From the NCBI GenBank assembly GCA_943330915.2, contig CALQJO020000032.1, forward strand, positions 1 through 32,171: DNA of 32,171 bases. The letters are read 5' to 3'. The position numbers were made by a program, and so were the translations under genes. Positions 1-32,171 of the stretch are shown in pieces. Each line of letters starts with the position of its first letter. Position 1 is the first letter of the stretch. The notes under the pieces were generated by a model, which saw nothing but the letters and a program-made list of their open reading frames with translations, ran no database searches and was not told the origin of the DNA. This DNA comes from Rhodoferax sp. OV413 (GTDB lineage: Bacteria > Pseudomonadota > Gammaproteobacteria > Pseudomonadales > Pseudohongiellaceae).

Positions 1-902
1 CGATCCAGCATCGCACTATCCACCACCGTCGCCGAGATCCGATAGTGGTCATCCAACTCCTCCACCTGCTGATCCTGTGCCAGCGGCGCCTCTGTCAGAT
101 GAAAACCCGCCACCTTGCTGATACAGAAACTGAGTTTTACTCGCTGGCCGTCACCAAAACCAAAGCGGCCATCGTTGTCATATTGGATCAAATCAAAGTC
201 GGCCGGTCTGATAAAGGTCAGAGAACTGCTCTCTACGTTGATAAACCGGTGCAGCGCCAGACTTCGTTCATTGTCATAACCTTCAAACCGGCACACCAGA
301 TACAGATGGACGCCCTGCTGCGCCAGCCCCAGCGGCATGACGCGCGCCTCGGTTTCCTTGCCACCGGCATTACGGTAGACAATGTTCAGCCAGAGATTGT
401 TATACAGGGCATTGCTGATCTGTTGGAAAATTTCGTCATCCACATCCGGCGCCAGCAGCGGCTGATTGGTGCTGACCACCCTGACCTTTCTGAGCCACTG
501 CTTCTCCAGCGTGACCTTGCCCGGATTCTGCAGATTGCTGCGCGCCTGCCGGAAGTAACTGTCCATGGACGACATCAACCTGGACGGCAGCAGGTGTCGC
601 AAGTGCTGCTCTGCCAGCGCCAGCAGCAAGGACTCCTGCTGACTCATGCCCGGCAGCGACAGCCCCTTGGCTTTGACCTTCCAGCGATAACCATAGGGTT
701 TGCCCCTGTCGTCGCACTCCACGTCAAAATGCTCGGTAATCTGCCGCAGGTGACGCTGGATGCTGCGCAGGTCGCGCTCATAACCCGCCGCAGCCAGCTG
801 CCGCTGCAACTCCGGCGCAGTGATCTTGCTGTCCCTGGGAATGCGGCGCAGCAACTCGATGGTCAAATGCACCGTTTCCATACTGTCACGGCTTTTGGGC
901 AT
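1..902 (-). CDS. WYL-domain HTH transcriptional regulator (3' end outside window)
   Basis: The gene runs off the left edge, so about 300 N-terminal residues are visible. It starts MPKSRDSMETVHLTIELL at an ATG with an AGGA ribosome site six bases upstream. Residues 8-75 form a winged-helix DNA-binding domain (ITAPELQRQLAAAGYERDLRSIQRHL, shown in part: DLRSIQRHL is the recognition-helix region). The middle holds a WYL module (WLNIVYRNAGGKETEARVMP, then LYLVCRFEGY and LALHRF). Proteins of this layout (BrxR/CapW type among others) repress their own or neighbouring defence genes and sense a ligand through the WYL fold. Here it lies beside Fic and AbiE genes, which fits a defence-island setting, but its target is not visible. 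The reading frame is open to the window edge with no damage. Family assignment is firm; the defence role is inference. Confidence 0.85.
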   Translation of the reverse strand, partial: MPKSRDSMETVHLTIELLRRIPRDSKITAPELQRQLAAAGYERDLRSIQRHLRQITEHFDVECDDRGKPYGYRWKVKAKGLSLPGMSQQESLLLALAEQHLRHLLPSRLMSSMDSYFRQARSNLQNPGKVTLEKQWLRKVRVVSTNQPLLAPDVDDEIFQQISNALYNNLWLNIVYRNAGGKETEARVMPLGLAQQGVHLYLVCRFEGYDNERSLALHRFINVESSSLTFIRPADFDLIQYDNDGRFGFGDGQRVKLSFCISKVAGFHLTEAPLAQDQQVEELDDHYRISATVVDSAMLD

Positions 903-970
903 GGGCTTCCTGCGGGCTGTGTCTTTAATAGCTAGTTGTTGTTATGACACTGTTTTTTGCTTTTGTCTGG

Positions 971-1016
971 ATAGTACGCATCGGCAGCGGTCAGGGCAAT
1001 GACCCAAGTGTACTAT
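971..1016. promoter_or_regulatory. Candidate operator: 7-bp inverted repeat upstream of the WYL gene
   Basis: ATAGTAC at 971-977 and GTACTAT at 1010-1016 are perfect inverted copies 32 bp apart, 69-114 bp upstream of the WYL start codon. WYL regulators of the BrxR/CapW type bind inverted repeats in their own promoters, so this is a possible autoregulatory site. The short arms could also arise by chance. Confidence 0.3.
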
Positions 1017-1025
1017 TGCAGCGGA

Positions 1026-1063
1026 GTGCGACGTGGGTTGTCGCTTGGGGTGGTGGAGATTGT
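1026..1063 (+). repeat. Dispersed intergenic repeat, copy 1 (GCGAC-N7-GTCGC hairpin core)
   Basis: This 38-bp segment closely matches 9205-9242. Both start GTGCGACGTG, contain GCGAC and GTCGC arms separated by seven bases, and continue into a TGGG..GTGGTG tail. Both lie in intergenic DNA. They may be copies of a short palindromic repeat family. Confidence 0.5.
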
Positions 1064-1112
1064 GGCGAGCGAAAGCTGGGTGTCACTTAGGATTTTGTTG
1101 GGATGATTACCC

Positions 1113-1319
1113 CTATTCCTGATTCAGGATTTCAATATAGGCGCTACAGGCAAATACGCGGTTGCGTTTCAGTCCGGTGAGTTCACGCACCAGCGCCAGT
1201 TCGGGCTGCGTCAATTTATCCATGACTTTGCCTGCGGTGGCGGCGCTTATATTGCCGCGTTCTACGAGGGTGTTGATATTTGCAATGGGGTATTCAAAGA
1301 GCACGTCCAATACCTGTTG
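1113..1319 (-). pseudogene. Duplicated 3' tail of a fic gene
   Basis: Read leftward this encodes 68 residues (QQVLDVLFEYPIANINTL...YIEILNQE) identical at 64 positions to the C-terminal winged-helix tail of the intact Fic protein at 7299-8456. No Fic catalytic domain is present. Upstream of residue QQ the similarity stops abruptly at about 1320, and the open frame continues only through a REP element and the Pho box array, so the apparent 126-residue ORF is not a real gene. The similarity seems to continue past the stop codon to about 1091, where the sequence still resembles the hydrolase 3' end found next to fic at 7275-7298. The copy is therefore a piece of the hydrolase/fic junction, not of fic alone. 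Confidence 0.85.
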
Positions 1320-1377
1320 TCCAGATGAACGCCGACCGCTTCGACCTGAAGTAGGACGTGTCAGCGAAAGTGTGATT

Positions 1378-1422
1378 GTGGGAGCTTGCTTGCAAGCGAA
1401 CATCGCCGGATTTCGATCCGGC
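1378..1422. repeat. REP-like palindromic element followed by a UUCG hairpin
   Basis: GTGGGAGCTTGCTTGCAAGC at 1378-1397 has the GTGGGAGC start and the imperfect palindrome typical of Pseudomonas-type REP sequences, which are mobilised by RAYT (TnpA-REP) proteins. Directly after it, GCCGGAT-TTCG-ATCCGGC (1405-1422) is a perfect 7-bp stem with a TTCG tetraloop. No RAYT gene is present in the window. Confidence 0.6.
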
Positions 1423-1464
1423 CCCGGGAGGCGATCGAAGCTGTCTGACCACCTCGACACGCCA

Positions 1465-1532
1465 CTGCCACAAAACTGCCACGCCGCTGTCACGCCGCTG
1501 TCACGCCGCCGTCACGATCCCGTAGTTAAAAT
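1465..1532 (+). promoter_or_regulatory. Pho box array and -10 element of the PhoX/receptor operon
   Basis: Five 7-mers stand exactly 11 bp apart: CTGCCAC (1465), CTGCCAC (1476), CTGTCAC (1487), CTGTCAC (1498) and CCGTCAC (1509), with 4-bp spacers AAAA, GCCG, GCCG and GCCG. The PhoB consensus is CTGTCAT-N4-CTGTCAC; the first pair, CTGCCACAAAACTGCCAC, matches the full E. coli Pho box (CTGTCATAAAACTGTCAC) at 15 of 18 bases. TAAAAT at 1527-1532 is a good -10 box 11 bp after the last unit, which is the geometry of PhoB-activated promoters where the Pho box replaces the -35 region. The operon that follows starts with a PhoX-family phosphatase. A sixth unit (CCGTAGT, 1520) is degenerate. Confidence 0.8.
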
Positions 1533-1577
1533 TCGGCCGGTCTTAAATCCATCCGAGAAGCGGTGATCCCTGTCCCC

Positions 1578-2774
1578 ATGAACAATCCCACATTTGCTCG
1601 TCGTCAGTTCCTCGCCTGGGGCTCCGTGGGCTTCTCTGCCTTTCTGCTCCAGGGCCTGCGTACGCCCTTGCTGGCTGCCGAAAACCACGCAATGCCCCTG
1701 TTCGCCAACCCTGAAGCGCTGGGTCAGCTTGGTGAGCCCGATGCCAATGGCCTGCGTCTGCTGCCCGGGTTCCAGTCGCGCATCATCGCCCGTTCGGGAC
1801 AGCCGGTCATCGCGTCTTCCGCCTTTCGTCTGCATGCATCGCCCGACGGAGGCGCTACGTTTGCCACGCCCGATGGCGGGTGGGTCTATGTCTCCAACAG
1901 TGAAGTGAATACTGAGGAAGGCGGAGGCGGCGTTGGCGCAGTGCGCTTCAGCGCCAGTGGCGAAATTCAGGACGCCTATACCATTCTGACCGGCACCAAC
2001 AACAATTGTGCCGGGGGTCAGACTCCCTGGCAGACCTGGCTGTCCTGCGAAGAAGTGGATCGCGGCCTGGTATGGGAGTGCGACCCGTTCGGCGTCAGGC
2101 CAGGGGAGGCACGCCCGGCGCTGGGCCTGTTCAAGCACGAGGCCGTGGCGGTTGACCCGGTGCACGGCCATCTCTATCTCACCGAAGACGAGCCCGATGG
2201 CTGTCTTTACCGCTTTGTGCCTGCGAATGCGCTGCCCGACTTGTCCGCCGGCACACTGCAGATTGCGGAGCTTGTGGCTACGGAAGGCGCCCGCCAGGTG
2301 GTCTGGCATGACGTGCCCGACCCCGCCGCCACCACCGAGCCCACGCGTGAGCAAGTGGACCAGGCGTCAAAGTTCAGCGGCGGCGAAGGCATCGCCTTTG
2401 CAGACGGCCTGATTTATTTCACCACCAAAGGTGACAACCGGGTATGGCGTCTGGATACCCGCAGCCAGCAGATCGATGTGCTGTACGACTTCATGCAGGC
2501 CACGGCACCCCACTTGAAAGGCGTCGACAACGTGACGATCACGGCCGCTGGCGATGTGCTGGTGGCAGAGGACGGCGGCGACATGCAGATCGTGTTGCTC
2601 GGCCCGGACGGCCTGGTGCTGCCCGTGGTCCAGGTCACAGGCCAGCCCTTGTCCGAGATCTGCGGGCCGGCATTCGACCCCTCGTTCCAGCGCTTGTACT
2701 TCTCTTCCCAGTCCGGCCCTAACGACAAGCCCGACGAAGGAATCATTTACGAAATCAGTGTCAGTCATCCATAA
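1578..2774 (+). CDS. Tat-exported PhoX/DUF839-family phosphatase
   Basis: The protein (398 aa from this ATG) begins MNNPTFARRQFLAWG, a twin-arginine signal, so it should be folded in the cytoplasm and act in the periplasm. Family motifs follow in order: NNNCAGGQTPWQTWLSCEE, which holds the Cys that binds iron in PhoX, FKHEAVAVDP, YLTEDEPDGCLYRFVP, KGDNRVWRLD and VDNVTITAAGDVLVAEDG. The family forms a six-bladed propeller with an iron/calcium centre that hydrolyses phosphomonoesters. It is clearly shorter than classical PhoX, so it belongs to the shorter DUF839 branch. A GTG at 1563 is an alternative start but sits only two bases after GAGAAG; the ATG gives a normal Tat n-region. It is followed after 28 bp by a TonB-dependent receptor and preceded by a Pho box array, which supports a role in phosphate scavenging. 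Confidence 0.88.
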   Translation: MNNPTFARRQFLAWGSVGFSAFLLQGLRTPLLAAENHAMPLFANPEALGQLGEPDANGLRLLPGFQSRIIARSGQPVIASSAFRLHASPDGGATFATPDGGWVYVSNSEVNTEEGGGGVGAVRFSASGEIQDAYTILTGTNNNCAGGQTPWQTWLSCEEVDRGLVWECDPFGVRPGEARPALGLFKHEAVAVDPVHGHLYLTEDEPDGCLYRFVPANALPDLSAGTLQIAELVATEGARQVVWHDVPDPAATTEPTREQVDQASKFSGGEGIAFADGLIYFTTKGDNRVWRLDTRSQQIDVLYDFMQATAPHLKGVDNVTITAAGDVLVAEDGGDMQIVLLGPDGLVLPVVQVTGQPLSEICGPAFDPSFQRLYFSSQSGPNDKPDEGIIYEISVSHP

Positions 2775-2802
2775 CAACCCCACAGACTCCAGAGGAAACC
2801 TT

Positions 2803-5484
2803 ATGAACAAATTCAGAACCCTGCTGCTGGGCGCCACCGTCCTGGGCGTGAGTGCAGGTGCCCAGGCGCAGCCAGCCACCCCCGAGATCACCGAGGTCAA
2901 CGTCAGCATACGCCGCCCCATGGCGGAGAGCGTCGCGGCAGCGCTGGAGATTCAGCGCAATTCCGACTCCCTGGTCAGCGTTCTGTCGGCCGATGCCATC
3001 GGCAATCTGCCAGACCAGAACATCGCCTTCGCGGTGGGCCGACTCCCTGGCGTGGGCATCGAGCGCGATCAGGGCCAGGCGCGTTACGTGAACCTGCGCG
3101 GTGCTCCCAACTACTGGACCACGCTGTCTTTCGACGGACTGAGCATCGTCAGCCCGGAAGGCCGCGCCTCACGTTTTGACAACATTCCATCCGCCATTGC
3201 CAAACAGATCATCGTCCAGAAGGCCATCGTGCCCTCCATGGCCGGCACGACTGTGGCAGGCAACATCGACATCATTACCCGCACGGGCTTCGACAATCCC
3301 GGCCAGAAAATCACGGGCAAAGTGGGTGCTGGCCGCGTGGACCTGGGCGGCGGCGACGAGCTGGACACTGCCCTGACATACTCGAATGTGCTGCTGGACG
3401 GCAGCCTGGGCGTGCTGGCCCAGGGTTCTTATTACCAGCGTGAGATGGCGACTGACAACTGGGAAACCGACCCCTACCTGAGCAACAACTTTGCTCCCAC
3501 CAAGCGCTTCGCCCGCGAGCACGAGAACAAGCACTACCGCCTGACCCGCGAGAACTACTCCGCGTCTCTGCGCTTTGACTACCGCCCGGATGACAACAAC
3601 ACGGTGTTCGTCAGCTCCATCTACACGATGTTCCATGACGATGAACTGCGCGACAACTTCATTGTGCGACTGGACCAGGGCACCGATGCCGCAGGGGCCG
3701 GCTATACCAGCGCGGGCTTCATCAATGCCAATAACCCGGTAACGGGCACCGTCTACGGCGCGCGCATCGATGCCCGTATCGACTACCGGGATACCGAAGA
3801 ATATGCGTTCACCAATACGCTGGGTGGCGAGCATGCCCTGGACAGCTGGAATGTGTCCTGGCGCCTCAACCGCACCGAGACAGAGGATGGCCGCAATACT
3901 CCGGTCACAGCGGCTTTCGGCAGCCCTTCCAGCTTCGCGCTGCGTCCCACAGTGGACTACGACTTCCGCGATGGCGAAGAGAACACGCTGCGCTTCTACA
4001 CCACCACTGGCGCGACCGCAGCACGGGTCAAGGGCCCGCAAAGCACCAATATTGAAGATTTCCAGTTTCCGATGCAGAGCATTGGCAATCTGGAAGGCGG
4101 CGATCTCACGATAGCAGATACGCTGAAGATCGATCTTGACTACGAGACAGTGTTCATGGGACTGCCAACCATCATGGAATTTGGCGGCCTGTACACCGAA
4201 CGTACCAAGACCTCCGAGGAAGTGGCCTACCGCCGCACCTTCTCTACCGGCACCATCCCGACATGGGCCACCTTTGCCAGCGACCAGAGCTATCTGGGCG
4301 GGCAGGATCTGAACTACCGCTTCCGCTACACCAATCAGTCCTTTACCACCAATTACATGGACGAGCAGGTGCGCACCGGCGCCGCCACGCTGCAGGACAC
4401 CCGCGGCAACTACTGGGAAGTCACTGAAGAAATCAAGGCCCTGTACGCCATGGCCACCAGCGATTTCAGCTGGGGCAATGTGGTGTACGGCGCACGCATC
4501 GAGCAGATCGCCAATACCGGTGAAGCCTTTGTGAATTTCCCCGCTGTAGGGACTACTGCGGCTGCGACACGACTGGTCGGTGTCAGCAGCGACGACACCA
4601 TGGTATATCCCAGCGCGCACCTGAACTGGAATGTGTCGGAAGACGTCAAGGCCCGTTTCGGCATCACGACCTCTGCGTCGCGCCCTGACTTTGACGATCT
4701 GCGCCCCAATTTCACTGTCAACGATGCTGCGCAGACCATTTCCGGTGGCAATCCGGAAGCGAAGCCTGAAGAACAAACCGGCCTGGATGCCTACCTGGAG
4801 TGGTACATGCCTTCCGGCGACTTCTTCTCTGCGGGCGTGTTCTACAAGAGCCTGAGCGATGTGCTGGTGCGACAGTCCAATGTGTTCGGACTGGACACCC
4901 TGGACGTGGCCGGTCTTGATCGCTCCGGCTACATGCAGACTGCCATTGGCAATGCGGGCGAAGGCAATCTGCAGGGTGTTGAGCTGGCCTACGTGGCCTC
5001 AGCCGAGCGACTGGCACGCAGTATGGACATGCCCGAGTGGATGGAAGGCTTCGGCGTGAACCTGTCAGCGACCTTCTCTGACTCGGAAGTGGACACGGCG
5101 CCTGTGGCTGGCGTTCCTGTGCGTACCATCCGCGTGCCGGGCACGTCTGACGAGGTATACAACGTGCAGGCCACGTACGAAAAGTACGGCGTGACTGTGC
5201 GTCTGGCCTACCAGTACCGTACTGACTGGAGTCAGTCCATCGGCGACTACCGTGTGGTGAACGGCGTCCTCCTTCCCAGCGGCAACGGCGATATCTTCTG
5301 GGCTGCCGATGATGAAGTGGACTTGTCTGTGCGTTATCAGGTCAACGAGGCTTTCGAGGTGTTCTTCGATGCGGTGAACCTGACCGACTCTCTGGCCATT
5401 CGCTATGCGGACGACAGTGCCTTCCCGATCGAAGTGGAACGCTTCGGCCCACGCTACATTGGTGGTCTGCGCTTCAACTTCTGA
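2803..5484 (+). CDS. TonB-dependent outer-membrane receptor (phosphate-starvation operon)
   Basis: An ATG with AGAGGA five bases upstream starts an 893-aa protein with a clear Sec signal (MNKFRTLLLGATVLGVSAGA, cut after AQAQ). The plug domain contains LSADAIGNLPDQNIAFAVGR, LPGVGIERDQGQARYVNLRG and VAGNIDIITRT, which are typical of the TIGR01782 (Xanthomonas/Caulobacter) receptor group. The long beta-barrel ends in RFGPRYIGGLRFNF with the terminal aromatic expected for barrel assembly. The open frame extends upstream to 2554, inside the phosphatase gene, but that part has no signal and no ribosome site. The 28-bp gap to the PhoX-like gene implies one transcript, so the receptor probably imports a phosphorylated organic compound or a product of the phosphatase. 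The ligand itself cannot be told. Confidence 0.93.
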   Translation: MNKFRTLLLGATVLGVSAGAQAQPATPEITEVNVSIRRPMAESVAAALEIQRNSDSLVSVLSADAIGNLPDQNIAFAVGRLPGVGIERDQGQARYVNLRGAPNYWTTLSFDGLSIVSPEGRASRFDNIPSAIAKQIIVQKAIVPSMAGTTVAGNIDIITRTGFDNPGQKITGKVGAGRVDLGGGDELDTALTYSNVLLDGSLGVLAQGSYYQREMATDNWETDPYLSNNFAPTKRFAREHENKHYRLTRENYSASLRFDYRPDDNNTVFVSSIYTMFHDDELRDNFIVRLDQGTDAAGAGYTSAGFINANNPVTGTVYGARIDARIDYRDTEEYAFTNTLGGEHALDSWNVSWRLNRTETEDGRNTPVTAAFGSPSSFALRPTVDYDFRDGEENTLRFYTTTGATAARVKGPQSTNIEDFQFPMQSIGNLEGGDLTIADTLKIDLDYETVFMGLPTIMEFGGLYTERTKTSEEVAYRRTFSTGTIPTWATFASDQSYLGGQDLNYRFRYTNQSFTTNYMDEQVRTGAATLQDTRGNYWEVTEEIKALYAMATSDFSWGNVVYGARIEQIANTGEAFVNFPAVGTTAAATRLVGVSSDDTMVYPSAHLNWNVSEDVKARFGITTSASRPDFDDLRPNFTVNDAAQTISGGNPEAKPEEQTGLDAYLEWYMPSGDFFSAGVFYKSLSDVLVRQSNVFGLDTLDVAGLDRSGYMQTAIGNAGEGNLQGVELAYVASAERLARSMDMPEWMEGFGVNLSATFSDSEVDTAPVAGVPVRTIRVPGTSDEVYNVQATYEKYGVTVRLAYQYRTDWSQSIGDYRVVNGVLLPSGNGDIFWAADDEVDLSVRYQVNEAFEVFFDAVNLTDSLAIRYADDSAFPIEVERFGPRYIGGLRFNF

Positions 5485-5513
5485 GTGCTGTAACGCTCGA
5501 CGATGGTGGAACG

Positions 5514-5551
5514 CCCGTATATTCTCAGAGCTCATACTGAGTCTATACGGG
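5514..5551. terminator. Nested hairpin after the receptor gene
   Basis: CCCGTATA (5514-5521) pairs with TATACGGG (5544-5551), and inside it CTCAG (5524-5528) pairs with CTGAG (5537-5541). The structure lies 29 bp after the receptor stop codon. It has no U-tract on either strand, so it is a weak terminator, an RNA-stabilising 3' end, or the edge of the following gene debris. Confidence 0.4.
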
Positions 5552-5569
5552 TAAACCACGAGCATATTG

Positions 5570-5764
5570 GCATTGAACGTCAACGGGGCGGTGCGTGAGG
5601 TGGACGTATAGCCATCCACCCCGCTCCTGTATGGACTGCGTAATGACCTGGCGTTGCGCGGGCCGCGCTTCGGCTGCGGCCTTGGGCAGTGCGGGGCCTG
5701 CACCGTGCTGATCGATGGGGCGGCAGTGCGTTCCTGCGTGCTGCCTGTCTCCGCTGTCAGCGGG
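5570..5764 (+). pseudogene. Fragment of a [2Fe-2S] subunit of a molybdenum hydroxylase
   Basis: One frame reads ALNVNGAVREVDV-stop-PSTPLLYGLRNDLALRG, then PRFGCGLGQCGACTVLIDG and AVRSCVLPVSAVSG. This is the N-terminal ferredoxin domain of xanthine-dehydrogenase-type enzymes of the isoquinoline 1-oxidoreductase alpha-subunit group, with the CGLGQCGAC cluster motif at 5675-5701 intact. A TAG at 5609-5611 interrupts it, and homology ends near 5762, where the frame-shifted AbiEi remnant takes over. The second (C-terminal) [2Fe-2S] domain and the partner molybdopterin subunit are missing. It is dead debris. Confidence 0.8.
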
Positions 5765-6336
5765 GCGATGACGTAGGCTATGAAGGTGCTGTGTATGCAT
5801 TGCAACATCAAGCTGGCCTCAGCATTCACCCGAGCGGTAAAACCGCCTTAAGCTTGCTCGGCAAAGCGCACTATCTACCCCTTGCAACCAAGCGTGTTTC
5901 ACTGATGGGACATCAGGGGGAGCGCCTTCCCAGCTGGTTCCTCCAACACAAATGGCATGTTGATGTAGACTATTTCACCACGTCGAGCCTGCCAGCCCAT
6001 GATGGTCTTACAACCATAGAAATAGACGGGTTTTCCATAAGAATCTCCAGCGCCCCCAGAGCGATGCTGGAATGCTTACTGCTATCAAAAAATTCAGCAG
6101 ATTTTGTTGAGTGTTACCAACTGATGGAAGGCCTCAACAATCTGAAACCCTCAGCTGTACAAGAGCTGCTTGAAAAATGCACTTCAATAAAAGTAAAGCG
6201 GCTTTTTCTGTTTATGGCGGATAAGGCCGGACATGAATGGCTAGGCCATCTGGACATGGAAAAAGTAAACCTTGGTTCTGGCAAACGTAGCCTGGTTCAC
6301 GATGGCGCCTACAACAGCAAGTATCACTTTTACTGA
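5764..6336 (+). pseudogene. abiEi: AbiEi-type antitoxin lacking its N-terminal domain
   Basis: From GDDVGYEGAVYALQHQAGLS onward the sequence matches the C-terminal two thirds of type IV antitoxins of the AbiEi family (GKTALSLLGKAHYL, ERLPSWFLQHKWHV, PRAMLECLLLSKNSADFVEC, VNLGSGKRSLVHDG). The N-terminal winged helix, which binds the abiE promoter in intact systems, is absent. Its place is taken by the out-of-frame [2Fe-2S] fragment, with the joint near 5762. An open frame starts at 5689 only because it runs through that fragment. AbiEi neutralises the AbiEii nucleotidyltransferase indirectly; the toxin remnant follows after five bases. I judge this a remnant, although a C-terminal peptide could still be made. 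Confidence 0.78.
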
Positions 6337-6341
6337 GCGTC

Positions 6342-6887
6342 TTGCCCGAAGTTGCCAAAGAGTCCTGCTTTGCATTGCATGGCGGTACTGCTTTAAATTT
6401 GTTTGTCCGAGAAATGCCCCGTCTTTCTGTTGATATTGATTTGACCTACCTGCCATTGGAAGACAGGCTGTCCACGCTAATCAAAATCAACACTGCACTT
6501 GATGAAATAAAAACAGGGTCCCTGCTGTGTTTGCTAAGTAGCGACAGGCCTATAAGTGAAGTACTGAACCCGAATCTCATAGACCAGCGACAAACGCTGG
6601 CCAACCACTTTGACGGTATGGCCACAGAGCCTTTCACTTACGATGATTTTGAGGCTACAAGGGCGCAACTGATTGGCAGTATTCGGGCAAGCCTTACCGC
6701 TGCCGACAAACAATTCCTGCTGAGCTTCAAAAACCTCAAGCCTGACTGGGGCATCCATAACTTTGAAATGTTCCCTGCCATTCAGTGGAAACTTCAGAAT
6801 CTTCAGAAGCTAAAGGACCGCAATTCCGCAAAGCATTTAGAACTCTTGCAGAGACTGGAGCGACAAATTGCGTCGTATGAATCATGA
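6342..6887 (+). pseudogene. abiEii: AbiEii-type nucleotidyltransferase toxin with large internal deletion
   Basis: The N-terminal nucleotidyltransferase motif is intact (FALHGGTALNLFVREMPRLS, then VDIDLTYLPLEDR), with GG and DxD residues. After NTALDEIKT the sequence jumps directly to what is normally the C-terminal third (LLCLLSSDRPISEVLNPNLI, FLLSFKNLKPDW, AIQWKLQNLQKL). The roughly 100 residues usually between, including the basic VNPVxRG-like strand and the YAGKLVAALDRQHPRDLFD-like helix, are gone with the frame kept. The protein is 181 aa, against about 290-300 in the family. The frame is open back to 6291 (QQQVSLLLSVLPEVAKE) but has no usual start there, so the true start is probably also lost. 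A toxic enzyme is unlikely. Confidence 0.78.
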
Positions 6888-7308
6888 CAATGTGGCGGAT
6901 GTGCATAGTTACCTGGAGGGCATCGATGTATTGGTCGGCACTTCCATGGGTGGTTTTCTGGTGTCGCGTTTGTCTGCTGACATTGGCAAACCCTACATTG
7001 CCATCAACCCTGTGATGGATGTTGCCGCCACACTCAACAAGCATCTGGGCACACATCAGGATCACTTTGGTAGGCCATTTACGCTGACTGACCAAGTCGT
7101 TTCCAGCTATCCGGGGTTCCTGCCCTCACGCCATGGCATGGTGCTGCTGGATATGGCTGACGAGGTACTTGATTCAGCAGCGACGTATGAAAGGCTACAT
7201 CAGCAAATGACTGTGCATGTGTTTGAGGGTGGCAATCATCGGTTTATGCATATGCACGAGTCTTTACCGTTGATTGGTGGTTTTTTGGGAGGATTACCCT
7301 ATTCCTGA
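6877..7308 (+). pseudogene. YcfP/YqiA-like alpha/beta hydrolase lacking its N-terminus
   Basis: The visible 143 residues begin MNHDNVADVHSYLEG and contain a nucleophile elbow (VLVGTSMGGFLVSRLS), a late acid (VLLDMADEVLD) and a final His (VFEGGNHRFMHMHE). This is the pattern of the UPF0227/YqiA esterase family. Intact members start with a strand and an oxyanion loop of the type YLHGFxSxP about 45-60 residues earlier; this part is missing because the AbiEii remnant abuts it. The apparent start codon overlaps the end of that remnant by 11 bases. The 3' end overlaps the convergent fic stop codon by ten bases, and this junction seems to be the one duplicated at 1091-1319. Confidence 0.72.
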
Positions 7309-8456
7309 TTCAGGATTTCAATATAGGCGCTATAGGCAAACACGCGGTTGCGTTTCTGTCCGGTGAGTTCACGCACCAGCGCCAGTTCGGGCTGCGCCAA
7401 TTTATCCATGACTTTGCCGGCGGTGGCGGCGCTTATATTGCCGTGTTCTACGAGGGTGTTGATATTGGCAATGGGGTATTCAAAGAGCACGTCCAATACC
7501 TGTTGGGCCGACGGAGCCATTCGCCCGAGGCCGCTGAGCCGGTCGCGGTCTACCTGGCGCAGTTGCTTAAGTTGTTGGGCGGTATTCACGGCCTGGTTGG
7601 CCGTTTCCGCCACGGCATCCACAAAGAACAACAGCCAACTTTCCCAGTCGCCACTGATGCGTACCTGTTGCAGGCGGTCGTAATAAACCTGACGGTGTTT
7701 TTTGAAAAATACCGACAAGTACAGCAGTGGTTCACTCAATACATTGGCGGCCACCAGTATGAGCGGGATCAGCAAGCGACCCAGGCGGCCGTTTCCATCC
7801 ATAAACGGGTGGATGGTTTCAAACTGCACATGGGCGAGAGCGGCTTTGATGAGAGGGTCCGTCGCTTCAGGAACATCATTGAGAAAGCGCTCTAGTTCTG
7901 CCCAGCAGTTAGCTAGTTCGTTGGCGGGTGCGGGTACAAAAATGGCTTCGTCGGCACGATGACCGCCAATCCAGACTTGATTCTGTCTGAATTCGCCCGG
8001 CCCCTTATTGATTCCTCGCCCGGAGGTCATCAGGGCCTGGTGCAACTCAGTCAGCAGCCGAAAGGCGATTGGCTGGCCTTCGCGGATTCGCCTGACACCC
8101 AGTTCCAGCGCACTCACATAGCAGGAGACTTCCTGCACATCGTGCATGGGTACGCCCGGTACGCCGTCCATCTCGTAGAGCATCAGGTCACTCAGGGAGG
8201 ATTGCGTCCCTTCAATCCGGGACGACATGACGGCCTCTTTGCGCACATAGCTGTAGAGGAACAGGCGGGCATCCGGAAGCAGAACGCTAATAGCATCGAG
8301 ACGGCCAAGGGCCAGCATAGCCAGGTTAATGCGACTCTGCAGCCTGTTGTCCAGTTGCAGCGGCGGCTGAGGTGGCAAAGGGTCAGGTATAAACGCCTGG
8401 CAATTTACCCCGCCCGCGATGCTGGCCGTGTATTGACCGGTGATGCCCCGCTCCAT
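7299..8456 (-). CDS. Fic-domain protein with C-terminal winged helix (class II Fic)
   Basis: The 385-aa protein carries the full Fic signature HPFMDGNGRLGR at residues 216-227, with catalytic His and the ATP-phosphate loop. It also has the inhibitory helix motif SSRIEG (S-x3-E-G) at 78-83, so it is an autoinhibited class II Fic enzyme that should transfer AMP to a protein hydroxyl, including itself. An N-terminal Fic_N region (VRKEAVMSSRIEGTQSSLSD) precedes the core, and residues 300-385 form a winged helix (QQVLDVLFEYPIANINTLVE). Enzymes of this layout often stand alone and may bind their own promoter. That fits the 40-bp tandem repeat just upstream. TGAGGAAACACC precedes the ATG, a good ribosome site. 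The target protein is unknown. Confidence 0.92.
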   Translation of the reverse strand: MERGITGQYTASIAGGVNCQAFIPDPLPPQPPLQLDNRLQSRINLAMLALGRLDAISVLLPDARLFLYSYVRKEAVMSSRIEGTQSSLSDLMLYEMDGVPGVPMHDVQEVSCYVSALELGVRRIREGQPIAFRLLTELHQALMTSGRGINKGPGEFRQNQVWIGGHRADEAIFVPAPANELANCWAELERFLNDVPEATDPLIKAALAHVQFETIHPFMDGNGRLGRLLIPLILVAANVLSEPLLYLSVFFKKHRQVYYDRLQQVRISGDWESWLLFFVDAVAETANQAVNTAQQLKQLRQVDRDRLSGLGRMAPSAQQVLDVLFEYPIANINTLVEHGNISAATAGKVMDKLAQPELALVRELTGQKRNRVFAYSAYIEILNQE

Positions 8457-8470
8457 GGTGTTTCCTCACG

Positions 8471-8544
8471 TTAAAATAAGCTACGGCTTTAATTTAACTT
8501 AATTACGAAAGTAAAATAAGAGATCAGCTTAATTTAACTTTAAT
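8471..8544. promoter_or_regulatory. 40-bp tandem repeat in the fic promoter (candidate operator pair)
   Basis: TTAAAATAAG at 8471 recurs as GTAAAATAAG at 8511, and AATTTAACTT at 8491 recurs unchanged at 8531, so two AT-rich units lie exactly 40 bp apart, close to four helical turns. They cover 15-88 bp upstream of the fic start codon. Repeated sites on one DNA face suggest cooperative binding by a regulator, possibly the winged helix of Fic itself (inference). Confidence 0.55.
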
Positions 8545-8787
8545 GAATTTAACCGCTGCCAAAATCATACGGGTTCTACCCCGATAGCACGGACGGTCAT
8601 TAACCGGTTAAAAATTCGAGATCAATCTCTTTTGGACTACCCGAGCTTCAAAACACGCCAAATTTCCTCCCCAAACCCCAACACACAACGGTCCCCCAGC
8701 AAGAACTCATGTTGACTGTGGTTTAACGATTCATCCTCAATGTCCTTTGGTTTTGGTATGGATGCGGTCGTTGATTGGTAAAAGGCG
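8545..8787. other. Intergenic DNA with two small palindromes, no gene seen
   Basis: No credible coding frame was found. TTAACCGGTTAA at 8600-8611 is a perfect 12-bp palindrome and GAGAT-CA-ATCTC at 8619-8630 a short inverted repeat. They could belong to the fic upstream region or follow the small gene at 8788. Confidence 0.4.
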
Positions 8788-9027
8788 TCACGACTCCCAG
8801 TAATCGCGTAGTTTGATCCGCGCGTCGATGAACTTGCGGCGATTATCCTCAGCCTGCTGGGTATTTCTCATCTGTAGGGCGGCGAGATTAAAACGACGCG
8901 TCACGCCGCCCTTCTTCGCGATAGCGACGATCACATCCCCATCTATATCTTGAATCGTGTAGGCGGTACCTCGTACATCGATGGTTGAATCCAACAGGAC
9001 GGGCTGGCCATTTTTGTCAACGATCAT
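8788..9027 (-). CDS. Small protein of unknown function (79 aa)
   Basis: The frame MIVDKNGQPVLLDSTIDVRG starts at an ATG preceded by a near-perfect ribosome site, ACGGAGGT seven bases upstream, which is the best reason to call it real. The first half looks like a small beta-barrel (alternating hydrophobic strands TAYTIQDIDGDVIVAIAKKG) and the second half is a charged helix (QMRNTQQAEDNRRKFIDARI). No signal peptide, Cys or known motif is visible. It could be a phage- or island-type accessory protein. I do not recognise the family. Confidence 0.6.
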   Translation of the reverse strand: MIVDKNGQPVLLDSTIDVRGTAYTIQDIDGDVIVAIAKKGGVTRRFNLAALQMRNTQQAEDNRRKFIDARIKLRDYWES

Positions 9028-9118
9028 CCGGGATACCTCCGTTACACAATAGTGGGCTAATGCTTGTTGTCTACTTAACCAGTGTAGCTTAACGGGCTAG
9101 AAATGTCTGACAACGAAT

Positions 9119-9166
9119 GCAAGCAATTGTTTTAATTAATTATTACAAGATATTGCGATTGCTTGC
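9119..9166. promoter_or_regulatory. 9-bp inverted repeat in the divergent intergenic region
   Basis: GCAAGCAAT (9119-9127) and ATTGCTTGC (9158-9166) are perfect inverted copies with 30 bp of AT-rich DNA between them. The site lies between the leftward 79-aa gene and the rightward SprT-like gene, where a shared operator or a leader hairpin would be expected. Confidence 0.35.
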
Positions 9167-9204
9167 GAACCCCGCCAACCGTCAGTTACCAAAGGCGCAA
9201 TAGC

Positions 9205-9242
9205 GTGCGACGTGATTTGTCGCGTGGGCGTGGTGAAGTTGT
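9205..9242 (+). repeat. Dispersed intergenic repeat, copy 2 (GCGAC-N7-GTCGC hairpin core)
   Basis: This is the partner of the 38-bp segment at 1026-1063, in the same orientation. The arms GCGAC (9207-9211) and GTCGC (9219-9223) are conserved, while the seven-base loop differs (GTGATTT against GTGGGTT). Conserved arms with a changed loop suggest selection on the hairpin. Confidence 0.5.
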
Positions 9243-9281
9243 TGCTCAGGATAATTAATTTTTAAAGTGGTGATTTTTCCG

Positions 9282-9866
9282 ATGAATGATGCAATTCAAA
9301 TAGGCAGGCAAACATGGCTGGAAACCGCAGTAACGTACGCATCGGCTGAATTCAAAAAACACGGCTTCGCTGTACCGGAGGTCAGAATCTCCTGCGGATT
9401 TCCCAGCACCGGTCAGCGCGGCAGCCGCATTGGTGAGTGCTGGTCAACTAAAATCTGCTCATGCGGCCTGAACGAGATTTTTGTCTCTCCATTAATTGAT
9501 GATTCTGACGAAGTGTTGGGCGTCATCTTTCATGAACTGGTGCATGCCGTTGATGATTGCAAAAGCGGGCACGGCGCAGCCTTCAAAAAAATTGCCACCA
9601 CCATCGGCCTGACCGGCAAGATGATCCACGCGCATCCCAACGATGAACTGGGCAAACGCGTAAAACTGATTGTTGCCGAGATAGGCCCTTACCCCCACAA
9701 ACGGTTAATCCCTAAAACCCGGATAACCATCAAGCGCCAAAGACCTTATGCAGAATGCAGCGAGTGTGGTTATCGGGTGCCGATGCTTAAGAAGTTTCTG
9801 GATGTCGGCCCACCGATATGCCCAAAGGACAACATCATGATGATGCCTGAGGGGCATTGGGATTAG
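9282..9866 (+). CDS. SprT-like zinc metalloprotein
   Basis: The 194-aa protein has the zinc-protease motif HELVHAVDD (HExxH) followed by the third ligand in KSGHGAAF, as in SprT/Spartan-like domains. Upstream motifs SRIGECW and NEIFVSPLIDD also fit the family. The tail carries a zinc-ribbon half site CSECGYRV, then VGPPICPKDN; the expected fourth ligand (Cys or His after CP) appears to be replaced by Lys-Asp, so the ribbon may be incomplete. This group is common on phages, plasmids and genomic islands; its substrate is unknown, while eukaryotic Spartan digests DNA-protein crosslinks. A GTG at 9267 is an alternative start, but neither start has a strong ribosome site. Confidence 0.85.
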   Translation: MNDAIQIGRQTWLETAVTYASAEFKKHGFAVPEVRISCGFPSTGQRGSRIGECWSTKICSCGLNEIFVSPLIDDSDEVLGVIFHELVHAVDDCKSGHGAAFKKIATTIGLTGKMIHAHPNDELGKRVKLIVAEIGPYPHKRLIPKTRITIKRQRPYAECSECGYRVPMLKKFLDVGPPICPKDNIMMMPEGHWD

Positions 9867-9962
9867 CTTAGAACAAATCCGCAGCACTCCATTCAGAGTC
9901 GACAGCATGGGGACGTCTGTTTATTCTTACGATACTCGTTTGGCTCCCATGAGGATGGTTCG

Positions 9963-10694
9963 ATGGATTCGTTCGGATTACGCGCTTTGCCGCTGCTGTG
10001 CCTGTTTTGGGTCGCGCCACTAGCAGCAGTACCGCCTTTTGTCACCAGCACGGAAACGGCGCCGTTTATCTCGACGTCACCCGCCGAAGAGCCGCAAGCC
10101 TGGCTGTTGGCCTTTATCGACGTGGAAACCACCGGTCTGGTGCCTGGCTGGCACGAGATGATCGACATCGGCGTAGTTATGACCGAACTCGACGGCAGCG
10201 AGCTCGAAGCGCTGCATCTGCGCATCCAGCCAACTCACCCGGAGCGCATGAGTGAGGGTGCGCGACAGGTCAACGCCTTCGACGCAGAGCGCTGGCGGGA
10301 ATTCAGCGCGGTCGATGCACAGGGCGCGGTGGATGAGCTGCGCAGTTTCCACCAACGCGTCGCCGGCACGCACCCGGTACTGTTTGTCGCCTTTAACAGC
10401 CAGTTCGATGCAGCCTTTCTCGACCACCTGTTTCGTCAGGTTGACGGCTCCTGGCGCGAGCTCTTCCACTACTTTGTGCTCGACGTTCCATCCATGGCAT
10501 GGGCCCAGGGGTTGCGCGGCCTCAGTGGTGCGGCACTTGCAACGGAGCTGGGTGTCGGCGATGAGCCCCGCGTCGCCGAAGAACACACCGGGCTGACCGG
10601 TGCCAGGCTCAACGCGCGCATCTATCGCGCTCTGGAAGCTCGTCGTGCTGGCGCAATCACCTCTTTTGCAACCGAACAATTGAGTGAGGATTAA
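9963..10694 (+). CDS. Exported DnaQ-fold 3'-5' exonuclease-like protein
   Basis: The 243-aa protein starts with a hydrophobic signal-like segment (residues 6-22, cut perhaps after PLAA). A DEDD exonuclease domain follows: Exo I FIDVETTGLVP (residues 51-61, Asp and Glu present) and Exo II FNSQFDAAFLDHLF (Asp present). The Exo III region reads EEHTGLTGARLNARIYRALE, where the family usually has H-x4-D; here Gly stands in place of the metal-binding Asp. The fold assignment is firm, but activity may be changed or lost. The N-terminus would send it to the periplasm or outside, unusual for DnaQ-type enzymes, which normally proofread DNA or digest RNA in the cytoplasm. GAGG lies about nine bases before the ATG. 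Confidence 0.82.
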   Translation: MDSFGLRALPLLCLFWVAPLAAVPPFVTSTETAPFISTSPAEEPQAWLLAFIDVETTGLVPGWHEMIDIGVVMTELDGSELEALHLRIQPTHPERMSEGARQVNAFDAERWREFSAVDAQGAVDELRSFHQRVAGTHPVLFVAFNSQFDAAFLDHLFRQVDGSWRELFHYFVLDVPSMAWAQGLRGLSGAALATELGVGDEPRVAEEHTGLTGARLNARIYRALEARRAGAITSFATEQLSED

Positions 10695-10773
10695 ACCTGT
10701 TGACCATGGTGTGTTAAGCAGGTTTCATGAAATACTCTCGGGATAACAAAATACTGATGTTTGGGGATACGAT

Positions 10774-11362
10774 ATGTTGGCTTTATCGCAGACGAACAAA
10801 CATGCATCCGACACAATGGCCTCAGGCCGGCTGCATTCATCTCAACTGTCACCAACGTCCACAACAAAGTTTCGGCTCCTTCTCATCATCACCTTGTTTT
10901 TCTTCTTTTTCGCCAAACTGGTATTCCCAATGGATCAGGTAGCCCAACAAGCGACTCTTTCTCTGTTTGAGTTCGATCGTGACACCGACCTCAACTGGAA
11001 CGCTGGTCACGCAAGGCGGCGGTTTTACGAGTGTGCGAGCACGCCGCGATGCTGATTTAAGAGATGCGACAGGACTTGAGTTGCTCGTGCGTGGCAGTGG
11101 TCGTCAGTTCGAGATTGAGGTTGATGATGGGCTGCTTTACTTTGGTCGAAGTGTTTCAAGGCGGACCTCGTTTCCTTCTGCGGCGGAGTGGACTTTGATT
11201 CGCGTGCCGTTTAGCTCACTACAAAGTTCTATTTTTGGACAGAGAGTGAATGTAGCGCCAATCAACCTTAGCCGGATAGTCGGTGTAGGTATCTACATCG
11301 CTGATGGGCAGGACGGAGATTTTTCTCTTGAAATAGATCACATCCGCGCTTACACCGACTGA
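10774..11362 (+). pseudogene. CIA30-domain protein, frameshifted with internal deletion
   Basis: The first frame (from 10774) gives a hydrophobic segment (FRLLLIITLFFFFFAKLVF) and the start of a CIA30 domain, SLFEFDRDTDLNW. The rest of the domain continues in another frame: GTLVTQGGGFTSVRARRDAD, LRDATGLELLVRGSGRQFEI and PINLSRIVGVGIYIADGQDG, ending LEIDHIRAYTD at 11362. The joint is at about 10996-11000, and the roughly 35 residues normally between, with the DGVMGG-like turn, are missing. CIA30 (complex I intermediate-associated protein 30) domains form jelly-roll folds in bacterial proteins of unclear role. The gene is very likely broken; a sequencing error would not explain the missing residues. 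Confidence 0.7.
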
Positions 11363-11440
11363 GTCGGGAGTTAGGCGCGTAGCTTCCTAGCATTTGATTA
11401 GCTGGCAATCTCATCACGCTAATGGTACTCGTTACGGGGC

Positions 11441-11458
11441 AAAGTCAGTCTGACCTTT
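11441..11458. promoter_or_regulatory. Small inverted repeat before the glutamate-synthase-like gene
   Basis: AAAGTCAGTCTGACCTTT is an imperfect palindrome around GTCAG-T-CTGAC, ending 20 bp before the start codon and just before the AGGAG ribosome site. It could be an operator or a leader hairpin. The evidence is only the symmetry. Confidence 0.25.
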
Positions 11459-11477
11459 ATTTGTGTTAGGAGTGTTC

Positions 11478-13142
11478 ATGCTCAATCGCCTCAAGGCCTT
11501 GTATCCCATGCGTTACTTCGTTCTGCTGCTGTGTATTGGCTTGTCCTTGCTCAGCTTGTTCGCCCTTGTGGCTACGGGCAATGGCGCGGTGGTATTTATC
11601 GCGAGCACGGCGCTGACCATCGTGGGCATCCGTGATTTGCAGCAGCGCACAAGTTCAGTGCGGCGCAATTACCCCATCATGGGACACTTCCGCTTCATGT
11701 TGGAGTCGATCCGTCCCGAGTTGCGCCAGTACTTTCTGGAAAGCGACACCGAGGCCGCGCCGTTTTCGCGCAACCAACGTTCTCTGGCCTATTCGCGCGC
11801 TAAAGGCGAGTCCGACAAACGCCCCTTCGGCACCCAACTCGATGTCAATGCCAACGGTCATGAGTGGATCAACCACGCCATGGTGCCGACCGACGTCGCC
11901 TCTTGCGATTTCCGGGTTCGCATTGGCGGTGCCGACTGCCTACAACCTTATGAGGCCAGCGTGTTCAACATCTCGGCCATGAGCTTTGGCTCGCTCTCAG
12001 CCAACGCCATTCAAGCGCTCAACGCAGGCGCGAAACGTGGTGGCTTTGCGCACGACACGGGCGAAGGCTCGATCTCCCAATGGCACCGTGTGCACGGCGG
12101 CGACTTGATTTGGGAAATCGGATCAGGCTACTTCGGTTGCCGCGACAGCGAAGGGCGCTTCAACCCCGAAGCCTTTGCCGCCAACGCCTTGCAGCCGCAG
12201 GTCAAAATGATCGAGATCAAGCTCAGCCAAGGCGCCAAACCAGGACACGGCGGTGTGTTGCCCGGCTCCAAGGTGACCGAAGAAATTGCCCAAGCGCGGG
12301 GAGTCCCGATGGGCGAGGACTGTGTGTCGCCCGCCGCGCACAGCGCGTTTTCCACGCCGCGTGAGCTCATGGCCTTCATCACTGAGCTGCGCGAACTCAG
12401 CCATGGCAAACCCGTTGGCTTCAAGCTGTGTGTGGGTCACCCATGGGAGTTGTTTTCGCTGGTCAAGGCCATGCAAGACACCGGCATCACGCCTGACTTC
12501 ATCGTTGTCGACGGCGCAGAAGGCGGCACGGGTGCAGCGCCTTTGGAATTTTCCGACCACGTCGGCACACCGCTCCAAGAAGGTTTGCGTTTAGTGCACA
12601 ACACCTTGGTGGGAGTGGGTCTGCGCGACCGCATTGCACTGGGCGCCTCGGGCAAGGTGATCAGCGCGTTTGACATCGCACGCGCTATGGCCTTGGGTGC
12701 CGACTGGTGCAACAGCGCACGTGGCTTCATGTTCGCTTTGGGCTGTATCCAGGCGCAGACTTGTCACACGGGTGAATGCCCCACCGGCGTGACCACTCAA
12801 GACCCGCTGCGCCAGCGAGGCTTAGTGGTGCCCGACAAAGCCTCTCGTGTGTACAACTTTCACCATGAAACGCTGAAGGCCTTGCGCGAGTTGGTGCAAG
12901 CCGCAGGCTTGCAGCACCCCAGAGACATCACCGCCGATCACATTGTGCGCCGCGTGAATGACCACGAGGTGCACCTGATGTCCAAACTATTACCGGAGAT
13001 GACCGCTGGCGCTTTGCTCACAGATGCGGAGCACCAAGACAGCGTCTTCCGCGCCTATTGGAATCGCTGCAACAGCAACAGCTTCGCATTGCACAGCGCT
13101 GGTCATCAGGCAACGCTTTCAAACATCAGGACTACTCTTTGA
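11478..13142 (+). CDS. Membrane-anchored FMN-binding glutamate-synthase-family protein
   Basis: The ATG has AGGAG five bases upstream; a GTG at 11463 is less likely. Two hydrophobic segments (residues about 10-45, YFVLLLCIGLSLLSLFALVA and AVVFIASTALTIVGI) anchor the 554-aa protein. The rest matches the central and FMN domains of GltB-type enzymes: ISAMSFGSLSANAIQALNAG, GAKPGHGGVLPGSKV, FIVVDGAEGGTGAAPLEFSD and LGADWCNSARGFMFALGCIQ. The cysteines C-x5-C-x4-C in CIQAQTCHTGECPTGV are those of the [3Fe-4S] cluster. It lacks the glutaminase and GXGXG domains, so it is not a full glutamate synthase; its substrate is not established. Codon choice (many TTG Leu codons) looks different from the neighbours, which suggests transfer, possibly from Betaproteobacteria (impression, not computed). 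The end overlaps the convergent gene by 24 bp. Confidence 0.9.
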   Translation: MLNRLKALYPMRYFVLLLCIGLSLLSLFALVATGNGAVVFIASTALTIVGIRDLQQRTSSVRRNYPIMGHFRFMLESIRPELRQYFLESDTEAAPFSRNQRSLAYSRAKGESDKRPFGTQLDVNANGHEWINHAMVPTDVASCDFRVRIGGADCLQPYEASVFNISAMSFGSLSANAIQALNAGAKRGGFAHDTGEGSISQWHRVHGGDLIWEIGSGYFGCRDSEGRFNPEAFAANALQPQVKMIEIKLSQGAKPGHGGVLPGSKVTEEIAQARGVPMGEDCVSPAAHSAFSTPRELMAFITELRELSHGKPVGFKLCVGHPWELFSLVKAMQDTGITPDFIVVDGAEGGTGAAPLEFSDHVGTPLQEGLRLVHNTLVGVGLRDRIALGASGKVISAFDIARAMALGADWCNSARGFMFALGCIQAQTCHTGECPTGVTTQDPLRQRGLVVPDKASRVYNFHHETLKALRELVQAAGLQHPRDITADHIVRRVNDHEVHLMSKLLPEMTAGALLTDAEHQDSVFRAYWNRCNSNSFALHSAGHQATLSNIRTTL

Positions 13143-13928
13143 CTCAAAAATGCCACAGTAGCCTGCAATAGCAACACGGATTTTTTCCTGTGTTGCCTCA
13201 AAGGTGCCAGGTATCCGTATTTGTGTATTTTCATCCATGTAAATGTCCCTGCGAACTTCGATCATCACAGACTCGACCCTTTTGTCGAGATGGTAGTAAC
13301 CCTGCGCAACTAAGGAGCCTGAGAACGGGCTGTTTAAGGCTACACTGCGTCCAGAGCGCCCAAATGCATTAACGAGCCAGTCGGCGAGCTGTTTAGGTGT
13401 GTGATACTCGTCCGTTCCAATGCAAATGTCCCGTCGATCTGCGCCTGGTGAGTTTTCATAAGGTAGCGCTTTTTTGGGAAAACTATGGCAGTCAATAATC
13501 AGGCAGCGGCCGTGGCACTTGATTGCATTTTCAACAGCGTTAGAAAGCCGCAGATGATGAGGACGGTACCATTGGTTAATTAGCTCATCTCGCTCGTGCT
13601 GGCTAATTGGCCTGCGTAGGGTTTTAGAATCATGGGTCTGTGTGTAGACAACGCCCATTCCCACGCCGCTCATCGGCTCTAAGGCGTCATCCTCGAATCG
13701 CTCCACATCAACCACCAGCCTGCTAACAGGGGCGGCTACGATCTGTGAGCTATTCACGCCTTGCCCGAACAAGTCGTGAGTGTGGTGGTCAGTCATTTTC
13801 AGAACTTCGTCATTAAGTTCAGCGTCACTCAAGGTGAACTGATCACGTACACCGGCCGGTATCCATGTTGAATTGTGCGGGATATGCAAAACAACCCATG
13901 TCGCTAATCTTGTTATACCTTTAGCCAT
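13119..13928 (-). CDS. N-formylglutamate amidohydrolase family protein
   Basis: The 269-aa protein shows the family pattern: WVVLHIPHNSTWIP near the N-terminus, MTDHHTHDLF, VVDVERFEDD, LIIDCHSFPKKALPYE with the conserved DCHS, then DICIGTDEYHTP and SVMIEVRRDIYMDE with the late Glu/Arg. Such enzymes are zinc hydrolases related to carboxypeptidase M14. The best-known one cleaves N-formyl-L-glutamate to formate and glutamate in histidine breakdown. No hut genes are nearby, so the true substrate may differ. The start codon overlaps the end of the 119-aa gene upstream by eight bases, so the two are translated from one message that begins with the structured leader at 14281-14405. Confidence 0.85.
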   Translation of the reverse strand: MAKGITRLATWVVLHIPHNSTWIPAGVRDQFTLSDAELNDEVLKMTDHHTHDLFGQGVNSSQIVAAPVSRLVVDVERFEDDALEPMSGVGMGVVYTQTHDSKTLRRPISQHERDELINQWYRPHHLRLSNAVENAIKCHGRCLIIDCHSFPKKALPYENSPGADRRDICIGTDEYHTPKQLADWLVNAFGRSGRSVALNSPFSGSLVAQGYYHLDKRVESVMIEVRRDIYMDENTQIRIPGTFEATQEKIRVAIAGYCGIFESKSSPDV

Positions 13929-14280
13929 ACGCCACCTCCGGGTCTGTTATGTCAATAACCTCAGCCCTGAGGCCTAAGCCTATTGATTGCCATACCTCTT
14001 CATCAAGTTCAAAACCAACAGCGTCAAACTCCTCACGCAGTTCCTCGGGTGTAAACGTTCCAGCATACTGCCGGGATCTCAGAGCATCCTCGGTTGAAGA
14101 ATACAGTTCCCAACGTTTGCCTTTTTCGATCCTCTTTACCCAATAATTTGTGCGCCAATCACAACCGGGCATACCGGAGTACCAATGCTCTCCAAGATCG
14201 AACACGCGCTGGCGCGAGCGCGCTTTTTTGCCGCCAAAGAAGTCCGGATGAGATTTGATCGATGAGATATTTGCAGACAT
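13921..14280 (-). CDS. Unknown 119-aa protein, first gene of the leader-controlled operon
   Basis: The protein begins MSANISSIKSHPDFFGGKKA and is rich in charged and aromatic residues (HWYSGMPGCDWRTNYWVKRI, EELREEFDAVGFELDEEVWQ). No signal, membrane segment or familiar motif is visible. I do not recognise the family. Two facts support it as real: its stop overlaps the start of the amidohydrolase-like gene, and its ATG follows directly on a promoter, a structured leader and a terminator-like hairpin. The only Shine-Dalgarno-like sequence (GGGGG, seven bases before the ATG) lies in the 3' arm of that hairpin, so folding should also block translation. It may be an accessory or substrate-handling partner of the hydrolase (inference). 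Confidence 0.7.
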   Translation of the reverse strand: MSANISSIKSHPDFFGGKKARSRQRVFDLGEHWYSGMPGCDWRTNYWVKRIEKGKRWELYSSTEDALRSRQYAGTFTPEELREEFDAVGFELDEEVWQSIGLGLRAEVIDITDPEVAYG

Positions 14281-14311
14281 AAAAAAACCCCCAGTTGGTA
14301 ATCCAATGGAG
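14281..14311 (-). terminator. Intrinsic-terminator-like hairpin abutting the start codon
   Basis: On the transcribed strand CUCCAUUGG pairs with CCAA-C-UGGGG around an AUUA loop, nine pairs with one bulge, then G and seven U residues that touch the AUG at 14280. A terminator inside a 5' leader, rather than after a gene, is the usual sign of attenuation. Its 5' arm touches the 3' strand of the leader's closing stem. Confidence 0.65.
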
Positions 14312-14405
14312 GCTGACGCTGTCGTTGCCTTGCGGCCACATTCCCTTTCGGGGTACCACCTTGCACAGCTGCAGGTTGGCGGGGCGTCAGCCCTCTCTTA
14401 ATGAT
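14308..14405 (-). ncRNA. Structured leader RNA, candidate riboswitch of unrecognised class
   Basis: The RNA is closed by a perfect 9-bp stem, GGCUGACGC (14392-14384) with GCGUCAGCC (14319-14311), which can extend to about 12 pairs with one bulge. Inside lie three arms: ACCUGCA-GCUG-UGC-A-AGGU (7 pairs, one bulged A, about 14375-14357), CCC-GAAA-GGG (14352-14343) and GCC-GCAA-GGC (14336-14327). The last two have GNRA tetraloops, which are frequent in folded RNAs. Unpaired joining segments (CCCCGCCA, GGUACC, AAUGUG, AACGACA) could form a binding pocket. The transcript should start near 14405. I compared it from memory with SAM, TPP, cobalamin, glycine, c-di-GMP, ZTP and twister-sister consensus features and found no full match. 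Class and ligand are unknown. Confidence 0.55.
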
Positions 14406-14411
14406 GGGAGG

Positions 14412-14441
14412 AGTATCTGCCTGGCCTGCTGCCGCTGTCAA
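14412..14441 (-). promoter_or_regulatory. Sigma70-like promoter of the leader RNA operon
   Basis: Read leftward, TTGACA (14441-14436) is a perfect -35 box and GATACT (14417-14412) a 4-of-6 -10 box, with an 18-bp spacer. The start point would be an A near 14405, giving a 125-nt leader to the ATG at 14280. Confidence 0.65.
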
Positions 14442-14494
14442 GCAGATGTTAGAGCTGCGTAGTCTAATTATTGCTCATCAATATCAAGTTAAGG

Positions 14495-14566
14495 CGCCAA
14501 AGTCCTTTGGCGTGGGTACGACCCGCTAACACCAGCCGGGGGGCCCGACAAGAGCCCCCGGGTTAG
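14495..14566. terminator. Two hairpins after the receptor gene
   Basis: CTAAC (14526-14530) and CCGGGGG (14536-14542) pair with CCCCCGG (14555-14561) and GTTAG (14562-14566), a very GC-rich hairpin 17 bp past the receptor stop codon. A second hairpin, CGCCAAAG-TC-CTTTGGCG, lies at 14495-14512. Neither has a clean U-tract in the receptor's direction, so they are probable 3'-end structures more than proven terminators. Confidence 0.5.
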
Positions 14567-14582
14567 TTAGTTAAATACCCGG

Positions 14583-17500
14583 TTAAAAACGGGCATCAAG
14601 CCTGACGACATAACTTCTGCCTAACAAATCACCGGGCAGACCGTACTGCGGTAGCAACTCATCGTTCAAGAGATTGTTAACAACCAATCGGGCAGTCAGG
14701 TTGTCGTTAATCTCATAGGACACGTTGTAGTTGAACCGATCGTACGCAGGCCTGAAAAACGCAGCATTCTGCTCAGGGATCGCGGTCGGATTGATGTCGA
14801 TGTTGACCTGAGATTTATGTGCGTAGAACCACTGCAACTGATTCGTAAATCTGCCCATTCTGTGTGACAAATCAACGCGTCCCTGAACTTTTTCGTAGCC
14901 TGGTTCGCCACGATTATTGTTGGTGTCCGCGCCAAACGTGCCGCTCGAGGAGGTCTGGAATTTATTGAGGAAATACATGTAAGCATCGACTCTCATCTGC
15001 CCCAGCGATGCGTCACCCAGTCCCAGCGGTGATAACAGATCCTGCGGACTGAACTGATAGCTGATTCTTGAATTGATGCCCTGCAGCCGGATCGAGCCCT
15101 GATTCGCATTGCTGAACTGCGCCGTGGCAATGGTGTAAGGTGATTGCACTGGGGCAGGTGCGCCCGCGATCGCCGGCGGCTTGATTGGATTGCCGGTGAT
15201 GATATTTGTTGTCGGGATGGTAAACGGCGCCGTCAAGCCTCCGGGGCCAGTGCCCGTGCCGAGGGTGATCGCTTCACATGCCGATACTCCACCAATCAGG
15301 CTTTTGGGGAAATCTGTCTGGTCAAAACACTGAGTACCAAGGAAGGTCAGGCCAATCTGACTGTCCAGTCTCACGCTCAGGTAGTCTGCCTGTATCTGCA
15401 GTCCTTCGATGAATGTTGGCTGAATCACAAATCCTGCCGTCCAGTTTGAGGCTACCTCGTTGGTCAGCGCTGGGTTACCACCAACACCCGCGGGTACGGA
15501 AGCGTTGGATGGGAACAGACCTGCAAACGTGCCGGCAGGAAGCCCCAGGGATTTCTCGAAAGCGTCGCAATTGGTAATACGGATTCCGCTGGCAGGTCCG
15601 CTATTACGGTTGCTGCCGGTACAAGGGAATGAACCGCCCAGGCTGGAGAACCCGGTTTGTGGAGCCCCTAATGTCTCAACAATCGATGGCGATCGTACAG
15701 AACGGGAGCGGTTGCCGCGGAAGCTGATCCATTCCAGTGGCGACCACAATCCACCCACGTTAAAGGTTGTCGCCGAGCCGGTGTCGGTTTGCACAAAGGG
15801 ATTTTTTATCCCGTTTGGAGTGCCTTCTCCCTCGCGATCCACCACGCGCACGGCCGTATCCAGGCGCAACTCACCCACATGTACGTCACCAACAAACGGC
15901 AACGCAAATCCGCCATTAAACACGGGGATACTGGCCTCAACACCGGCCTCGCGGAACACCGCGTAACCCAAGCCTGGTTGACTGATGGTTGTACGCGCCA
16001 AGCCTAGTTCAGCCACGCGGTTTGGCGTAAACGCCAGGTCTTCCCGACGCCACTGCATCTCTGTATTAAAGAGAATATCGCCTGCCGGCAAGGTGTATAA
16101 GTTACCGCCAAGCTGCACAGAGGCAAACTTCTGCTCGGCCTTGTTGTTTGAACTTGCCTGTGCTGTCACGTAATCGATTGCTGCGGCAGACGCTGCGCCA
16201 ACGCCAAACAAATTCAGCGGCACACAGCTGTCTATCTGCGCTTTAGAAGGAGTGATGCCGGTGGCGATATTCAAATTGGTCAGGAAAGGATTACGCACAT
16301 TGACCGCCTCTGGGGCAGACAGTGTTTGCTGACGACAAACCGGATTGCCGCGGGCATCAAGCACCACATCCGTTGCCAGAGCAAATTCCAGATCCAGGAT
16401 GTCATTGGACGCGTTGTTTTCACTTTCATTGCGGCCGTAGGCTAGCGTGGCTTCCCAGTAAAGATCTCTGTCAAGGAATTGGAAGTCCTGTTTCAGTGTA
16501 TGACCGGTGCTGAACGTTGTTGAATTGTTGCCTTCAAAATTAGTGACACCGGCAGCGCTGTTAGAGCCAGTTACATCCGCAAGGGATCGCTGCAAATAAA
16601 ATACCGGTTGCCCTGCCAGCGAACTAAACGGGTTGACTGGGTTCGCCGCAATAATGCTGTTGATCTGTGCTTTTGTTGCGCCGGTGACAAACGGATTCTG
16701 ATTGTAGTAAATCGGTATCCCGGCGTTACCTGATGTAAAGGAACCGGCCGGACTGTTTGATCCAAAATTGTCTGCACGCTGCTCGTTGTTAATCTCAGAG
16801 TACAAGAAGTCCGATTCATAAATGATGGAGTCTGTCAGCTCGTATGAGAAAAAGGCATTCAAGCCGTAACGATCCTGGCCTGCCTGAATTGTCTGCAGGT
16901 CACGTGAGTCAAAGCCTCCTGCATTGATCGCCACGGACTGCGAAGCAATATTCGGTGGCAAAATACTTCCCAGTGCCAAGGGCACAGGATTGCCTGCAGA
17001 ATCAAAGGTCAGCGGGATTGCCACGCGGGTTAACCCAGCAAACGCATCTGCAGATCCGGCTTGCACCGGCACAGTGGGGAATCCGGAGGTGAGGCCAAAG
17101 GTGCCCACAAACGCCATTGGATTCAGACCGCCCGCCAGGCCATTAGCCCAGGGGCTCTGACCTCGTTGTGCGGTAAACGCGTTACAGCCGGCGACGTTTA
17201 CTGTTTGAGCCGCGATACAAGCCCTGGGGAAGTAGAACGTTGCCGAATTGCCGGCATTGATCTGCCGCATGTCCAGCCGTCCCCCCAAGGGACTGGATAT
17301 ACCAATCATCTCATCCTGGAATACGGTGTTGGCTACACCATCGGTACCGCTGAGGCTGTAGGGGTTATTGATGGTGCTGATGTTGTTGGTCCAGGGTCTG
17401 CCGGAGCCATAGTAAACAGGCTCAGCTTCAAGATACTCCGCTCCCAGAACAACATGCGCGCGTCCATCCAGAGCCTCACTTCCCCAGGCCATGGACAGGC

Positions 17501-18137
17501 GGCGCTGATCACCGTCAGATTCTGCGGTTGTGCCCAGCTGAGTGATGACTTCCAACCCTTCAAAATCGCGGTCCAACTGAACGTTGACCACCCCTGCAAT
17601 CGCATCTGGCCCGTAAACCGCACCGGAACCGATCGTTTGAACTTCAGTGCGCTCTATCAGTGAAGGATTGATGATGCTCAGATCGACTTGTGCGCCGGTT
17701 GCGTTGCCCGGTACAAAAACGGTTCCCTGATTTGATGACACCATTCGTCGCCCATCAACCAGCGTGACGGTGCGTTGTGATCCCAGGTTAAGCAAATTCA
17801 CATAGGCATTGTTGTCACCAAATTGCGTGCTGTTGCCTTGATTGTTGACCCCAACACTGACGAATGGCAATTGCTCAAGACTTTCGATGGTATTTACAAA
17901 AGCTCGCGAATCCATCTGTTCTGCAGTCACCTCGGTGACAACAATATTTTCAATGGTCGTAGAGCGGCGGATTCTGGAGCCTAAGACGACAATTTCCTCA
18001 ACATCGGCGGATGCATCGGGGACCGGTTGGGCGTAAACGTAATTGGAGGCAGTCGCTCCCATCAGTAAAGCGCCCGACGTCACCGCGGCGATGGCAATAC
18101 GAAGATGGTTGGCTTTTCGACGAAATGGCTTACTCAT
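14583..18137 (-). CDS. TonB-dependent outer-membrane receptor (1184 aa)
   Basis: The protein begins MSKPFRRKANHLRIAIAAVT, a signal peptide with a long basic n-region, and should be cut near VYAQ. A TonB-box-like segment VEEIVVLGSRIRR follows. The plug domain shows SLEQLPFVSVGVNNQGNST, TVTLVDGRRMV and SGAVYGPDAIAGVVNVQLDR. The barrel is long, with large Asn/Gly/Ser-rich loops, and ends DLLGRSYVVRLDARF with the terminal Phe. At 1184 residues it is at the upper end of the family, and its plug resembles receptors for oligosaccharides or other large organic compounds more than siderophore receptors (inference). It lies 337 bp downstream of the PQQ dehydrogenase gene on the same strand and is probably part of the same pathway, perhaps with its own promoter. 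Confidence 0.93.
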   Translation of the reverse strand: MSKPFRRKANHLRIAIAAVTSGALLMGATASNYVYAQPVPDASADVEEIVVLGSRIRRSTTIENIVVTEVTAEQMDSRAFVNTIESLEQLPFVSVGVNNQGNSTQFGDNNAYVNLLNLGSQRTVTLVDGRRMVSSNQGTVFVPGNATGAQVDLSIINPSLIERTEVQTIGSGAVYGPDAIAGVVNVQLDRDFEGLEVITQLGTTAESDGDQRRLSMAWGSEALDGRAHVVLGAEYLEAEPVYYGSGRPWTNNISTINNPYSLSGTDGVANTVFQDEMIGISSPLGGRLDMRQINAGNSATFYFPRACIAAQTVNVAGCNAFTAQRGQSPWANGLAGGLNPMAFVGTFGLTSGFPTVPVQAGSADAFAGLTRVAIPLTFDSAGNPVPLALGSILPPNIASQSVAINAGGFDSRDLQTIQAGQDRYGLNAFFSYELTDSIIYESDFLYSEINNEQRADNFGSNSPAGSFTSGNAGIPIYYNQNPFVTGATKAQINSIIAANPVNPFSSLAGQPVFYLQRSLADVTGSNSAAGVTNFEGNNSTTFSTGHTLKQDFQFLDRDLYWEATLAYGRNESENNASNDILDLEFALATDVVLDARGNPVCRQQTLSAPEAVNVRNPFLTNLNIATGITPSKAQIDSCVPLNLFGVGAASAAAIDYVTAQASSNNKAEQKFASVQLGGNLYTLPAGDILFNTEMQWRREDLAFTPNRVAELGLARTTISQPGLGYAVFREAGVEASIPVFNGGFALPFVGDVHVGELRLDTAVRVVDREGEGTPNGIKNPFVQTDTGSATTFNVGGLWSPLEWISFRGNRSRSVRSPSIVETLGAPQTGFSSLGGSFPCTGSNRNSGPASGIRITNCDAFEKSLGLPAGTFAGLFPSNASVPAGVGGNPALTNEVASNWTAGFVIQPTFIEGLQIQADYLSVRLDSQIGLTFLGTQCFDQTDFPKSLIGGVSACEAITLGTGTGPGGLTAPFTIPTTNIITGNPIKPPAIAGAPAPVQSPYTIATAQFSNANQGSIRLQGINSRISYQFSPQDLLSPLGLGDASLGQMRVDAYMYFLNKFQTSSSGTFGADTNNNRGEPGYEKVQGRVDLSHRMGRFTNQLQWFYAHKSQVNIDINPTAIPEQNAAFFRPAYDRFNYNVSYEINDNLTARLVVNNLLNDELLPQYGLPGDLLGRSYVVRLDARF

Positions 18138-18474
18138 AGTGGCTAGTACCGAATCAAGGTTTAAGGATTAAGGCTCAATGGATAAGGACGCTAGCTAGCG
18201 ACGACAGGACAGAAAGCTAGGGGTAGATCTATATCGACAGGCTTCGACTTTCCGAAGTGTTCTGTGACAATAATTTGAATTGTAATCAAAAAATTGATAG
18301 AAAAAATGTAAAGAATTGTAGCAACCACCCGCTTCGATGAAGCGGATATGAACAACGCGGCGGGAGCAACTTAATCAAACCACAACTTGATGTTTTTTAA
18401 GGGGATATTGCAAGATATGGCTGGCTCGTGGCAGCGCCGGCACCATCGCCTGATGGTGCTGGCCAGCGAGCTCA
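18138..18474. other. Intergenic region between PQQ dehydrogenase and receptor genes
   Basis: No gene is visible in these 337 bp. After the dehydrogenase stop lies an extended hairpin (18424-18471) with core GCACCATC-GCCT-GATGGTGC and outer arms GCTCG/CGAGC, a likely 3'-end structure without a U-tract. CCGCTTC-GAT-GAAGCGG (18329-18345) is a second hairpin. A strongly AT-rich stretch (about 18265-18320) is the best place for the receptor promoter. CGCTAGCTAGCG (18189-18200) is a perfect 12-bp palindrome 52 bp before the receptor start, followed by three or four AAGG repeats at 7-8 bp spacing. Confidence 0.5.
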
Positions 18475-20226
18475 TCAGAGCGCGAACACCATGATCGCAG
18501 GGCCGGTGCTGGGCGTGCCCAGCGCGCTGATATCAGCGCCGAGAAAACCGGCAATGATGCCGTACAGACTGCCCACAAAGCGGCTTGGCTGACCGCGCAC
18601 GATGGCGACATATTGTTTGCCATCGACCGCATAGGTCATCGGGAACGACGAAGGGATATGTCCCAGCGACGTCTGCCAGAGCACGTCGCCGGTATCCGCA
18701 TCGACGGCTTTGAAGGACTGATCGAGGAATCCACTAAACACCAGGCTGCCCGCCGTTGCCAGTGCGGCAGTGACCGGTGGCGTTTTCTCGCGGTGGGCCC
18801 AGGCCAACTCCATGGTGTCCAGGTTAATGGCCTGCAGGCGACCAAAGTTACCATCGCTGTCCGGACGCGGTTGCGCGGTAGTGGTGACACCTGAGCTTAA
18901 CAGCGTGCCCTCGCCGGTCGGCCCGCCCATCATGCAGACTTCTGACAGGGGCAGGTAAACCATTTTTCGGCTGTGATCATACGAGCCAGCCTGCCAGTTT
19001 CTGCCCCCCAGTACATACGGGCACAGTAAATGTCCTAACTCGGCATTGGGTATCGCGCTAGGGTACAAAGTCTTGCCGCCCGTCAGCGGATCAATATGGG
19101 AAATCATGTTCTGGATGCCGGTGTCCAGCGACGTCAGGTATTGACCGGTTGCCGCATCGAGCATGTCATACAGCGCCATCTTGCCGGCGGTAAACACCAC
19201 TCTGCGCTGCTCACCATTGATCTGCAGATTGGCCAGCTGCCGTTCATAAACCCAATCCAGATCCCACTGATCGTTGGGCATATGCTGGAAGTACCAGGCC
19301 AGTTCACCGGTGCGTGGCCGCAGTGCCAGGGTGGCGTTGGTATACAGCGCGGCGTTGGACACACCGTCAATGCCCAGATCAGGCAACAGTGGCCCGGTAT
19401 CGTAGGTCGGCGCGGTGCCAAAAAACACCAGATCCAGCTCAGGGTCGTAGCTGCCGGGTATCCACACCGATCCACCGCTGCGCTCATTCAGCGGAAGGTT
19501 GTTCCAGGTATTTCCACCCGGCGCATCGGGGCGGGCGACTGTGTGGAAGCGCCACTGTTCTGCGCCGGTCTCAAGATCCAGACCAACAATAAAGCCGCCC
19601 TCGGGCACAATGGTGGCGCCGACGCCCTGCACCACCATGCCATTGGCCACCATGGGCGCGCCGCGAAGGGAATAGTAGCCTCTGTTTAATTCCGTTGACG
19701 GCACACTGATCGCCTGCTCCCACTCGACTTCGCCGGTGTGTACGTTCAGTGCCACCACATCCAGATCGTTATGCGGCACGATGACCTTGTCAGCGTAGAG
19801 GGCTATGCCGATGCGGCGACCATCCAGATTTTCAGATTCGTGCTGGTAGCGCCACAACTCTTCTCCATTGCGGGCGTCCAGTGCCAGCAGCACATTGTTG
19901 TTGTCGGCGATGAACATCACGCCGCTGTGTACCAGCGGTGTAGTCATATTGCCGCCTTCACCCAGCGGCGCACTCCAGGCGAGTTTCAGGTCAGCAACAT
20001 TATCGCGATTGATCTGCCCCAGTGCGCTATGACCACTGAGATCGTAGGTTCCCCGCCACATCAGCCAGTCGCTGGCCGGTGGTTCCAGCAGCAACTGATC
20101 CGTCACCGGTGCGTAATCCTGCAACGGCGACAGATCTGACTGCGCCATGGCTGTTGGCTGTAAGGCTGTTTGCTGAAGCAAAAGCGCCAGACCGGTCAGG
20201 GTCAGCATTCGAAATGATGTGCGCAT
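18475..20226 (-). CDS. PQQ-dependent (quinoprotein) dehydrogenase
   Basis: The chosen ATG gives a 583-aa protein with a Sec signal (MRTSFRMLTLTGLALLLQQT, cut after AMAQ); a frame start at 20298 adds 24 residues that run into the upstream gene. Propeller signatures are plentiful: WRGTYDLSGHSALGQINRDN, LLALDARNGEELWRYQHE, LDLETGAEQWRFHT, MPNDQWDLDWVYERQL, GGRNWQAGSYDHSRKMVYLP and AVDADTGDVLWQTSLG. These mark an eight-bladed quinoprotein that oxidises an alcohol, polyol or sugar in the periplasm. The adjacent Cys-Cys pair of methanol-dehydrogenase-type enzymes and a C-terminal heme domain are not seen, so electrons must go elsewhere; the cytochrome-domain protein two genes upstream is the natural acceptor. 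The substrate is unknown. Confidence 0.88.
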   Translation of the reverse strand: MRTSFRMLTLTGLALLLQQTALQPTAMAQSDLSPLQDYAPVTDQLLLEPPASDWLMWRGTYDLSGHSALGQINRDNVADLKLAWSAPLGEGGNMTTPLVHSGVMFIADNNNVLLALDARNGEELWRYQHESENLDGRRIGIALYADKVIVPHNDLDVVALNVHTGEVEWEQAISVPSTELNRGYYSLRGAPMVANGMVVQGVGATIVPEGGFIVGLDLETGAEQWRFHTVARPDAPGGNTWNNLPLNERSGGSVWIPGSYDPELDLVFFGTAPTYDTGPLLPDLGIDGVSNAALYTNATLALRPRTGELAWYFQHMPNDQWDLDWVYERQLANLQINGEQRRVVFTAGKMALYDMLDAATGQYLTSLDTGIQNMISHIDPLTGGKTLYPSAIPNAELGHLLCPYVLGGRNWQAGSYDHSRKMVYLPLSEVCMMGGPTGEGTLLSSGVTTTAQPRPDSDGNFGRLQAINLDTMELAWAHREKTPPVTAALATAGSLVFSGFLDQSFKAVDADTGDVLWQTSLGHIPSSFPMTYAVDGKQYVAIVRGQPSRFVGSLYGIIAGFLGADISALGTPSTGPAIMVFAL

Positions 20227-20245
20227 GAGGGGAATCCTTGTCTTG

Positions 20246-21160
20246 TTAGCGAAGCGGAGAGAGCCGGGCCACAGAGATCCGTAGGCTCCAGAAATCATCG
20301 TGTTGCCTGTTAGCCATTCTGGGGCGGATGACGCTCAGCGGCGTGTAGGAAAACGCGACGCTGGATTGCCAATCCGGCGTGATCGCGACCCGAGTACCAA
20401 CCGTCATGGTGTCAACCGAGCCGCTGGATTGCAGCTCCCAGAGATGCAGGGAATCAAACAGCGGGGCTTCGACCTCTACAAAGGGTCGCAAGTGTGTTGT
20501 GGCATAGGCAACAAAGGGCTGCACACGTCCATCAAACAGGGATCGGGACAGCATGACCTCCGCGCCTTGTTGATGCATGCGTAAGCGGTCAACCGAGCGC
20601 CCGCTGCACCCATAAGGATTAGACGCACTGCCGGGCGCAGAGGAGGCGATGTCGCGGCTGCAAGTGACATCGGCAGAGGCGTGGCCGCGCACGGCATGTA
20701 TCCTTCCTCCCAAACGCCATGCGCCGACGCTGATCAGTTCTCGCTCTAACGCCAGGCCAAACAGTGATTCCGGTTTGGCGCCGTCTATCTCCAGAGGGGG
20801 TGTCCAGGACAACTCTGCGGTCACCGCGGCGGGCAACGCCACGCTCAGGCGTGCCCGGCCAAACACGGGTGATTTATTCATATCTTCGGGCTTGAATCCG
20901 CCGAAGCCGACACGTTGTTTTTCCTGACTCAGATGCGGGATGGATGCCAGCTCGGCCTCCAATTTCCAGGTGAACACACCACGATGTTCCGCTGGACCGC
21001 TGCCAAGGTTCAGCGCAGTGGCCAGGGTGGTCGCCATCGCCCAGCCTTCGGGGCTGTCCAAGGCTTTGAAGTCATAACCGCTCTCAGGCGCTTGAGCGAC
21101 CAAGACGGGGCTGATGACGGCACTCATCAGTACAACCGATAACGCTGTTAGTCGCTTCAC
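20246..21160 (-). CDS. Outer-membrane beta-barrel protein of unknown function
   Basis: A GTG start with AAGGGG six bases upstream begins MKRLTALSVVLMSAVISPVL, a Sec signal cut after VLVAQ. The mature 280 residues are rich in alternating strands (FGRARLSVALPAAVTAELSW, VQPFVAYATTHLRP, SVAFSYTPLSVIRP) with aromatic girdles, and they end SLRISVARLSPLR. The pattern fits a barrel of about 12-14 strands. I do not recognise a named family. It lies 19 bp before the PQQ dehydrogenase gene and 56 bp after the cytochrome gene, so it belongs to the operon and may be a diffusion pore or a surface partner for the substrate. Confidence 0.75.
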   Translation of the reverse strand: MKRLTALSVVLMSAVISPVLVAQAPESGYDFKALDSPEGWAMATTLATALNLGSGPAEHRGVFTWKLEAELASIPHLSQEKQRVGFGGFKPEDMNKSPVFGRARLSVALPAAVTAELSWTPPLEIDGAKPESLFGLALERELISVGAWRLGGRIHAVRGHASADVTCSRDIASSAPGSASNPYGCSGRSVDRLRMHQQGAEVMLSRSLFDGRVQPFVAYATTHLRPFVEVEAPLFDSLHLWELQSSGSVDTMTVGTRVAITPDWQSSVAFSYTPLSVIRPRMANRQHDDFWSLRISVARLSPLR

Positions 21161-21216
21161 GTGATGCCCCTTAAAAAAACTGTTAGCAGAACCGCCCGCT
21201 TATATGCGGCTGCTGG

Positions 21217-22314
21217 TTAGAGTCCGTAAATAATGTAATTGGCGGTGTTGGTTGCACAGCTTGAGGTGGCCGAGTCAGCACAGGACTTGGGGTTGCCTGT
21301 GGGCATGCGCAGATCAATGTAGGATCGCAGCGCCTCGAATTGGCTCGGCAATCTGCCTTTCACATCCGGCGCGTATCCACCCACACCGGTGATGCCATGG
21401 CATGACGCGCACTGATTGTTGTATTGCGTTTTACCCGTGGCAACGCTCAGGGCTAACGCGCCGGCAGCGTCCACAGGAACCGGTGGCAGTGGCGCAAGCG
21501 CAGGCTCGTTGCGCACGGACAATACGGACAAGTTGCCGAACAAAAACGTGACGTCATTGAGCAAGGTTAGCCGCACTTCATACAATTCTTTGCCAACTCT
21601 GACGCTGGGAATAAACAGAAACGAGCCATCCAGGCGCGTGGGGGTTTCGCCTGCCACAATGCCTGTCTCGTAGAAATAGGCATCAATCAAGGTAAATTCC
21701 ATCGGCTCATTTTTGGTGAGCTGCAGCGATGCATTCGCGATGCCCAGACCCGGCGCATTGACAACCGGCAGGTTAACAACACCCGTTGCATCGTTAAACG
21801 TTGATATTGCAGGCACTGCCACCGACCTTGTCTGACCCACCCAGTTCACCGGCGCAGCAGTAACGGCTTTACCGGCTCGATCCAGCGCCTGCACGCCGTT
21901 GCGGGGTAATTGTGACTTGCGGTAGCTCAGAGTATCGATTCCCTCAAGCCGGATTTCGCCGCCTTCGCGGTGAATGAAGCTGGCGGGTATGACGTAATCA
22001 ACGTGTAGCTGGGTAACGGACGAGAACGCACTGGTGGCGACTAACAAAGACTTATTCGCAGTCTGCGTAGTTGTCAGATGAGCGGGGAAGGTAAACGTTT
22101 GCAGCGCGACGCCATTGGCATCAAACGAGCGGAGTTGACGCCCGGCGAGGCGATCCTGATTATTCGATGCGGTGGTCAGCTTGATGTACTGCAGCGACCC
22201 GTCACTGCTGGAAAACACTTCAGCAATTCGCCAGGCATCCACGGCATGCACCGATTGCGCGCCGGCAAGACCGATGATGATCGCGGCGCAAAATTTGAGT
22301 GTTCGAAGTGCCAT
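21217..22314 (-). CDS. Exported c-type cytochrome with a long N-terminal beta domain
   Basis: The ATG chosen gives MALRTLKFCAAIIIGLAGAQ, a Sec signal cut near VHA; an upstream in-frame ATG at 22344 adds ten charged residues. Residues 25-275 form a beta-rich region (WRIAEVFSSSDGSLQYIKLT), which recalls secreted adhesion or lamin-tail-like domains. The last 80 residues are a class I cytochrome c domain with a single CASCHG heme site and MPTGN as the probable axial Met. Two further cysteines near the end (CADSATSSC) may form a disulfide. It is the first gene of the leftward operon and the probable electron acceptor of the PQQ dehydrogenase or of the GMC enzyme encoded divergently. The fusion of an all-beta domain to a cytochrome is uncommon. 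Confidence 0.85.
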   Translation of the reverse strand: MALRTLKFCAAIIIGLAGAQSVHAVDAWRIAEVFSSSDGSLQYIKLTTASNNQDRLAGRQLRSFDANGVALQTFTFPAHLTTTQTANKSLLVATSAFSSVTQLHVDYVIPASFIHREGGEIRLEGIDTLSYRKSQLPRNGVQALDRAGKAVTAAPVNWVGQTRSVAVPAISTFNDATGVVNLPVVNAPGLGIANASLQLTKNEPMEFTLIDAYFYETGIVAGETPTRLDGSFLFIPSVRVGKELYEVRLTLLNDVTFLFGNLSVLSVRNEPALAPLPPVPVDAAGALALSVATGKTQYNNQCASCHGITGVGGYAPDVKGRLPSQFEALRSYIDLRMPTGNPKSCADSATSSCATNTANYIIYGL

Positions 22315-22406
22315 CGTCTTTCGCCTCTGTTGATTTTTTGCCAAATATACTACGACTTACGGCTAATCACAGCTAATAACAAGCTGGCCGTCACAGTTAG
22401 ACGAAG

Positions 22407-22458
22407 AGCACTTGGCCAAGTGCTGTGGCTGGAATTTATGCCAGATGCACTGTATAAA
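22407..22458. promoter_or_regulatory. Perfect 18-bp palindrome and -10 box between the two oxidation operons
   Basis: AGCACTTGGCCAAGTGCT at 22407-22424 is fully self-complementary. It lies in the 197-bp region between the divergent cytochrome and GMC genes, where a dimeric regulator could control both. TATAAA at 22453-22458 is a likely -10 box for the rightward operon; no good -35 stands before it. The palindrome would then be centred near -49, suggesting an activator or a blocking repressor. Confidence 0.6.
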
Positions 22459-22511
22459 AGCTGAGTCAAAGACTAAGCCACCGCGAACAATAAAAAGTAC
22501 AGGGAGCCTGC

Positions 22512-24299
22512 ATGTTGACCATCAAAGCCGAAGAGGCCACCAAAGATTACGATGTCATTATTGTGGGTTCAGGCGCTGGAGGTGGGCAGATGGCCTTCAC
22601 TCTCACGCTGGCGGGCATCAAGTGTCTGATGCTGGAAGCGGGTCGAGCCTATGATCCTGTCACAGAAACACCGATGTTTCAGCGCCGCGATCAAGCGCCT
22701 CTGCTCGGGAACGCCACGCCCGACAAAGAATTTGGCTTTCATGATGCCACGGTTGACGGCGGTTGGCAGATGGAGGCTGAGCCCTACACCCAGGCGAGCG
22801 ACAAACCGGAAGAGCAGTTCTGGTGGTGGCGTGCTCGAATGCTCGGTGGTCGCACCAACCACTGGGGACGCATCTCGCTGCGCAACGGACCCTATGATTT
22901 CAAACCCAAATCACGCGACGGATTTGGCCTGGATTGGCCCGTTGATTACCATGAAATAGAACCGTATTACACCAAAGTTGAGCAGCTTATTGGCGTCTAT
23001 GGCTCTAATCATGGTCTGGAAAATACCCCAGACTCACCTGCCGGTGTGCTGCAGCCGCCGCCAAAAGGGCGCGCGGGTGAATTGCTTGCGCAGAAACATG
23101 GCAAGACGCTGGGTATCCCGATCATTCCGATACACCGTGCGGTGTTAACACAAAAGCTCGATGCCGACAGGCTTCCTGCCGTACTTTTCCCCGGCGACAG
23201 CTGGGCGCAGAAGATTGTGGGCGATGCGATGCGCGCCCGGTCTGCCTGCTTCTGGGCAACGCCTTGTGGACGTGGTTGTTCCACCGGAGCGAACTACCAG
23301 AGCACAACCGTGCACCTGCCGCCGGCGCTGGCTACCGGCAATCTTGATATTGTTGCCAATGCGCACGTGCGGGAAGTATTGATCGGGCCGGACGGCAAAG
23401 CGACCGGCGTCTCTTTTATCGACAAAACCACCGGAAAGGATTGGCAGGTAAACGCCAAGGCCGTGGTGCTGGCTGCCAGCAGCGGTGAAACGGTACGCAT
23501 CATGCTCAACTCCAAAAGCACTCTGTTTCCTGATGGAATTGCCAATAGTTCCGGCCTGGTCGGCAAGTACATCATGGATACGGTGGGCACCAGCCTGCAA
23601 GGGCAGATCCCGGCCTTGGAGAATTTGCCGCCATACAATGAAGATGGGGCAGGCGGTTCACATTTTTATGCGCCCTGGTGGCTTTACCAGGACGCGGCAA
23701 AACTGGGTTTCCCGCGTGGGTACCACATTGAGATGGGGGCTACGCGCGGCATGCCCGGTGGCGGCAATCCTCTGCCCGATGATTTGGGGGCCGGAGCCTA
23801 CGGATCAAGATACAAACTGGAAGCGCGCCGCTATTACGGGTCCTTTATGGGTTTTGCCTGCCGCGGCGAGATGATTCCCAATGATGATTGTTTTGCCGAG
23901 CTCGACCCTTCCGTGACGGACAAATGGGGAATACCCGTTATGAGATGGCACTGGAAATGGGCCGAACATGAACAGCGCATGTGTGACCACGCTGAACAGA
24001 CTTTCAGGGAACTGATCGAAACCATGGGTGGCACTGTTCGCGGCGTCACCACCGCGCGCAACCGTATCGAACCGGGCGGCAAAATAATCCATGAGGTGGG
24101 CGGTGCAATCATGGGCAGCGACAGGAACACCTCGGTGTGCAATGGCTACAATCAGACTTGGGACGTGAAAAATCTGTTCCTGGTGGATGGAACACCATTT
24201 CCATCCAACGCAGACAAGAATCCGACACTCACCATCATGGCCATGGCGTGGCGCGCGGGTGACTATCTGGTCGATCAATCGAAAAAGGGGCTACTCTAA
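22512..24299 (+). CDS. GMC-family FAD oxidoreductase (gluconate-2-dehydrogenase-like large subunit)
   Basis: AGGGAG seven bases before the ATG gives a 595-aa protein. The dinucleotide fold is VIIVGSGAGGGQMAFTL (residues 16-32), then LEAGR, the flavin-site segment RMLGGRTNHWGRISLR and a C-terminal HEVGGAIMGSDRNTSVCNGY ... NLFLVDGTPFP ... NPTLTIMAMAWRAGDYL. This is the gluconate/fructose/2-keto-gluconate dehydrogenase branch of the GMC family, which oxidises sugars, sugar acids or alcohols. It has no signal peptide of its own. The stop codon overlaps the start of the next gene (TAATG), whose product carries a Tat signal, so the folded FAD enzyme is probably exported as a complex. The cytochrome subunit usual in this group is not adjacent, but a cytochrome c protein is encoded divergently. 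Confidence 0.92.
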   Translation: MLTIKAEEATKDYDVIIVGSGAGGGQMAFTLTLAGIKCLMLEAGRAYDPVTETPMFQRRDQAPLLGNATPDKEFGFHDATVDGGWQMEAEPYTQASDKPEEQFWWWRARMLGGRTNHWGRISLRNGPYDFKPKSRDGFGLDWPVDYHEIEPYYTKVEQLIGVYGSNHGLENTPDSPAGVLQPPPKGRAGELLAQKHGKTLGIPIIPIHRAVLTQKLDADRLPAVLFPGDSWAQKIVGDAMRARSACFWATPCGRGCSTGANYQSTTVHLPPALATGNLDIVANAHVREVLIGPDGKATGVSFIDKTTGKDWQVNAKAVVLAASSGETVRIMLNSKSTLFPDGIANSSGLVGKYIMDTVGTSLQGQIPALENLPPYNEDGAGGSHFYAPWWLYQDAAKLGFPRGYHIEMGATRGMPGGGNPLPDDLGAGAYGSRYKLEARRYYGSFMGFACRGEMIPNDDCFAELDPSVTDKWGIPVMRWHWKWAEHEQRMCDHAEQTFRELIETMGGTVRGVTTARNRIEPGGKIIHEVGGAIMGSDRNTSVCNGYNQTWDVKNLFLVDGTPFPSNADKNPTLTIMAMAWRAGDYLVDQSKKGLL

Positions 24300-25012
24300 T
24301 GTCGCATGATTATCAGGAACCCGAATCGCTCAGTATTGTCCCCGTCTTTGTCAATCACGCGCCACGTTTACCGCGACGCACCGTCTTCAAGTGGTTTGTC
24401 GCCGTGGCGACTGCGTTGAAACTGGGCGATGCATCCGTTTTCGGCGCTGAACCACTGCCAACTGCCCCTCCGGTGTCTGCCACTGGTTATGGCGGCGATC
24501 CCCGGCTAAACCAGGCTTACAGCCCCGGAGATCTGTGGCCGTTAACGTTGACTCGGGCGCAGCGTGTCGCCGCCACGGCATTGGCTGACGTCATACTGCC
24601 CGCCGACAGTCTGGGACCCGCGGCCAGCGATGTGCTTGTCATCGATTTTGTTGATGAATGGGTCAGCGCACCGTATGCCGCCCAACAGCTTGATCGCGAG
24701 ATTATGCTGCCGGGGCTGGATTGGCTGGATGCGGAGGCTGTCCGGCGCTTTCAGCAGGCGTTTGCAGCGCTGGCACCCGAACAGCAGCAGTCAATCTGCG
24801 ACGACATCTGTTTCGAACCAGATGCCGAAGACGAATTCAAACCCGCGGCAAGGTTTTTCAGCAGGTTTCGCTCGCTTGCCGCCGCCGCGTACTACGCCAC
24901 ACCACCGGGTTGGGAGGCCATCGGCTATGTGGGCAACCAGCCCTCATCAAGCTATGAGGGCCCGCCTCAAGAGGTGTTGACCAGGCTGGGCGTGGAACAG
25001 ACGGTACTCTAA
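24299..25012 (+). CDS. Gluconate 2-dehydrogenase subunit 3-like protein with Tat signal
   Basis: The 237-aa protein starts within the stop codon of the GMC gene. Residues 24-42 (LPRRTVFKWFVAVATALKL) form a twin-arginine signal with a hydrophobic core. The mature part shows the subunit-3 pattern (LTRAQRVAATALADVILPAD, FVDEWVSAPYAAQQLDREIM, FARFRSL-like FFSRFRSLAAAAYYATPPGW, EAIGYVGNQP). In characterised fructose and gluconate dehydrogenases the small subunit supports FAD-protein maturation and carries the export signal. This matches the lack of a signal on the GMC partner. The substrate still cannot be told. Confidence 0.87.
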   Translation: MSHDYQEPESLSIVPVFVNHAPRLPRRTVFKWFVAVATALKLGDASVFGAEPLPTAPPVSATGYGGDPRLNQAYSPGDLWPLTLTRAQRVAATALADVILPADSLGPAASDVLVIDFVDEWVSAPYAAQQLDREIMLPGLDWLDAEAVRRFQQAFAALAPEQQQSICDDICFEPDAEDEFKPAARFFSRFRSLAAAAYYATPPGWEAIGYVGNQPSSSYEGPPQEVLTRLGVEQTVL

Positions 25013-25103
25013 AATTTGCCTGACAACCGTGGCAACGCCGCGAGTAATAAACATCAATTGCAGTGCTGTGAGATCAACATACTTGATCAGGGAGTTACCC
25101 GAC

Positions 25104-26204
25104 ATGCTTAATACTCGTCGTCGATTTTTGCAGGGCGCTGTCAGCGCCGGATTGTATGCCGGACTGTATGCCGGACTGGGCGCCACCGGCCTGCGGATGC
25201 CGGCATTGGCACAAAGCACCGGACTGGGCCCCGCACCCATGATGCCGGGCCTGCACCATGTCAACACCAATGGCATGCGCATGGCGGTTTACGAGCAGGG
25301 TTCGGGGCCGGCCGTTGTGTTTTGTCATGGCTTTCCGGAACTGGCACTGAGTTGGCGCAATCAGATCGGGCCGGTGGCCGCGGCCGGCTTTCACGCCATT
25401 GCCCCGGATCAGCGTGGTTACGGGCTGACGGGAGGTTCTGATGATGTTGCCGATTACGGCATGGATGTGTTCTGCGCGGATCTGATCGGCATGCTGGATG
25501 CCAAGGGCATCGACAAAGCGGTGTTTGTTGGTCATGACTGGGGTGGCGCGGTGGTGTGGACTCTGGCGCGTGTATATCCGGATCGCTGCCTCGGTGTCAT
25601 CGGTTTAAACACCGCTGCCAACCGGCCAGGCAACCTGCCGCCGGTGCAAGGCAGCGAGCCCTCGCTGATTGTCAGAACCGCTGATTATTACTTCAACACC
25701 TTTCAGGAACCGGGGCGCGCAGAAGCGGTGCTGGAGGCGGATGTCCGCAAGTCGTTTGACTTCTTCCTGTCGCGCGGCGGCATGTGGAACAAGGAAGTGT
25801 TTGCAGGGTTGCCGGAAGATTCACCGCAGCGGCGCATGGATTTTCTGGGCATGTTGCAGCAAGGCATTGAGCCGGGGGAGCCTTTTCTCAGCCCCGAGGT
25901 CATGGACTATTACGTCAGCGCCTATCAGGCGACCGGCTTTACCGGTGGCTTGAATTGGTACCGCTCGGCAATGCGCACAGCGGTTGCGCTGGCGAATGCG
26001 CGCAACACCATTGATGTTCCCTGCCTCTATATCGGCGCAGAACATGACGTGATTCTGCCACCAGCGTCTGCCGATGGTATGGAGGACTTTATCGCGGATC
26101 TGGAAAAAGTGACGGTGCAAGACAGCGGTCACTGGACACAACAGGAACAGCCGGAGGAAGTAAATCGCATCATTGTGGATTGGCTGGCACGCAAGATTGC
26201 CTGA
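25104..26204 (+). CDS. Tat-exported alpha/beta hydrolase (epoxide hydrolase-like)
   Basis: The ATG with AGGGAG nine bases upstream gives a 366-aa protein starting MLNTRRRFLQGAVSAGLYAG, a Tat signal. An in-frame start at 25029 would bury it. The fold motifs are HGFPE (75-79, oxyanion loop), GHDWGG with Asp145 as nucleophile, GAEHDVILPP as acid and DSGHWTQQEQPEEV as the catalytic His. A nucleophilic Asp with HGFPE is typical of epoxide hydrolases and haloalkane dehalogenases, so it should open an epoxide or a carbon-halogen bond by an ester intermediate. Export is unusual for this group. A 12-bp repeat in the signal coding region (25147-25179) gives GLYAGLYAG. It follows the GMC operon by 91 bp and may share its transcript. 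Confidence 0.88.
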   Translation: MLNTRRRFLQGAVSAGLYAGLYAGLGATGLRMPALAQSTGLGPAPMMPGLHHVNTNGMRMAVYEQGSGPAVVFCHGFPELALSWRNQIGPVAAAGFHAIAPDQRGYGLTGGSDDVADYGMDVFCADLIGMLDAKGIDKAVFVGHDWGGAVVWTLARVYPDRCLGVIGLNTAANRPGNLPPVQGSEPSLIVRTADYYFNTFQEPGRAEAVLEADVRKSFDFFLSRGGMWNKEVFAGLPEDSPQRRMDFLGMLQQGIEPGEPFLSPEVMDYYVSAYQATGFTGGLNWYRSAMRTAVALANARNTIDVPCLYIGAEHDVILPPASADGMEDFIADLEKVTVQDSGHWTQQEQPEEVNRIIVDWLARKIA

Positions 26205-26224
26205 TCGTTCCCCACCTGAAACAA

Positions 26225-26258
26225 AAACCCCGCTCAACAACATTGCTGAGCGGGGTTT
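26225..26258. terminator. Bidirectional intrinsic terminator
   Basis: AAACCCCGCTCA (26225-26236) pairs with TGAGCGGGGTTT (26247-26258), a 12-bp perfect stem with a 10-base loop. It stands between the convergent hydrolase and receptor genes and has an A-rich left flank and a T-rich right flank, so it can end transcription from both sides. Confidence 0.9.
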
Positions 26259-26279
26259 CCGTTAGTTACCAGCCTGAGA

Positions 26280-29200
26280 TCAGAAGTTGAAATTCACCCG
26301 TCCGTAAACAACACGTCCCAGCACATCCTGTGATTCTGCCGCCACACCAGCAATCATGCCGGTTTGCTGCGGCATGCGGTCAGTCAGGTTACGTGCGCCA
26401 ACCGAAAGATTGACATCGCTGCCAAACAGCTCAAGCCCCCGGTAAGAGTAGAACATGTCCAGCTGAGTCCAGGTGCGCAGTTTGTCGGTGATACCACCCC
26501 ACTCATTGCCAGGAAACGCTGTCTGGAAGCTGAACTCGTTGGCATCAAATATCACCTCGTCCACATAGCGCGTGGTGGTGCTGACCGTGTGGTCGCCAAG
26601 TGACCAGTTGATGCGCAGGTTTGCACGAATTTTCGGTGTGGTTGGTACGGCACCGAACTGGTTATTCTGCCTGCCCACCGCCTCTCTGACAGGCTGATCC
26701 GCCGCCAGCTGGAAACTGTAGGTATCCATATAGGTCGCCTGTAATTGCATATCGATGTCGCCCAAGCCATTCAGGCCAACATCGTCCAGACTGAACCCAT
26801 AATCCATCTGCGTATCCCAGGCGCGCACCAGCATGGACGACGCATTGGAATCGCTTTGCAGGATGCGGTCGGGTGTGGTGTTGTCCTGGGGGTTAGGGAT
26901 AATGCGCTTGTCTGATCGCGGATCATTTTGCCAGCTCTGAAGCTGCGTCAGCGTAGGGAACGGGGCGGCCGTGGATGGATTAAATCCCGTTGCTTCGCGG
27001 AAGTTGCGGTAATCCGTGCGGATAATGTCCTGCGTGGTTGTACTGACAATGCGGTCCACAAAATCGGTTTCGCTCCAGGTCAGCGACCAGGTCAGGTTAT
27101 CCAGTAACACCAGGTCAACACCGAGGGAGAGACTATCCGAGGACTCGGGCGTCAGATTCGGGTTGCCTGTACGGCAGGAGGTGATGAATCCCTGAAACGA
27201 GGAGAACAGGTAATCCACGTTGCTCAATCCACACACTTCCGGCGAATCCAGTTGCGTCAAGGTGGGCACAATAAACGCCTCACCCATGGTGGCGCGCACG
27301 CTCAGCCAATCAGTCGGCACGTACACCAGGCCAAACTTGTCGACCACTGCACTCTGACCCGAGCTGAAGCTTTCATCCCTGGCGGCGGCTGACAGCTCCA
27401 GATTGTCCAGTACTGGAAAGGCGAGTTCGACAAAGAAGGAGTCGCTGGAACGGCTGACTTTTCTGGGCAGCGCCCGCACACCAATCAGCTGGTCATTTTT
27501 GATGGAGGTCGCGGTTGGGCCGTCCTTCTGAGTTTCTTCGCGACGCTGGTATCCGGTTGCCATGGCAACCGGACCACCCGGCAATTCAAATCCGCCCAGC
27601 GGCACGTCGCCCGAAAACATCAGATCAAAGGTCTGCAGTGTATTCCTGTCATTAACCCTTTCGTTGGTGTAGATCGCATCAGCAACGTGCTGAGGTGTTC
27701 TGAATCGGGCATCGGTGGCACCAAAGGGGTTGAAGCAGCTTTTGACATCTTTGACCACATCGCAGTTCAGGCCCTGTGCCACGGCACCGAGGCTGAATTG
27801 CTGGGTGCTTTGACCCACGTTGTCGTAATGGCTGTAGACGTAGTTGCTTGTGCCCTGCCAACCTTCCAGCATCGGGACGGCAAAATCCAGACCGGTTGCA
27901 AAGCGCAGTGCGCGCCGGTCACCGAGGTTCATCTGAATATGGCCAAACTCCTGCATGATGGTGGGGATGGTGTTGGCCTCTGGCTTGCCAAAGGGCAGCC
28001 ACTGCGAACCATTGATCCGCACATCCTCACTGAACGCAACCCCGCCCAGGGGATCGTTAGCGATGGAGGCAAAACGGTTATTGGCCAGCACAACGGCGCC
28101 CGCGGCATTACGCAGCGGCACGGGGCGGCCATAACCATCCAGGACGATGTTGCCTGAACTGTCCCTGCGTGGCGCGGCAAACAGATCAACACCGGTGGAT
28201 GTTTTTGCTCTGAAATTGTTGCCGGGCAATTCACCGCGCACAACCGGCAGGTCTTCCGATCGGGCACCCGGGTTGCCGGTATTGTTGCGGTTGCGGGTTA
28301 ACTGCCGGTTCCACATAACTTGGGTGCGGAAGGTCGTATCGTCGTTGATTTCCCAATTCATGTTCCCGTACAGGGACGCGGTATCAAACTCAGGCTGAAA
28401 ATCGCGGGTATCACCGAAGCTAAAGAAACAACGCCCCAACGCAGGGTTACCCCAGGCGTTGTTGCCATCGCTCACCTGATCCGCTTGAGTCTTGAACCCG
28501 CACGCCGGATCTGGCCGGCTGCGCGAGGTAGTGAGCAAATCGCCGTTGGCGTTGCGGTTGGGTACCAGGAAGTTGCCGGGGTTGGATCCGCCGTTATGGG
28601 TCAGGCCCGCTTTAACATAGTCTGGTCGCTCACCCCACTCGAGGGCGCCCGCGTCAACAAACGAGCCGGCAAACACCAGATCAACTGAATCAAAATTTCT
28701 GCCCATCAGAAACGAGCTTTCAGCCTTGCGGTAATCACCGCGGCTATCGCCTTCCTCAAAATATTCGACTTTGATGCCATCGTAGGAAGTGTAAGGAATC
28801 AGGTTCACCACGCCGGCCACAGCATCCGATCCATAGAGCGCAGCCGCACCATCGGTAACCACCTCCATACGTTGCAACGCAGAGGCGGGCAGCATGGATT
28901 GCACGTTATCGGTAGCGATACGTTTTCCGTCGATCAGGGTGAGCGTCGCGCGTGGGCCAAGGCCGCGCAGATTGAAGTTGGACGTGGTGCTGGTAACGCC
29001 TTGTATCGAGTTGGTCACCGCGGTGCCATTATTAAATGTCAGGTTCTGCACCACCTGCGCCATGTTGACGGTACCTTGGGCTTCGAGATCCTCGGCACTG
29101 AAACTTGTCACCGGCGACGCTGCGTTGAGACCTTCGCTACGTCGTATAAAGGATCCGGTAACAATGACTTCCTCTATTTCCGGTTCAGCCGGTTGCGCCT

Positions 29201-29306
29201 GGCTATTGCCGGCAAGCAACATTGAAGACATGGAAACAGCGAGAAAAATTGCACTGCGTTTGTAGGAAAAACCAATACGTGATTGACCAAGATGAGTAAC
29301 AGACAT
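26280..29306 (-). CDS. TonB-dependent outer-membrane receptor (1008 aa)
   Basis: AGGAG eight bases before the ATG starts a protein with a signal peptide ending MLLAGNSQAQ. The TonB-box-like segment is EIEEVIVTGSFIRRSEG. Plug motifs are NMAQVVQNLTFNNGTAVTNS, FNLRGLGPRATLTLIDGKRI and GAAALYGSDAVAGVVNLIPY. The barrel ends QDVLGRVVYGRVNFNF with the terminal Phe. The protein resembles receptors of the outer-membrane group that import oligosaccharides or other large organic molecules; the ligand is unknown. It converges on the hydrolase gene and diverges from the AraC-type regulator gene, which is the most likely controller of its transcription. No Fur box was seen in the promoter region, so an iron role is less likely. 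Confidence 0.93.
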   Translation of the reverse strand: MSVTHLGQSRIGFSYKRSAIFLAVSMSSMLLAGNSQAQPAEPEIEEVIVTGSFIRRSEGLNAASPVTSFSAEDLEAQGTVNMAQVVQNLTFNNGTAVTNSIQGVTSTTSNFNLRGLGPRATLTLIDGKRIATDNVQSMLPASALQRMEVVTDGAAALYGSDAVAGVVNLIPYTSYDGIKVEYFEEGDSRGDYRKAESSFLMGRNFDSVDLVFAGSFVDAGALEWGERPDYVKAGLTHNGGSNPGNFLVPNRNANGDLLTTSRSRPDPACGFKTQADQVSDGNNAWGNPALGRCFFSFGDTRDFQPEFDTASLYGNMNWEINDDTTFRTQVMWNRQLTRNRNNTGNPGARSEDLPVVRGELPGNNFRAKTSTGVDLFAAPRRDSSGNIVLDGYGRPVPLRNAAGAVVLANNRFASIANDPLGGVAFSEDVRINGSQWLPFGKPEANTIPTIMQEFGHIQMNLGDRRALRFATGLDFAVPMLEGWQGTSNYVYSHYDNVGQSTQQFSLGAVAQGLNCDVVKDVKSCFNPFGATDARFRTPQHVADAIYTNERVNDRNTLQTFDLMFSGDVPLGGFELPGGPVAMATGYQRREETQKDGPTATSIKNDQLIGVRALPRKVSRSSDSFFVELAFPVLDNLELSAAARDESFSSGQSAVVDKFGLVYVPTDWLSVRATMGEAFIVPTLTQLDSPEVCGLSNVDYLFSSFQGFITSCRTGNPNLTPESSDSLSLGVDLVLLDNLTWSLTWSETDFVDRIVSTTTQDIIRTDYRNFREATGFNPSTAAPFPTLTQLQSWQNDPRSDKRIIPNPQDNTTPDRILQSDSNASSMLVRAWDTQMDYGFSLDDVGLNGLGDIDMQLQATYMDTYSFQLAADQPVREAVGRQNNQFGAVPTTPKIRANLRINWSLGDHTVSTTTRYVDEVIFDANEFSFQTAFPGNEWGGITDKLRTWTQLDMFYSYRGLELFGSDVNLSVGARNLTDRMPQQTGMIAGVAAESQDVLGRVVYGRVNFNF

Positions 29307-29527
29307 TAACAGACTCCTAGTGATTATTTTTATTTTTGATCAGTAACACAAACACATTACTAACCAACGATCTTTAGGCAATCCCGAATACGAAGTCTTA
29401 TTCATTATGAAAATAAAGCCGACGAATAGTGAAAACCGCGGATTCCGGAAATCACTAGCATGATGGATTTTGAAAAAACAGGCTGAGCAGATCCTGCCCT
29501 GCGCTTGATTAGCGACGCTCAGCAGAG

Positions 29528-29557
29528 TTGACATGGGATCGTTTTGTCACTTATGGT
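29528..29557 (+). promoter_or_regulatory. Sigma70-like promoter of the AraC-type regulator gene
   Basis: TTGACA at 29528-29533 is a perfect -35 box, followed after 18 bp by TATGGT (29552-29557), a 4-of-6 -10 box. The start codon lies 38 bp further on. The rest of the 289-bp divergent region (29307-29595) holds no gene; GGATTCCGGAAATC at 29434-29447 is an imperfect palindrome that could be a regulator site for the receptor promoter. Confidence 0.5.
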
Positions 29558-29595
29558 GATTAAAGCAAACAATAAAAACAAAAGAGCAAAATGCT

Positions 29596-30657
29596 ATGAC
29601 TCAACACGTTGTGCAGTATTTTGTCAGTGCCCTGGCCATCTCTCAGCTGCTATTTATGGGTTTGTCTTACCTCACCCATTATGGCCATCACGCACTGAGT
29701 AAATTGGTCGCCAGCTATAGTCTCGGTCTCGCTTCTTACATCATCTTGATGATGCCCGTCATACAAGCTTCGCCCCTGCCCTTAAAGCAGATATTTCTGC
29801 TGCTGGCGATCATTTCACCATTTATGTTGTGGGTCATTAGTCACCGCCTGTTTACTAACCAAGTTAAAACACCAACATGGGCGTGGTCAGTGTTGCTGAC
29901 GTACATCAGCTTGCGACTGGTTGGCTCTTCGGCTGTTGCCTTGGGTTATGAATTGAACGGTCTGTTGTTTGCCGTCTTGATGTACCTGCCACTCATCGTC
30001 ATGCTGGCTTTTTCCTTTCACGCGATTTTTCTGGCAATACATCACTTTAACAACGACCTGGTTGAACACCGACGAAAATTGCGCGTTGCGTTTGTTTTCA
30101 CCATGGGACTGATTGTCAGCATTATTGTGGCATCCGGCTTTCTGCAGTTCCTGCCCGAGACCGTTCACATTTTCTTTATCGGCATGATGTTTGTGCATGC
30201 CCTGTTTTTTAATATCTTCATTTTTCGTTTGCACGAGGAATCCCCACGCGTGGCCGCATCCGGTGAGCCGGTGTCACAGCCAAACATCAGGACGTTTTAT
30301 TCCAGATCAGACAAGACTTTTTATGATCAGCTTAACGCGACCCTGGAGAGAGATCTGTTGTACGCGTCATCGGGTTTGACAATCACAAGCCTCGCGCACG
30401 CCATGCAGGTCAGAGAATACATGCTGCGGCGTTTTATCAACCAGAAATTGGGTTATCGCAACTTCAATCAGTTTTTAAACGAATTCCGCGTCAAAAAAGC
30501 CATAGAAATCCTCAAGGACAGTGGGGAGAGTGGCGCGAAAATATCCGGCATTGCTCTGGATGTCGGTTACGCATCGTTATCGTCCTTCAACAAAGCCTTT
30601 AAAGAACTGCATGGCGTGACACCATCGGCTTACCGCAACCGGTTGCTTGTGTCCTAA
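29596..30657 (+). CDS. Membrane-embedded AraC-family transcriptional regulator
   Basis: The first 210 residues of this 353-aa protein are strongly hydrophobic, with six or seven membrane segments (FVSALAISQLLFMGLSYL, IFLLLAIISPFMLWVIS, LLFAVLMYLPLIVMLAF, VAFVFTMGLIVSIIVASGFL, IFFIGMMFVHALFFNIFIF). The last 110 residues form an AraC double helix-turn-helix (LTITSLAHAMQVREYMLRRF, then YRNFNQFLNEFRVKKAIEIL and VGYASLSSFNKAFKELHGVT with PSAYR). The protein therefore senses a signal in or across the inner membrane and binds DNA directly. The divergent TonB receptor gene is its natural target. The M24 gene converges on it after 17 bp. A short upstream ATG at 29591 stops at once and is not used. Confidence 0.9.
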   Translation: MTQHVVQYFVSALAISQLLFMGLSYLTHYGHHALSKLVASYSLGLASYIILMMPVIQASPLPLKQIFLLLAIISPFMLWVISHRLFTNQVKTPTWAWSVLLTYISLRLVGSSAVALGYELNGLLFAVLMYLPLIVMLAFSFHAIFLAIHHFNNDLVEHRRKLRVAFVFTMGLIVSIIVASGFLQFLPETVHIFFIGMMFVHALFFNIFIFRLHEESPRVAASGEPVSQPNIRTFYSRSDKTFYDQLNATLERDLLYASSGLTITSLAHAMQVREYMLRRFINQKLGYRNFNQFLNEFRVKKAIEILKDSGESGAKISGIALDVGYASLSSFNKAFKELHGVTPSAYRNRLLVS

Positions 30658-30674
30658 AAATCCCTGAGGCAGCG

Positions 30675-32072
30675 TTACCTGACCAGATGAAACGCCGTCT
30701 GTCGTCGGTATACCCAGTGCCGCACACCGTCAGCGTCCAGGTAGGCCTCTTCCTCTTGGCGGCAGTTGGCCGGTTCTCCACTCCACTCGGGGATTGCCCG
30801 CGTGGCTTGCAGCTCGATGGAGTGCCAGGTGGATGGCAACAGCGGTGCGTCGCCGCGTATTGGCACACCTTCCTGCGCGTCCCAACGACCGATCATCGGC
30901 CCGGCGCCGTGTCCATGATCACCAATCGGGTGTGAATAAACAGTGCCGGTGATGCCTTCGGTGCTCATGCGCGCCAGTGTGGCAGCAAGAATTTCATTGC
31001 CAGTTCGCCCAGGCTCCATCTCTTCCAGCACCAGTTCCTGCATGCGGTTGGAGTCCGCAATACATTGCTGCAGGCCCGCCGGCACGTTGGTCTCGCCCGG
31101 TTTGAGTACGTATCCCAGATGCTGAGTGTCGGTATGCAGGTTCATGGCCACCACACCGAAGTCTGTCCACAGCAGGTCGCCCGGCAGGATGACGGTGTCG
31201 CCACTGATGCGTCCACTGCCCTGGCGCGACACATCCACAGAGGGCTGGAACCAGACCTGATAACCGAGCTCCTGCACACGCTGGCGCATCCACCAGATCA
31301 CGTCCTCCGTGGTGGTCTCGCCGGGGGTAATGACAGCATTCGAGAAGGCCTGCGAAATGATGGCGTGCACACTCTCGGTGATGTTGCGGTAACGCGGCAT
31401 CATCTCGGGTAAGCGCAGTGCCATGTAATTCACCGCCAGGCGCGGCTCGCGCACCACGCGCTCGACATAAGGGCCCAGCGCCTCCTCCAGCACTTCGCGC
31501 TCGCCGGCATGCAGGCCGTCGGCAAACGCCCACTCCGAGTCAATGTTGAGCGCAATATTGCGCGGGTTGCGCTCTTCAATCAGTTCGCGCAGCAGTCGCC
31601 ACTGTTCATCGCCCACCAGCTCGCTGGTGGCCTGAGTCGGCGCTGGCCGCGTTGAGCGGTAGGCTTCAAACACGCCGCCCTGACTGGTACCGCCCAGCGC
31701 AAGCCGCTCGACCGAGCCGTCGGGTTGCAAAGTCATCACATAAATAGAGCGGCGACGCGCTGCAAACGTGGTTGGCGAGGTAATCGACCAAAACACCGGA
31801 TCTTCAGCATACTCGCGCATCGACAGTATCCACATGTGCACGCCATACTCAGCCATCAGCGCCGGCAGCACCCGATCAAGACGCGCCTGCAGCCACGCCT
31901 GCTGCTCTACTGCCTGTTCACGCAGTGTAGGCAACTGATGCACGTGCGCAGGACTGGACGCCGGCACAAACACGGGCGCCTGGGCTAACACAGTGGGCGC
32001 CACCAGCGACATTGCCGGAGCAGTTAACAAGAGGGTGAGGACAAACGAGGGTAACGCGGTGGCTGATGTCAT
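30675..32072 (-). CDS. Secreted M24-family peptidase-like protein (Xaa-Pro aminopeptidase type)
   Basis: The 465-aa protein has a signal peptide cut after VLAQ (residue 31). The C-terminal pita-bread domain keeps the five metal ligands in order: Asp304 (LLWTDFGV), Asp315 (LHTDTQHLGY), His about 387 (SHPIGDHGHGAGP), Glu420 (WHSIELQATRAIPEW) and Glu about 442 (EEEAYLDADGV). The N-terminal half fits the creatinase-like domain of Xaa-Pro aminopeptidases. M24 proteins remove N-terminal residues, cleave Xaa-Pro bonds or hydrolyse C-N bonds such as in creatine; an exported form could act on peptides or other amides. No strong ribosome site is seen (GGA about nine bases upstream). It may work together with the receptor and regulator next to it, but this is inference. 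Confidence 0.85.
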   Translation of the reverse strand: MTSATALPSFVLTLLLTAPAMSLVAPTVLAQAPVFVPASSPAHVHQLPTLREQAVEQQAWLQARLDRVLPALMAEYGVHMWILSMREYAEDPVFWSITSPTTFAARRRSIYVMTLQPDGSVERLALGGTSQGGVFEAYRSTRPAPTQATSELVGDEQWRLLRELIEERNPRNIALNIDSEWAFADGLHAGEREVLEEALGPYVERVVREPRLAVNYMALRLPEMMPRYRNITESVHAIISQAFSNAVITPGETTTEDVIWWMRQRVQELGYQVWFQPSVDVSRQGSGRISGDTVILPGDLLWTDFGVVAMNLHTDTQHLGYVLKPGETNVPAGLQQCIADSNRMQELVLEEMEPGRTGNEILAATLARMSTEGITGTVYSHPIGDHGHGAGPMIGRWDAQEGVPIRGDAPLLPSTWHSIELQATRAIPEWSGEPANCRQEEEAYLDADGVRHWVYRRQTAFHLVR

Positions 32073-32171
32073 GGAGCAATCCGGTCGGTGTGTTAAAAAA
32101 TTCAGGCGGCTATACCCGTCAGTGTTACCTTTTGAACATCGGTCCGGGCGCTCGCGTGCTCAAGGGTAATC

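Follow-up and report, generated by a model that had tools for sequence, protein, structure and literature searches.

A predicted SAM-responsive OFF switch of the SAM-I/IV class before an orphan gene and an FGase-like hydrolase gene

The leader of a little-known gene pair on the minus strand of the window, by which we mean the whole 32,171-nt stretch of DNA analysed here, is predicted to be a SAM-responsive OFF switch of the SAM-I/IV riboswitch class, a reading to which we give a probability of about 0.84. The RNA matched this class in both sequence and structure, its alternative folds were nearly equal in energy, and the switching strand recurred in relatives with compensating changes. The novelty lies in the gene pair under control and in a long stem that most likely forms the "on" half of the switch. 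The preliminary description of this DNA had placed a cis-regulatory riboswitch or attenuator before an unknown/amidohydrolase operon, and this was borne out, with both termination and ribosome-binding-site (RBS) sequestering parts present. Its proposal of a candidate new class was overturned by the Rfam check, the result that it had itself named as refuting: RF01725 (SAM-I/IV) scored 54.7 bits against a curated cut-off of 41.1. The features are collected in Table 1.

Table 1. Coordinates of the leader elements and of the two genes behind them
Feature	Position in window	Strand	Details
Sigma-70-type promoter	14412..14441	(-)	TTGACA 14441-14436, 18-nt spacer, GATACT 14417-14412
SAM-I/IV riboswitch aptamer (RF01725)	14311..14409	(-)	full-length match, model positions 1-99 of 99
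P1	14338..14404	(-)	closes aptamer junction; UCAUU 14404-14400 with AAUGU 14342-14338, one non-standard pair; from Rfam alignment
P2 hairpin	14382..14393	(-)	GGGC-UGAC-GCCC; mutually exclusive with antiterminator
P4 hairpin	14343..14352	(-)	CCC-GAAA-GGG; GAAA loop 14349-14346
P5 hairpin	14327..14336	(-)	GCC-GCAA-GGC; just 3' of P1, outside it; GCAA loop 14333-14330
Candidate pseudoknot PK-2	14318..14369	(-)	P3 loop GCUGU 14369-14365 with tail ACAGC 14322-14318
Probable antiterminator (9-bp stem)	14310..14393	(-)	GGGCUGACGC 14393-14384 with GCGUCAGCCU 14319-14310
Predicted intrinsic terminator and RBS sequestor	14281..14312	(-)	14312-14303 with 14298-14288, bulged C14294
First gene, 119-aa protein	13921..14280	(-)	no Pfam match; under purifying selection
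Second gene, FGase-domain hydrolase (PF05013)	13119..13928	(-)	overlaps first gene by 8 nt

Class assignment and layout of the leader

In the Rfam scan of the whole window, the RF01725 match had an E-value of 1.6e-6, and no other family was above its cut-off anywhere in the 32 kb. In a permissive scan of 301 nt (14200-14500) that listed matches up to E 1, RF01725 (E-value 1.5e-8) stood alone; the tool had dropped two weaker matches that overlapped it and belonged to families of the same clan. As a control, 14 named genomes were searched with RF01725, which matched one of them, below the cut-off. The P1, P2, P3 and P4 core and the conserved core bases are present in the window RNA. Alignment with the crystallised SAM-I/IV aptamer 4L81 (env87), whose RNA sequence was taken as printed in the available part of PMC5393176, kept CAACCUG, AAGGUG and the CAA after P5.

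The two RNAs share the P1-P5 layout, the core sequences, the location in a 5' leader and a P2 that has no internal loop. In the window, P2 is a plain hairpin of 4 bp with a 4-nt loop, and SAM-I/IV variants without the P2 internal loop of SAM-I and SAM-IV are described in the accessible text of PMC2864571. They differ in that the P2 loop of the window, UGAC, would double as part of the antiterminator, whereas the 4L81 loop is GAGA, and in that the window element would control an orphan 119-aa gene and an FGase-like hydrolase gene. The element forms the 5' leader of a gene and comes with a promoter and an expression platform, which is a feature of membership in the class. Judged by sequence, the RNA is a member of the known class SAM-I/IV and not of a new one, and SAM is the expected ligand because the RF01725 match lies above the cut-off.

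A pseudoknot between the P3 loop and the tail is found in 4L81 at the same place as PK-2 of the window; its strands, as read from the sequence in the available part of PMC5393176, are ACGGAC and GUCCGU. Taken alone, the PK-2 pairing of the window had a p-value of 0.23 against shuffles, and p was below 0.05 in 6 of 34 distinct leaders taken singly. Over the 34 leaders as a set, the mean was 12.5, which is higher than all 500 shuffled means (highest 11.5).

Promoter, structured leader and U7 hairpin follow one another on the minus strand from 14441 to 14281. The -35/-10 promoter with an 18-bp spacer of the preliminary description was recovered on this strand. It agrees with the consensus at 10 of 12 bases (shuffled sequence would give 0.2 such sites) and is the sole promoter-like site within 14200-14550 (351 nt scanned), and the transcript is expected to start near 14405. 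By eye, a TTGACA or TTGACT and, 16-19 nt further on, a -10-like box were seen in G316, G412, G306 and G404, at a similar distance from the aptamer. The perfect 9-bp stem, the three arms and the two GNRA loops (GAAA and GCAA) described earlier were all present. So was the hairpin whose U7 (14287-14281) directly adjoins the AUG at 14280, and its 3' arm contains the only Shine-Dalgarno (SD)-like run seen before the AUG, GGGGG at 14292-14288. One detail had to be revised: the 9-bp stem had been taken as the stem that closes the junction, but the closing stem is P1, and the 9-bp stem is incompatible with P2.

The folding energy of the leader was unremarkable (z -1.31; 22 of 200 shuffles folded equally well) and by itself proves nothing. 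That the leader is beyond chance rests on the covariance-model E-value of 1.6e-6 and on 81-97% identity in five family relatives.

The P2-to-tail stem and the proposed switch

The 9-bp stem pairs GGCUGACGC with GCGUCAGCC (14392-14384 with 14319-14311) perfectly, or over 10 bp when a G-U is included. Since it uses the P2 5' strand and loop, it cannot coexist with P2. It belongs to the minimum-free-energy fold (-48.9 kcal/mol) and competes both with P2 and, over three bases (C, C and U), with the foot of the terminator. The terminator hairpin (14312-14288) has 10 pairs, the loop AUUA and an energy of -11.4 kcal/mol alone; a simple terminator scan of the region did not list it, presumably because of its bulge. 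Energies computed without ligand or pseudoknot were -48.9 kcal/mol for the ON fold and -47.7 kcal/mol for the OFF fold (P1, P2 and terminator). When the chain was folded as it grew, the aptamer was best at nt 78-84, at nt 90 P1 had gone but P2 remained, and from nt 96 the antiterminator stem won. With the terminator complete and 7 bp of the stem retained, the fold reached -48.8 kcal/mol, as good as the ON fold. Because the two coexist in this way, exclusion is incomplete by energy, so that the ON state could leak and the choice must rest on the folding order and the last three pairs.

Family leaders were too alike for much covariation, and the order-level comparison was therefore used. Altogether 38 leaders were collected, from 30 of the 34 order-sample matches and 8 of the 11 family-sample matches. 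Order matches without a locus were left out (G229, G269, G144 and the second element of G051), as were the family matches of G000 and G044 (already included) and of G325 (contig end). In the shuffle test, 29 of the 30 order leaders were each compared with 300 shuffled tails; G009 was dropped, as it had no core recognisable by pattern. A helix between the P2 segment and the tail was significant (p<0.05) in 20 of these 29 leaders, which are not independent because related genomes, some of the same genus, are among them. For the window's own pairing, none of 300 shuffled tails did as well. The switch register (P2 5' strand plus loop) was used in 17 of the 20 significant leaders; in G044 and G040 the best helix lay elsewhere, and in G069 it took the P2 5' strand without the loop. 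The helix was not significant in 9 of the 29, and some of these use another platform. Conservation of the stem in relatives, on which the preliminary description had made its reading depend, thus held for the majority of the leaders and not for the remainder.

Compensating changes were observed from G-C to A-U at position 4 (G071, G046 and G034), from U-A to C-G at position 6 (G044), from G-C to A-U at position 7 (G008), and from U-A to C-G at position 11 (G258 versus the window). The pairing strands are AGGGCUGACGU/ACGUCAGCUCU in G258, AGGACUGACGU/ACGUCAGUUCU in G046 and GGCUAACGC/GCGUUAGCU in G008, and those of G186, GAGCCGGA/UCCGGCUC, are wholly different from the strands of the window. For the pair table, leaders had to have 8 or more of 11 positions paired, which 28 of the 38 did; these gave 19 distinct sequences. 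Being pre-selected on pairing, the table leans towards the helix and includes some chance alignments (e.g., G042, G079 and G054). When tails were swapped among 32 distinct P2 segments, none of 31 foreign tails equalled the own tail of G186. With the P2 of the window, 14 of 31 foreign tails paired as well as its own, because the motif is widely shared. An SD-burying hairpin or a terminator usually follows directly 3' of the tail strand (by eye). As the P2-to-tail pairing recurs in relatives with compensating changes, the 9-bp stem is most likely the SAM-free antiterminator.

We infer two states of the switch. With SAM bound, P1-P5 and the P3-loop pseudoknot would hold the aptamer, and P2 would keep GGGCUGACGC occupied. 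The CCUCC of the tail would then pair with GGGGG, RNA polymerase would stop at U7, and any read-through mRNA would have its ribosome-binding bases buried. When SAM is scarce, GGGCUGACGC would pair with GCGUCAGCCU and take CCU from the terminator foot; the GGG beside the U-run would be freed, and the 119-aa gene and the overlapping hydrolase gene would be expressed. Since the genes would be on when SAM is scarce, the operon would be a SAM/methionine-shortage response. In SAM-I (S-box) riboswitches, SAM stabilises the aptamer, the terminator forms and the gene is off, and the antiterminator of S-box leaders takes the P1 3' strand. The window switch would share this overall terminator/antiterminator logic. 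It would differ in the antiterminator, drawn from the P2 5' strand and loop, and in having P5 and the candidate PK-2 as additional elements.

The same riboswitch might act only or mainly on translation, with the stem and hairpin setting access to the RBS and U7 causing no termination. We consider this unlikely, although it deserves some weight: SD-sequestering hairpins without a U-run were seen by eye in the tails of G258, G071 and G046, the GGGGG of the window is terminator arm and RBS at once, and 7 bp of the stem are compatible with a complete terminator. Pure RBS control would, however, not need the 6-8 U that follow the hairpin in all seven leaders of alignment A2, and terminators with a U-run touching the AUG recur in G044, G107 and G181. 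It is very improbable that the 9-bp stem is instead a loop-tail pseudoknot of the SAM-bound aptamer and no antiterminator. It does involve the P2 loop and overlap the PK-2 tail region, but it also uses the P2 5' strand, so that P2 must open, and the 4L81 RNA, as given in the available part of PMC5393176, has a closed P2 with the GAGA loop and a tail paired with the P3 loop.

Other readings concern the ligand. A SAM-clan aptamer with changed specificity, for example for SAH or another adenosyl compound, would suit the atypical targets, and specificity is unreadable from sequence by the tools used. With the core consensus bases kept, and with relatives that control a PF01053 Cys/Met enzyme and probably metK (by eye), such a change is distinctly improbable. 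That the RNA is a new class of riboswitch whose ligand is formylglutamate, glutamate, folate or a related amide is hardly credible against a full-length RF01725 match well above the cut-off. The FGase domain of the second gene would fit such a class, as would an operon unlike the classical methionine operons, but few relatives have the FGase gene behind the leader (in G319 it is intact, in G316 decayed). For formylglutamate, glutamate and folates, the ligands suggested in the preliminary description, no support was found; the class binds SAM.

Conservation of the leader and the genes behind it

The leader, read here as a SAM-I/IV OFF switch, has its 81-97% identical counterparts in G319, G316, G412, G306 and G391. 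In G404, it was 91% identical over 134 nt, with no AUG at the place of the window's AUG. Alignment A2 had a mean column identity of 91%, and its seven leaders all kept a CCUCC or CCCCC arm, the GGGGG and the U-run. Among 137 genomes of the bacterial family, RF01725 matched in 11, and DNA similar to the leader was found in 16, in some as short fragments only. Local alignments to G412, G306 and G404 begin close to the expected transcript start and run to the start codon, in G306 to some 40 nt beyond it. Truncated leader copies lie at L056:7611-7691, L058:6349-6401 and L050:12906-12948. G366 and G406 have a 5'-truncated leader beside the same alpha/beta-hydrolase-like gene, and G383 has the terminator end only.

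Between the window and G412, the leader was 95% identical and the first-ORF protein 50%; fourfold sites agreed at 7 of 26, and synonymous sites were saturated. Order-wide, leader DNA identity exceeded first-ORF protein identity in 17 of 19 SAM-I/IV pairs (20 tried, one without an ORF), where genomes recur among the pairs and DNA and protein identity are different yardsticks. Examples, leader versus protein, are G042/G079 (93 and 65%) and G046/G001 (89 and 55%), and the exceptions were G071/G153 (89 and 92%) and G189/G168 (75 and 75%). We take this as a sign that the leader is under strong selection, with leader recombination as an alternative cause.

The first gene showed dN/dS values of 0.07 versus G319 and 0.18 versus G316, and by these values the 119-aa ORF is one that behaves as a real gene. 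Its protein matched no Pfam-A family at E up to 1. The AlphaFold2 model (four strands, then helices) had a pLDDT of only 63.6, and a Foldseek search with this model gave no PDB match at E <= 0.001. The protein was found in 13 of the 137 family genomes, the window's own included and in part as fragments, and in no other genome among the 293 of the order sample and the 369 of the class sample. At the gene, RF01725 was matched in 7 of the 13 genomes (G000, G319, G316, G391, G412, G306 and G404). G383, G366 and G406 have only parts of the leader there, G366 with a full SAM-I/IV element elsewhere. For G401 and G300 (gene) and for G411 (fragment), no leader was found. A tblastn search with the gene (E 0.01) found no match in plasmids or phages, and none of 8 pattern matches in viral contigs encodes a relative; on these searches, a phage or plasmid origin was rejected.

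The second gene matched PF05013 with an E-value of 5e-51 and the structure entry 2q7s with 4.4e-13, and its dN/dS versus G319 was 0.21. It reached 69.5 bits against the HutG equivalog (TIGR02017) cut-off of 278.75, and the label N-formylglutamate deformylase is therefore not earned. The FGase domain is common to HutG and the second gene, but the latter scores below the equivalog cut-off and is part of a SAM-riboswitch operon. In the family, 8 of the 137 genomes had FGase relatives, those in G387, G324 and G308 as weak or partial matches. Only G000, G319 and, decayed, G316 have the gene behind the riboswitch; the other relatives inspected had other or no close genes behind the 119-aa gene. FGase genes of G318 and G161 were 53-55% identical, and no riboswitch match was found in the flanks examined (L111 and L112). 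In the riboswitch operon of G316, the FGase gene lacks an internal stretch (L046:4786-5056), and another contig (L047/L049) carries what remains of an FGase copy, beside the window's TonB-receptor region.

A speculative role for the FGase-like hydrolase is the recovery of methionine from its N-formyl or N-acyl form. In Bacillota, the amidase/aminoacylase gene amhX is under T-box or SAM riboswitches according to the available part of PMC12452182, a case that is an analogy and not evidence for the window hydrolase. The literature searched contained no paper joining a SAM riboswitch with N-formylglutamate amidohydrolase or with MoxR, and nothing on topic was found for formylmethionine.

Other elements were noted nearby or in relatives. 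Behind the 119-aa relative of G404 (L057) lies an ATP-grasp-like gene (by eye), followed by a SAM_alpha (SAM-II) match (L041:2093-2167), which scored 36.7 bits, barely above the cut-off of 36, and precedes a 381-aa desaturase-like ORF (by eye). The window also contains an AbiEi/AbiEii-type toxin-antitoxin pair at 5689-6887 (+); in its second ORF, the AbiEii profile (238 positions) is matched at positions 8-60 only. A long ORF at 7299-8456 (-), Fic-like by eye, has a C-terminal stretch that is nearly repeated in the short ORF 1113-1493 (by eye).

SAM-I/IV targets in the order

RF01725 was found at E <= 0.001 in 33 of 293 order-sample genomes, 31 over the cut-off, and in 3 of 369 class-sample genomes, the window's included. 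In the order sample, 22 of the 30 leaders, again with the window's included, precede an ORF of at most 125 aa; the first-ORF rule was mechanical (first ATG ORF of at least 60 aa), and a few may be spurious frames. Twelve of the 22 small ORFs were searched in Pfam, and none reached the cut-off. A single small-protein family common to the leaders is not supported: when the 119-aa family profile was compared by hhalign with two further groups of small ORFs, the probabilities were 0.01 and 0.15 percent.

The first gene is a PF01053 Cys/Met enzyme behind the leader of G009 and a Beta_elim_lyase (PF01212) enzyme behind that of G561, and the leader of G044 is followed by DUF3293 and then a metK-like gene (metK read by eye). 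MoxR-type ATPases lie behind leaders in G595, G140 and G186 (L107, L014 and L022; second ORF in G186), called by Pfam AAA_5/bpMoxR in G595 and by eye in G140 and G186. In G300 (L059), a partial 119-aa relative precedes a MoxR-like gene (by eye). G051 (L016) has two tandem SAM-I/IV elements 33 nt apart (C20:62262-62365 and 62399-62501).

Tentatively, and as a possibility that we would not count on, SAM-I/IV in this gammaproteobacterial order may control unrecognised, fast-evolving SAM-shortage genes and not the classical methionine genes. These would include unrelated small proteins, MoxR-type ATPases, and the 119-aa family with a methionine-recovering FGase-like hydrolase. As part of the same tentative reading, leaders that evolve slower than the proteins suggest that the regulatory response is old and that the small-protein effectors turn over.

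The finding extends a validated RNA class and points to the strand on which the switch would turn: P2, not P1, would be traded for the antiterminator, a trade that shows compensating changes in several genera. It would also tie orphan genes (the 119-aa family, the FGase-like hydrolase, the small ORFs and the MoxR-type ATPases) to SAM supply, and this tie would be a testable handle on proteins without annotation.
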